DNA from: Bacillota bacterium
GTDB taxonomy: Bacteria; Bacillota; Desulfitobacteriia; Desulfitobacteriales; JAJXUE01
Length of the DNA: 50,647 bases
Assembly: GCA_021783135.1 (NCBI GenBank)
Contig: JAJXUE010000017.1
Span: 1 to 50,647, forward strand
Direction: 5' to 3'
The notes beneath the pieces are model-generated. The model had not been told where the DNA came from. It made no database searches and was given only the letters and a program-made list of their open reading frames with translations. The translations under genes were made by a program, and so were the position numbers. The stretch's first letter is position 1, and every line of letters begins with the position of its first letter. This document shows, piece by piece, positions 1-50,647 of this stretch.

Positions 1-14
1 TTTAGAACCCTCAC

Positions 15-2219
15 GTGGGGACTATCGGCGGTTGGTTTTACAGGGGACTTTCAGCCTTGGCCGGATACGGTAAGGTCATGATTCCGGTGTTGCTAATATT
101 GCTAGGGATTCAAGTCATGAATCAGAAACACCACCGTCAAATGTTCCTGCGCAATAGCATGTTACTAGTTTTGTACTTATTGTATTTGGCGTTACTTACC
201 ATGCAGCTTCCGGGCTTTTCGCTTTTGCGGCAACACGATATTATGAACCTTAGTAATCAAGGGGATGGCGGTGGTTTAATTGGCGGATTTCTCGCATATG
301 GGCTAAGGTCCGCTTTTGGTGTACCTGGCAGTTACGTTATTATTGTTGGGCTGGGTGTTTTATGTTTGGTATTGTTAACTAAACTATCTGTTACTGAAGT
401 GACAAAATTAACTTGGCAAAACGCCAAACGAGTTTTCGCTATTATTAGCGCTCAGTTAAAGGATTTTTTGTTTGTAGTAGTGGAAGATCAGGAAGCTTTG
501 CCCATGCAACCACAAAAAACCAACCAGCGTAAAACCAAACGAGAAATACCCGGATCTGAACCTGAGTTGGCAGCCACTGCTTTGGCGCGGGATATTCCTT
601 TAATTATTAATGGTAAAGAGTTTAGTGCGGAGCACGAGGAAGAGATTGGCGAGCTGCCTTACTCTGACGCTAAATCCGTAGTAGTACCGGAAGAACCTGC
701 GGCAGTAAAAACTCCACTAACTGCCGGTCCGGGCGTGGTTACATCTACCCCGCTTACCCGACAAATTGCGCGCGAGGGCAACACGAATTATCTTATGCCT
801 CCCATGAGTTTACTCCAGCGTTCCTTGCGAGTTAAAAATACCAGGTTGAACAAAGATATAGCTGATAATGTTAAGATATTGGAAGATACGTTGGACAGCT
901 TTGGCGTGAAGATTAAAGTTACGCAGGTTACCCGAGGCCCTGCCATTACACGCTACGAGGCTCAGCCTGCCCCTGGGGTAAAGGTTAGCAAAATTGTCAA
1001 TTTGTCCGATGATATTGCATTAAGCTTGGCTGCTCAGGATGTGCGGATCGAAGCACCAATTCCGGGTAAGGCTGCAATCGGTATTGAGGTTCCGAATAAA
1101 GATGTGGCCTTAGTACATTTCCGCGAAGTAATGGAAATGCCGCAATTTGCTGAGTCCGCCGGCAAGCTTGGCGTGGCGTTGGGTAAGGACATTACCGGAG
1201 CGGCGGTAATCGCAGATTTGAGCCGGATGCCCCACTTGTTAATTGCGGGTGCGACTGGCTCCGGTAAGTCGGTGTGCATGAACACGTTAATTTGCAGTAT
1301 TTTGTTTCGTGCTAAACCGAATGAGGTCAAATTTTTGATGGTTGACCCTAAGATGGTGGAGTTGACTAACTATAACGGGATTCCACATCTGATTGCTCCA
1401 GTGGTAACTGATCCGAAAAAAGCCGCTTCTGCGCTGAAGTGGGTGGTTACGGAAATGGAAACTCGTTATGAATTATTTGCCGGGGCCGGAGTTCGCGATA
1501 TTGGGCGGTATAACTTTCTCAAAGCACAGGAAAATCCGCAAGCTACAGGTCCGGCCTTGCCCCAAGTAGTGGTGCTGATTGATGAATTAGCAGACCTGAT
1601 GATGGTAGCGCCGGGTGATGTCGAAGACGCAATTTGTCGTTTGGCTCAAATGGCTCGCGCCGCCGGCATTCATCTGGTTGTCGCTACGCAACGCCCGTCT
1701 GTTGATGTTATTACTGGAATCATCAAGGCCAATATTCCTTCGCGCGTGGCCTTTGCAGTTTCTTCCCAAATTGATTCACGCACTATCTTGGATATGAACG
1801 GAGCGGAAAAACTTCTCGGACGAGGGGACATGCTCTTTTATCCGATGGGTGCTGCTAAACCGGTGCGGGTGCAAGGCTGTTTCCTCTCGGACAAAGAAGT
1901 GGAGTCAATTGTTAAATTTATTCAAGCGCAAGGGAAGCCGGAATACCAAGAAATCCAGTTTAGCGGCGAACTCAGTTCTCCCCAGACCCAAGATGAAGGG
2001 GACGAGCTGTTCAAAGATGCCGCCAAACTATTCATTGATTCAGGTATGGCGTCCGTTTCTATGTTGCAGCGCAGGCTACGGGTTGGCTATACCCGCGCAG
2101 CTAGGTTGGTCGATATACTCGAACAACAAGGTGTTGTCGGCCCGTATGAAGGCAGTAAGCCGCGAGAAGTTCTCCTTACCATGGGTCAATTCGAACAGAA
2201 ATTTGGGAAAAAGGAATAG
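15..2219 (+). CDS. ftsK: DNA translocase FtsK/SpoIIIE, 5' end incomplete or disrupted
   Basis: Hexameric ATP-driven DNA pump that moves chromosome ends through the division or sporulation septum. Three hydrophobic segments are visible (about residues 20-35, 47-63 and 103-123), then a charged/proline linker. The motor follows: Walker A GATGSGKS at 412-419, Walker [11 protein letters not shown] near 518, and a C-terminal winged-helix gamma domain (about 660-730). Family members usually have four membrane helices; the first is missing here. The GTG at 15 has no ribosome binding site, and an in-frame TAG lies at 3-5, three codons upstream. The sequence from residue 2 matches the segment that normally follows helix 1. 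The true start is therefore probably outside the window, with either a nonsense mutation or a sequence error at the TAG. Identity of the family is certain; the start is not. Confidence 0.93.
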
Positions 2220-2263
2220 TAGTAGGATAAATTGACATAAACAATTAAATAATTTTGGATACA

Positions 2264-2292
2264 CGGCGGGAGGAATAAAAAACCTCCCGCCG
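2264..2292 (+). terminator. Hairpin terminator after ftsK
   Basis: A 10-bp perfect GC-rich stem (2264-2273 pairing with 2283-2292, core GGCGGGAGG/CCTCCCGCC) with a 9-base A-rich loop. The downstream tract is A/T-rich rather than a clean T run. Confidence 0.75.
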
Positions 2293-2303
2293 AATTATTA
2301 TAT

Positions 2304-2332
2304 TTGGCAGTATAAGTAAATATAGGATAAAT
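2304..2332 (+). promoter_or_regulatory. Probable sigma-A promoter of the BMP/ABC operon
   Basis: TTGGCA (2304-2309), a 17-base spacer, then ATAAAT (2327-2332), about 110 bases before the lipoprotein start. I saw no known riboswitch in the leader 2333-2439. Confidence 0.5.
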
Positions 2333-2439
2333 ATGGGATGCGATAATGCGAGATATTTGTTTCCCTATGGGGGTGATACTTAGCAGGCCTGGGACATAGA
2401 CTTTTTGGTGGAAGAAGATATTTGTGGGAGGGAAAAAAA

Positions 2440-3504
2440 GTGGTAAAAAAATTAGGCGTGTTCCTTATTATTGCGACCTTGCTGGTAAGTCTGGCCGGGT
2501 GCGGCAAAACCAGCGAACCCACGCAAGGGTCTGACACCAAGCAAACTGCTCCGAAACTAAAAATAGGAATGGCCACGGACGTTGGCGGCATCAATGATGA
2601 ATCTTTTAATGCCTCTGCCTATCGGGGACTGCTTAAGGCTAAGGATGAATTGGGTGCCGAAATAAAGGTCTTAGAATCAAAACAGGAGGCCGATTACGAT
2701 ACTAATTTAGCAACCCTGGTGCGTGGGGGCAATGACCTAACCTGGGGTATCGGCTTTGCGATGTCTAATGCCATCGAAAAAGCGGCCAAGGAAAATCCAG
2801 ATAAGAAGTTTGGTATTGTAGACTTTGCCTACACTACCGTCCCCTCCAATGTGGTTTGTGTAACTTTTAAAGAGGAGGAAGGTTCCTTCCTCATGGGTGT
2901 TATTGCAGCCAAAATGACAAAAACGAACAAAGTCGGCTTTTTAGGCGGTGTAGAAATCGACCTGATCAAAAAGTTCGAGTATGGCTTCCGGGCCGGGGTT
3001 GCGGCAGTTAATCCTAAAATCGAGGTTCTCTCCGGCTATGCAGCATCCTTTACCGACAGTGCTAAAGGCAAAGCCATGGCCAATTCCATGTATGACCAGG
3101 GTGCGGATGTAATTTTCCACGCCTCAGGCGGCACCGGTAAAGGTCTGTTTGAAGCGGCTCAGGAAAAGAGCACCAGCGACAAGAAGGTTTGGGCGATTGG
3201 CGTAGACTCTGATCAATATAAACTTGCTCCGGAAAATACCTTAAGTTCGATGATTAAGTCGGTCGATAACGCTGTCTTTGATGTTTCCAAACGTCTAAAT
3301 GATTCCGACTGGCAAGGCGGCAAAGTTGTAACCTACGGATTAAAAGAAGGTGGCGTCGATATCGCGCCCACTTCTAACAAAAATACGAGTCAAGAGGCCC
3401 TTGATGCTGTTGCTGACTATAAACAGAAAATAATTTCCGGCGAGATCACCGTACCTAGTACCAAAGACCAATTTGATAGTTATCTACTTAAGTTGCCTGC
3501 ATAA
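2440..3504 (+). CDS. BMP-family nucleoside-type substrate-binding lipoprotein
   Basis: Extracytoplasmic binding protein of the basic membrane protein (BMP/PnrA/NupN-like) family, which captures nucleosides for the ABC importer encoded just downstream. The chosen GTG at 2440 follows a GGGAGGG site by about seven bases and gives a typical lipoprotein signal: two lysines, a hydrophobic core and lipobox LAGC with the lipidated Cys at residue 21. A longer reading from TTG at 2422 would place charged residues before the signal and lacks its own ribosome site. The mature protein (about 334 residues) carries the family pattern, including the FNASAYRGL segment near the N-terminus and GFLGGVE in the middle. 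Nucleoside specificity is inferred from the family and operon, not seen directly. Confidence 0.92.
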   Translation: MVKKLGVFLIIATLLVSLAGCGKTSEPTQGSDTKQTAPKLKIGMATDVGGINDESFNASAYRGLLKAKDELGAEIKVLESKQEADYDTNLATLVRGGNDLTWGIGFAMSNAIEKAAKENPDKKFGIVDFAYTTVPSNVVCVTFKEEEGSFLMGVIAAKMTKTNKVGFLGGVEIDLIKKFEYGFRAGVAAVNPKIEVLSGYAASFTDSAKGKAMANSMYDQGADVIFHASGGTGKGLFEAAQEKSTSDKKVWAIGVDSDQYKLAPENTLSSMIKSVDNAVFDVSKRLNDSDWQGGKVVTYGLKEGGVDIAPTSNKNTSQEALDAVADYKQKIISGEITVPSTKDQFDSYLLKLPA

Positions 3505-3537
3505 GGCTGAAGTAAGAGCTGGAGCAAGCTTGATACA

Positions 3538-3575
3538 AAAGCCGGGCTAGTGCTGACAACAACTAGTCTGGCTTT
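3538..3575 (+). terminator. Intra-operon hairpin between lipoprotein and ATPase genes
   Basis: A 14-bp stem with two G-U pairs (3538-3551 with 3562-3575), followed by a weak T tract. It sits inside the operon, so it more likely acts as a partial terminator or 3'-end stabiliser that lets the lipoprotein be made in excess over the membrane parts. Confidence 0.55.
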
Positions 3576-3599
3576 GACCCTTTAAGGGAGGGCGCCAGG

Positions 3600-5111
3600 G
3601 TGGAAACGGTAATTGAAATGCGTAATATCAGTAAAATTTTTCCGCGCGTGGTGGCGAACGATAAAATCAACTTGAGCGTCAGACAAGGCGAGATACATGC
3701 CCTGTTGGGTGAAAACGGCGCCGGCAAATCGACTCTAATGAATATTCTCTATGGACTTTACCAGCCCAGCGCGGGAGAAATATACGTTAAGGGACAAAAG
3801 GTCAGTATTACCAATCCCAATGTAGCAATTGCGTTAGGTATCGGTATGGTGCATCAGCATTTTATGTTAATTCCTACGCTAACGGTTGCGGAAAACATTG
3901 TCTTAGGTAGTGAGCCGCGGCGCTATGGTTTTCTGGATATGCGAAAAGCCGTAGCTATGGTTGAAGAAATTTCTCAGCGTTACGGGCTAAAGGTCGATCC
4001 GCAGGCTAAAGTCGAAAGCATTTCGGTAGGGATGCAGCAGCGGGTAGAAATTCTTAAGGCGCTGTATCGCGGCACAGAAATTCTGATTTTAGACGAACCG
4101 ACTGCTGTTTTAACCCCGCAAGAAATTCTGGAACTGTTTGATATTATGCACAATTTGAATACTGAAGGTAAGTCGATAATCTTCATTACCCATAAATTAA
4201 AGGAAATAATGGCCATCGCCGACAGGATTACCATAATTCGCCGCGGCAAGGTCATTGATACGGTTACGACCGCAAGTACGTCCCCGCGCGAGTTGGCAGC
4301 TAAAATGGTGGGGCGGGAAGTATCTTTTAAAGTCAACAAACAAGAGTACAGTCCAGGAGAAACGGTGCTACAACTAGAAAACGTCCAAGCTTTAAACAGC
4401 CGCAAACTGCCGGCTCTCAAAGGAATATCCCTCGAGGTGCGGCGGGGCGAAATCTTAGGCATTGCCGGTGTGGACGGTAATGGGCAATCAGAGCTCGTGG
4501 ATGTAGTCGCAGGCTTACGTAAGGCTACCGCGGGTCACATCAAGCTTTTGCGCAAAGATATCACCAATGCATCGCCGCGCAAGGTTATTGCGGCCAGTAT
4601 TTCGCACATTCCAGAGGACCGGCACCTGAGGGGACTGGTATTGGATTTTACCATTGAAGAAAATATGGTTTTAGAAACGTACTACCAGGCCGAATTTGCC
4701 AACGGCATCATTTTAAATAACAAACAAATTCAAATGCATGCCAAGCGCCTAATTCAAGAGTTTGATGTTCGGCCACCGGATCAGAAGACCTTAGCCCGCT
4801 CCTTGTCAGGCGGTAATCAGCAAAAAGTTATTATTGCCCGGGAAGTCGACCGTGATCCTAATCTGCTCATAGCCGCACAACCTACCCGCGGCTTAGATGT
4901 GGGCGCGATTGAATTTGTGCATCGCAGACTTGTGGAGCAACGTGATAAAGGCAAAGCAGTGCTCTTGGTTTCTTTAGATTTAGATGAGATTATGGATTTA
5001 AGCGATAGAATTGCTGTTATTTACGAAGGAAATATAGTTGGCATCGTCGCGGCCGAGGATGCGGATGAAGCAATGCTTGGATTTATGATGGCCGGAGCAG
5101 CCGGAAATTAA
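3600..5111 (+). CDS. ABC importer ATPase with two nucleotide-binding domains (NupO/YufO-like)
   Basis: Cytoplasmic motor of the BMP-dependent importer. It is a fused double ATPase of the sugar/nucleoside type. Domain 1 has Walker A GENGAGKST (about residues 38-46), a degenerate signature SVGMQQR and Walker B LILDEPTA. Domain 2 (from about 255) has a relaxed Walker A GVDGNGQSE, a clear LSGGNQQK signature and LLIAAQPTRGLD in place of a strict Walker B. Such asymmetry is normal in this family. GTG start at 3600 follows GGGAGGGCG. At 503 residues it is full length. It lies 18 bases ahead of the first permease gene. Substrate is inferred as nucleosides. Confidence 0.92.
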   Translation: METVIEMRNISKIFPRVVANDKINLSVRQGEIHALLGENGAGKSTLMNILYGLYQPSAGEIYVKGQKVSITNPNVAIALGIGMVHQHFMLIPTLTVAENIVLGSEPRRYGFLDMRKAVAMVEEISQRYGLKVDPQAKVESISVGMQQRVEILKALYRGTEILILDEPTAVLTPQEILELFDIMHNLNTEGKSIIFITHKLKEIMAIADRITIIRRGKVIDTVTTASTSPRELAAKMVGREVSFKVNKQEYSPGETVLQLENVQALNSRKLPALKGISLEVRRGEILGIAGVDGNGQSELVDVVAGLRKATAGHIKLLRKDITNASPRKVIAASISHIPEDRHLRGLVLDFTIEENMVLETYYQAEFANGIILNNKQIQMHAKRLIQEFDVRPPDQKTLARSLSGGNQQKVIIAREVDRDPNLLIAAQPTRGLDVGAIEFVHRRLVEQRDKGKAVLLVSLDLDEIMDLSDRIAVIYEGNIVGIVAAEDADEAMLGFMMAGAAGN

Positions 5112-5129
5112 TGGGAAGGGGCGCCTTGG

Positions 5130-6197
5130 GTGGGGAAACAAAAGATATGGGCCAAAGACCTTCTTGAAGTTGCTGGAGTTCCGGCGATCGCCATAATTTT
5201 AGGTTTAGTCGTCGGGGCTGTTGCCATGCTCTGGATGGGCTATAATCCAGTCATCGGCTATCAGAGCTTGCTGCGTGGCATTTTTGGTGATGCTTATTCC
5301 TTTGGAGAGACGATTCGTTCCATGACTCCTTTGATTTTTACCGGCTTAGCGGTGGCTTTCGCGTTTCGGACCGGGCTATTTAATATTGGCGTTGAGGGAC
5401 AGTTTGTCCTTGGCATGCTGGCAGGAGCCTTAGTCGGTGCCGCTTGGCCACAATTACCCTGGTTGCTCCATGTTGGCTTGGCACTGGGAGCAGGGGCCCT
5501 GGCCGGAGCGCTGTGGGCCGCTGTGCCAGGTTTGCTCAAAGGCAGGTTTGGGGTGCACGAAGTCATTACGACTATAATGCTCAATTACGTCTCGTTAATT
5601 TTGGCCAACTACTTAATTCGCAACTTCTTCCGTGTCCAGGAACAAGAAGCCACTGCCAACATTGCTCCTAGCGCAGACTTGAGCATTGCCTTGTTGAAGC
5701 AAGCCTCAGGTGGCGCTAGAATTCACTGGGGTACTGTAGTTGCCTTGGGCTTGGTGGTACTCGTGGCCTTTATTCTGTATAAAACTACCTTAGGCTTTGA
5801 GTTTCGGGCGGTTGGCTTTAACCCGCATGCCGCGCAATATGGCGGTATTAATGTGACCAAAAGTTTGATTTTGTCCATGCTAATCAGCGGCTCGATTGCA
5901 GGCGTGGGCGGTGCGGTGGAAATATTAGGCGTTTTCGGGCGGATGGCGGTATCACCTATTTTGCCGGGGGTAGGTTTCGACGGTATTGCCGTGGCCCTCA
6001 TTGGTAATAACAATCCGTTCGGAGTGTTGTTCGGTTCCTTTTTATTTGGTGCCTTAAAGACAGGCGCTATTCAAATGCAATATGTTACGCAAGTACCCTA
6101 CGCCATCATTCGGGTGGTAATTGCTGCCATTGTCTTTTTCGTCGCCATCAAAGAATTGGTGCGCCGCATTCTACGGTTAAAAAGGAGGGAAGTATAA
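5130..6197 (+). CDS. ABC importer permease 1 (NupP/YufP-like)
   Basis: Integral membrane subunit of the BMP-linked importer, of the BPD_transp_2 permease family. About eight to ten hydrophobic helices are visible. The conserved segments GLFNIGVEGQF and GGINVTKSLILSML in the middle and GFDGIAVALIGNNNPFGV near the end mark the nucleoside branch. Length 355 residues is normal. It uses a GTG start after a GGAAGGGG site. Its stop overlaps the start of the next permease by one base (TAATG), so the two are probably translationally coupled and form a heterodimer. Confidence 0.92.
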   Translation: MGKQKIWAKDLLEVAGVPAIAIILGLVVGAVAMLWMGYNPVIGYQSLLRGIFGDAYSFGETIRSMTPLIFTGLAVAFAFRTGLFNIGVEGQFVLGMLAGALVGAAWPQLPWLLHVGLALGAGALAGALWAAVPGLLKGRFGVHEVITTIMLNYVSLILANYLIRNFFRVQEQEATANIAPSADLSIALLKQASGGARIHWGTVVALGLVVLVAFILYKTTLGFEFRAVGFNPHAAQYGGINVTKSLILSMLISGSIAGVGGAVEILGVFGRMAVSPILPGVGFDGIAVALIGNNNPFGVLFGSFLFGALKTGAIQMQYVTQVPYAIIRVVIAAIVFFVAIKELVRRILRLKRREV

Positions 6198-7126
6198 TGT
6201 TGCCGATTTTAGCTACGTTGCTGGGCAATACTCTCCTTTATGCTACCCCCTTAATTTTTGCCGCTTTGGGAGGAGTTTTTTCCGAAAGGTCAGGCGTAGT
6301 CAACATTGGCTTGGAAGGTATGATGACCATTGGTGCCTTTGCGGCGGCTGTTACCGCATTAGGTACAGGCAATCCTTGGTTGGGTGTAGTGGCTGGCATG
6401 CTGTCCGGCGGGCTTTTAGCGCTATTGCACGCGGTTGCCGCAGTAACCTTCCGCGCTGATCAGGTAGTGAGCGGCGTAGCTATTAACTTCATGGCTAACG
6501 GATTTTCGATGTTCATGTTGTACAAACTTTATGGAGGCGGACAAACGCCGCATATTGCCACTAAATTGGCTAAATGGGCCATCCCGGGCTTGGCCAAAAT
6601 TCCCTATCTTGGAGATGCCTTGTTTAATAACTATCCGACAGTATACTTGGCGTTTTTTACCGCCTTTTTGACCTGGGTAGTTTTATATAAGACTACGTTT
6701 GGCCTAAGGCTGCGCTCCGTGGGGGAACATCCATTGGCTGCGGATACGATGGGGATTAATGTCTATTTTATTCGCTATACGTGTGTAATCATCAGCGGTT
6801 GTCTCGCTGGGATAGGTGGAGCTGCTGTATCAATCGGCATCATCGCCGAGTTTACGGAAGTAACAATTGTGGGGCAGGGATTTATTGCGCTTGCTGCCAT
6901 GATTTTTGGCAAGTGGACACCTTGGGGAGCCTTGGGAGCGTGTATGTTCTTTGGTGCAGCCAATGCGCTTGATGCTATTGGGCAAACCATTGGGTTGACG
7001 AAGTATGCGAATCCTGCGTTCTTTTCGATGCTGCCTTACTTGCTTACGATTGTTGCTTTGGCAGGCTTTATTGGGCGCGCTAATGCCCCTGCCGCGGATG
7101 GTAAGCCATATGAAAAAGGCCGTTAA
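6197..7126 (+). CDS. ABC importer permease 2 (NupQ/YufQ-like)
   Basis: Second permease of the importer, 309 residues and almost entirely hydrophobic. Diagnostic segments are VFSERSGVVNIGLEGMM near residue 30 and VGQGFIALAAMIFGKWTPWG near 225, which parallel those of permease 1. ATG at 6197 has an AAGGAGG site and overlaps the preceding stop. It is the last gene of the operon and is followed by a very long hairpin shared with the convergent DsrE-type gene. Confidence 0.92.
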   Translation: MLPILATLLGNTLLYATPLIFAALGGVFSERSGVVNIGLEGMMTIGAFAAAVTALGTGNPWLGVVAGMLSGGLLALLHAVAAVTFRADQVVSGVAINFMANGFSMFMLYKLYGGGQTPHIATKLAKWAIPGLAKIPYLGDALFNNYPTVYLAFFTAFLTWVVLYKTTFGLRLRSVGEHPLAADTMGINVYFIRYTCVIISGCLAGIGGAAVSIGIIAEFTEVTIVGQGFIALAAMIFGKWTPWGALGACMFFGAANALDAIGQTIGLTKYANPAFFSMLPYLLTIVALAGFIGRANAPAADGKPYEKGR

Positions 7127-7139
7127 GAACAGCTCAGTG

Positions 7140-7193
7140 GCATACGCCAAACAGGCCGCTACACTTGTTTGTAGCGGCCTGTTTGGCGTATGC
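7140..7193. terminator. Bidirectional terminator-like 23-bp perfect hairpin
   Basis: Arms 7140-7162 and 7171-7193 are perfectly complementary over 23 bp with an 8-base loop. It lies between convergent genes (permease and DsrE-type gene) and is followed only by a short T/A stretch. Confidence 0.75.
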
Positions 7194-7200
7194 TTGTAAT

Positions 7201-7533
7201 CTAGAGTGAAATTACTTCGTAGTCAGCCATGAGCTCAATCAATTTGCCGGTAGAGGCTATTTTGCCGACCTTTAATTTTTCACCCAAGTTTAGTTCTTCG
7301 GACGCGGCACGGCAGGTTAGGATTTCTACTCCTTGCGCGGTGAGCGCTTGGAGATGTGGTATAACTGGAAATTCATCCGTGCAAAGCCTTACCGACTCGC
7401 CCAACAAAAATATGGCCTTAGGTTGCCATTCGCGTTCGCTCAATACCTTGAGTAAGCCCTGCATCATTTTGCGGCCGAGATGGCCATCTTGCTTACCGAG
7501 AAAAACATCTTGTAACACAATTATTTTTTCCAT
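7201..7533 (-). CDS. DsrE-family protein like the C-terminal domain of YedF
   Basis: A 110-residue single-domain protein. The pattern LGRKMMQGLLKVL, AIFLLGESVRL, GVEILTC and a C-terminal VGKIAS segment matches the DsrE domain that forms the C-terminal half of the selenium-metabolism-associated protein YedF. The N-terminal TusA/SirA-like domain of full YedF is absent. Cys is present in GVEILTC, but the second Cys of the usual CGTC motif is replaced (CRAA). A role in sulfur or selenium trafficking is inferred from the family. It is divergent from the SQR-like gene, with overlapping -35 elements between them, which suggests joint regulation. Confidence 0.7.
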   Translation of the reverse strand: MEKIIVLQDVFLGKQDGHLGRKMMQGLLKVLSEREWQPKAIFLLGESVRLCTDEFPVIPHLQALTAQGVEILTCRAASEELNLGEKLKVGKIASTGKLIELMADYEVISL

Positions 7534-7558
7534 ACTTCAACCCTCACTTACTTACTAC

Positions 7559-7587
7559 TAATATGTTACAAAAAAATGACTTGCCAA
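7559..7587 (-). promoter_or_regulatory. Probable promoter of the DsrE-type gene
   Basis: On the minus strand TTGGCA (complement of 7582-7587) is followed 16-17 bases on by CATATT/ATATTA (around 7559-7565). It overlaps the -35 of the divergent promoter. Confidence 0.45.
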
Positions 7588-7609
7588 ACAAGAGCAATCG
7601 TAATATATT
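7581..7609 (+). promoter_or_regulatory. Probable promoter of the SQR-like/DUF302 genes
   Basis: TTGCCA (7581-7586), 17-base spacer, TATATT (7604-7609). An alternative promoter with its spacer across the operator at 7626-7642 (TTTACT ... TAGGAG) is possible. Confidence 0.5.
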
Positions 7610-7625
7610 ACTATTAAGTTTACTA

Positions 7626-7642
7626 ATACGCCCCGGGGGTAT
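7626..7642. promoter_or_regulatory. CsoR/CstR-like operator palindrome
   Basis: ATAC-G-CCCC-GGGG-GTAT, an inverted repeat with one extra G in the left arm. This layout (ATAC, a C tract, a G tract, GTAT) is the type described for CsoR-family repressors, including the persulfide sensor CstR, whose known targets include sulfide:quinone reductases. No CsoR-family gene is in the window. Confidence 0.55.
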
Positions 7643-7693
7643 AGGAGTAGAGAAAAATTACTCTAATATTATGGGGCAAGGGGGACAGTGTAT

Positions 7694-8863
7694 ATGAAAA
7701 AGGTTACAGTGTTGGGCGGGGGAATTGCAGGCATTGAGGCAGCGATTATGCTCAGGCAAAAAGGGTTCGCCGTTACATTGATTTCACCGCGGAATTATCT
7801 ATATATTTACCCTATTTCTATTTGGATTCCAACTGGAGAAAAGAGTTTTGCGCAAACATCTATGCCGCTGGGACAACTCGCTAAAAAGCATCAATTTAAA
7901 CTTGTTATTGACGAGGTCGTTTCAATTCGTGCCAGTGAGCAGACAGTAGAGCTCAAAGCTGGTGGCAGTTATAGTGATTTTGATTACCTGGTCTTGGCAA
8001 TAGGAGCGGGTAAGTTAAAGCCTAAGGGAGCGGAAAACACGTTGTCCATCTGCGGTGAACCTGAACAATCCTTGCAAATCAAGGCCAGACTGGATGAATT
8101 GGTCCAACGCGGCAGCGGCAATATTGCGGTTGGGTTTGGCGGCAATCCCAAGGATAGTTCTGCGGTGCGCGGCGGTCCGGGTTTTGAGTTTATTTTTAAT
8201 GTGCATAATATGCTGCAAAAGCGTAATATTAGGGATAAGTTTACACTTACTTTTTTTGCCCCTATGGTTAGTCCTGGGGCGAGAATGGGCGAAAAAGCTG
8301 TCCGGTCGATGGATATCATGTTTGGTAAGTTGAATATTAATACCCATTTTGGCATAAAAATAAAACAGTTCGAATCCGGCGGGGTTCGATTTGAAGATGA
8401 CAGTTTGCTCGCAGCTGATTTCACGATGTTCATTGCAGCGGGTGATGGGCACAGTGTGATTAAAGCATCGGATTTGCCGCAAAATGAGGCGGGGTTCATC
8501 AAAATTGATCCCTATTGCCAAGTTGTGGGCTACGAGAATATTTATGCTGTCGGCGATTGTGCAGCACTCGAAGGGCCGGACTGGAAGGCTAAACAGGGCC
8601 ATGTTGGTGAGGTCATGGCACGCAATGTAGCGGACAATCTTGCCAATAAGGAACAAGGTATACCTGAACGGAAGAGCTATATCGAACACTTAAGCATCTT
8701 ATGTGTAATGGACAGTGGCAATGGGGCGGCTTATGTGCATCGAGATAATAGCATGGAGCGGATTTTAATGCTCCCTGTAGTGGGACACTGGCTCAAAAAA
8801 AGTTGGGGAACTTATTACAAGTTGTCGAAAATGGGGCGTATCCCCAGACTGCCCAATATGTAA
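7694..8863 (+). CDS. SQR-like FAD/NAD(P)-dependent disulfide oxidoreductase family protein
   Basis: A 389-residue flavoprotein with an N-terminal dinucleotide-binding GGGIAGIEAA motif (about residues 8-17), a second Rossmann region, and the C-terminal FAD motif NIYAVGDCA (about 283-291). Overall it resembles sulfide:quinone oxidoreductases and type II NADH dehydrogenases. Of the three redox cysteines of classical SQR, Cys120 and Cys337 (in ILCVMDSG) may correspond to the first and third. The middle one, expected near residue 160, is absent (segment GGNPKDSSAVRGG). It may therefore be a divergent SQR or use another electron donor. ATG at 7694 is preferred over GTG 7688 because of spacing from AAGGGGG. 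Confidence 0.75.
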   Translation: MKKVTVLGGGIAGIEAAIMLRQKGFAVTLISPRNYLYIYPISIWIPTGEKSFAQTSMPLGQLAKKHQFKLVIDEVVSIRASEQTVELKAGGSYSDFDYLVLAIGAGKLKPKGAENTLSICGEPEQSLQIKARLDELVQRGSGNIAVGFGGNPKDSSAVRGGPGFEFIFNVHNMLQKRNIRDKFTLTFFAPMVSPGARMGEKAVRSMDIMFGKLNINTHFGIKIKQFESGGVRFEDDSLLAADFTMFIAAGDGHSVIKASDLPQNEAGFIKIDPYCQVVGYENIYAVGDCAALEGPDWKAKQGHVGEVMARNVADNLANKEQGIPERKSYIEHLSILCVMDSGNGAAYVHRDNSMERILMLPVVGHWLKKSWGTYYKLSKMGRIPRLPNM

Positions 8864-8931
8864 GTAAGAGTTAATTTGCAAGGAGTAAATACGAAAAATC
8901 TTCAGATTATAGAGGGAGGATAATAGAAAAA

Positions 8932-9318
8932 ATGCAGGATATATTATATCAAGTCACTACAGACAAATCTTTTGACGCTGCGGTGGCTGCAGTCGAAGCC
9001 CAAACGCAAGCAATTGGCTTTAGAGTTATGCATATCCACGATGTTCAGGCTACTTTGGCAGAAAAGGGTTTCGTACGAGAGCCCATAAAAATACTAGAAA
9101 TATGCAATTCCAAGTATGCAGATATGGCGCTAAAAATCGATGTTACTGTCAGCTTATTAATGCCATGCCGTATCAACGTGTATGTGGAGAATGGTGTAAC
9201 TACGATTTGTGCAATAAGACCTAAAGTGCAGGTTGCCATGTATCAAGAACCAAAGTTAGATCAATTCGCGGCTGAGATTGACGCAGCTGTGCAGAAAGTA
9301 GTCGAAGCAAGTATATAA
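8932..9318 (+). CDS. DUF302-family protein
   Basis: A 128-residue soluble protein with the DUF302 pattern: an N-terminal strand-rich segment, HIHDVQATLAEKGF, then EICNSKYADMAL with the conserved Cys, and MPCRINVYVENG. DUF302 proteins have no firmly established reaction but often sit beside sulfur-oxidation or thiol-related genes. Here it follows the SQR-like gene by 68 bases and probably shares its transcript. It ends just before a strong bidirectional hairpin. Family assignment is good; function is unknown. Confidence 0.78.
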   Translation: MQDILYQVTTDKSFDAAVAAVEAQTQAIGFRVMHIHDVQATLAEKGFVREPIKILEICNSKYADMALKIDVTVSLLMPCRINVYVENGVTTICAIRPKVQVAMYQEPKLDQFAAEIDAAVQKVVEASI

Positions 9319-9354
9319 GTAATGTGAATAAGCAATGTAAATCGAGCCACCCAT

Positions 9355-9402
9355 ACAACAACAGGCCATTAGCTGCAAAGTCAGCTAATGGCCTGTTGTT
9401 GT
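9355..9402. terminator. Bidirectional terminator-like 21-bp perfect hairpin
   Basis: Arms 9355-9375 and 9382-9402 pair perfectly with a 6-base loop, between the convergent DUF302 gene and nadA. Confidence 0.8.
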
Positions 9403-9427
9403 GTTGACGCGCTTGAATACAATCTTC

Positions 9428-10525
9428 TTATTGGCTGATCGCGAGCATGCGTTGTAAGGCAATTACGGCGTCGACAGCTGTGCTCTCTGCCACGCTGATT
9501 TGGTTAATAACTTTGCCTTGCACCAGATTTTCCAAGGTCCACAGCAGATGGGGGCGATCAATCCGGTTCATGGTCACACACAAGCACATGGTCGGATTGA
9601 GGCTGAGAATGGTTTTGTCGGGGTTAAGCTGTGCCAGACGGTTGACTAAGTTCAACTCTGTACCGATGGCCCACTCGCTGCCAGGAGGGGCTTGGGAAAT
9701 CATCCGGATAATATATTCCGTCGAACCATTGAGGTCAGCCAGTTGCACCACTTCGCGGCTGCATTCCGGGTGCACAATGACCTTGATGCCCGGATGGGTA
9801 AGACGTGTCTGCGCAATATGTTCCGGCGTAAACCTTTGGTGCACAGAACAATACCCGTGCCACAGCATAAGACGGGGAGGAACGTCCGGCAGCTCGCGGT
9901 CAGGTAACTCGGGATCCCAGAGCAGCATTTCGGCCTGAGCGACACCCAAGTCAGTGCCGGTATTGCGCCCGAGGTGCTCATCGGGCAAGAATAAAATGAT
10001 TTTGTCCTCTTGCCAAGCCCACTCAAATACCTTGCGGGCGTTCGAGGAAGTGCAGGTAAGTCCGCCATGGCGCCCGCAAAAAGCTTTAATTTCGGCAGAG
10101 GAATTGACATAAGTTACCGGGACAATGTCCTTGGCATAATTGGTCGACAAAATTTCCCAGCACTCTTCGACTTGTGCTATATCAGCCATATCTGCCATGG
10201 AGCAGCCGGCCTGCAAATCGGGTAAGATAACTTGCTGCGCATCACTTGTGAGGATGTCAGCAGTTTCGGCCATAAAGTGAACGCCACAAAATATGATATA
10301 TTTTGCCGCCTGCTCTTGCGCCGCCAATTGGGAGAGTTTGAGTGAATCACCGGTATAGTCGGCGTAACAGATTACGTCGTCGCGCTGGTAGTGGTGCCCT
10401 AAAATAACCAACTGATTGCCAAGGGACTTACGGGCTGTCGTAATACGCTTGTCCATTTCAGCCGGGTCAAGTTCAAGATATTCTGTCGGTAAAAGTTGTT
10501 GCATCTCCATCCCCAAATCCCGCAC
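9428..10525 (-). CDS. nadA: Quinolinate synthase NadA
   Basis: [4Fe-4S] enzyme that condenses iminoaspartate (from NadB) with dihydroxyacetone phosphate to make quinolinate for NAD. The 365-residue protein shows ILGHHYQ near the N-terminus and the three expected cluster cysteines in IIFCGVHFMAET, VIVHPECSREV and NPTMCLCVTM. The GTG start directly abuts the nadC stop (TAAGTG). Ribosome-site spacing is poor there, and the in-frame ATG codons five and seven codons later are also possible starts. It is the last gene of nadB-nadC-nadA, and its cluster probably depends on the divergent cysteine desulfurase. Confidence 0.96.
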   Translation of the reverse strand: MRDLGMEMQQLLPTEYLELDPAEMDKRITTARKSLGNQLVILGHHYQRDDVICYADYTGDSLKLSQLAAQEQAAKYIIFCGVHFMAETADILTSDAQQVILPDLQAGCSMADMADIAQVEECWEILSTNYAKDIVPVTYVNSSAEIKAFCGRHGGLTCTSSNARKVFEWAWQEDKIILFLPDEHLGRNTGTDLGVAQAEMLLWDPELPDRELPDVPPRLMLWHGYCSVHQRFTPEHIAQTRLTHPGIKVIVHPECSREVVQLADLNGSTEYIIRMISQAPPGSEWAIGTELNLVNRLAQLNPDKTILSLNPTMCLCVTMNRIDRPHLLWTLENLVQGKVINQISVAESTAVDAVIALQRMLAISQ

Positions 10526-11374
10526 TTAAATGTATTTGCTTGATTCTTTGATGTTGAGGCTGATATCCAAAGCTTTGACGGAATGAGTTAACCAACCGAG
10601 CGAAATGAGATCAACCCCGGTCGCTGCCACCTCGGACAGCGCATCCAGGGTCAACCCGCCTGAGGCCTCGGTCAGGACTTTGCCGTGGGTTAGTTGGACA
10701 GCCTCACGCATCAGGGCAGGAGACATGTTGTCCAACATAATAATGTCAGCACCTGTCTGAAACGCCTCCTTAACTTGCGCTAGGGTTTCTGTCTCAACCT
10801 CAATTTTAACAGTATGGCCTGATCGCTTGCGAACCAATTGTACGGCGGCAGTTATCCCGCCTGCTGCCGCAATGTGGTTGTCTTTAATTAGAACGGCATC
10901 GAACAAACCCAGGCGATGGTTGTATCCCCCGCCTACCCTGACAGCGTATTTCTCCAGTAAACGCAGTCCCGGCGTCGTTTTACGGGTATCCACAATGCGG
11001 CAGTTGTAAGCCTTGATTTGTTCGACTGACTTGCGGGTGGCAGTGGCTACCCCACACAGGTGTTGTAAAAAGTTAAGAGCAACTCGTTCCGCGCTCAACA
11101 GGCTGGCAGTATGTCCACTAATTTTGGCGATGACCTGTCCAGGTGCGAGGCTATCGCCATCTTGTAGCGTTGCTTCGCACTGAACTGAAGGGTCCAAGCG
11201 GCGAAATGCGGTAAATGCGACCTCCAAACCTGCCAATACGCCGTGCTCTTTAGCCAAAAGTTCAGCGCTCGAGGTGTGGTGCGGGTCTACAGTTGCTTCA
11301 GTTGTAAGGTCGTGAAAGCCAATATCTTCTTGCAGAGCAGCTTGCACAATGTCGTTGAAGAGGAAAGAGTTCAT
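10526..11374 (-). CDS. nadC: Nicotinate-nucleotide pyrophosphorylase (carboxylating) NadC
   Basis: Converts quinolinate and PRPP to nicotinate mononucleotide with loss of CO2. The chosen ATG at 11374 has a GGGAGG site and overlaps the nadB stop by four bases (ATGA); a longer reading would run into nadB. The 282-residue protein contains the quinolinate phosphoribosyltransferase pattern: DLTTEA near the start, LNFLQHLCGVAT, DTRKTTPGLR with the substrate-binding Arg/Lys residues, GGGYNHRLGLFDAVLIKDNH and a C-terminal ASGGL loop. Length and motifs are typical. Confidence 0.97.
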   Translation of the reverse strand: MNSFLFNDIVQAALQEDIGFHDLTTEATVDPHHTSSAELLAKEHGVLAGLEVAFTAFRRLDPSVQCEATLQDGDSLAPGQVIAKISGHTASLLSAERVALNFLQHLCGVATATRKSVEQIKAYNCRIVDTRKTTPGLRLLEKYAVRVGGGYNHRLGLFDAVLIKDNHIAAAGGITAAVQLVRKRSGHTVKIEVETETLAQVKEAFQTGADIIMLDNMSPALMREAVQLTHGKVLTEASGGLTLDALSEVAATGVDLISLGWLTHSVKALDISLNIKESSKYI

Positions 11375-12909
11375 GCAGAATACCTCCCGGGGCTTAAGTG
11401 TTGATTTTGCCAAGCTCGGTTTGGCTGCGGGTAGTCAAGCCGGTAGTGACTACCGCGGCTTTCACAGCGGGCCAAAGCAGTCTGGGTAATCATTTTGGCT
11501 AGGGTAAGCATCGACTTCAATTGGATTTCTTCCGCTTGAATTTGGCATGCCAACAGTGTTAACTCTTGCAGGGCAGTTTCCAAACCGTTAGCATCACGCA
11601 ATATGCCGACATAATTCCACATTATACTGTGGAGCTGTGTTAAACGTGGATCATCGTTGCCAAGGGGCCTAAGATGAGGTAGAGACGTTGTAAAAAAGTT
11701 GGGCTCAGGCAGGGTTTGGGGCAGTTGTGGCAGTTGGCTCAAAGCCTGTCCAACTCGTTTGCCAAACACTAACCCTTCGAGAAGAGAGTTGCTGGCCAGT
11801 CGATTAGCTCCGTGCACGCCGGTATTGGCGACTTCACCACATGCCAGTAGAGCGGGCACGTTGGTCTTGCCGTAGCTGTCCGTTTTGATGCCGCCGATAG
11901 TAAAGTGGGCAGCAGGTGTCACGGGAATCCAGTCACGGCTGGGCTGAAGACCATGGCGCTGAAGTTTAGCAAAGATATTAGGGAAACGGCTGCTAAAGCT
12001 TGCCCCCAGCGAAGTAGCATCCAAATAGACTCGCTTGCCGTTTTGTTGTTGTGCCAGAATGGCTCGGCTGACAACATCACGTGGGGCCAAATCTGCCATT
12101 GGGTGATATTGCGGCATAAAGCGGGTTCCTACATCATCTACGAGCACTGCACCCTCACCGCGGACTGCTTCGGAGATCAGAAAAAGTGGGCTATCGGTCA
12201 AATCAAGCGCAGTAGGGTGAAATTGCATAAATTCCAAGTCCGTTAGTAAAGCCCCGGCTTGCCAAGCCAGAACGAGACCATCCCCGGTGCTAAAGGGAGA
12301 GTTGGTGGTGCGCCCATAAAGCTGTCCGCATCCTCCTGTGGCTAACACCACACCGCGAGCAGCAAAGTAAGTTGCTTCGCCGCTACAATCTGCTATGGCG
12401 CCGTAACAACGACCGTTAACAGTCACAAGTTCTAAAGCGTTGGTAGAAGGTAACAGTGAAATGGAACCATTAGCTTGCGCTTGCCGGTAGAGTGATTGCC
12501 AGATTTCATTACCGGTATCGTCGCCATGGTGTACTACACGGGCCAGACTGTGAGCCCCTTCCCGTCCAAGCGCCAATTCACCTGAAGCGGCCAAATCGAA
12601 GCGAGTACCCCAGTCCAGCAGACTATCGATTACGGCGGGAGCTTCGCCGGTGAGGATTTCTACGGTTTCAGGACGACATATTCCCGCACCTGCCGCTAAA
12701 GTATCGGATTTGTGCAACTCGGGAGAATCGGTTTTGCCTATTGCAGCGGCGATCCCGCCTTGGGCCAAAGTACTGTTGCATATGTCGAGGCGGTCCTTGG
12801 CAATGAGCGTAACCTTGCCGAATTGGGCGGCTCCAAGGGCGCTGGATAATCCTGCCACACCGCTGCCTATGATCAAAAAATCTGTCTTTATCACACGCAT
12901 ATAAGACAT
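11371..12909 (-). CDS. nadB: L-aspartate oxidase NadB
   Basis: FAD enzyme that oxidises L-aspartate to iminoaspartate, the first step of de novo NAD synthesis. FAD-binding GSGVAGLSSAL lies near residues 16-26. The succinate-dehydrogenase-like segments AQGGIAAA, HHGDDTGNEI and LMQFHPTAL-type EFMQFHPTALDL follow, then GGIKTD and GEVANTGVHGANRLASNSLLE near residue 380. 512 residues is normal. ATG at 12909 is used; a second ATG three codons later is a possible alternative. First gene of the nadBCA operon, under the operator at 12958-12979. Confidence 0.96.
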   Translation of the reverse strand: MSYMRVIKTDFLIIGSGVAGLSSALGAAQFGKVTLIAKDRLDICNSTLAQGGIAAAIGKTDSPELHKSDTLAAGAGICRPETVEILTGEAPAVIDSLLDWGTRFDLAASGELALGREGAHSLARVVHHGDDTGNEIWQSLYRQAQANGSISLLPSTNALELVTVNGRCYGAIADCSGEATYFAARGVVLATGGCGQLYGRTTNSPFSTGDGLVLAWQAGALLTDLEFMQFHPTALDLTDSPLFLISEAVRGEGAVLVDDVGTRFMPQYHPMADLAPRDVVSRAILAQQQNGKRVYLDATSLGASFSSRFPNIFAKLQRHGLQPSRDWIPVTPAAHFTIGGIKTDSYGKTNVPALLACGEVANTGVHGANRLASNSLLEGLVFGKRVGQALSQLPQLPQTLPEPNFFTTSLPHLRPLGNDDPRLTQLHSIMWNYVGILRDANGLETALQELTLLACQIQAEEIQLKSMLTLAKMITQTALARCESRGSHYRLDYPQPNRAWQNQHLSPGRYSA

Positions 12910-12934
12910 CTCGCCTTCTCATTTGTTAACTTCA

Positions 12935-12963
12935 GTTTTACCAGAGTATAATAAATGTGTCAA
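12935..12963 (-). promoter_or_regulatory. Probable nadBCA promoter
   Basis: On the minus strand TTGACA (complement of 12958-12963), 17-base spacer, TAAAAC (complement of 12935-12940). The -35 box forms one arm of the NiaR-type palindrome. The -10 box is weak. Confidence 0.4.
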
Positions 12964-12979
12964 GACACCTGTATTGACA
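12958..12979. promoter_or_regulatory. NiaR-type operator between the nad operons
   Basis: Inverted repeat TGTCAA-N10-TTGACA with core GACACCTGT, resembling described NiaR (YrxA) sites. Each arm is also the -35 box of one of the two divergent promoters, so one bound repressor could block both. Confidence 0.7.
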
Positions 12980-13002
12980 TTGTGTGCGGTAAGTTTTACA
13001 AT
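12974..13002 (+). promoter_or_regulatory. Promoter of the nifS-like/niaR operon
   Basis: TTGACA (12974-12979), 17-base spacer, TACAAT (12997-13002). It is near consensus and overlaps the NiaR-type operator. Confidence 0.7.
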
Positions 13003-13043
13003 CATTCATAAACTGGCGCCAGAGATAGGAGAAGTGGTTATTT

Positions 13044-14198
13044 GTGCTTTATTTGGATTATGCCGCTACGACGCCGGTTCGACCGGAAGTACAACAAGAA
13101 ATGGCGAACTATTTTGCGGCTCAGTTTGCTAATCCGCATAGTCCACATGATGCCGGATTGGCAGCTAAAGCAGAGGTAGAAGGCGCCAGACGAAGGATTG
13201 CCACAGTTTTGGGCATTTGGCCCAGGCAGATTGTCTTTACTTCGGGTGGAACGGAAGCTAACAATCTTGCTGTTTTCGGTCTGGCGAGGGCCGCCCGTAA
13301 GAACGGCAAACGCGTTCTCACAACAGCTATTGAACATAAATCTGTGCTTTCTCCGATTGAGGCCTTAACCAGGGAAGGATTTAATGCGGACTTGTTGCCA
13401 GTAGACAGCTATGGTACGGTCGATTTGGCAGGGATAGACAATAAACTTACCGCGGACACGCTGCTCATAGCTCTAGCGCATGCGAACAATGAGATCGGCA
13501 CGATTCAACCTATTAGCAAAATAGCCGGTCTTATCAGGGACAAAAGTAGGGGTAAAAAGATTTATTTGCACTGTGATGCAGTGCAAAGTTTCGGTAAAAT
13601 CCCGGTGCAGTTTGCGGCGCTAGGTGTAGATACGCTAACCATTAGCGGACATAAAATATACGGACCCAAAGGGATTGGGGTATTAATTATTGCCCCGGGA
13701 GTCAGGCTCGAACCGCTGATGTTTGGCGGGGACCAAGAAAGAGGCCTGCGTCCTGGCACCTTAAATGTTCCCGCGGTAATGGGCTTGGCCAAGGCGGTAG
13801 AGTTGGCAGCTGCGGAGCTAGACCGGGAGAGCAGTAGACAGAATGTATTGTGCAAACTCGCGTTGCGTGAATTGTTGCAGCTTGAAGGAGTTTATCTTAA
13901 CGGTCATCCTGACAACCGCTTACCCAACAATATCAACCTTGGTATCAAGGGAATTGAAGGTCAAGTTTTAGTTGCGGAAATGGCTGCTCGAGGCATCGCG
14001 GTGAGTGCCGGGTCAGCGTGCTCAAGTGGGTCGGTTGAACCGTCGCATGTACTGCTTGGCATCGGACAAAGTCGGGAACAGGCGTACGAATGCCTGCGGA
14101 TAACAATTGGCCGAGATACCAGTCGAAGTGATATGGAGCAGTTTATTGCTGCGTTTGCAACAGTCAAACAAAATCTTGCCGGACGCTTTCTAACATAG
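13044..14198 (+). CDS. nifS: NifS/IscS-type cysteine desulfurase of the NAD cluster
   Basis: PLP enzyme that removes sulfur from cysteine and passes it on as a persulfide. The 384-residue class V aminotransferase fold starts with YLDYAATTPVRPEV. It has SGGTEANNLAV, the PLP lysine in SGHKIYGPKG (K204) and the catalytic Cys326 in AGSACSSGSVEPSHVL. The GTG start follows AGGAGAAG. In Bacillus the nifS-yrxA pair is likewise divergent from nadBAC and NifS serves the NadA cluster. The same layout here implies the same role. The next gene follows after 31 bases. Confidence 0.93.
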   Translation: MLYLDYAATTPVRPEVQQEMANYFAAQFANPHSPHDAGLAAKAEVEGARRRIATVLGIWPRQIVFTSGGTEANNLAVFGLARAARKNGKRVLTTAIEHKSVLSPIEALTREGFNADLLPVDSYGTVDLAGIDNKLTADTLLIALAHANNEIGTIQPISKIAGLIRDKSRGKKIYLHCDAVQSFGKIPVQFAALGVDTLTISGHKIYGPKGIGVLIIAPGVRLEPLMFGGDQERGLRPGTLNVPAVMGLAKAVELAAAELDRESSRQNVLCKLALRELLQLEGVYLNGHPDNRLPNNINLGIKGIEGQVLVAEMAARGIAVSAGSACSSGSVEPSHVLLGIGQSREQAYECLRITIGRDTSRSDMEQFIAAFATVKQNLAGRFLT

Positions 14199-14229
14199 CT
14201 GGCGTTTGGTTATGTAATAGGTGGGGGTG

Positions 14230-14769
14230 ATGAAACTGCGGCGAGATGGACAGCTTGGAGAGGCCAGACGGGCTCATTTGTTGAATCTGTTAAAGGATAG
14301 TCAATTGCCAGTCAAGGCTGCCGATTTAGCTAAAAATACCGGTGTCAGCAGACAAGTCATTGTACAGGATATCGCCTTATTACGGGCTAGGCGCGAACCG
14401 CTAATGGCTACGCCCCAAGGCTATTTATACCTGCCGGCCCAGGTGCAAATCGAGGGGGTACGTACGATAATATTTAGTTGTCATACCTATGCCGATACGG
14501 AAACAGAATTAAACATCATGGTTGACCATGGAGTCACAGTTATCGATGTGGGAATCGAGCATTCGGTGTATGCTCGGAATATTCGCCCCCTAGGACTAAA
14601 AAATCGCATGGATGTTAAGACGTTCCTCCAGCAAATGGCTGCTTCAGACGCCTCGTTATTAAGCTCGCTCACCGGTGGTCTGCATTTTCACACCTTAGAG
14701 GCTTCTCGACAGGAAATTATTGAACAGGCACGGCAGGAACTTGCTAGTCGAGGCTTCATTGCGGAGTGA
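14230..14769 (+). CDS. niaR: NiaR (YrxA) transcriptional repressor of NAD synthesis
   Basis: Niacin-responsive repressor. The 179-residue protein has an N-terminal HTH_11-type winged helix (VKAADLAKNTGVSRQVIVQDI, split here as residues about 27-47), then a 3H domain named for conserved histidines. Histidines visible at SCHTYADTETEL, IEHSVYARNI and GGLHFHTLEA fit its metal-binding role. ATG at 14230 is chosen because AGGTGGG lies about five bases upstream; GTG 14221 overlaps that site. It is cotranscribed with the desulfurase and is expected to bind the operator at 12958-12979, repressing its own operon as well as nadBCA. Confidence 0.92.
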   Translation: MKLRRDGQLGEARRAHLLNLLKDSQLPVKAADLAKNTGVSRQVIVQDIALLRARREPLMATPQGYLYLPAQVQIEGVRTIIFSCHTYADTETELNIMVDHGVTVIDVGIEHSVYARNIRPLGLKNRMDVKTFLQQMAASDASLLSSLTGGLHFHTLEASRQEIIEQARQELASRGFIAE

Positions 14770-14798
14770 CCGGGACAGTTTATCTGCCCGGTTTTTTT
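14770..14798 (+). terminator. Terminator of the nifS-niaR operon
   Basis: CCGGG-A-CAG / CTG-CCCGG stem with one bulge, followed by seven T. The remaining stretch to 15004 holds no convincing promoter or ORF. Confidence 0.9.
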
Positions 14799-15004
14799 GT
14801 GCCCACAGACAAGGCTTTTCTTACAGCGGAAAGCTTGTTACAATAATTATAGTTAAGCTAGTACCGCTAATTGGTTTTAGTACATATTTTAAGAAAACAA
14901 GTAAGAAAATAAGGTGAGTTAATGGTAGAATTTAGCTTTTTATATATATAATGAAGGAATCACTGCAGCCCTGTCGAATACGAAAATGAGATGGAGAACT
15001 CTTA

Positions 15005-16063
15005 ATGATTCAAGAAATTGATGTCGATGGATTGGTTAAATTGACCAATCCCGTGTTTGTTGATGTTCGCTCGGAAAGCGAGTTTGCCGAAGCAACGATT
15101 CCCGGGGCAGTCAACTTGCCCATTTTTGCCGATGCAGAAAGGGCACAGGTTGGAACCGCATACCGTCAGGTAAGTCCCCTAGCTGCGAAGGACTTGGGTT
15201 TAGCTATTGTAGCGCCTAAGCTACCCCGACTGGTCAAGCAGTGTCGTGAATTGGGGACAAAGGGAGAATTAGTAATTTTTTGTTGGCGCGGTGGCATGCG
15301 TAGTCGCGCTGTTGCCAGCATAATTGATTTGATGGGCATCAAGGTTTATCGTTTGCAGGGTGGCTACAAGGCATACCGCCGTTCAATAGTGACTTACTGG
15401 GAACAGCCTGAGCTGCCATTTGATGTAGTTGTGCTGCGCGGCAATACAGGCACTGGCAAGACCCAGTTGATTCAGGCTTTGCGTGAGCATGGTCTGCCGG
15501 CTGTCGATCTGGAGAACCTAGCCAATAATCGTGGTTCGGTATTTGGTGCGGTTGGTTTGGGCGCAGCGCCGAGTCAAAAACAATTTGAAGCGTGTCTGCG
15601 GGAAGAAATTCGTGCCTTTGGGCCTGTCAAATATGTTGTGGTGGAGTGTGAGAGTAAACGTATTGGCAGGGTAGTGTTGCCGGAGGTGCTACATAAAGGG
15701 ATGCAATCCGGTAAACAGCTACTTGTGTATGACAGTGTGCCTAACCGAGTAAGGCGATTGGTGAAGGAATATACTGCTTTTTTGACCTCTGATCCTGAAC
15801 TTGAGGCGGCCCTGTCCCGCTTGGATAAAAGATTGGGTTATGCCAAAACGGACGAGCTTAAAACCAAGTTGTCAAACGGGGAATATGCCGAGTTTACACG
15901 GATCTTACTGCAGGAGTACTATGATCCTTTGTATGGTTATCCTAACCAGCCGGATGCAGCTTATAGCTTGTCGGTCGCGATGGAACAACCTGCACAAGCA
16001 CTAGAAATAATTGAAGATTTTTTGGGCAGTTTGGAGGAAGGCAATGGAGCAATTCTATCTTGA
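15005..16063 (+). CDS. mnmH: tRNA 2-selenouridine(34) synthase MnmH (SelU)
   Basis: Replaces sulfur by selenium at wobble 2-thiouridine of tRNAs for Lys, Glu and Gln, using selenophosphate. It has an N-terminal rhodanese domain with catalytic Cys93 in IFCWRGGMRSRA, then a P-loop domain with GNTGTGKT near residue 147. At 352 residues it is full length. Its presence implies a selenophosphate supply (selD), which is not in this window. The next gene starts inside its last codons. It is not clearly connected to the RodZ-type genes downstream except by position. Confidence 0.95.
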   Translation: MIQEIDVDGLVKLTNPVFVDVRSESEFAEATIPGAVNLPIFADAERAQVGTAYRQVSPLAAKDLGLAIVAPKLPRLVKQCRELGTKGELVIFCWRGGMRSRAVASIIDLMGIKVYRLQGGYKAYRRSIVTYWEQPELPFDVVVLRGNTGTGKTQLIQALREHGLPAVDLENLANNRGSVFGAVGLGAAPSQKQFEACLREEIRAFGPVKYVVVECESKRIGRVVLPEVLHKGMQSGKQLLVYDSVPNRVRRLVKEYTAFLTSDPELEAALSRLDKRLGYAKTDELKTKLSNGEYAEFTRILLQEYYDPLYGYPNQPDAAYSLSVAMEQPAQALEIIEDFLGSLEEGNGAILS

Positions 16064-16811
16064 GTATGACATCCATTTCAATCGGCCCGGTATCATGGGT
16101 TCCATAACTACCTTGCTTGGCATGCTGAACATCAATATTAAGCAGGTTGCTAGTATTGGCGAAAATCGACGCGGATTTTTAATTGAATGCAGTAATCCGT
16201 TGAAGCTTGACGCTTTAGCGCGCACCTTAGCGCAAGTTGAGTATGTTAGTGTGCCTAAGCTGCGTGAGCCGACCCTGCTAGACATGATTGCCTTAAAACA
16301 CGGCAAGCGCTTAGAGGTGGTGAGCACTGAACCGCCAACCTACTGCTTTGTGCGCGAGGAGTTGGGTCTTTTAATCGACTTTTTGGGTGATATGTTAAAA
16401 GAGGGTGGTAGCAAACTAATCGGCATTCGCGGCATGCCAAGAGTTGGAAAAAGTGAAGCTTCCATTGCGGCTTGTGTATATGCCAATAAAAAATGGACGT
16501 TAATTTCTTCCACGATTATTAGGCAGACGATTCGGACGCAACTATCGGACGAAGAACAAACAGACAGTACGGTGTTTCTCATTGATGCTATAACCAGTAC
16601 ATCGCGGGGAACACCCGCGCATCTTGAATTGCTTGATCAAATTATACATGGACCCGGCGCCAAAATTGTTGAACATCCGGACGTTCTAATGCGTGATGGC
16701 GGTTATTCGCCTACTTTATTTGATTTAATTATTGAGCTCAGGCAACAACCTGATGAAGAAATTAAACTGCAGGAGATTGCCTCAAGTTTTTCCTCATTCG
16801 ATTTGAGTTAG
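16044..16811 (+). CDS. DUF3388 (YmfK-like) protein, ACT-like N-terminus
   Basis: A 255-residue protein matching the YmfK/DUF3388 family found upstream of rodZ and pgsA in many Firmicutes; the function is not known. The first 75 residues (DIHFNRPGIMGSITTLLGML, INIKQV) look like an ACT ligand-binding fold. The remainder has a possible nucleotide-binding loop GMPRVGKSEA (about 133-142) and a segment resembling a P-loop NTPase. ATG at 16044 has a GGAGG site and overlaps the end of mnmH by 20 bases. A start at 16011 would lie deeper inside mnmH without a ribosome site. rodZ follows after 17 bases. Confidence 0.85.
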   Translation: MEQFYLEYDIHFNRPGIMGSITTLLGMLNINIKQVASIGENRRGFLIECSNPLKLDALARTLAQVEYVSVPKLREPTLLDMIALKHGKRLEVVSTEPPTYCFVREELGLLIDFLGDMLKEGGSKLIGIRGMPRVGKSEASIAACVYANKKWTLISSTIIRQTIRTQLSDEEQTDSTVFLIDAITSTSRGTPAHLELLDQIIHGPGAKIVEHPDVLMRDGGYSPTLFDLIIELRQQPDEEIKLQEIASSFSSFDLS

Positions 16812-16828
16812 TCCTTAGGAGGTAATGT

Positions 16829-17638
16829 ATGGCTGCAATCGGAGAGATCCTGCGGGAGGCCCGCCAAAGTAAAGGTCTGAGTTTGTCAGAACTAGAGGAA
16901 ATAACCAAAATTCGCACACATTATTTAAAGGCCTTGGAGGACGAGAACTTTGACGAGTTGCCGGGCAAGACTTATGTCAAAGGATTTTTAGGTACTTATG
17001 CCCGAGCGTTAGGACTTGATCCTAAAGCCATTTTGACTAGTTTCAATGTAGGAGAACCTCAAGAAAAAGTACTTGATAAACCTGAGGCGCCGCTGAGGCC
17101 AAGGTCTAGGTCTAGGAGAGTTGTGCCGCGTTGGTTGACCATAAGCGTTTTGTGCATACTGGCGGTAATTACCTTGTTTGGCGTTAATTCAATTGGAACT
17201 AAACACCCGGCCCAGTCGGTTAGTCCTCCTGCGCAACCTAAAACGGCTGCGAATAAACCTCTAAATCGCCAACTTGCGACCAAACCACCGACCAAGCAAT
17301 CTGTACCGCCACAATCTAAGCCTGCGACGCCGGCCCAAGGCACCGCGCAAAATGTTGCGCCGTCTGTAGGCTCCAATCCAGCTCAGTTGTCCTTGGTCAT
17401 CAAGTTTACGGCGGATTGCTGGCTGCTGTATAAGACCGACAACCAACAAGCGGTTCAAGGCTCTTTTACGTCTGGTACAACCAAGGTAATCACAGCGCAA
17501 AACAACATCACCTTTGTCACAGTGGGCAGTGCCGGCGCAATGCAACTTACGTTAAATGGCACTCCACTCCGCTCGCTTGGTGGCTTGGGCAAGGTAGTGA
17601 ACAACATCGTGTTTACCAGAAGTGATATTGGGCAATAG
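16829..17638 (+). CDS. rodZ: RodZ-like helix-turn-helix membrane protein
   Basis: Cell-shape protein that links the MreB cytoskeleton to the wall-synthesis machinery. The cytoplasmic N-terminal HTH (about residues 5-70: ILREARQSKGLSLSELE, YVKGFLGTYARALG) is followed by a basic stretch, one transmembrane helix (about 100-118), a Pro/Lys/Gln-rich linker and a C-terminal extracytoplasmic DUF4115 domain (about 185-269). The length and order match the family. AGGAGG precedes ATG. It is likely cotranscribed with the DUF3388 gene. Confidence 0.9.
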   Translation: MAAIGEILREARQSKGLSLSELEEITKIRTHYLKALEDENFDELPGKTYVKGFLGTYARALGLDPKAILTSFNVGEPQEKVLDKPEAPLRPRSRSRRVVPRWLTISVLCILAVITLFGVNSIGTKHPAQSVSPPAQPKTAANKPLNRQLATKPPTKQSVPPQSKPATPAQGTAQNVAPSVGSNPAQLSLVIKFTADCWLLYKTDNQQAVQGSFTSGTTKVITAQNNITFVTVGSAGAMQLTLNGTPLRSLGGLGKVVNNIVFTRSDIGQ

Positions 17639-17669
17639 CTATAGAGAACAAGAAAGAGGTTGATTTATT

Positions 17670-18161
17670 GTGGCAAAGGACTCTTCCTTTGATATTGTAT
17701 CCGAAGTCGATATGCCGGAAGTAATTAATGCTCTGCATATGGCGGAAAAGGAAATCGAGCAGCGTTTTGACTTTAAGGGGAGTAAAAGCGAGCTTCGTTT
17801 GGAAAAGGACAAGATAATTTTAATCTCCGATGACGACTTCAAATTGAGCAATGTTGTGGACATCCTCGAAAGTAAGCTGGTTAAGCGTGGTATATCACTA
17901 AAAAATATTACATACGGTAAAATTGAACCGGCAGCCCAAGATACTGTTCGACAGGAAGCCACAATTGTTCAGGGTCTTGATCAAGATAAATCTAAAAAGA
18001 TAATTAAATTGATTAAAGACAGCAAAATCAAGGTCAATGTTTCAATCCAAGGTGACCAAGTAAGGGTAAGTGGTAAAGATAAGGACGATCTGCAGAAGGT
18101 AATCGCCTTGATGCGACAACAGGATTTTGACTTTGAGCTTCAATTTATAAATTATCGTTAA
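17670..18161 (+). CDS. yajQ: YajQ family nucleotide-binding protein
   Basis: Small cytoplasmic protein with two related ferredoxin-like folds; family members bind nucleotides, and some bind cyclic di-GMP. The 163 residues are full length, starting [18 protein letters not shown] from a GTG codon. Conserved segments include [14 protein letters not shown] and [12 protein letters not shown]. It follows rodZ by 31 bases and ends at a terminator. The specific role in this organism is not deducible. Confidence 0.95.
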
Positions 18162-18165
18162 AAAA

Positions 18166-18194
18166 GCAAAAGGTCCCAAGGGGATCTTTTTTGC
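18166..18194 (+). terminator. Terminator after yajQ
   Basis: GCAAAAGGTCC pairs with GGATCTTTTTTGC (one G-U pair), and the second arm doubles as the T tract. Confidence 0.8.
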
Positions 18195-18219
18195 ACCTCA
18201 GGAAAGTGCTGGTAATAAG

Positions 18220-20196
18220 ATGACTGTTCGCGATTTTTTACCGATTTGTCGAGAGGATATGGACAAGCGCGGTTGGACAAGCTTAGATTTCATTGTTGTT
18301 ACAGGGGATGCCTATGTCGATCATCCTAGTTTTGGTGCGGCAATAATTAGCCGCATCTTGGAAAAGGAAGGGTACAAAGTTGGGATAATAGCCCAACCAA
18401 ATTGGCGTAACGGGCAAGATTTTCGCCGATTGGGCAAGCCGCGCTTAGCCTGGTTAGTAACGTCAGGCAATATCGACTCCATGGTCAATCATTATACTGC
18501 AGCCAAAAAGCCGCGCTCCAAAGACGCCTATTCCCCGGGAGGGAAGGCGGGGCTGAGACCGGATCGGGCAGTAGTGGTGTATGCCAATCGCTGTCGTGAG
18601 GCTTATAAAGGTGTGCCGGTGATTATGGGGGGGATAGAGGCTAGTTTGCGACGCTTTGCGCACTATGACTATTGGGCGGATAAGGTGCGGCGTTCGGTCT
18701 TGATTGACGGTAAGGGTGATTTATTGGTCTACGGAATGGGTGAACTAGCCATCAAACAAATCGCCCAGGCTCTGGCGCAAGATCAATTGAGTTATACCTT
18801 GCCACAAATTCGCGGCGTGGTTTATACGACCTCCAGTGCGGAAAATATTGCTGATGCCAAGATACTCCCCAGCTATGAAGATGTGGCAGTTAATAAACGC
18901 AGCTATGCAGAGGCGTTTATGGAACAATATAAGAATCAGGACCCGATCAGGGGTAAAACCTTGGTTCAAGCGCATGCTGCAGCCTACATCGTGCAAAATC
19001 CGCCTGCCAGACCGCTGAACCAGAGTGAATTAGATGCGGTGTACGCTTTACCTTATATGGGCACTTATCACCCCAGTTATGAAGCTGCCGGTGGCGTACC
19101 GGCTATTCAAGAGGTTGAATTTAGTCTGGTAAGCAGCCGAGGATGCTATGGGGGATGTTCTTTTTGTGCTTTGACCTTTCATCAAGGGCGTATTATTCAG
19201 AGTCGAAGTAAGGACTCAATTATCAATGAAGCGAGGCAATTGGTGTGGAGACCGGGGTTTAAGGGTTATATCCACGACGTTGGTGGTCCCACAGCTAACT
19301 TTCGTCAGCCGGCGTGCGGACATCAACATACGCGGGGCGCTTGTTCGCACCGACAGTGCTTATTTCCCGAGCCATGTCCGGAGCTAGTGGTGGAGCACAC
19401 GGATTATCTTAACCTGCTGCGGGATTTGCGCAAAATTCCCGGGGTAAAAAAAGTATTTGTCCGCTCCGGTATCCGGTATGACTATGTGATGGCCGATTCG
19501 TCGGGTGAATTCTTACGTGAACTTTGTGAGCATCATGTAAGTGGTCAATTGAAAGTGGCCCCGGAGCATATTTCACCGCAGGTCCTAGCCAAAATGGGCA
19601 AACCGGGACGGCGGGTGTATGATAAATTTGTCCGTAAGTATGAAGATATTTGTCTTGACCTCGGGAAAAAGCAGTACCTAGTGCCCTATTTTATGTCTAG
19701 TCATCCGGGCAGCGGGCTCAATGAAGCCATAGAACTAGCGGAGTATATTCGCGATATCGGGTACAACCCGGAGCAGGTGCAAGATTTTATTCCCACACCG
19801 GGGACTCTGTCCACGTGCATGTATTATACTGGTCTGGACCCACGCAGTATGGAAAAGGTTTATGTGCCTAAGGATTACCATGAAAAGGCCATGCAACGAG
19901 CTTTGTTGCAATATCGTAATCCGAAGAACTATGCCTTGGTACTCGAAGCTTTGCACAAAGCGAGTCGGGAAGATTTAGTCGGCTTTGGACCAAAGTGCCT
20001 GATTCGGCCACGCACTCGTGCAACTGTACAGGGAAATGGCGCTTTGGTACGTAAGTCAACGGTAACAACCGAAAAACCGAATAAAGTCGATAAAAATACC
20101 CGTAATAGGCCTAAGCCGGCTGAAAAAAAAGGGAACATTAATCACCAGCGGGACAAAAATATACCGGAAAAGCGACAGAGCCGCGCTCCGCATTAA
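18220..20196 (+). CDS. ygiQ: YgiQ family radical SAM protein
   Basis: Large radical SAM enzyme of unknown substrate. The 658 residues contain the N-terminal YgiQ segment ([20 protein letters not shown]), [16 protein letters not shown], and the SAM iron-sulfur motif [12 protein letters not shown] (CxxxCxxC, about residues 308-315). An HxxH/Cys-rich segment [16 protein letters not shown] around 366 follows. The last 60 residues are lysine-rich and low-complexity, as is common in this family. ATG 18220 is used; the ribosome site AGGAAAG is rather distant. A promoter for rimO follows the gene. Confidence 0.94.
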
Positions 20197-20208
20197 GTCA
20201 ATTTATTT

Positions 20209-20237
20209 TTGACACTAGAAAATGCCTGTATTATACT
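20209..20237 (+). promoter_or_regulatory. rimO-pgsA promoter
   Basis: TTGACA (20209-20214), exactly 17 bases, TATACT (20232-20237): a near-consensus sigma-A promoter about 58 bases ahead of rimO. Confidence 0.8.
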
Positions 20238-20294
20238 AAGTTAAGATATGGTAAAGAAGCTTGTTTGGACATATAGTGGAGAAGGTGCTTATTT

Positions 20295-21626
20295 TTGGCA
20301 ACAAAAGTTGCTGTGGTTAGTTTAGGTTGTGCAAAAAATTTAGTAGACAGCGAAGTTATGTTAGGCACCCTGGCACGTTCCGGTTTTTTGGTAGTAGAGG
20401 AACCGTCTCAGGCCGAGGTTATAGTGGTTAACACGTGCGGTTTTATTGCAGCAGCCAAGGAAGAATCAATCAACACAATTTTAGAATTAGCCCAGTTTAA
20501 AGCCCAGGGTAATTGCCGGGTGCTTATTGCGGCCGGTTGCCTGGCGCAGAAGTACCGGGCAGAACTTTCAGCTGATGTACCGGAACTCGATGCTATAATC
20601 GGCACGGGGGAAGTAGCACACATTGCTGAGGTTGCCCGGCAAGCTTTGGGTGGGAATAGGGTTGAACAAGTGGGAATACCCAGTTATTTGTATGACCATA
20701 CTTCGCCTAGGCTACGGATAACACCTAAGTACAGTGCTTATGTCAAGGTGGCTGAGGGATGTGACAACTGTTGTTCCTATTGTGTAATTCCGCAAATGCG
20801 CGGGGCCTTTCGCAGCAGGTCAATGGAGTCAATTGTAACTGAGGTCAAGGAATTGGCGCTGAGCGGCGTGAAGGAAATAATGTTGATCGCGCAGGATACC
20901 ACACGCTATGGTCAGGACAGATACAGCGAGTACAAGTTGCCGGAACTGATTCGCCAGCTAGCCCCGATTGACGGTATTGAGTGGATTAGGTTACTTTACT
21001 GTTACCCTAGTCATTTCACGCAGGAATTAATTGATACAATGGCTTCAGAGCCTAAGGTATGTAAATATCTTGATTTGCCCCTGCAACACGCCGACAATCA
21101 AGTGCTAAAGGAAATGTATCGCCGGGGAAACATCGACGAGATTGAAGCGCTCATCGGTAAGTTGCGTGTTGCGATGCCGGACATGGCCCTGCGTACGACT
21201 TTCATTGTCGGTTTTCCTGGGGAGACGGAAGCTCAATTTTCTAATTTGCTAAACTTTGTCCGACGCATACGCTTTGACCGGGTTGGAGTATTCACTTATT
21301 CGCAAGAAGAAGGAACGCCGGCCGGAGAAAGGCTTGACCAGCTCGACCAGACAGTCAAAGAAGCACGGCAGGACCGACTGATGAGTTTACAGACGGAGAT
21401 AGCGGCGCAACTTAATTCTACCTGGCTGGGAAAAACAGTCCAAGTATTGATCGAAGCAGAAACCGGTGACCCTGACCGACCTTACGTCGGCCGTACCGAA
21501 CGTGATGCTCCGGAAATTGATGGTCAGGTTTATGTCAGCGGCTCTGGCTTAAAGGTTGGCGATATGGTGCAGGTATATATTTCGGAAACTGAGACTTATG
21601 ATTTGATGGGAGAGGCGGCCCAATGA
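20295..21626 (+). CDS. rimO: Ribosomal protein S12 methylthiotransferase RimO
   Basis: Radical SAM enzyme that adds a methylthio group to an aspartate of ribosomal protein S12. The 443 residues have an N-terminal UPF0004 domain (SLGCAKNLVDSE; NTCGFI) and the radical SAM motif with Cys156, Cys160 and Cys163 (GCDNCCSYC, which contains one extra cysteine at 159). A C-terminal TRAM domain (about 375-440) completes it. The TTG start is the only codon that fits the family start (MATKVAVVSLGC) and lies after AAGGTG. Its stop overlaps the start of pgsA (ATGA). Confidence 0.96.
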   Translation: MATKVAVVSLGCAKNLVDSEVMLGTLARSGFLVVEEPSQAEVIVVNTCGFIAAAKEESINTILELAQFKAQGNCRVLIAAGCLAQKYRAELSADVPELDAIIGTGEVAHIAEVARQALGGNRVEQVGIPSYLYDHTSPRLRITPKYSAYVKVAEGCDNCCSYCVIPQMRGAFRSRSMESIVTEVKELALSGVKEIMLIAQDTTRYGQDRYSEYKLPELIRQLAPIDGIEWIRLLYCYPSHFTQELIDTMASEPKVCKYLDLPLQHADNQVLKEMYRRGNIDEIEALIGKLRVAMPDMALRTTFIVGFPGETEAQFSNLLNFVRRIRFDRVGVFTYSQEEGTPAGERLDQLDQTVKEARQDRLMSLQTEIAAQLNSTWLGKTVQVLIEAETGDPDRPYVGRTERDAPEIDGQVYVSGSGLKVGDMVQVYISETETYDLMGEAAQ

Positions 21627-22177
21627 ATCTACCGAATAAATTAACCCTGGCTAGAATTATTTTAATCCCCGTGTTTATGGTATTTTTATTGCTCAAATTA
21701 CCTAAAACACAGGAAGTCTTTCTCAATATTGCGGCGGCCATTTTCCTTATTGCCTCGGTTACGGATGGTTTGGATGGGTACATAGCCAGAAAACGTAAGC
21801 AAGTTACTCGCTTAGGCCAGTTCATGGACCCGCTGGCGGACAAACTTTTGGTATCGGCGGCCCTGATTTCCTTGGTTGAACTACAGCAAGTGCGAGCTTG
21901 GATAGCGTGGGCTATTATTGGCCGTGAATTTGCGGTGACAGGGTTGAGGGCGATTGCAGCGGCCGAGGGGGTAGTGATTTCGGCCAGTAAGCTGGGCAAG
22001 GTTAAAACTATTACGCAGATTGTCGCGATCAGCGCGTATCTGTTGCGTGATTGGCCCCTGAGTCTAATTGGCATAAAAATTAGCCCTTGGTTTATTTATG
22101 TCGCGTTAATTTTTACGGTTATTTCGGGGCTGGATTATATAATAAAGTCACGAAAGTTATTAAAATCAGCTAAATAA
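21623..22177 (+). CDS. pgsA: CDP-diacylglycerol-glycerol-3-phosphate 3-phosphatidyltransferase PgsA
   Basis: Membrane enzyme that makes phosphatidylglycerophosphate, precursor of phosphatidylglycerol and cardiolipin. 184 residues with about five to six hydrophobic segments. The CDP-alcohol phosphatidyltransferase motif DGLDGYIAR...G...DPLAD is complete near residues 48-76 and supplies the catalytic aspartates. It is translationally coupled to rimO by a 4-base overlap and is followed by a terminator. Confidence 0.96.
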   Translation: MNLPNKLTLARIILIPVFMVFLLLKLPKTQEVFLNIAAAIFLIASVTDGLDGYIARKRKQVTRLGQFMDPLADKLLVSAALISLVELQQVRAWIAWAIIGREFAVTGLRAIAAAEGVVISASKLGKVKTITQIVAISAYLLRDWPLSLIGIKISPWFIYVALIFTVISGLDYIIKSRKLLKSAK

Positions 22178-22192
22178 GTTTTGGTTAATTAC

Positions 22193-22228
22193 AATAAATA
22201 CCCATTTCGCGATGGGTATTTATTTTTT
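22193..22228 (+). terminator. Terminator after pgsA
   Basis: A 13-bp stem (22193-22205 with 22212-22224) with a 6-base loop runs into a T-rich tail. Confidence 0.85.
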
Positions 22229-22357
22229 ATCCAGTTATTTACTAATCAAATAAATCAGTCCGCATGCTATAATAATTTTTGAGCTTATGTTTGGAATTTT
22301 ATCAGGATTTTTCTGAGAATATTATGCTGGTTTTGCATATAGAAAGGGGTGGGATGT

Positions 22358-22885
22358 GTGGACCTCAAACTGAAAAAGGTCGGAGTAGTTGTGCTTGTCA
22401 CGGCAATAACCTTAGGTGCACTAGTCGGAATACAGTTTGCATGGAAAAAATACATGTTGGATGCACCCGTAACAAGCAAAATCAGCAACATCAGCGGGGT
22501 TAGCAGTGTTAAAATAGGTACAGATAGCACTGATTCCGGTGTTATTAAAGTTACTCTAAAAAGTGTTCCCGATCTTAAGGTTACCTGTTCTCAATTGCTG
22601 AAGGCGGCTGATTCAGGCAAAATACTGCTCATCGATCACCGGTCGCCGCAACTGCAGTCAGTTTTGGAACAGATGAGGTTTAATGTGGAAGAAGCCTTAG
22701 TAAAAGGTGATTTTGTTGAGATGAAGGCAGCGATTGATAAAATTGCTCAAACCGATAAGTTAACAAATTACCACATTTACATGGACGATGAATACATCTA
22801 CCTCCAGTTTGGTCAAGGCCAAAACTATCTTTATCAAGTTTTTGCTCGTCAATCTGATAAAGCGCAACTATTTACCGAGGGTTAA
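22358..22885 (+). CDS. Unknown single-pass membrane protein paired with FtsH-like protease
   Basis: A 175-residue protein I cannot assign to a family. Residues about 7-24 (VGVVVLVTAITLGALVGI) form one N-terminal membrane anchor. The rest is predicted soluble and mixed alpha/beta, with no cysteine pattern apart from one Cys in LKVTCSQLL and an acidic, aromatic C-terminus (DDEYIYLQFGQG). GTG 22358 is preferred over 22349 because of spacing from AAAGGGG. It lies 27 bases upstream of the FtsH-like gene and is probably in the same transcript, so it may act as an adaptor, extracytoplasmic sensor or substrate of that protease. This is inference only. Confidence 0.75.
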   Translation: MDLKLKKVGVVVLVTAITLGALVGIQFAWKKYMLDAPVTSKISNISGVSSVKIGTDSTDSGVIKVTLKSVPDLKVTCSQLLKAADSGKILLIDHRSPQLQSVLEQMRFNVEEALVKGDFVEMKAAIDKIAQTDKLTNYHIYMDDEYIYLQFGQGQNYLYQVFARQSDKAQLFTEG

Positions 22886-22912
22886 ACCCTTGTCGAAAAA
22901 GGTGGTGAACTG

Positions 22913-24400
22913 ATGCTTAAGGAAATCTTTGCCGGTGTTGGGCTGGCGGTCTTCGTTTTCCTGACCCTCCTAGGCTACAATGTTTTTCCCGTCGTGGTCC
23001 TAATGGCGTTACTGGTAACGATTTTTTTGCTGGTTAATCGAAATGGGGTTGGCCTGGGCGGAAATGCGAAGAAATTGGAGTACACGGCAGATGCAGACTT
23101 TACTTTTGACATGATTGGCGGACAAAACTCGGCGATTCAAGAACTGCAAGAAGCCTTGAAGTTTGTTTTGGAGCGGGAAAAAATCAAAGTGTTGGGTATC
23201 AGACCCATCAAAGGTATATTACTCACCGGTCCGCCCGGAACAGGCAAGACCTTGCTAGCCAAGGCAGCTGCTAATTTTACGGATTCTGTGTTTATTGCCG
23301 TTTCCGGCAGTGAGTTTATCCAAATGTATGCTGGAGTTGGGGCAGAACGGGTAAGAAGTCTGTTCAAAAATGCTCGTGACAAGGCCCAAAAGGGTAAGAA
23401 GTCGAGCGCCATCATATTTATCGATGAAATTGATATTCTTGGCGGCAAGCGGGGTACGAATGTCAGTCACCATGAATACGACCAGACGCTCAACCAACTG
23501 TTGGTGGAGATGGACGGACTTAAGAGTGACAGCGCAACCCAAATTTTGGTCCTGGGAGCTACCAATCGGATGGAAGCGCTCGATGAGGCCTTGTTGCGTC
23601 CCGGTCGGTTTGATAGGATGGTTAAAGTTGACCTACCGGACAAAGAGGGGCGCTTGGCCATTCTTAAGATTCATACCCGCAATAAACCACTGGCGGAAGA
23701 TGCCGATTTGGCGAGGATTGCGCATGAGACTTTCGGTTTTTCCGGCGCTCATTTAGAGAGTTTAGCCAATGAGGCCGCAATTTTTGCACTGCGTGAAAAA
23801 GAACCTGCAATAAACCAAAAACACCTTAAGGAAGCGATTGACAAGGTAATTATGGGTGAAAAGTCTGATCGTAAGCCCAGTCCTGCGGATTTAAACCGGG
23901 TAGCTGTACACGAAGCCGGGCATGCCTTGATTAGTGAACTGCTCAATCCGAATTCTGTTTCTACTGTTACGATTCGCCCGAGGGGTAATGCTTTGGGTTA
24001 TGTGCGACATAACCCGGAGGATGAAAGTTATCTGCAGACACAAAAAGCCTTGGAAAACCAAATCAAAATTGCTTTAGCCGGAGCCTTGGCCGAAGAACTG
24101 GTGCTAGGCGATCGCAGCACGGGTGCTACCGGAGATTATGCGCAGACGATGAATTTAGTCAAGCACATGATTGCAGCCGGAATGTCGGGTTTGGGTGTGG
24201 TTGAACTGGAGCAATTGCCGCAGGAAAGAGTGCATGAAGCCTCTAGCATAATTCTCAAGGATCTCGAACAACAGACCAGACGCCTTTTAGAGGAGAATTT
24301 AGTGTTATTTAAAGAGATCGTTGATATCTTGGCAGACAAAGAATATATAACTGGTGAAAAACTCAGAGAATGTTTGGCGGGACTGAAAGCTGCAAGCTAA
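22913..24400 (+). CDS. Short FtsH-like AAA+ membrane metalloprotease
   Basis: ATP-dependent zinc protease of the FtsH/M41 class. Two close hydrophobic segments occupy residues 1-45 with almost no loop between them, so the extracytoplasmic domain of true FtsH is missing. The AAA domain has GPPGTGKT (about 107-114), Walker B IIFIDEID and the SRH segment ATNRMEALDEALLRPGRFDR. The peptidase domain has zinc motif HEAGH (about 340-344). 495 residues against roughly 600-650 for FtsH. GGTGG lies before ATG. It is likely a second, specialised FtsH paralogue; the housekeeping ftsH is not in the window. Confidence 0.9.
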   Translation: MLKEIFAGVGLAVFVFLTLLGYNVFPVVVLMALLVTIFLLVNRNGVGLGGNAKKLEYTADADFTFDMIGGQNSAIQELQEALKFVLEREKIKVLGIRPIKGILLTGPPGTGKTLLAKAAANFTDSVFIAVSGSEFIQMYAGVGAERVRSLFKNARDKAQKGKKSSAIIFIDEIDILGGKRGTNVSHHEYDQTLNQLLVEMDGLKSDSATQILVLGATNRMEALDEALLRPGRFDRMVKVDLPDKEGRLAILKIHTRNKPLAEDADLARIAHETFGFSGAHLESLANEAAIFALREKEPAINQKHLKEAIDKVIMGEKSDRKPSPADLNRVAVHEAGHALISELLNPNSVSTVTIRPRGNALGYVRHNPEDESYLQTQKALENQIKIALAGALAEELVLGDRSTGATGDYAQTMNLVKHMIAAGMSGLGVVELEQLPQERVHEASSIILKDLEQQTRRLLEENLVLFKEIVDILADKEYITGEKLRECLAGLKAAS

Positions 24401-24418
24401 TTGCAGCTTTATTTTTTT
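24386..24418 (+). terminator. Terminator overlapping the FtsH-like stop
   Basis: AAAGCTGCAA/TTGCAGCTTT 10-bp stem with a 5-base loop, then ATTTTTTT. The first arm lies within the last codons of the gene. Confidence 0.88.
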
Positions 24419-24420
24419 GA

Positions 24421-24476
24421 GGTAAAATAGAGGGTAAAATATAGTAAGGTTAAAATTTAGCTTGCAGGGTTAAAAT
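24421..24476 (+). repeat. Four imperfect GGTAAAAT/GGTTAAAAT direct repeats upstream of cinA
   Basis: Copies start at 24421, 24433, 24448 and 24468 with uneven spacing (12, 15 and 20 bases) in the 163-base gap before cinA. They might be a binding array or just A/T-rich drift. Confidence 0.35.
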
Positions 24477-24563
24477 TGTAAACATGGGGCTCTAATAATT
24501 AGGCTCGGCCAGTTTTGTCAAGGGATTGGGATTGCAGCGGATAACGGAAGGTGGTACAATAGC

Positions 24564-25823
24564 GTGAAAGCCGAATTGATTTCTACCGGAACAGAACTCC
24601 TGTTGGGACAAACTTTGAATACAAACGCCTATTACTTATCGCAAAAACTCACAACATTAGGCATTAATGTTTATTATCATACTACTGTGGGCGATAATCC
24701 GGAACGACTGGAGACTGCGCTTGAGCAGGCCCTGCAAAGGTCGGATTTGGTGATTACCACAGGTGGCTTGGGACCGACATTGGATGATTTAACCAAAGAC
24801 ACGGTTTGCAAAGTAATGGGATTGGAACGGGAATTACATGAAGAAAGCCTGATATGGGTGCAAGGCTTTTTTGCTAAATTGGGAAGGGATATGCCGGAGA
24901 ATAATCTCCGCCAAGCGTATTTTCCTCAAGGCAGCCGCATTATTCCTAATCGCCTGGGCACGGCCCCTGGCGCAATCGTGGAAAAGGGAGAGAAGATAGT
25001 GATTATCTTACCGGGACCTCCTTTTGAAATGCAACCCATGTTTGAAGAAACAGTTGAATCCTTCTTGCAGGAAAAAGTGCAGGTGACACCGGAAACCACC
25101 CTGCATAAAGTGTATCGCGTATTCGGCATGGCAGAATCTGCGGTAGAGGAAGCTTTGGGCGAAGTGTTGACGACACCGGAAGGGGTCAGCATTGCACTTC
25201 TTGCCAAACAAGCCGAAATTCATGTCCGCGTAGCGGCGCATGCCCAAACAGCCCTTGCGGCAGAACAGCTACTGGCCGGTTTGACTCCGAAAATTGAATC
25301 CAAGTTGGGGGATGCAATTTTTGGGATAGACGCGGAAGACATGGCGAGCAGTGTAGGAAAGCTTTTGCGGGCAACCAAACTAAGTCTGGTTACAGCTGAG
25401 TCCTGTACCGGGGGTCTTATTGGCGGGGCTGTTACGGCTGTTGCGGGAAGTTCGGACTACTATCACGGTGGCTATGTTACGTACACAAATGGTTTGAAGA
25501 AAAGACTTCTCGGGGTTGAACGGGCGACTTTAACAAAATGGGGCGCAGTCAGCGCCGAAACAGCCCGTGAAATGGCGAGCGGGGCTAGGTTGCGCACCGG
25601 AGCGGATATTGCTGTTGCCGTAACCGGCATAGCAGGTCCTGATGGAGGTAGCCCGGAAAAACCTGTTGGGTTGGTATTTGTCGGCTTAGCAACGCCGGAC
25701 GACGTTTTGGCGTACAGGTATAACTTTTTTGGTGATCGCCAGGCAATTCGTGCTTTAACTGTTAACGGGGCTCTAAATAGAGTCCGGCTTTACTTGCTGG
25801 ATAAAGCAAGGGAAGCGAATTAG
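24564..25823 (+). CDS. cinA: CinA family protein (competence/damage-inducible; nicotinamide-nucleotide amidase type)
   Basis: Two-domain protein of 419 residues. The N-terminal MoaB/Mog-like domain (ISTGTELLLGQTLNTNA; TTGGLGPTLDDLTKD) hydrolyses phosphates in known members. The C-terminal domain (from about 270; TAESCTGGLIGGAVT; GIAGPDGGS) is the PncC-type amidase that recycles nicotinamide mononucleotide. GTG start after GGAAGGTGG. The cinA-recA neighbourhood is conserved in Firmicutes, although a helicase and a LysM gene separate them here. It may also connect functionally with the NAD genes elsewhere in the window. Confidence 0.95.
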   Translation: MKAELISTGTELLLGQTLNTNAYYLSQKLTTLGINVYYHTTVGDNPERLETALEQALQRSDLVITTGGLGPTLDDLTKDTVCKVMGLERELHEESLIWVQGFFAKLGRDMPENNLRQAYFPQGSRIIPNRLGTAPGAIVEKGEKIVIILPGPPFEMQPMFEETVESFLQEKVQVTPETTLHKVYRVFGMAESAVEEALGEVLTTPEGVSIALLAKQAEIHVRVAAHAQTALAAEQLLAGLTPKIESKLGDAIFGIDAEDMASSVGKLLRATKLSLVTAESCTGGLIGGAVTAVAGSSDYYHGGYVTYTNGLKKRLLGVERATLTKWGAVSAETAREMASGARLRTGADIAVAVTGIAGPDGGSPEKPVGLVFVGLATPDDVLAYRYNFFGDRQAIRALTVNGALNRVRLYLLDKAREAN

Positions 25824-25844
25824 AAAGGGGATTTATAAACTTAC

Positions 25845-27446
25845 ATGATGTCCGAAACAAAAAGTTTTTTTGGTGAGTTAAAACTCAGCCGCGAGGTCTT
25901 TAAAGCTGTATCAGATATGGGATTTGAAGAACCATCGCCAATTCAAGCTCAGGTTATTCCAGTCATTCTGGACGAAAAGGATGTTTTAGGCCAGGCTCAA
26001 ACCGGAACCGGTAAAACAGCCGCATTTGGTATACCTATTGTTGAAATGATTAACCCTCGTCTGCATCAGGTGCAGGCAATTATTCTTGCTCCGACTAGGG
26101 AGCTGGCAATCCAGGTTGCAGAGGAACTGGCAAAAATCGGCAAGCATCGCCATATCAAGACTGTACCAATCTATGGCGGACAACCGATTGACAGGCAAAT
26201 TCGCGCTTTAAGATTTGGTGTGCACATTGTAATCGGCACCCCAGGACGGGTTTTAGACCATCTTAAACGAGGCACAATGCGCCTAGAACAAGTTAAATTT
26301 GTCGTTTTGGATGAAGCGGATGAAATGCTGGACATGGGATTTATCGATGACATCGAGACCATCTTAAAGTCGACGCCGGAAGAAAGACAAACCTTGTTAT
26401 TCTCGGCTACAATGCCGATGGAAATCAAAAAGTTGGCCAGTAAATTTATGCATTCGCCTGTAACGGTTTCGGTTAGCCGTGACGAACTCACGGTGCCGCA
26501 AATTGATCAGGTATTTTATGAAGCCAAGGAAAAGAGCAAGGTTGATGCCTTGAGCAGAATTATCGATATGGAGGACATCCGCCAGGCGATTATTTTCTGT
26601 CGAACCAAACGCGGGGTAGATGAGCTGGTGGCTGCTTTAGAAAGCCGTGGGTATTTTGCGAATGGCTTACACGGCGATTTAAGCCAAACTCAGCGCGATC
26701 GCGTCATGAAGCGCTTTCGCGAGGGTAAGGCCGAGCTTTTGGTTGCCACCGATGTTGCCGCGCGTCGTCTGGATATCGAAAACGTGACTCATGTCATTAA
26801 TTACGATATTCCTCAAGATCCGGAATCTTACGTGCACCGCATTGGGCGTACTGGACGTGCGGGTAAACGCGGTCAGGCTGTGACCATTATCGTGCCCAGG
26901 GAATATCGTCAGTTACGCTTGATTGAAAAATTGGTTAAAACTAACATTAGACGCGAAAACTTGCCCACCCAGGCTGATTTAGCAGAGCGTCAATTGGAAA
27001 CGCTGCGCGGACACTTAGTTAATATGATTGAAGACGGCAAACTGATTGCGTACAGCAACTTAGTTGCCGAGTTGATGGAAGAATACGATTCCGTGGAAGT
27101 TGCAGCCGCCGCTTTGAAGTATGCCATCGAAGGGGTAGGTAACAAAGAGGCTGAACTTGAGGAAGAAGAGGAGATGAGCTTTGGTAATACTGGGGCCAGA
27201 GCAGGTATGGTTCGTCTGTTTATGAACATCGGGCGCGCTAACCAAATTCAACCTCAAGACGTAATTCGCGCAATTGCCGACGGCGCCGGGATTCCCGGCA
27301 ATGTCATTGGGATGATCAATATTTATGATAAGTTTACCTTCGTGGAGGTGCCGGAAGACGTGGCCGCTAGAGTCATGTATTCAATGCACCATAACCTGAT
27401 TAAAGGTAAAAAGATCAGCGTAGAACCTGCTAAAGCACGCAACTAA
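25845..27446 (+). CDS. DEAD-box RNA helicase with DbpA-like C-terminal RNA-binding domain
   Basis: ATP-dependent RNA unwinding protein of the CshA/DeaD type, 533 residues. It has the Q motif (FEEPSPIQAQ), motif I AQTGTGKT (about 50), DEAD as VLDEADEMLDMGF, SAT, and motif VI HRIGRTGRAGKRG. The C-terminal DbpA-type RNA-binding domain covers about 452-525. Motif V reads VATDVAARRLDIEN, where the nearly invariant Gly after AAR is Arg308 (codon CGT at 26766-26768). Motif V couples ATP and RNA sites, so activity might be altered. Start is ATG 25845 or the adjacent ATG; the ribosome site is distant. It lies 21 bases after cinA. Confidence 0.93.
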   Translation: MMSETKSFFGELKLSREVFKAVSDMGFEEPSPIQAQVIPVILDEKDVLGQAQTGTGKTAAFGIPIVEMINPRLHQVQAIILAPTRELAIQVAEELAKIGKHRHIKTVPIYGGQPIDRQIRALRFGVHIVIGTPGRVLDHLKRGTMRLEQVKFVVLDEADEMLDMGFIDDIETILKSTPEERQTLLFSATMPMEIKKLASKFMHSPVTVSVSRDELTVPQIDQVFYEAKEKSKVDALSRIIDMEDIRQAIIFCRTKRGVDELVAALESRGYFANGLHGDLSQTQRDRVMKRFREGKAELLVATDVAARRLDIENVTHVINYDIPQDPESYVHRIGRTGRAGKRGQAVTIIVPREYRQLRLIEKLVKTNIRRENLPTQADLAERQLETLRGHLVNMIEDGKLIAYSNLVAELMEEYDSVEVAAAALKYAIEGVGNKEAELEEEEEMSFGNTGARAGMVRLFMNIGRANQIQPQDVIRAIADGAGIPGNVIGMINIYDKFTFVEVPEDVAARVMYSMHHNLIKGKKISVEPAKARN

Positions 27447-27458
27447 CTGATAAATGAG

Positions 27459-27495
27459 GCGCCGCTTCGCGTAAATCGTGAAGTGGCGCTTTTTT
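27459..27495 (+). terminator. Terminator after the DEAD-box gene
   Basis: A 13-bp stem with two G-U pairs (27459-27471 with 27477-27489), loop TAAAT, then six T. Confidence 0.9.
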
Positions 27496-27518
27496 CGTTT
27501 CATCCACGCAGTGTTAAA

Positions 27519-27549
27519 TTGACATCCGGCAATCTGCCTTGCATAGACT
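27519..27549 (+). promoter_or_regulatory. Possible promoter of the LysM/GH18 gene
   Basis: TTGACA followed 17 bases later by CATAGACTA. The second element is a poor sigma-A -10 but resembles the CATA-rich -10 of sporulation sigma factors (E/K type). Assignment is speculative. Confidence 0.3.
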
Positions 27550-27662
27550 ATAGCAAGCCCGCGCAACAGCGGGTAGTGAACAAGCATTGGCTCGCCGAGC
27601 TAAACATGGTTGCTGTCGCGTGTTGTTACGCGAAATCGGCGTAAGCTGCAGGAGGGAAAAAT

Positions 27663-28949
27663 GTGCAGATATATGTAGTGAAGCCCGGTGACAATCTATC
27701 AGCTATTGCGCAACGTTTTGGGATTACCCCTAATGAGCTGGTAAAGGTAAACCGCATACCAAATCCGAATAACCTGGTGGAAGGTCAGACCATTGTTATT
27801 CCCAGCGTGCACGCCCCATATACCATTAAACCCGGCGATACGATGTGGTTGCTGGCCAAACGTAATAAGCTTAAACCACAAGACCTATTGGATGCTAATC
27901 CAGGAGTGAACCCAAATAAATTACGCGTAGGTCAAAGTATTAATTTGACTGTAAGCAGACCGCCAGCCCGAACTATTGAAGTTAATGCCTATATTGATCC
28001 GCTCGCTGTGGGAGGACATACGCTTCCGCCAATCCAGGCGGCCGGAGCAAACCTTACTTATTTGTCCCTTTTTAGTTATCGCGTCACGCCTGCGGGAGAA
28101 ATAATTGGACCGGACGACAGCGAAATAGTGAGCACGGCGAGAAGTTTTGGTGAGGCTCCGGTGCTTGTTGTAACTAACTTTGACGGAACTAATTTTAGTC
28201 CCCAGTTGGCGCACGCTGTGATGAGTGAAGCTCAAGTTAAGGAAAGATTGATCCAAAATATACTTAATCACCTACGGGCACGCAACTATCAAGGAGTTAA
28301 CGTTGATTTTGAGCGGGTGAGACCGGAAGACCGCGAACTGCTTAACGGCTTTATGGCGGATGTGGCAGCACGCATGCGCCAGGCAGGGTATCCTTTTTCC
28401 ACCGCCCTGGCGCCCAAAACCAGTGATTGGCAAACGGGTGAATGGTATGGTGCGCATGATTATCGAGCACATGGACAGATAGCTGATTACGTTATTATAA
28501 TGACGTACGAATGGGGCTGGTCAGGGGGTCCGCCGTATGCCGTCGCTCCGATTGTCAATGTCCGTCAGGTCTTAGATTATGCTGTCACTGTAATTCCACG
28601 TAAAAAAATTATGATGGGCGTGCCTTTGTATGGTTACGATTGGACCTTGCCCTATGTAGCAGGGGGGCCATGGGCGAGAACTATCAGCCCACAGCAGGCC
28701 ATTGAAATAGCTGCAGCACATGGGGTGGCAATCCGCTATGATACAAAGCTGCAATCGCCTTGGTTTAATTACCGCGACAGCAACGGCAGGGAGCACACAG
28801 TTTGGTTTGAGGATGCACGCAGCATTAACGCTAAATTTAATTTAGTGAACGAGTATGGGCTGCGTGGTGTAAGCTATTGGGCATTGGGCCATGACTTCCC
28901 GCAAAATTGGCTGGTTCTTGCGGGAAGGTTCAAGATCAAAAAATATTAG
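27663..28949 (+). CDS. LysM-GH18 protein of the YaaH/SleL spore cortex hydrolase type
   Basis: Two LysM peptidoglycan-binding repeats start the protein (about residues 2-47, YVVKPGDNLSAIAQRFG; and 51-97, YTIKPGDTMWLLAKRN). A glycoside hydrolase 18 barrel follows (about 105-425). The catalytic Glu lies in GVNVDFERV (around 217-225), the NVDFE form of the GH18 DxxDxE motif also seen in YaaH. No signal peptide is visible, as for SleL/YaaH, which reach the spore coat or cortex from the mother cell. GTG 27663 follows CAGGAGGG; the ATG two bases earlier is out of frame. Cortex lysis during germination is inferred from the family. Confidence 0.9.
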   Translation: MQIYVVKPGDNLSAIAQRFGITPNELVKVNRIPNPNNLVEGQTIVIPSVHAPYTIKPGDTMWLLAKRNKLKPQDLLDANPGVNPNKLRVGQSINLTVSRPPARTIEVNAYIDPLAVGGHTLPPIQAAGANLTYLSLFSYRVTPAGEIIGPDDSEIVSTARSFGEAPVLVVTNFDGTNFSPQLAHAVMSEAQVKERLIQNILNHLRARNYQGVNVDFERVRPEDRELLNGFMADVAARMRQAGYPFSTALAPKTSDWQTGEWYGAHDYRAHGQIADYVIIMTYEWGWSGGPPYAVAPIVNVRQVLDYAVTVIPRKKIMMGVPLYGYDWTLPYVAGGPWARTISPQQAIEIAAAHGVAIRYDTKLQSPWFNYRDSNGREHTVWFEDARSINAKFNLVNEYGLRGVSYWALGHDFPQNWLVLAGRFKIKKY

Positions 28950-29007
28950 TCGCGGGCAGTGGGCAGCAAGAATGACGATTGTAAGCTGCTTCATTATGCC
29001 ATTGAAG

Positions 29008-29045
29008 GACGCTTTACCTGCAAGTAGCGCGGTGAGCGTCTTTTA
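29008..29045 (+). terminator. Weak terminator before recA
   Basis: GACGCT/AGCGTC outer stem (29008-29013 with 29035-29040), with a partly paired interior, followed by TTTTA. The rest of the gap 28950-29119 shows no ORF. Confidence 0.5.
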
Positions 29046-29119
29046 TGTTTGTGGCCGAGAAAGTGCTTTGCCTAGCCACAGTTCTCCTTTATAATTAAGA
29101 GGAGCGTGAAAGTTTTCAA

Positions 29120-29148
29120 TTGACAAATGTTGGTTGGAACACTATAAT
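29120..29148 (+). promoter_or_regulatory. Consensus sigma-A promoter of recA
   Basis: TTGACA (29120-29125), 17 bases, TATAAT (29143-29148): an exact consensus promoter 44 bases ahead of the recA start. Confidence 0.92.
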
Positions 29149-29159
29149 CATATTAAAGG

Positions 29160-29173
29160 CGAACAAATGTTTT
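29160..29173. promoter_or_regulatory. LexA (SOS) box of recA
   Basis: CGAACAAATGTTTT fits the Gram-positive LexA site CGAACRNRYGTTYC at 13 of 14 positions. It lies just after the expected transcription start of the recA promoter. Confidence 0.82.
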
Positions 29174-29191
29174 GTTTGGGGAGGAAATATT

Positions 29192-30223
29192 ATGGTGGGC
29201 ACTGACAAAGTGAAGGCCCTTGATATGGCTTTAGCACAGATTGAAAAGCAATTTGGTAAAGGTTCAATTATGAAGCTGGGAGAAGCTTCGGCTAAAATGA
29301 CAGTAGAAGTCATTCCTACCGGTTCTTTAGCTCTCGACATTGCTCTAGGAGTGGGCGGAGTACCCAGAGGCAGGGTTGTTGAAATATTCGGCCCGGAGTC
29401 TTCCGGAAAAACCACGGTATCTCTACATATTATTGCGGAAGCACAAAAGAACGGGGGCAATGCAGCATTCATCGACGCTGAGCATGCCCTTGATCCGATA
29501 TACGCTCGGGCGCTTGGGGTAGACATCGATAATCTTTTAGTATCCCAACCGGACACCGGTGAGCAAGCTTTGGAAATTTGTGAAGCATTGGTGCGTAGCG
29601 GTGCTGTGGATGTAGTGGTTATTGACAGCGTAGCTGCCTTGGTACCAAGAGCCGAAATTGAAGGTGAAATGGGCGATTCGCACGTAGGACTGCATGCGCG
29701 TCTAATGTCCCAAGCGTTGCGCAAACTCACGGGAGCAATCAGCAAGTCACACACTACCGCGATTTTTATTAATCAGATTCGTGAAAAGGTCGGAGTTATG
29801 TTTGGTAACCCAGAAACTACAACAGGTGGGCGGGCACTTAAATTTTACGCCTCTGTGCGACTGGATGTGCGTAAAGTGGAAACGCTTAAACAAGGCCAGG
29901 ATATGGTGGGTAACCGCACTCGAGTCAAGGTAGTTAAGAATAAGATTGCACCGCCGTTTAAACAAGCTGAATTTGATATAATGTATGGTGAGGGAATATC
30001 ACGCGAGGGAAGTATCGTTGATGTCGGAACGGAATTGGACATTATGAATAAATCGGGTGCTTGGTATTCCTATAATGGAGAACGGCTAGGCCAGGGTCGG
30101 GAAAATGTTAAGGACTACTTAAAGCAAAATCCCAACATTGCTCTGGAAATCGAACAAAGGATTCGCCAAAGCCTGAAACTAGAAACAGTAAAATCTGTCA
30201 ATGTTGACGACGATATGAATTAG
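29192..30223 (+). CDS. recA: Recombinase RecA
   Basis: ATP-dependent strand-exchange protein and LexA co-protease. 343 residues, full length. Walker [10 protein letters not shown] lies near residues 67-75, and Walker [21 protein letters not shown], the DNA-binding loop 2 region [20 protein letters not shown] and the [11 protein letters not shown] segment are all present. The ATG at 29192 has GGGGAGG and gives the family start [20 protein letters not shown]. Reading further upstream would translate through the promoter. SOS control is shown by the adjacent promoter and LexA box. recX follows after 44 bases. Confidence 0.98.
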
Positions 30224-30267
30224 ACTATGAATTAAACTAAAGTGCGCGACAAACCGGATGGTTGGTG

Positions 30268-30789
30268 ATGAACATTTCTAATTATGACAAGGCTATGGAT
30301 TGCGCTTTGCGTATCCTGGCCTTTAAGATGCGAACCGAAAAGGAATTGGTTACCCGCCTAGCTAAAAAAGGGTATGAGCCGGAGATTACTTTAGAGGTAG
30401 TTGAACGCCTTAAAGACATGGGATATATTAATGATAGTGCTTATGCTGAAGCATTTGTGCGAAGTAAAGTACGGAGAACGGGCAGTCTAGGTCTGCGTTA
30501 TGAGCTTACTGATAAAGGTGTGGATAAGGATTTAGTCCGGACCGTAGTCGAAGTGAATTATCCGCCGGATCAGGAATTGGCGGCAGCATTAGAATTGGCG
30601 GAAAAAATATGGCGCCAATGCTCAGAGTGTGTACCGCGTAATTGGCAAAACCTTGCACCACAAGAACTTTACTATAAAAAGATTACAAAAACTGCAAGAA
30701 AATTGTTATCTCGAGGCTTTTCTTCCACTATTGTACACACTGTTATGCAAAAAGTTGCCCCCGAATGTACGGAAATCGTGATAAGTTAA
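30268..30789 (+). CDS. recX: RecA regulator RecX
   Basis: Small helical protein that binds RecA filaments and modulates strand exchange. 173 residues with the RecX triple-helix repeats: ALRILAFKMRTEKELVTRLAKKG, split as residues about 14-37, then RLKDMGYINDSAYAEAFV and LLSRGFSSTIVHTVM near the end. ATG at 30268 is chosen because GGATGG lies about five bases upstream. Probably cotranscribed with recA and so SOS-induced. Confidence 0.93.
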   Translation: MNISNYDKAMDCALRILAFKMRTEKELVTRLAKKGYEPEITLEVVERLKDMGYINDSAYAEAFVRSKVRRTGSLGLRYELTDKGVDKDLVRTVVEVNYPPDQELAAALELAEKIWRQCSECVPRNWQNLAPQELYYKKITKTARKLLSRGFSSTIVHTVMQKVAPECTEIVIS

Positions 30790-30797
30790 CTGCAATC

Positions 30798-30826
30798 TTG
30801 ACAGAATTTGCAAATTACATTAAAAT
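30798..30826 (+). promoter_or_regulatory. Promoter of the recX-rny intergenic RNA
   Basis: TTGACA (30798-30803), 17 bases, TAAAAT (30821-30826). It begins nine bases after recX and drives a 376-base gap with no ORF. Confidence 0.75.
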
Positions 30827-30831
30827 AGGAG

Positions 30832-31070
30832 CGAGAAGCTAGTCTAGGATTACTAATCCACAGATGCGGGTTTCTTATATATAGATTTTCAACTGGCTCC
30901 ATTTTACCTCATTCCCCAGTGGGGATAAGGTTTTAAATATTTGGGGAACGCCTTTGGACGAATAATATATAAGAATAGTTTGGGTCTACTGAGACCTGAG
31001 TTTTACTATATCCCGCTACAGACAGTTGTGGTTAGTTTAATGAGAGAGATCGGCTTTGCCGGTCTTTTTT
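30832..31070 (+). ncRNA. Structured RNA, 6S-RNA-like fold
   Basis: A transcript unit of about 240 nt with its own promoter and terminator and no ORF. Pairings found by hand: a closing stem 30849-30862 with 31027-31041 (13 bp with bulges); GCGGG 30866-30870 with CCCGC 31012-31016; an 11-bp stem 30872-30882 with 30965-30975; an apical hairpin TCCCC/GGGGA around 30913-30925. On the 3' side of the large internal loop is a small hairpin GGTCT-ACTG-AGACC (30983-30996). A long rod with a central bubble that carries a small hairpin in its 3' strand is the architecture of 6S RNA, which sequesters sigma-A polymerase. An unnamed sRNA or an rny leader with attenuator is the alternative. Confidence 0.6.
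31047..31070 (+). terminator. Terminator of the intergenic RNA
   Basis: AGATCGGC/GCCGGTCT stem (one G-U pair) with a TTT loop, followed by a T run to 31070. From 31071 to 31165 I see only the rny leader, with no clear separate promoter. Confidence 0.88.
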
Positions 31071-31165
31071 GCGCTATGCTGGAAAGGACCAATGCATGCC
31101 TTATTAGCTTCTGCTGATTTCAAACAAAATTATAACGAGTAAAAAAACTACGAGGAGGTGAAAAA

Positions 31166-32713
31166 ATGGATGGTACTGTCATTTTAGTAGTTATACTTAC
31201 CTTGGTGGGCTTAGCCATCGGCGTTACAGTTGGTTATATTGTGCGTAAAGGAACTTCAGAAAAAACCATTGGCAGCGCTGAAGAAGAAGCAAAGCGGATT
31301 GTCGACTCGGCCCAAAAAGATGCAGAGTCCAAAAAACGCGAGGCTGTGGTGGCAGCCAAGGAAGAGGTAATGCAACTTCGCAACGACGTTGAGAAGGAGA
31401 CACGCGAACGTCGTTCGGAACTGCAGCGGCTTGAGAGACGTTTAGTCCAAAAAGAGGAATCTCTTGACCGCAAGGTGGAGACTTTAGAACGCAAAGAGGA
31501 AGGTCTGCACCGCAAAGAATCAGATGTTGATAAAATGCGTGACGATCTCCAGGCACTTATTGCTAAACAACAGACGGAACTAGAGAGATTATCGGGGCTG
31601 ACTTCAGAAGAAGCCAGGCAGCTTTTGCTTTCCAATATCGAGGACGAAATTAAGCACGAAGCTGCAATAATGATTAAAGAAATTGAAACGCAAGCCAAGG
31701 AAGAAGCCGATAAAAGGGCGAAGAATATTATCTCCCAAGCTATTCAGCGTTGTGCGGCAGATCATGTGGCTGAAACCACTGTTTCAGTTGTAGCTTTGCC
31801 AAGTGACGAAATGAAGGGGAGAATCATTGGTCGAGAAGGACGCAATATTCGAACCTTGGAAACTTTGACCGGCATAGATTTGATTATTGACGATACCCCG
31901 GAAGCAGTTATTCTCTCGGGCTTTGATCCTATCCGGCGCGAGGTGGCTAGGGTTGCGTTGGAAAAACTGATTCTCGATGGTCGCATTCATCCCGCACGGA
32001 TCGAAGAAATGGTGGAGAAGGCTCAAAAAGAAGTAGATCAAAAAATCCGTGAAGAAGGGGAACAAGCCACTTTCGAAACGGGAGTACACGGTCTGCATCC
32101 GGAAATCGTACGTTTATTGGGTCGTTTGAAGTTTAGAACAAGTTATGGCCAGAATGTCTTAAAGCATTCCATCGAAGTATCCCACTTAGCCGGCTTGATG
32201 GCGGCCGAACTGGGAGCAGACGTTCAGCTCGCTAAGCGCGCCGGTCTCTTGCATGACTTGGGTAAAGCCGTCGACCATGATACGGAAGGAACCCACGTGC
32301 AACTCGGTGCTGATGTGGCACGTAAATATAAGGAATCGCCGGAAGTTGTGCATGCTATTGCTGCGCACCACGGTGACGAAGAACCTACTACCATAGAAGC
32401 TGTCTTAGTAGCTGCAGGTGATGCTGTGTCCGCAGCACGACCGGGCGCTAGGCGTGAAACACTTGAATCCTACATTAAGCGGTTGAAGAAACTTGAGGAA
32501 ATTGCGGATACCTTTGAAGGGGTTGAAAAGGCGTTTGCCATTCAAGCTGGACGGGAAATCAGAATTATGGTTAAACCGGATAAGATTGATGACTCCATGT
32601 CCGCCAAAGTTGCCCGTGAAATTTCTAAGCGTATTGAGGATGAACTTGAATATCCCGGACAAATTAAAGTAGTAGTGATTCGTGAAACACGAGCAGTTGA
32701 TTATGCTAAGTAA
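31166..32713 (+). CDS. rny: Ribonuclease Y
   Basis: Membrane-anchored endoribonuclease that initiates mRNA decay. 515 residues: a transmembrane helix (about 5-25), a long coiled coil rich in Glu/Lys/Arg (about 30-200), a KH RNA-binding domain ([17 protein letters not shown], about 215-232) and an HD phosphohydrolase domain with the HD pair in [12 protein letters not shown] (about 365). All elements are intact. GAGGAGG precedes ATG. A terminator follows. The adjacent ymdB-type gene is a common neighbour. Confidence 0.97.
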
Positions 32714-32718
32714 TTAGT

Positions 32719-32745
32719 AAACGACCGATAAGGTCGTTTTTTTTT
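32719..32745 (+). terminator. Terminator after rny
   Basis: AAACGACC/GGTCGTTT stem, 5-base loop, followed by a run of T. Confidence 0.92.
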
Positions 32746-32838
32746 GCCCAACACCGTTTGGAGGCAAAAAGAAGGATAATCTCTTCGAACTATCGAATAA
32801 AGCAGAGTATTTTATCGTTCCCCTAAAGGTGGTGCAGC

Positions 32839-33351
32839 ATGAGCTTTAAGTATAAGTCAGGGGGCCAAGTATCCGACAGTGTGGGTCTATTGGTTTCCAT
32901 TCTTGTCCGATATCCTGAAGTAGGTACCGTTAACGTAGAGCAAGATGATCAAATTTTGCGCTTAACATTCTTTTTGTTTAAAGGTATTAACAGCATAGAG
33001 GATCATCGAGAGACAATAATCGACTCTTTGCAGCTGTTTAACCAGTTCGAAGGTCGTGTTTGCCGTGTATGCGACCTAAGCCTCCACCTGGAAGAAGGAC
33101 TTATCAGCATTGAGGTAAAGCGCGATATTGAAACCTTTACCCAAAATGAACTTAACCTGATAGTGGACTTACTGAGTCAATTCTTCCCGGACTCGCTAGT
33201 GGCAGACCCTTCCGAGGATATGCCGGAGGAGGAACTATTAATGCAGGAAGAAATGATCCGTCATATGCTCGATAATATCAGGAGCAAACGCTTGGATAAG
33301 AATGTAGTTGCGTTGCGTGAGGACGGTCGGGTTCTGGTGTTCAATAAGTAG
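32839..33351 (+). CDS. Conserved-looking soluble protein of unknown function
   Basis: A 170-residue protein that I do not recognise. It has no signal peptide or membrane helix. The N-terminal half alternates strands and helices (GLLVSILVRYPEVGTVNVEQ; LRLTFFLFKG) and contains two close cysteines (GRVCRVCDLSL, CxxC). The C-terminal third is strongly acidic and helical (DPSEDMPEEELLMQEEMIRHML), ending in VVALREDGRVLVFNK. AAGGTGG lies before ATG. Its position between rny and the YmdB-type gene suggests a housekeeping role. Function unknown. Confidence 0.82.
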   Translation: MSFKYKSGGQVSDSVGLLVSILVRYPEVGTVNVEQDDQILRLTFFLFKGINSIEDHRETIIDSLQLFNQFEGRVCRVCDLSLHLEEGLISIEVKRDIETFTQNELNLIVDLLSQFFPDSLVADPSEDMPEEELLMQEEMIRHMLDNIRSKRLDKNVVALREDGRVLVFNK

Positions 33352-33392
33352 TTGCTAAGCATAAAGCTGAACTTAACCGGCAAAATTATAGA

Positions 33393-33420
33393 AACACCCC
33401 TGGCGCGGGCCAGGGGTGTT
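33393..33420 (+). terminator. GC-rich hairpin after the unknown gene
   Basis: A 12-bp perfect stem (33393-33404 with 33409-33420), loop GCGG. No T run follows, so it may be an mRNA-stabilising or partial-termination hairpin. Confidence 0.55.
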
Positions 33421-33443
33421 AGCATAGGAAGAAGGATGCTGAG

Positions 33444-34226
33444 ATGAACCTGCTATTTATAGGTGATGTAGTTGGCAAACCAGGGCGTACAGCCTTGCAA
33501 CGCCTATTAAAGGATATTCAGACAGAGTACGCGGTAGATTTTACAATCTGTAACTGTGAAAATGCGGCGGGAGGCAACGGTATAACCAAAGAAGTTGCGG
33601 ATGAATTGTATGGTTATGGCATCAACTGTCTTACCAGTGGCAACCATATTTGGGATCAAAGACAAGTATTTGAGTTTATCGAACACGATGCGAGGCTGGT
33701 GCGTCCGGCGAACTATCCTATCGGTACTCCCGGCAAAGGATTTGCCGTGCTAAAAGGCCCAGGAGGAGTCCCGATTGCCATTGCCAACTTCTCAGGTCGA
33801 ATTTTTATGCCGCCAATTGATGATCCATTCCTTGCCGCTAACAAAATTGTTACTCAGCTGAGCAGTTCGGCAAAAATAATATTTGTTGACTTCCATGCGG
33901 AGGCAACTTCGGAAAAAATAGCGCTGGGTTGGTTTTTGGATGGTCGAGTTTCTGCTGTATGTGGCACGCATACGCATGTCCAGACGGCGGATGAAAGGGT
34001 TCTGCCGGCAGGTACCGCGTATATTAGCGATGTCGGCATGACCGGACCCAAGGATTCGGTTTTAGGGGTAAAAAAGGAGGTAATCATTAAGAAATTTCTC
34101 ACCGGTTTGCCAGCGCGGTTTGAAACTGCCGGTCCCCCGTTGCAGCTAAATGCAGTTTTACTTACAGTGGATGCTACAACCGGTAAAGCTGAAGCAATTA
34201 CCAGAATCCAAAAATTTATCGCATAA
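33444..34226 (+). CDS. YmdB-type metallophosphoesterase (TIGR00282 family)
   Basis: Dinuclear-metal phosphodiesterase; the Bacillus YmdB relative hydrolyses cyclic nucleotides and influences biofilm and sporulation choices, and is encoded next to rny and spoVS. 260 residues with all metal motifs: FIGDVVGKPGR (about 4-14), NCENAAGGNGIT, SGNHIWDQ, DFHAEATSEK and GTHTHVQTAD (about 173-182). ATG 33444 follows GGAAGAAGG. The context rny - ymdB-like - spoVS is the same as in Bacillus, which supports orthology. Confidence 0.94.
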   Translation: MNLLFIGDVVGKPGRTALQRLLKDIQTEYAVDFTICNCENAAGGNGITKEVADELYGYGINCLTSGNHIWDQRQVFEFIEHDARLVRPANYPIGTPGKGFAVLKGPGGVPIAIANFSGRIFMPPIDDPFLAANKIVTQLSSSAKIIFVDFHAEATSEKIALGWFLDGRVSAVCGTHTHVQTADERVLPAGTAYISDVGMTGPKDSVLGVKKEVIIKKFLTGLPARFETAGPPLQLNAVLLTVDATTGKAEAITRIQKFIA

Positions 34227-34410
34227 GTCGGCAGGAGAAAATAAACACCATCACGAAATAAACGAAATAGTTAGAAAATTTTGCAATCTGTCCATTTCCC
34301 AGACCTATTAACTCATATCACTCGCACCAGGGATACAACTTACTTAGAATATGCAATAGTTAGAAGGAATGTATGAAAGAACTAATTTAGTAAAACGGGA
34401 GGTTGCACGT

Positions 34411-34677
34411 GTGGAAGTTTTAAAGGTATCAGCAAAATCAAGCCCTAATTCAGTTGCAGGTGCACTAGCAGGGGTTCTACGCGAGAGAGGTGTTGCTGAA
34501 ATGCAAGCCATTGGCGCAGGGGCTCTCAATCAGGCAGTCAAGGCTGTGGCCATAGCGCGCGGCTTTGTTGCTCCCAGCGGTGTTGACCTAATATGTATCC
34601 CCGCTTTTACGGACATTCAAATTGATGGGGAAGAACGTACCGCTATTAAGTTAATCGTTGAGCCGAGAAATAAATAA
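34411..34677 (+). CDS. spoVS: Stage V sporulation protein S
   Basis: Small DNA/RNA-binding Alba-like regulator needed for late sporulation. The 88 residues are nearly identical to the known family: VLKVSAKSSPNSVAGALAG, QAIGAGALNQAVKAVAIARG, IPAFTDIQIDGEERTAIKL. The GTG at 34411 has GGGAGG and gives the family N-terminus; the ORF can be read 14 codons further upstream, but that segment is not part of SpoVS. The gap 34227-34410 is A/T-rich and I could not find a clear promoter, including sigma-H, in it. Confidence 0.97.
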   Translation: MEVLKVSAKSSPNSVAGALAGVLRERGVAEMQAIGAGALNQAVKAVAIARGFVAPSGVDLICIPAFTDIQIDGEERTAIKLIVEPRNK

Positions 34678-34692
34678 GCGGATTCTTGCTGG

Positions 34693-34720
34693 CACCTGTT
34701 TACACAGTAGACAGGTGTTT
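34693..34720 (+). terminator. Terminator after spoVS
   Basis: CACCTGT/ACAGGTG stem extended by TAC/GTA with one mismatch, loop ACAG, followed by TTTT. Confidence 0.8.
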
Positions 34721-34823
34721 TCTGTGGGCAAATTTGCGGTTTTATCTGCCAAGATGAGGCAGGTATATGCTACGTTGGATTTGATAAATATTAAAGAGGA
34801 GTATTGCGGGAGGGGTGAACATT

Positions 34824-35798
34824 GTGCCAAACTATAAGAGTCAAGCGCTTGCTTTGCATCTTTCACATCCGATAATTGATGCACACTGCGACAGTATCAC
34901 GGCTTATGTCGCGGGGGAGCGTGATCTAGCCAAGTTGAGTGAGGACGGACACTTGGATCTACCCAGGCTACGCTTGGGAAAGGTACGTGTACAATTCCTA
35001 GCGAGCTTTGTTGCCCCCAGTTATCAGCAGACCCAAGCTTTGATACGCTGTCTTGAACTGCTGGACGGTTGTATGCGACTTATTACCGCAAATCCAGCTG
35101 AGCTATTACTGTTCACAACAAGCGACGACATTCGGACAGCGATTACCAGCGATAAAGTTGCCGTTTTGCTTAGTGTCGAGGGAGGGGAAGCCCTAGCAGG
35201 TCAGTTATATGTGCTGCGTACACTCTACAGACTTGGCGTTCGATCCCTAACCTTAACTTGGAACAATGCTAATGAATTAGCTGGCGGTGCCTATAAACCT
35301 GGCCCTTTGACAGCCTTTGGGCATTCAGTTGTGCAGGAAATGAATACGCTTGGCATGCTAATCGACGTTTCCCATTTGTCTGAGCTCGCGTTTTGGGATG
35401 TAGTCAAGGCATCAAGTCAACCTATAATTGCGTCTCACTCCTGTTGTCGCGCATTACATGACCATCCCCGTAATCTAAGTGATGATCAGATTAAAGCATT
35501 GGCTGCAGGTGGCGGCGTAATAGGCATTAACTTTTTTGCCGATTTCTTAACCGGTAAGGAAGCTAGCTTAGCGGATGTGGTACGCCACATCGAGCATGTG
35601 TGTAATTTGGTTGGTCCTAAGCACGTGGGCATTGGGTCTGATTATGACGGGTGTGCATCTGTGCCTGAAGGCTTAGATGATGTTACCCATCTGCCTGCTT
35701 TATCAGAGGCGCTGTTGGCGCGAGGTTTTTCAACTGAGGACGCAGCCGGGATAATGGGGGGGAATTTCTTGCGGGTTATGCAGGAGGTACTAGGATAA
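34824..35798 (+). CDS. Membrane dipeptidase-type zinc peptidase (M19 family)
   Basis: Metallodipeptidase related to renal dipeptidase. The metal ligands are recognisable: HxD as IDAHCDS near residue 20, the bridging Glu in LLSVEGGEAL (about 114-123), His in LIDVSHLSELAFWD and in ASHSCCRALHDHPRNLSD, and Asp in GIGSDYDG near 275. 324 residues from GTG 34824, which lies ten bases after GCGGGAGG; GTG 34815 is too close to that site. It has no signal peptide, so despite the family name it is probably cytoplasmic. Starts a likely operon with the PHP gene (37-base gap). Confidence 0.92.
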   Translation: MPNYKSQALALHLSHPIIDAHCDSITAYVAGERDLAKLSEDGHLDLPRLRLGKVRVQFLASFVAPSYQQTQALIRCLELLDGCMRLITANPAELLLFTTSDDIRTAITSDKVAVLLSVEGGEALAGQLYVLRTLYRLGVRSLTLTWNNANELAGGAYKPGPLTAFGHSVVQEMNTLGMLIDVSHLSELAFWDVVKASSQPIIASHSCCRALHDHPRNLSDDQIKALAAGGGVIGINFFADFLTGKEASLADVVRHIEHVCNLVGPKHVGIGSDYDGCASVPEGLDDVTHLPALSEALLARGFSTEDAAGIMGGNFLRVMQEVLG

Positions 35799-35835
35799 TA
35801 GGCGATAAATTGATGTTAAAAGGAGACTACAACAA

Positions 35836-36660
35836 ATGCCGGCAGATTTACATACGCATACTACAGCATCTGACGGAACAAGCCCACCGGCGGAACTTGT
35901 GTATTTGGCTCAAAAGATGGGCCTGGAAGCCTTAGGTATAACCGACCATGACACTGTTGCAGGCATCCCTGCGGCACAAAGTGCCGCTGCAAAGTGCGGC
36001 ATCCTGCTAGTTCCCGGAGTAGAATTAAACACTGATGATAATGGCGTAGAGGTACATATCCTAGGTTATTATCCGGATTTACACGCGCCTAGTTTGTTGA
36101 CCGCCTTAAGTGCACTGCGTCAAGCCCGCACGGCACGGGTGAAGTATATTCTGGACAAACTTGCTGCTATAGGCTTGCCACTGGAGGAAACGAGGGTCTT
36201 TGCCATTGCCGGTTCCGGATCTGTAGGTCGACCACATATTGCACAAGCAATGCAGGAGAAAGGCTACGTGGCCGATATTAAAGATGCTTTTAATCGCTAT
36301 ATCGGTGTGGGTCAACCGGCTTACGTAGACAGGTACAAGTTGACCCCGCAAGAGGGAATCGAAATTATCCGCCAGGCGAAGGGGATAGCGGTATTGGCCC
36401 ATCCAGGCTTGATTGGACGAGACGAATTGTTGCCGAAATTTATTAAAGCAGGCCTGCAGGGTATCGAGGTTTACCATTCCAGTCATAGTGCTGCCATGGA
36501 AGCAAAGTACGCCAACTTAGCCCTTGAACTAAATTTAGCAATTACGGGCGGGTCAGATTATCATGGCGGGGGACGTAAAGCAGGCGTGGAGTTGGGTCAA
36601 CCGTCGGTTAGCATAGCGACAGTATATTCACTTATGCAGTTTAAAGAGGAGATAGGGTAA
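35836..36660 (+). CDS. PHP-domain phosphoesterase (TrpH/YciV-like)
   Basis: Metal-dependent phosphatase of the PHP superfamily. 274 residues with motifs DLHTHTTASDG (residues 4-14), GITDHDTVAG (about 33-42), GVELNTD (about 62), HPGLIG (about 194) and GGSDYHGG (about 238-245). Relatives hydrolyse 3',5'-nucleoside bisphosphates or act as 5'-3' exonucleases on short RNA; which applies here cannot be told. AAAAGGAG before ATG. Its stop overlaps the next start by one base (TAATG). Confidence 0.9.
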   Translation: MPADLHTHTTASDGTSPPAELVYLAQKMGLEALGITDHDTVAGIPAAQSAAAKCGILLVPGVELNTDDNGVEVHILGYYPDLHAPSLLTALSALRQARTARVKYILDKLAAIGLPLEETRVFAIAGSGSVGRPHIAQAMQEKGYVADIKDAFNRYIGVGQPAYVDRYKLTPQEGIEIIRQAKGIAVLAHPGLIGRDELLPKFIKAGLQGIEVYHSSHSAAMEAKYANLALELNLAITGGSDYHGGGRKAGVELGQPSVSIATVYSLMQFKEEIG

Positions 36661-37847
36661 TGAACAAAGTTTTTGCCGAGCCTGCCCAGCGATTAAATGG
36701 TCTGGGTTCTGCAATTTTTGCGGAAATGGACAAGCTGCGGCGTGAAGTAGAGTCTGAAGGGAAAGAAGTTATTAACCTGGGTATTGGCAGTCCTGATCGT
36801 GCCCCTGGTGCCCACGTGCGTGAGACGCTGGCAAGCGCGTGTGCAATTGAAACTGATTATGGTTATACCATGACACATGGAATTGATGCCTTACGTACTG
36901 CAATTGCCAACTGGTATCAGCAAAGGTTCCATGTCAAAATTGATGTTGAGACAGAAGTTTTGTCACTCATGGGTTCTCAGGATGGACTAGCTCACATTTA
37001 TACTGCGTTTATTAATCCCGGCGACATCGCCTTAATACCTGACCCCGGATATCCCATCTATACCGCAGGGTTAATTTTAGCGGGTGGACAAAAATACGCT
37101 ATGCCCCTGCTAGCAGAAAATAATTTTCTGCCTGATTTGAGCCAAATTCCGGCTGCCATCGCCGCCAAGGCAAAGCTGATGTTTATAAATTACCCTAACA
37201 ATCCAGTTGCGGCTACCGCTGACTTAACGTTTTTTCAAGCAGTAGCGGATTTTGCCAACACCTATGGGATTATGGTTTGTCACGACAATGCGTATTCCGA
37301 GTTGGCATATGACGGTTATCGCCCGCCGAGCTTCCTCCAAGCCAAAGGGGCCAAAGATATCGGGATAGAATTCCATTCTATCTCTAAAACATATAATTTA
37401 GCCGGTTGCCGCTTGGGATTCGCGGTAGGTAATCGAAAAATTTTAGCCGGGTTGGCAATGCTCAAATCCAACTTGGATTACGGTATTTTTAAGCCAGTTC
37501 AGTTAGCGGCCATTGCAGCATTGTCAGGTTCGCAAGAGGTAGTACGGCAAAACGCGTCCGCATATCAGGCTAGGCGGGATGTTTTGGTTGACGGTTTAGC
37601 CGAATGGGGTTGGCATGTACCAAAACCCAGAGGTTCGATGTTTGTTTGGGCTCCTTTACCCAAGGGGATAATTTCATCGCGGCAATTTGCCCTAGATTTA
37701 TTACGTCAAACCGGGGTTGTGGTCATTCCAGGAGTAGCATTTGGCACCCAGGGAGAAGGTTACGTGCGGATCGCGCTTGTACGCGAACCGGAAATATTGC
37801 GGGTTGCGGTAGCTCGTATTGGCGAGTTTTTGCGACACTGCCTCTAA
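36660..37847 (+). CDS. PLP-dependent class I/II aminotransferase, LL-DAP aminotransferase-like
   Basis: 395-residue fold-type I aminotransferase. Visible features: INLGIGSPDRAP near residue 38, MGSQDGLAHIY, DPGYPIY, NYPNNPVAA, the PLP lysine in HSISKTYNLAGCRLGF (about 240-255) and a C-terminal Arg in YVRIALV. The sequence is closest in feel to the LL-diaminopimelate aminotransferase/DapC-type branch that many sporulating Firmicutes carry in several copies. Substrate is not certain. It is translationally coupled to the PHP gene. Confidence 0.9.
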   Translation: MNKVFAEPAQRLNGLGSAIFAEMDKLRREVESEGKEVINLGIGSPDRAPGAHVRETLASACAIETDYGYTMTHGIDALRTAIANWYQQRFHVKIDVETEVLSLMGSQDGLAHIYTAFINPGDIALIPDPGYPIYTAGLILAGGQKYAMPLLAENNFLPDLSQIPAAIAAKAKLMFINYPNNPVAATADLTFFQAVADFANTYGIMVCHDNAYSELAYDGYRPPSFLQAKGAKDIGIEFHSISKTYNLAGCRLGFAVGNRKILAGLAMLKSNLDYGIFKPVQLAAIAALSGSQEVVRQNASAYQARRDVLVDGLAEWGWHVPKPRGSMFVWAPLPKGIISSRQFALDLLRQTGVVVIPGVAFGTQGEGYVRIALVREPEILRVAVARIGEFLRHCL

Positions 37848-37951
37848 GTCGCATAAAGTACAAAGATATTTAACAATTATCCCCTGTAAAAACCTACCAT
37901 TATCCGTTAGACTAATATAGTATAGGATAACTGGAAAATGGGGGTTGCCCG

Positions 37952-39087
37952 ATGTATGAGTTTGAGGAAAGACGCAGCAGTTTAAGGCGCGGGTTAGCAA
38001 ATATCCTTTATACCTTGATGGGCTCAATCGTTGGCGGGGTTATTGTCTTTGGCCTGCTTGCGCATGGCAGTTTAGTTGCAAGTAACCAGGAATTCACGGC
38101 GCGCCCACTGAGTCAAGCAGCCGTGCCGATAGTACCGTCGAGGACCACGTTTGACACGATTGTTTCACCTGTAGTCGGGATGGCCGCGGCAGTGAGTCCA
38201 GCCGTCGTTGGAATAATCAGTAAGGGTGGCGGTACAGATAGTCATCCCTGGGCTGCTGTTGGTGGCGGCAGCGGTTCAGGCGTAGTCTTCGATCAAACCG
38301 GCTACATCGTAACCAACAATCATGTGGTCGACGGGGCCCAGGAAGTGGAAGTTGATTTGGCCGACGGACGCATGTTTGCGGCCAAGGTAATCGGTACAGA
38401 TCCGCGTACCGACTTGGCAGTGCTTAAAATTGCTGCTGCCAATTTACCTGCGGCGAATTTTGGTGACTCTGACAAGTTACAGGTAGGTGAACTGGTAGCT
38501 GCCATCGGTAATCCATTAGGTGAACAATACTACGGTTCAGTAACAGCAGGCATTGTCAGCGCGACACGACGTACTGTGAGTGTAGGAGACTCGCAGTATA
38601 TCGACTTGCTTCAAACTGACGCAGCGATTAATCCGGGCAACAGCGGAGGCGCCCTGGTGAATTCCCGTGGTGAAGTAATCGGCATTAACAGCGTTAAAAT
38701 AAGCGGCGATAAGGTTGAGGGTATGGGGTTTGCCATTCCCAGCAATACCGTAATCCAAGTAACGCGGGACTTAGTGCAAAACGGTAAGGTCACACGGCCT
38801 TGGCTAGGTGTTGTCCTCCAAAGCGACGTAACTAGCATGACCGCGCCACCCCCGGGACCACGTATGGAGTGGTAATCAGCATTGCGGATAACGGACCGGC
38901 TCAGAAGGCAGGAATGCTTAGTGGGGATACTGTGATTGGGGCTAACGGTGAAAAAATCAGCGCTTTTTCCGATCTGCAACGCGCGGTGTTTAGGCTCAAA
39001 GTGGGCGACCGTATGGATATAAGCGTGGTGCGCGGCGGCAAGCAACAAACGCTTACAGTGACATTAGGTGAAATGCCAAACCCCTAG
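37952..39087 (+). pseudogene. HtrA/DegP-type serine protease split by a frameshift before the PDZ domain
   Basis: Membrane-anchored trypsin-like quality-control protease. The first frame (37952-38875, 307 residues) has an N-terminal anchor (about 20-45) and a complete triad: His in VTNNHVVDGA, Asp in DPRTDLAVLK, Ser in NPGNSGGALV. It ends in TAA at 38873-38875, just after the protease core. The PDZ domain continues in another frame to 39087 (VVISIADNGPAQKAGM...). Adding one base in the C5/G3 run at 38849-38856 restores a continuous protein through PGTTYGVVISIA. This points to a one-base deletion: a real inactivation of the PDZ part or a homopolymer sequencing error. The protease domain alone might still be made. 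Confidence 0.85.
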
Positions 39088-39151
39088 TTCATGACTAAGA
39101 CCTTTGCTCTTGGCATATACTATAGAAGATTAGCCAAGAGGGGTTGGTAGT

Positions 39152-39409
39152 ATGGACAATGGGCCGGAATCCCAGCAACTGCACCGGCGAATTACCGAAC
39201 TAGAGGAGAAGGTGGAACATCTTCGCGTCAGCCGGCGTGTCCTAATGAATTTATTAGAAAAAGTTGAACGCGAAAAAGGTGGGTTAGTCACCCGCCTAGA
39301 GCTGGAAAATAAGAAACTACAGATGAATAATAGCCGGTTTGCCAAAAACCTGCTGTCCAAGAATCGGCAAATCATTGAACTTAAAGCTAAAATGAACGAA
39401 AGAGTATAA
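39152..39409 (+). CDS. Small coiled-coil protein
   Basis: 85 residues, predicted to be almost wholly helical, with heptad spacing of hydrophobic residues from about 8 to 80 (LHRRITELEEKVEHLRV; LLEKVEREKGGLVTRLE). Highly charged, with no cysteine and no membrane segment. AGAGGGG lies upstream of ATG at suitable distance. It is followed directly by a terminator. No function can be assigned; a SlyX-like or scaffold role would be a guess. Confidence 0.75.
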   Translation: MDNGPESQQLHRRITELEEKVEHLRVSRRVLMNLLEKVEREKGGLVTRLELENKKLQMNNSRFAKNLLSKNRQIIELKAKMNERV

Positions 39410-39443
39410 AAATGGTTGGGTTACATATAACCCAACCATTTTT
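39408..39443. terminator. Bidirectional 16-bp perfect hairpin terminator
   Basis: Arms 39408-39423 and 39428-39443, 4-base loop. It starts with A5 and ends with T5, so it works as a terminator for both the coiled-coil gene and the convergent HD gene. Confidence 0.92.
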
Positions 39444-39512
39444 ATATGCAATAAGGTTGATCGAGAGTGGAGAGACCTGCTCGGTGGCCGGGTCTAAATG
39501 GAAAATGGGCAA

Positions 39513-40010
39513 TCAGCGCTGTGCATCCGCCTGCCTGAGTAGAGTTAGCTCTAGGCCTGCACTGTCGGAGTGATGCGTGTCAACTAACCGGATTAGTTCG
39601 GGTGATGCGCCGATTAGTCTGCAACGATCGGCCCCGATCGCCGGATGGTTAAGCGACACGTTGTATGGAGTGTCGGGCCTCTCGGCCAAGCGCGGCATAC
39701 AAGCGGGCCAGAAAGCTTGCAGCAAAACTATCCAGATACGATGGTGTAATTTAATGTCACCGGCCCGTTTGCCAACATCGTGGAGCAGGGCTGCCTTGAG
39801 CAGAAGTTCCCTGTTAACACCAAGGGTTGTAGCGTGGGACAATTGGTCGCATAGGAGGGCGACATCAGCACAATGACGTTGGTCAATCTTATCCATACTA
39901 AAGAATAAGGTCTGTTCTGCTTCATTCAACTGGGCAGCAATAATAGTATGATGTTTAACTCCGAGGTGTGGGTTTAAAGCCGTGAAAAATTGTCTTAGCC
40001 TGTGTAGCAT
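39513..40010 (-). CDS. HD-domain phosphohydrolase
   Basis: 165-residue protein with the HD signature ALLHDVGKRAGD (about residues 73-84), an upstream His in HCADVALLCDQL (about 47), and further His residues in LNHPAIGADRC and DTHHSDSAG that complete a metal site. It resembles small HDIG hydrolases that act on nucleotides or phosphates; the substrate is unknown. The ATG at 40010 lies four bases after the stop of the glycerophosphodiesterase gene, so the two are an operon. Confidence 0.85.
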   Translation of the reverse strand: MLHRLRQFFTALNPHLGVKHHTIIAAQLNEAEQTLFFSMDKIDQRHCADVALLCDQLSHATTLGVNRELLLKAALLHDVGKRAGDIKLHHRIWIVLLQAFWPACMPRLAERPDTPYNVSLNHPAIGADRCRLIGASPELIRLVDTHHSDSAGLELTLLRQADAQR

Positions 40011-40014
40011 GGTT

Positions 40015-40737
40015 TTACTCCCAGTAATGAGTTATGATTTGCGGACAATCGGTTATAACTCCGTCTACGCCCATTGCTCCTAATTTTAGCACTCTGCCCG
40101 GATCATTGACAACCCAGGGATAGACCTTATAGCCCCAACTGTGCGCCTGCCAAACAAAATTTGAGGAGACCAATCGTTGGGGAGGATGCAAGGAGAAGGC
40201 ATGGATAAGCCCAGCCATTGGCCACACCTTACCTTCCAAGTGATGCATCAAAATGCCCAATTTTAGTTTGGGTTCGAGGCGATGCATGAGCGTCAAACTC
40301 TCCCAGTTAAAAGATGAAACAATGGTGCGATGTAGGGCATGGAATTTTTGCACCACGTTTAACACCTTGGCTTCGATACCCGGATAATGGGTGACATCAG
40401 TTTTAATTTCAACGTTGATACCAATATGTTTGGGTAAGGCTGCATAAACCTCTTCCAGGGTGGGAATCTTGCTGCCACGAAATTCAGGTTTGAACCAAAC
40501 GCCAGCGTCTAGTGTCTTAAGTTGCGCTAGGGTGTGGGCACCCACCGGACCGCGACCGGATGTTGTCCGATTTAAAGTTTCATCATGAATTACTATCAGC
40601 TGCATATCCTTACTCATATGTACATCGAGCTCAATCATTTGCACGTTTAGTTTTTGTGCAACGTCGAACGAGGGTAGGGTGTTTTCAGGGGCGAGGGAAG
40701 CAGCTCCCCGGTGACCAATAACAATCAGCTCGCTCAT
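40015..40737 (-). CDS. Glycerophosphodiester phosphodiesterase
   Basis: GDPD-family enzyme that hydrolyses glycerophosphodiesters to glycerol-3-phosphate and an alcohol. 240 residues with catalytic HRG (IGHRGAASLAPENT, residues 7-20), ELDVHMSKD with the metal-binding Glu/Asp (about 37), VIHDETLNRTT with the second catalytic His (about 50) and NVEIKT (about 112). There is no signal peptide, so it is the cytoplasmic UgpQ-like type. First gene of a two-gene operon with the HD protein. Confidence 0.94.
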   Translation of the reverse strand: MSELIVIGHRGAASLAPENTLPSFDVAQKLNVQMIELDVHMSKDMQLIVIHDETLNRTTSGRGPVGAHTLAQLKTLDAGVWFKPEFRGSKIPTLEEVYAALPKHIGINVEIKTDVTHYPGIEAKVLNVVQKFHALHRTIVSSFNWESLTLMHRLEPKLKLGILMHHLEGKVWPMAGLIHAFSLHPPQRLVSSNFVWQAHSWGYKVYPWVVNDPGRVLKLGAMGVDGVITDCPQIITHYWE

Positions 40738-40814
40738 GGCAAAACCCCATCTTCAGTGGTCTATTATATACATTATGTAAGTTAGAGCCGAAAAAATCCA
40801 TCATTTTCGTATCA

Positions 40815-40863
40815 AACAACAAACCAGAAGACTGAGCCGGGCTCAATCTTCTGGTTTGTTGTT
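40815..40863. terminator. Long hairpin (23 bp, one mismatch) ending the small minus-strand gene
   Basis: Arms 40815-40837 and 40841-40863, loop CGG. It overlaps the last codons of the small ORF at 40843-41064 and lies upstream of the glycerophosphodiesterase gene. Confidence 0.75.
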
Positions 40864-41064
40864 ATTATAGCTTTGTGGTTTGTGCTCAAAGCCATAAATT
40901 GCCTGTGCTGAAAAGACGGGTTCTGTACAGTAAGCAGCAGCAAAATTTTGGGGTGACAGCGTATCCTCTGCAACAGGTAAGTCCTCTTCGGGGTTACATA
41001 TATATGACTGGTAGCCGTTCGGGTGAGGGGAAAGCGGATGAATCGGCCCTAAATTACGTAACAT
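40843..41064 (-). CDS. Small protein of unknown function, well-placed ribosome site
   Basis: 73 residues, rich in Pro, Asn and Tyr (LGPIHPLSPHPNGYQSYICN; CTEPVFSAQAIYGFEHKP), with two cysteines and no membrane segment. A GGAGG site lies six bases before ATG 41064, and a strong hairpin ends the gene, both of which support it being real. A CATAAAATA element on the minus strand (complement of 41093-41101) resembles the -10 of mother-cell sporulation promoters, and the composition recalls coat-associated small proteins. This is only a suggestion. The overlapping plus-strand ORF has no ribosome site. Confidence 0.6.
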   Translation of the reverse strand: MLRNLGPIHPLSPHPNGYQSYICNPEEDLPVAEDTLSPQNFAAAYCTEPVFSAQAIYGFEHKPQSYNNNKPED

Positions 41065-41149
41065 ATAACACCTCCCTGCAATCTTTTGGCAGTTTATTTT
41101 ATGGCAAAATGGGTTAGATCATACGTACCCAAAGCAGTGTACTGTTTCC

Positions 41150-41178
41150 TTGTTATGTTCTATAGTTAGTGGTATAAT
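41150..41178 (+). promoter_or_regulatory. guaB promoter
   Basis: TTGTTA (41150-41155), 17 bases, TATAAT (41173-41178), 53 bases before guaB. Confidence 0.75.
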
Positions 41179-41180
41179 GA

Positions 41181-42683
<1,503 letters not shown>

Positions 42684-42731
42684 ATACTATTGCCGACAAT
42701 ACGGCGTCAGGGCAGTTTGGTGTCAAAAAAT

Positions 42732-42774
42732 AAGCGCTTGCTTGATCAAACCTAGGTTGATTAAGCAAGCGCTT
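42732..42774. terminator. Bidirectional 18-bp hairpin between guaB and the RND gene
   Basis: Arms 42732-42749 and 42757-42774 with one G-U pair and loop ACCTAGG, at the junction of two convergent genes. Confidence 0.85.
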
Positions 42775-42811
42775 TTGCTTAGGCTTTAATTTGTACGTCA
42801 ATTAATCTTAT

Positions 42812-45800
42812 CTATGGTGCCTTTTGCTCCCCTGCAGCTGTGGTGGATTGGCCTAGAAAGCGCATTTTTACGCTGTCAAAAAAGCTATAGGCAATCGGGA
42901 CAATCACCAAGGTAAGTATAGTGGATGTGGCGAGTCCACCGATAACAACTATCGCTAAGGCTTCGGAAATTATCGTTCCTTGCTCAAAGCCCATCGCTAG
43001 GGGCAAAAGGGCACAGATTGTCGCGATGGCTGTCATTAAAATTGGTCTCAAGCGGGTCGCGCCGGCATTGAGTAACGCTTCCTTGGTCGGTTGACCGCTT
43101 AGTTTAAGCTGTTGAACCCGGTCGACCAAGACAATGGCATTAGTAACAACGATGCCAATTAACATTAAGGCGCCGATCATGGATGCCATACTGATTTGCT
43201 GTTGAGTTAAATACAGACCTAACAGGCTGCCGATTACGGCAAAGGGCAGGGAAAAGAGAATGGCAAAAGGTGCTAATGCTCCGCCAAAGGCGATGACCAT
43301 CACGACGTATACCAAGACAACGGCAACGAGCATGGCAATGCCCATGTCCCCAAAGCTTTGATTCATTTGCTCGGTGGTGCCGCCCAGCGACCAACTTACA
43401 CCCTGTGGTAACTCGAGGGTGTTAAGCTTAGCGCTGACGGCCTTAGAGACCGCTCCGGTGTCACTACCCACAACATCGCCGGTAATTGAGGCAAACTGGT
43501 TCCCATCCCGATGCATGATGCTTACCGAGCCGTCCTGCTGGCTGATGGTGGCAATGCTGTTTAATTTAACATTACCGGACATCCCGACAATATCTAATTC
43601 GCCAAGCTTCGCCAGTGAACTTAAATTGTCAGTTTTAAGTGACAGCATAACATTGTTGGTTTGGCCGTTTAAGTCTATAGTTGTAGCAACTGAATCCGTG
43701 AGCATTTCACGCAGGGCGCCAGCTACCATTATGGCCGAAAGGCCCTCTTTGGCGGCGGCAGCTTGGTTGACAGCAATAGAAATTTCGGGTTTAGAGGCGG
43801 ATAAATTGTTGGCAACATTAACCAGACCGGGTATATCCTTTAGGGCCGTCGTGATCTGGGTTCCGGCGGCAGCAATTTTATTGATGTCCTTACCATTTAC
43901 CAACACATCCACTTGATCGGTGGAGCCGGTTACACTGCGAGTGAGCAGAGTAATGCTGCTTTTGCCTTGCAACGGAGCAAGTTTTTGTCTAACTTCAGCG
44001 CTAACTTTGGCAACATCGGCATTGGGTTGTAAAGCAACAAATAGTGTAGCAATATTGGACCCTTGCAGCTGGCCGCGCTCCGAGAGTTGATTTTGGGGTG
44101 AACCGACCATCGTCTGGTATAGCTTTACGTCCGGAATAGCCTGTAGAAGTTTTTCCACCTGCATGGCCTGTTCGTTTACTTCCGTAAGTTTCGTACCAGG
44201 GGGGAATTCAATTTTAAGATTAAGCGCGTTTTCGGTGGTGGAGGGTAAGAAATTAGTGCCGATGCGCGGCACCAAGGCCATGCTGGAGGTTAAGAGGAGG
44301 ATGGCCACTAGGGCGACAACTGCTTTATGCCGTAAACTCCAACTTAACAGCCGACGATACCCGTGCGCCAACCAACCTTCTTGGTGTGATTTAGGCGGGT
44401 GTTTAAGCAATAAGAGGCGGCTAAGTAACGGGACAACGGTGACGGCAACTAACAGGGAGGCCAATAACGCCAATACTACTGTGGCAGCGAAAGGCAGAAA
44501 AATTTTGCCCACCATCCCACTAATCAAACCCAGGGGCAGAAAAACTGCAACTGTGGTGAGCGTGGAGGAAGTAATGGCGGAGGTGACCTCCTTGGTTGCG
44601 GAGTTGATTAGCTGCGGGCCAGGTGTTTCACCACTTTGTAAGCGACGGTAGATATTTTCAATTACCACAATACTGTCGTCCACTACCCGGCCTATTGCAA
44701 CCGCCATGCCACCTAAAGTCATGATATTTAGGGTAATGTTGAATCTGTTAATTATAGTTAGGGCAATCAAAATAGATAGCGGGATGGAAACCATAGCGAC
44801 TATGGTTGAACGCCAATTGCGTAAAAAGATAAAAATAACCAAAACTGCAAAAAGTGCACCTAATAAACCCTCTCGCAGCATGCCGTTAATTGATTGTTTA
44901 ATGTCTGTTGATTGGTCATATAACACGTCGAGTTTAACATCAGATGGCAAGGTTTGCGCCAGATTGGGCAACTTCTGTTGGATGGCTTGATTGATGTCGA
45001 CCACGTTGCCGTCCGGATCCTTGATAATGTTAATCACGACACTGGGCTTGCCGTTGGTTCGTGTAATCATGGCAGGGCGCTCAGCGCCGGTAGTTATCTC
45101 GGCGATGTCACCTAACTTCACTACTTTAATGGCCTGCGTTTTCGGTTTGGCAACAGTTATGCTGTGACTTGGGGTGTCAGCGATGTTGTTGGTTGCCAAG
45201 GCCGAGCTCATGCCGACTTGCATGTTAGTTAATGTGGCAAGCATTTTTTGTAAAGCTGCTTGTTCTGCAGCGATTTTTTGGGTCAAAATTGCCGTATTGA
45301 CAGGGGGTTGCGCCGGGAGGGTATTTTGCTGAGAGGCAGATGGCGTCTGGGTGAGGGGATTTGCTTGGGTTAAAGGTGTCGCAGCCTTAAGGCTGTTTAG
45401 AGCGGTTTGATCTTGCGCGATTTGGGTCTGTAAGGCATCTATGGCAGCTACTAACTTCAGCTGAGCCTGCAACCCGGAGCTAATACCTTTTACCCCTTCT
45501 CCCAGACCGGCTATGGCAGAGCCCAAGCCTTGAAACCCTTTGCCGATGGATGAAAAAGCATCGCCTAGGCCGGCCATAGGATTGGGGTTTAACGTGAGGA
45601 CAAGATTTTTAAGATCGGCGATATTGCTAAGCTTTTTTTGGACCTGAACAGGCATAGATTTGTCCCCTTGAATAACTTCGCCGGTCGGAAATGAAATGTT
45701 GTTGGACTGCAGCGCCTGCTTAACCTGATTGAGGGTTAAGTTGTTGTCCTTGAGCTTATCGGGTAATAACTTGATATATACATTGGGGTCAACTGATCCG

Positions 45801-46324
45801 TTAACTTGAACTTGCCCAACCCCACTGATACCGGATAATTCCGGTACCACGTTTTCTTCCACCATGCGCTGCAACGCTGCCGGGTCACCCGGCGCCGAGG
45901 CGCTAAGCTGCATAATAGGTGCCGAGCCGAAACTTATACGGGTAACGGTGGGTTTGAGCACGTTGTCAGGCAAAATTATATTGTTAATGGCGTCGTTGAC
46001 ATTGCGCTCTGCCTTGTCCATGTCCCGGCTGAAATCGAATTCAAGGCTGATGGCGGACAGGCCCTCAGTGGATGTAGAGTTAGCGTTTTTAACTCCTGTA
46101 ACGCCGCGCAGAGCTTGTTCAAGCGGTTTTGTTACATTCGTCAGCACATCAGCCGGACTCGCTCCAGGATATGGAGTAGCAATTACGATTACCGGCACGG
46201 TAATGTCAGGCATTGCTTCTGTTTTCATCCGTCCGGCCGAATAAATTCCCCCGACAGTAACAAGGAAGATTAACATGAAGACAACCACGGGGTACTTCAG
46301 GGAAAAACGGGTCAGTAGATTCAT
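42812..46324 (-). CDS. RND-family efflux transporter (SwrC/AcrB-like) with a large insertion
   Basis: Proton-driven exporter of the HAE1/SwrC type with twelve membrane helices in two halves. The proton-relay Asp pair is present in AIGRVVDDSIVVIEN (helix 4). The family repeat segments MPDITVPVIVIATPYPGASP and LPFAVIGSLLGLYLT are clear. ATG 46324 follows GGGGGAGGAAAG; the eight extra upstream codons are not needed. It is 1170 residues, against about 1030-1065 usually. The excess is a Gly- then Gln/Ala-rich segment (about residues 245-400, from 45120 to 45590) with coiled-coil stretches and a Pro/Thr/Gln-rich linker in the porter domain. No adaptor or outer-membrane partner is adjacent. Confidence 0.93.
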   Translation of the reverse strand: MNLLTRFSLKYPVVVFMLIFLVTVGGIYSAGRMKTEAMPDITVPVIVIATPYPGASPADVLTNVTKPLEQALRGVTGVKNANSTSTEGLSAISLEFDFSRDMDKAERNVNDAINNIILPDNVLKPTVTRISFGSAPIMQLSASAPGDPAALQRMVEENVVPELSGISGVGQVQVNGSVDPNVYIKLLPDKLKDNNLTLNQVKQALQSNNISFPTGEVIQGDKSMPVQVQKKLSNIADLKNLVLTLNPNPMAGLGDAFSSIGKGFQGLGSAIAGLGEGVKGISSGLQAQLKLVAAIDALQTQIAQDQTALNSLKAATPLTQANPLTQTPSASQQNTLPAQPPVNTAILTQKIAAEQAALQKMLATLTNMQVGMSSALATNNIADTPSHSITVAKPKTQAIKVVKLGDIAEITTGAERPAMITRTNGKPSVVINIIKDPDGNVVDINQAIQQKLPNLAQTLPSDVKLDVLYDQSTDIKQSINGMLREGLLGALFAVLVIFIFLRNWRSTIVAMVSIPLSILIALTIINRFNITLNIMTLGGMAVAIGRVVDDSIVVIENIYRRLQSGETPGPQLINSATKEVTSAITSSTLTTVAVFLPLGLISGMVGKIFLPFAATVVLALLASLLVAVTVVPLLSRLLLLKHPPKSHQEGWLAHGYRRLLSWSLRHKAVVALVAILLLTSSMALVPRIGTNFLPSTTENALNLKIEFPPGTKLTEVNEQAMQVEKLLQAIPDVKLYQTMVGSPQNQLSERGQLQGSNIATLFVALQPNADVAKVSAEVRQKLAPLQGKSSITLLTRSVTGSTDQVDVLVNGKDINKIAAAGTQITTALKDIPGLVNVANNLSASKPEISIAVNQAAAAKEGLSAIMVAGALREMLTDSVATTIDLNGQTNNVMLSLKTDNLSSLAKLGELDIVGMSGNVKLNSIATISQQDGSVSIMHRDGNQFASITGDVVGSDTGAVSKAVSAKLNTLELPQGVSWSLGGTTEQMNQSFGDMGIAMLVAVVLVYVVMVIAFGGALAPFAILFSLPFAVIGSLLGLYLTQQQISMASMIGALMLIGIVVTNAIVLVDRVQQLKLSGQPTKEALLNAGATRLRPILMTAIATICALLPLAMGFEQGTIISEALAIVVIGGLATSTILTLVIVPIAYSFFDSVKMRFLGQSTTAAGEQKAP

Positions 46325-46341
46325 CAGCTTTCCTCCCCCAA

Positions 46342-46354
46342 TGAACATTGTTCA
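46342..46354. promoter_or_regulatory. Palindromic operator candidate before the RND gene
   Basis: TGAACA-T-TGTTCA, a perfect 13-base inverted repeat between the likely promoter (minus-strand TTGACT near 46395) and the ribosome site. Its form and place suit a TetR- or MarR-type repressor. None is encoded in the window. Confidence 0.45.
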
Positions 46355-46437
46355 CCCATATTATTTTTCTATCTTAGGGCGGCAAAGTCAAGCGAATTAA
46401 AGCAGTAACATGGCAAAAATAATGTCGTAAGAAGATT

Positions 46438-46467
46438 AAAATCCCTGGGTTATGTCCCAGGGATTTT
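46438..46467 (-). terminator. Terminator of the zinc-ribbon gene
   Basis: A 12-bp perfect stem (46438-46449 with 46456-46467), starting with A4 and ending with T4, downstream of the small minus-strand gene. Confidence 0.8.
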
Positions 46468-46484
46468 GGTCGACAATTGGTGCA

Positions 46485-46622
46485 TTACTTAAAGTCCTGG
46501 GGCAGGTCATTGTGGCAGTGATGGCATTGTTGGGTCTTTAGCTCGCACCTGCTTAAGATCAGGTTACAATAGGGACAAGAGCGTTCATCTTTGCCGATAT
46601 AAGGCTGTGCGAAGTCATCCAT
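46485..46622 (-). CDS. 45-residue zinc-ribbon-like protein
   Basis: Too short for routine ORF calls, but well supported. An AGAGAGG site lies about ten bases before ATG 46622, and a perfect hairpin terminator follows the stop. The product has two CxxC knuckles, SCPYCN (Cys16, Cys19) and QCHHCH (Cys33, Cys36), 13 residues apart, plus Cys26 and neighbouring histidines, so a single zinc ribbon is likely. It is acidic at both ends. It could be a small regulator or a structural zinc protein. No family is recognised. It is separated from the RND gene by its own terminator. Confidence 0.72.
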   Translation of the reverse strand: MDDFAQPYIGKDERSCPYCNLILSRCELKTQQCHHCHNDLPQDFK

Positions 46623-46753
46623 AACGTCAATCCTCTCTAAACTATGTTATGAAAATCAAAATTAGTCTCTCCCAATTACGCTAAAACTTGCTTGGCAAGA
46701 AGTGGTAACTGAGGCGTAAAGGACAACACATAGTTTTTTTAGGGCGTGCAAAT

Positions 46754-46795
46754 ATAACTGCCCAGGCTTGTTTGTTTTTTGGCCTGGGCAGTTAT
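46754..46795 (-). terminator. Terminator of ppx
   Basis: A 14-bp perfect stem (46754-46767 with 46782-46795) with a 14-base loop, just after the ppx stop on the minus strand. Apart from this hairpin, the gap 46623-46809 shows nothing clear. Confidence 0.7.
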
Positions 46796-46809
46796 AGCAA
46801 GGTACTATT

Positions 46810-48309
46810 TTATTCGAATAGCAGCGGTTTACCAAATATTTTTGCAAAAGCGACACTACATTCGGAAACGTCCTTTTGTTCCCCGTCTGAAGGAGCATGT
46901 GATATCAAACGAATCAGAACAGAATCCGATTTTACCTGACAATCTACGTTTATAATGTTTCTATTTCTTCTGCGATCGAGACATTCTGCCAAACGTAAAA
47001 TTATCCCTAACCTTTGAACTGTGGATTTATCCTCTTCAGTCAAAAGTTTGCCATAAGGACTGTTGTCTAATTCAAAATTATCTTTCACGCTCACAAGCAT
47101 CGTTAAAGCAGAGATGATTAACTCTTTATGAGTAAGACCGTTGATTGGTAAGTTGGTAATCATGTAAAAGGTGTGCTTGTGATAATTATAAAAGTTGATG
47201 ATTTTACCGCAATCATTTAATATGGCTGAGGTTTTTAAAATCTTATCAGAATGATAAATGATTTTATGTAAAGGTTTTAGCTGACGATACAGGCTCTCAG
47301 CTAACAGCCAAACATGCTGACCGTGGATTTGGTCAATGTTTAAAGTTTTAACCACGCTTTTAAGGGAATAGTCCAAAACGTCATGGATTGCTTTGTGTCC
47401 ATGCAGGGTTTCATAAATTAAGCCCTCCCTGAGTCCACTGCCACTAACAATCAAGTGAGGAGCATTACAATAATTAATTAAATTGGCCGCTACCGAGGAC
47501 GCACCTAGAAACATGTCGCTGCGTTCCTTGGACAGGCCCTTGACTTTTTTGCGCTGCTCCAGTGTTTTATCCTTGACCATATTGTAAATTGCCAAAACTT
47601 CATGCGCATCGATTTGGTAGTTATGGGAGCGATCAATCGGGTAATTAGAACTTTTGCGCGAAATTTTACCGATATTGCGGACTGTTCCGCCTACGCCAAT
47701 TAAAGGTATGTTTTTTACTTGCTTAAGCCAGGTCACCTTGGCAAATTGCGACATAAGATACTTATTTAACTCTTTTTCCGTATCGCTATTCATCTTCTGA
47801 GTCAAATTAAATTGACGCGTGAGATTAATCGCGCCAAAGGGCAAACTAATGACTGCCTTGGCCTTCCGGTGTTGTACCCAGATGAGTTCTGTACTTGCGC
47901 CACCAACGTCCATAATCAAGCCATCCCTAAGATCCATGCTGTTGATGACACCAAAATAATCATAATAGGCCTCTTCTGGGCCGGTTAAGACGCGAATAGC
48001 GATGCCTAATTTTGCTTGAACCAGCTGCAAAAAAACGTTCTGGTTACTTGCTCTGCGGACCGCTTCAGTAGCTACAATCAACAATTCGCTAATTCCTTGC
48101 GCGTCACATAATAATTTAAATTCGGCAAGTGTATTAATGGCCCTGTTCATACGCACTGCATTAAGTTCACCGTTGGGTAGCATGTCCATACCTAACCGAA
48201 CTGTTTCCTTAACATCATCTATAATGCGGAAATAGTTTTTGTGTTCAACTTCAATCAACACAAGTCGTATTGAATTCGACCCAATGTCTATAACTCCGAC
48301 TTTTCTCAT
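46810..48309 (-). CDS. ppx: Ppx/GppA-family exopolyphosphatase, HD domain degenerate
   Basis: Releases phosphate from polyphosphate, or from pppGpp in GppA-like members. 499 residues from ATG 48309, which follows GGGAGAAG. The ASKHA phosphatase half is intact: VIDIGSNSIRLV (about 6-17), TEAVRRASNQ, LTGPEEAYYDY, MDVGGASTEL (about 135-145) and GVGGTVRNIG. The C-terminal HD-like half is decayed at key positions: the usual LHD is LND (Asn365-Asp366), and the later metal-binding His is not evident, although YHKHTFYMI remains. It is divergent from a paralogue with the opposite pattern. Probably a working phosphatase with a non-catalytic C-terminal domain. Confidence 0.9.
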   Translation of the reverse strand: MRKVGVIDIGSNSIRLVLIEVEHKNYFRIIDDVKETVRLGMDMLPNGELNAVRMNRAINTLAEFKLLCDAQGISELLIVATEAVRRASNQNVFLQLVQAKLGIAIRVLTGPEEAYYDYFGVINSMDLRDGLIMDVGGASTELIWVQHRKAKAVISLPFGAINLTRQFNLTQKMNSDTEKELNKYLMSQFAKVTWLKQVKNIPLIGVGGTVRNIGKISRKSSNYPIDRSHNYQIDAHEVLAIYNMVKDKTLEQRKKVKGLSKERSDMFLGASSVAANLINYCNAPHLIVSGSGLREGLIYETLHGHKAIHDVLDYSLKSVVKTLNIDQIHGQHVWLLAESLYRQLKPLHKIIYHSDKILKTSAILNDCGKIINFYNYHKHTFYMITNLPINGLTHKELIISALTMLVSVKDNFELDNSPYGKLLTEEDKSTVQRLGIILRLAECLDRRRNRNIINVDCQVKSDSVLIRLISHAPSDGEQKDVSECSVAFAKIFGKPLLFE

Positions 48310-48351
48310 TATACTTCTCCCTATGATATAATATAATATACTCAATGACTA

Positions 48352-48380
48352 ATAATATATTGATTTAACAAGATAAGCAA
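48352..48380 (-). promoter_or_regulatory. Probable ppx promoter
   Basis: On the minus strand TTGCTT (complement of 48375-48380), 17 bases, TATTAT (complement of 48352-48357). It overlaps the divergent promoter. Confidence 0.5.
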
Positions 48381-48388
48381 GATAGGAT
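48360..48388 (+). promoter_or_regulatory. Probable promoter of the ppx-like/ppk1 operon
   Basis: TTGATT (48360-48365), 17 bases, TAGGAT (48383-48388). It interlocks with the ppx promoter, so the two may compete. Confidence 0.5.
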
Positions 48389-48416
48389 ATGCTAGGTTGC
48401 TTAAGGAGCGCGTGAC

Positions 48417-49946
48417 ATGAAAAAGAAGCGTTTGGAAGTTGTCGCTGCCATAAATGTTGGTTCAGATTTCTTGAAAATGAGTATTGCCCAATTAAACAAA
48501 GAAGGAACATTAAATATTTTAGAGGACGTTTCCCTTGCCAATAATATTGGCAAGGATACGTATACTAGCGGAAGAATTTCGCCGCGAACTATCAAAGAAA
48601 CTTGCGAAGGGCTCAAGGGATTTGCTGCATTAATGCAAGATTACCAAGTAAAAACCTACAAAGCCATAGCCACCAGCGGACTGCATGAGGCAGATAATCG
48701 TGACTACATAATCGAACAAATCAGATTGGTGTCAAAAATTGATGTTGAGATCATCAATAATGTCCAAGAACGATTTTACATTTATAAAGCATTACGTAAT
48801 TATTTAGCTGAATCTGACAATATCGACCTGAATGATTCTATTATTGTCAACATAACCCCTGGCGGCGTTGAAGTATCCATGTATTCAGACCAAGGATTAA
48901 AATTCACTGAACACCTTAAACTAGGGCCTCTGAGATTAAGGGAGCAGCTCATTACCCTCGAAGCAAAGACTATATCCTTTCCCAAACTGATGGAAGAATA
49001 CATTGAGAGTAAGATATACCTGCTTAAACCAAAAATCAAAAAAATCCAAATTAATAAGTTTATCGGACTAGGCGGCGACCTTACGACCATTCTGGAAATA
49101 TGTAAGATAACTGACGCAGCCTTTATCAGTCAAGAACGTTTGGCTGAACTCTACCGTCAAGTCAGAGAAATGAATACTAATCAAATGGTTGAAGCCTTTA
49201 ATATCACCTCAGGCAAGGCCAAGCTATTATTGCCGTCAATCCTCATCTTGCATAGCTTCTTAAAAACCACCAAAGGGCAGGGCATCTACGCTCCTAAGAT
49301 CAACATACGTCAAGGCATACTGTATGGACTGCTCGAAAATCATGCCAAGGTTACCAAGCCGCTCCAGGTCGAAAATGACGTCATCAGTTCGATATGGTAT
49401 ATTGCCGAAAAATATGGTGTGGATAAAAAACATGCATCTTTTGTAGAAAAAATGTCCCTTTCCTTGTTCGATAAAAGCTGGAAATATCACAAACTAGGGA
49501 ATCGAGATAGATTATATCTCCAAGTGGCTGCCATTTTGCATGATTCCGGTAACTATGTCAGTTTTAGTGAGCATGGCAGTCATTCTTCCAATATTATTAG
49601 AACTCAAAGTATTATGGGGTTTTCAGATCAGGAACTTGAGCTTATTGCCACTATCGCTAAATACCATACCACGCGCATCCCAACCTATGCTGATCGTAGT
49701 TATAATGTGTTAAGTCATCACGAAAAAGTATTAGTCTCAAAATTATCTGCCATCTTAAAAATTGCGGAATCAATGGATATCTCCCACATGCAAAAGATTA
49801 GTGACTTTGAAGTTGTTATTACGGAAGATATTTTGCAGTTAGAGTTAATTAGTAATAAAGATATCGTCCTGGAAAAGTGGGATATCATGAATAACGTCGA
49901 ATTTTTTCAAGAAGTAATGGGCATTAAAATTGAACTGAAAGGGTAG
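48417..49946 (+). CDS. Ppx/GppA paralogue with degenerate phosphatase motifs and intact HD domain
   Basis: 509 residues with the same two-part layout as the divergent ppx product. The phosphatase half has lost key residues: the first phosphate loop reads INVGSDFLK (Asp to Asn13), the second reads VNITPGGVEVS instead of DVGGxSTE, and the Glu region reads NNVQERFYIY. The C-terminal HD domain is intact: ILHDSGNYV (His375-Asp376), EHGSHS and KYHTTRIP. It is likely not an exopolyphosphatase. It may be a nucleotide or phosphate hydrolase, or a regulator of the ppk1 product encoded five bases downstream. ATG 48417 follows AAGGAG. Confidence 0.85.
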   Translation: MKKKRLEVVAAINVGSDFLKMSIAQLNKEGTLNILEDVSLANNIGKDTYTSGRISPRTIKETCEGLKGFAALMQDYQVKTYKAIATSGLHEADNRDYIIEQIRLVSKIDVEIINNVQERFYIYKALRNYLAESDNIDLNDSIIVNITPGGVEVSMYSDQGLKFTEHLKLGPLRLREQLITLEAKTISFPKLMEEYIESKIYLLKPKIKKIQINKFIGLGGDLTTILEICKITDAAFISQERLAELYRQVREMNTNQMVEAFNITSGKAKLLLPSILILHSFLKTTKGQGIYAPKINIRQGILYGLLENHAKVTKPLQVENDVISSIWYIAEKYGVDKKHASFVEKMSLSLFDKSWKYHKLGNRDRLYLQVAAILHDSGNYVSFSEHGSHSSNIIRTQSIMGFSDQELELIATIAKYHTTRIPTYADRSYNVLSHHEKVLVSKLSAILKIAESMDISHMQKISDFEVVITEDILQLELISNKDIVLEKWDIMNNVEFFQEVMGIKIELKG

Positions 49947-49951
49947 AGACA

Positions 49952-50647
49952 GTGAAGACGGATACTTTTTTAAACTTACATTTTCTTAACCGAGAACTTA
50001 GCTGGCTGGAATTTAATAATCGTGTATTGGAAGAAGCCCAAGATCTCAACAATCCACTATTTGAAAGAATTAAATTTCTCAGCATCGTAGGGTCTAACTT
50101 AGATGAATTTTTCATGATACGAGTGGCCTCACTACAAGACCAAGTCGATGCCAATTTTGTCAAAACGGATCCAGCCGGGCTCACGCCGCAAGAACAACTG
50201 GTAAAAATATCGGAACGAACGCATCAACATGTGCTGGATATGTATAATTGTTTCAATCGATCCTTGAAAAAAGCCCTTAAAAAGGAAAACATCCATTTCC
50301 TTAGAGTAAAAGAGTTAAACAACATTCAGCTGGATTTTATCCGCGAGTATTATGTCAATCATGTATTCCCGGTACTCACTCCGATGGTTGTCGACAAAAA
50401 TCAACCATTTCCTTTAATCCTGAATAAAACCTTAAATATTTCTCTATTATTGGAAGACAATTTTAATAACGATAATACTCTCTTTGGCACCATCCAGGTA
50501 CCATCTGTGCTCGACAGATTGGTAGAAGTGCCTGCTCTCAACAACAAACGGTGTTTTATACTACTGGAAGAAATCATCAAACTGAATCTAGCTTCACTCT
50601 TTGGCAATCACAAAATCTTGGCCACAGGGTGTTTTCGGATTACCAGA
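49952..50647 (+). CDS. ppk1: Polyphosphate kinase 1, N-terminal part (runs off the window)
   Basis: Makes polyphosphate from ATP. The visible 232 residues cover the N-terminal and the beginning of the middle domain: FLNRELSWLEFNNRVLEEA, FLSIVGSNLDEFFMIRVA, VFPVLTPMVVDKNQPFP and ILLEEIIKLNLASLF. These are highly characteristic of Ppk1. The GTG at 49952 lies after GAAAGGG and five bases beyond the stop of the Ppx-like gene, so the two form an operon. The catalytic histidines lie beyond the window edge. Confidence 0.95.
   Translation, partial: MKTDTFLNLHFLNRELSWLEFNNRVLEEAQDLNNPLFERIKFLSIVGSNLDEFFMIRVASLQDQVDANFVKTDPAGLTPQEQLVKISERTHQHVLDMYNCFNRSLKKALKKENIHFLRVKELNNIQLDFIREYYVNHVFPVLTPMVVDKNQPFPLILNKTLNISLLLEDNFNNDNTLFGTIQVPSVLDRLVEVPALNNKRCFILLEEIIKLNLASLFGNHKILATGCFRITR

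Follow-up and report, generated by a model that had tools for sequence, protein, structure and literature searches.

What is the function of the structured element that lies between recX and rny in the window, the 50,647-nt stretch of Bacillota DNA analyzed here? RNase Y, encoded by rny, is a main bacterial RNA-cutting enzyme; in B. subtilis, and probably in many other Bacillota, most mRNA decay begins with it. The original prediction described a near-consensus promoter, a structured gap without open reading frames and a strong terminator between the two genes, all of which we confirmed, and it took the unit to be a free-standing RNA with 6S-like architecture. Our analyses point elsewhere. On comparative sequence grounds we propose, with moderate confidence, that the element forms the 5' leader of rny, where it acts as a transcription attenuator whose likely input is RNase Y.

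All features of the locus are on the forward strand. The upstream neighbor is recX (30262-30789; Pfam RecX domains), which does not always accompany the element. A near-consensus promoter of the sigma-70/sigma-A type (TTGACA-17-TAAAAT, 30798-30826; 11/12 matches) places the predicted transcription start at about 30832-30834. The 5' end of the leader, GAGAAGCTAGTCT (30833-30845), is invariant in three genomes of the window's family, and folds of the window RNA and complementarity across families identify it as the putative antiterminator strand. Its predicted partner is the 5' arm and loop of an intrinsic terminator (GAGAGAGATCGGC-TTT-GCCGGTCTTTTTT, 31042-31070), the stem of which has 13 pairs, the outer ones extending into the U tract. 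Both the start and the stop of the leader are predicted from sequence. The gene after the leader is rny (31166-32713; Pfam RNase_Y_N, KH_1, and HD); promoter, leader, and intrinsic terminator thus stand directly before one gene, as expected of an attenuator, and among the 37 genes in the window only rny has this arrangement. The recX-rny gap contains no open reading frame of at least 100 aa. A leader peptide was considered and rejected, as no ribosome site precedes the short ATG frame at about 30864, which related families lack. Downstream, the interval from rny to the ymdB homologue contains a reading frame of 170 aa (32839-33351) that had no Pfam match.

The approximately 230 nt between promoter and terminator fold strongly (-70.3 kcal/mol, z -3.2). 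Dinucleotide shuffles reached -55.9 +/- 4.5 kcal/mol, and 0/200 were as good. The minimum-energy fold reproduces the stems originally drawn by hand to within a few nucleotides. Predicted helix P1 (30852-30863/31026-31036) closes the domain and has its 3' strand just before the terminator. Inside it are P2 (GCGGG 30866-30870/CCCGC 31012-31016) and the AU-rich P3 (30873-30882/30965-30974), which has a homologous helix in related genera and whose 5' strand lies within the most conserved sequence motif, GGUUUCUUAUAUAUAGAUU. A small hairpin (30982-30997, pairing at about 30982-30987/30992-30997) occupies the 3' side. The "large internal loop" that had suggested 6S RNA is one-sided: its 5' strand is just 2 nt long and its 3' side bears the hairpin. 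With so short a 5' strand, the feature is better described as a junction from which a hairpin projects, and the symmetric bubble that resembles an open promoter is missing.

We extracted the recX-rny gap from about 70 genomes of the order. Most of these gaps contain a promoter, a body of approximately 150-240 nt with a motif like GGUUUUCUUAUAGAUUU, and a terminator, and nearly all the rny upstream regions examined carry the same promoter. The closing helix, the AU-rich helix, the inner helices, and the 3' hairpin are shared by 23 Desulfosporosinus-type sequences, in which 91% of the cells are paired under the structure versus 29-53% when it is slid along the alignment, and 38 cells are changed on both sides versus 11 +/- 4 in shuffles. 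At the equivalent place of the small hairpin in related genera, all five pairs vary on both sides. A covariance model built from these 23 sequences (R1) was run blind on 74 genomes and matched in 61 of them at an E-value of 1 or better, nearly always once per genome and adjoining rny; a second family, which had not contributed to the training set, is among those matched. The window family is not scored by R1. We nevertheless judge from its position, promoter, topology, and shared sequence that the window element belongs with the R1 leaders. Its own genome holds one copy. Plain blastn found homology in only two genomes, both of the same family, and a third match covered the terminator alone. 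The fold is kept in the three genomes of the window family, which are so alike that only one pair changes on both sides. Covariation was found in related genera and through comparison across families, and the window family itself contributes nothing useful to it.

In one genus of the order (loci L056, L057, and L058), the rny leader looks very different: it contains two AU-repeat strands (ATATATATAT ... GTATATATA) and does not clearly match R1. At Desulfosporosinus-type loci (e.g., L014), the first bases of the leader also form a local hairpin, CAGAGACCUGUCUCUG, which would compete with the antiterminator. Together with the bases beside the -10 element, this hairpin is part of a long near-perfect palindrome.

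An attenuator also calls for conserved pairing that competes with the terminator. We compared the duplex energy of native partners with that of partners exchanged among families, a design that scores only lineage-specific complementarity. For P1, leader windows from position 20 were paired with the 40 nt that immediately precede the terminator. Native P1 partners were clearly more complementary (-16.3 versus -10.2 +/- 0.6 swapped, z -10.7, 31 families), as were the first 30 nt of the leader and the terminator 5' arm plus loop (-8.4 versus -6.6 +/- 0.3 kcal/mol swapped, z -6, 41 families); because the families share ancestry, the swap tests do not amount to independent samples, although the control segments gave the expected outcome. 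Segments of the leader that start at 30-120 gave no signal against the terminator arm (z -0.9 to +1.2), which argues that relatedness alone does not create the signal at the 5' end. The signal stays when leaders carrying GAAAC are removed (z -4.6). It is weaker at fixed register, where antiterminator pairing shows only a modest excess (across families, p 0.007; within the order, p 0.017), since an invariant consensus, GAAACU with AGUUUC, accounts for much of the pairing. Folds with at least five antiterminator pairs formed in 30 of the 41 native leaders versus 58% of the swapped combinations.

Folds of the growing window transcript, which compare energies only, without kinetics, place the antiterminator (30835-30840/31052-31057 plus 30842-30845/31047-31050) in the minimum-energy state when the 3' end is at 31055-31062. 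The terminator takes over at 31066, and the full-length transcript favors the terminator fold. The read-through fold can thus form first and the stop fold is the more stable, as an attenuator requires.

We infer from these pairings that the two folds compete in cells, in the following way. RNA polymerase would start at the 30798-30826 promoter, and the middle of the leader would fold into the junction domain closed by P1, which would set the first ~12 nt of the transcript beside the terminator. Pairing of the 5' end with the emerging 5' arm and loop of the terminator would then form the antiterminator and allow read-through into rny. If the 5' strand were unavailable (cleaved, displaced, or with P1 unformed), the terminator would form and only the ~235-nt leader would be made. 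The likeliest input is RNase Y itself: excess enzyme would cut or unfold the leader and turn rny down, so that the purpose of the attenuator is probably RNase Y autoregulation. As the antiterminator strand is at the extreme 5' end, termination would be sensitive to 5' cuts of the RNase Y type. The choice of signal draws on B. subtilis, in which RNase Y lowers its own mRNA, partly by cleavage that falls mostly within the first 50 nt of the leader and at the beginning of the reading frame (PMC10303841).

The preference of the complete transcript for the terminator fold could also mean constant partial termination without regulation. An unregulated partial terminator might set the rny level or end transcripts coming from recA-recX, with the fold protecting or processing the rny messenger through RNase cleavage. 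This account, which we consider fairly unlikely, gains from the usual presence of recX or recA upstream and from the B. subtilis rny leader, which works through cleavage and not termination (PMC10303841). It leaves unexplained why the first 30 nt alone match the terminator arm across families, and it does not account for a conserved terminator sequence that is specific to rny. The terminator of rny leaders often reads CCGAGUUUC-N-ACUCGG. The pattern CCGAGTTN{2,5}CTCGG (CCGAGTT..CTCGG) occurs about once per genome, and most of the genomes searched have one of their hits in the rny leader. We rejected a generic terminator sequence on account of this rarity.

The leader also recurs outside the order. 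Among the regions upstream of rny from 60 genomes, mostly of different families, a promoter followed by a terminator and then rny was found in 38/60 families, versus 0.3% in dinucleotide shuffles; at two heliobacterial loci (one in this sample), the scan returned an internal hairpin and the terminator is also present. No terminator was recognised before rny in the other 22/60 families, and in many Bacilli and Negativicutes the promoter, at times together with the hairpin, is present but no clear terminator is. recX was undetected directly upstream in 27 of the 85 loci with the architecture; there the neighbor is often recA, where recognisable by eye, and otherwise other genes. Since the architecture persists at loci with no recX directly upstream, the element tracks rny. 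The "free-standing" unit of the original prediction has its own promoter and terminator, but its independence is doubtful. Leader length across the phylum ranges from about 12 to 300 nt. Some families keep the terminator behind a leader of only ~12-40 nt, and some of the shortest leaders have no room for P1. Within the limits of predicted transcripts, these comparisons establish the architecture, its linkage to rny, P1, and the complementarity between 5' end and terminator.

Individual loci illustrate the range. In three from other families (L163, L179, and L213), ~12-18 nt separate the predicted start from the terminator, which is still of the CCGAG type; at two of them, L179 and L213, it is complementary to the leader 5' end through AGAAC/GUUCU. 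In Lucifera, a Bacillota MAG, and Sporomusa (L102, L103, and L104), a GCCGAG...CTCGGC hairpin follows the promoter upstream of rny and is succeeded by CTTTACCC, with no U tract, so the hairpin seems to be conserved there without terminator function.

This distribution bears on whether the element could be a separate, abundant small RNA acting in trans, with its own promoter and full termination, and with rny as merely the next gene, read by leakage. The strong promoter and terminator, the elaborate fold, and the conservation of the body over the order would all suit such an RNA. We find it unlikely: the element always adjoins rny, even when recX is not the neighbor, and the ~12-40-nt leaders of some families leave no RNA to act in trans. 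A terminator complementary to its own 5' end likewise fits an rny leader and attenuator better than a separate trans-acting RNA.

A further reading keeps the leader in cis and changes its input. In B. subtilis, RNA polymerase binds rny mRNA (~64-fold enriched) for reasons that are unexplained, and an equally unexplained genetic link connects rny with rpoB/rpoC expression (PMC11077062). By analogy, the rny leader might bind RNA polymerase and so set read-through, matching the supply of the decay enzyme to the amount of polymerase. We regard this as improbable; if true, the leader would be a cis-acting, 6S-like sensor linking RNA synthesis with RNA decay.

That leaves the 6S identity itself. The Rfam 6S model (RF00013) has no match at gathering in the window and none at an E-value of 10 on 30600-31200, and it did not match 20 related loci at an E-value of 1. 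Instead, the genome carries a canonical 6S RNA on another contig (G000:C59:3698-3877; 111.8 bits versus a gathering score of 46.4), as do most genomes of the order (6S RNA in 69/74). Several 6S matches were seen in some genomes (e.g., G035, G013, and G003), with six in G035, which exceeds the pair known from B. subtilis. We therefore rejected the 6S identity, given the missing model match, the 6S RNA elsewhere, the lack of a symmetric bubble, and the linkage to rny; what remains supported is a structured RNA that is conserved and has a promoter and terminator of its own. For the same reasons it is very improbable that the element is a second, diverged 6S RNA acting in trans on RNA polymerase by binding it, despite the long-range closing helix with a small 3'-side hairpin and the precedent of B. 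subtilis, which has two 6S RNAs (6S-1 and 6S-2) and whose polymerase also binds rny mRNA (PMC11077062). No other Rfam 15 family, including raiA, the T-box, and riboswitches, reached its gathering score at this locus when the window was searched, nor did any in the gap plus 36 related loci searched at permissive E-values. A match to a togavirus frameshift element (E 0.0025, 27.6 bits versus a gathering score of 40) covered the terminator hairpin only and was discarded.

The favored reading, an attenuator in the rny leader, apparently describes an arrangement not reported before. Neither rny nor recX is named in the main text of three published searches for new bacterial RNAs (PMC8632094, PMC11109978, and PMC6429828); judged by that text, an earlier listing under another name is possible. 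A terminator switch before rny in dozens of families would offer a concrete, testable control point, and it bears on how the level of RNase Y is matched to transcription.

Among known systems, 6S RNA (RF00013) shares with the element a length of ~200 nt, a long-range closing helix, and its own promoter and terminator, but the element lacks a model match and a symmetric bubble, is linked to rny, and coexists with a 6S RNA in the same genome. The E. coli rne 5' UTR, through which RNase E is autoregulated and which PMC10303841 also mentions, is likewise structured and precedes the gene of the main decay endonuclease; it directs mRNA cleavage rather than transcription termination, and RNase E belongs to a different enzyme family. 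The B. subtilis rny 5' UTR is the leader of the same gene, with a sigma-A promoter, a length of 164 nt, and an important role for the first 50 nt, but its control is reported to be by mRNA cleavage, and no terminator is reported (PMC10303841); the likeness is drawn from the published description. Other Bacillota attenuators (riboswitches, T-box, and protein-dependent leaders) similarly place an intrinsic terminator and a competing long-range pairing before the controlled gene. The rny element differs from them in matching no Rfam family and in using the very 5' end of the transcript as its predicted antiterminator strand. It would thus be an attenuator whose antiterminator strand is the part of the RNA most exposed to RNA-decay enzymes.
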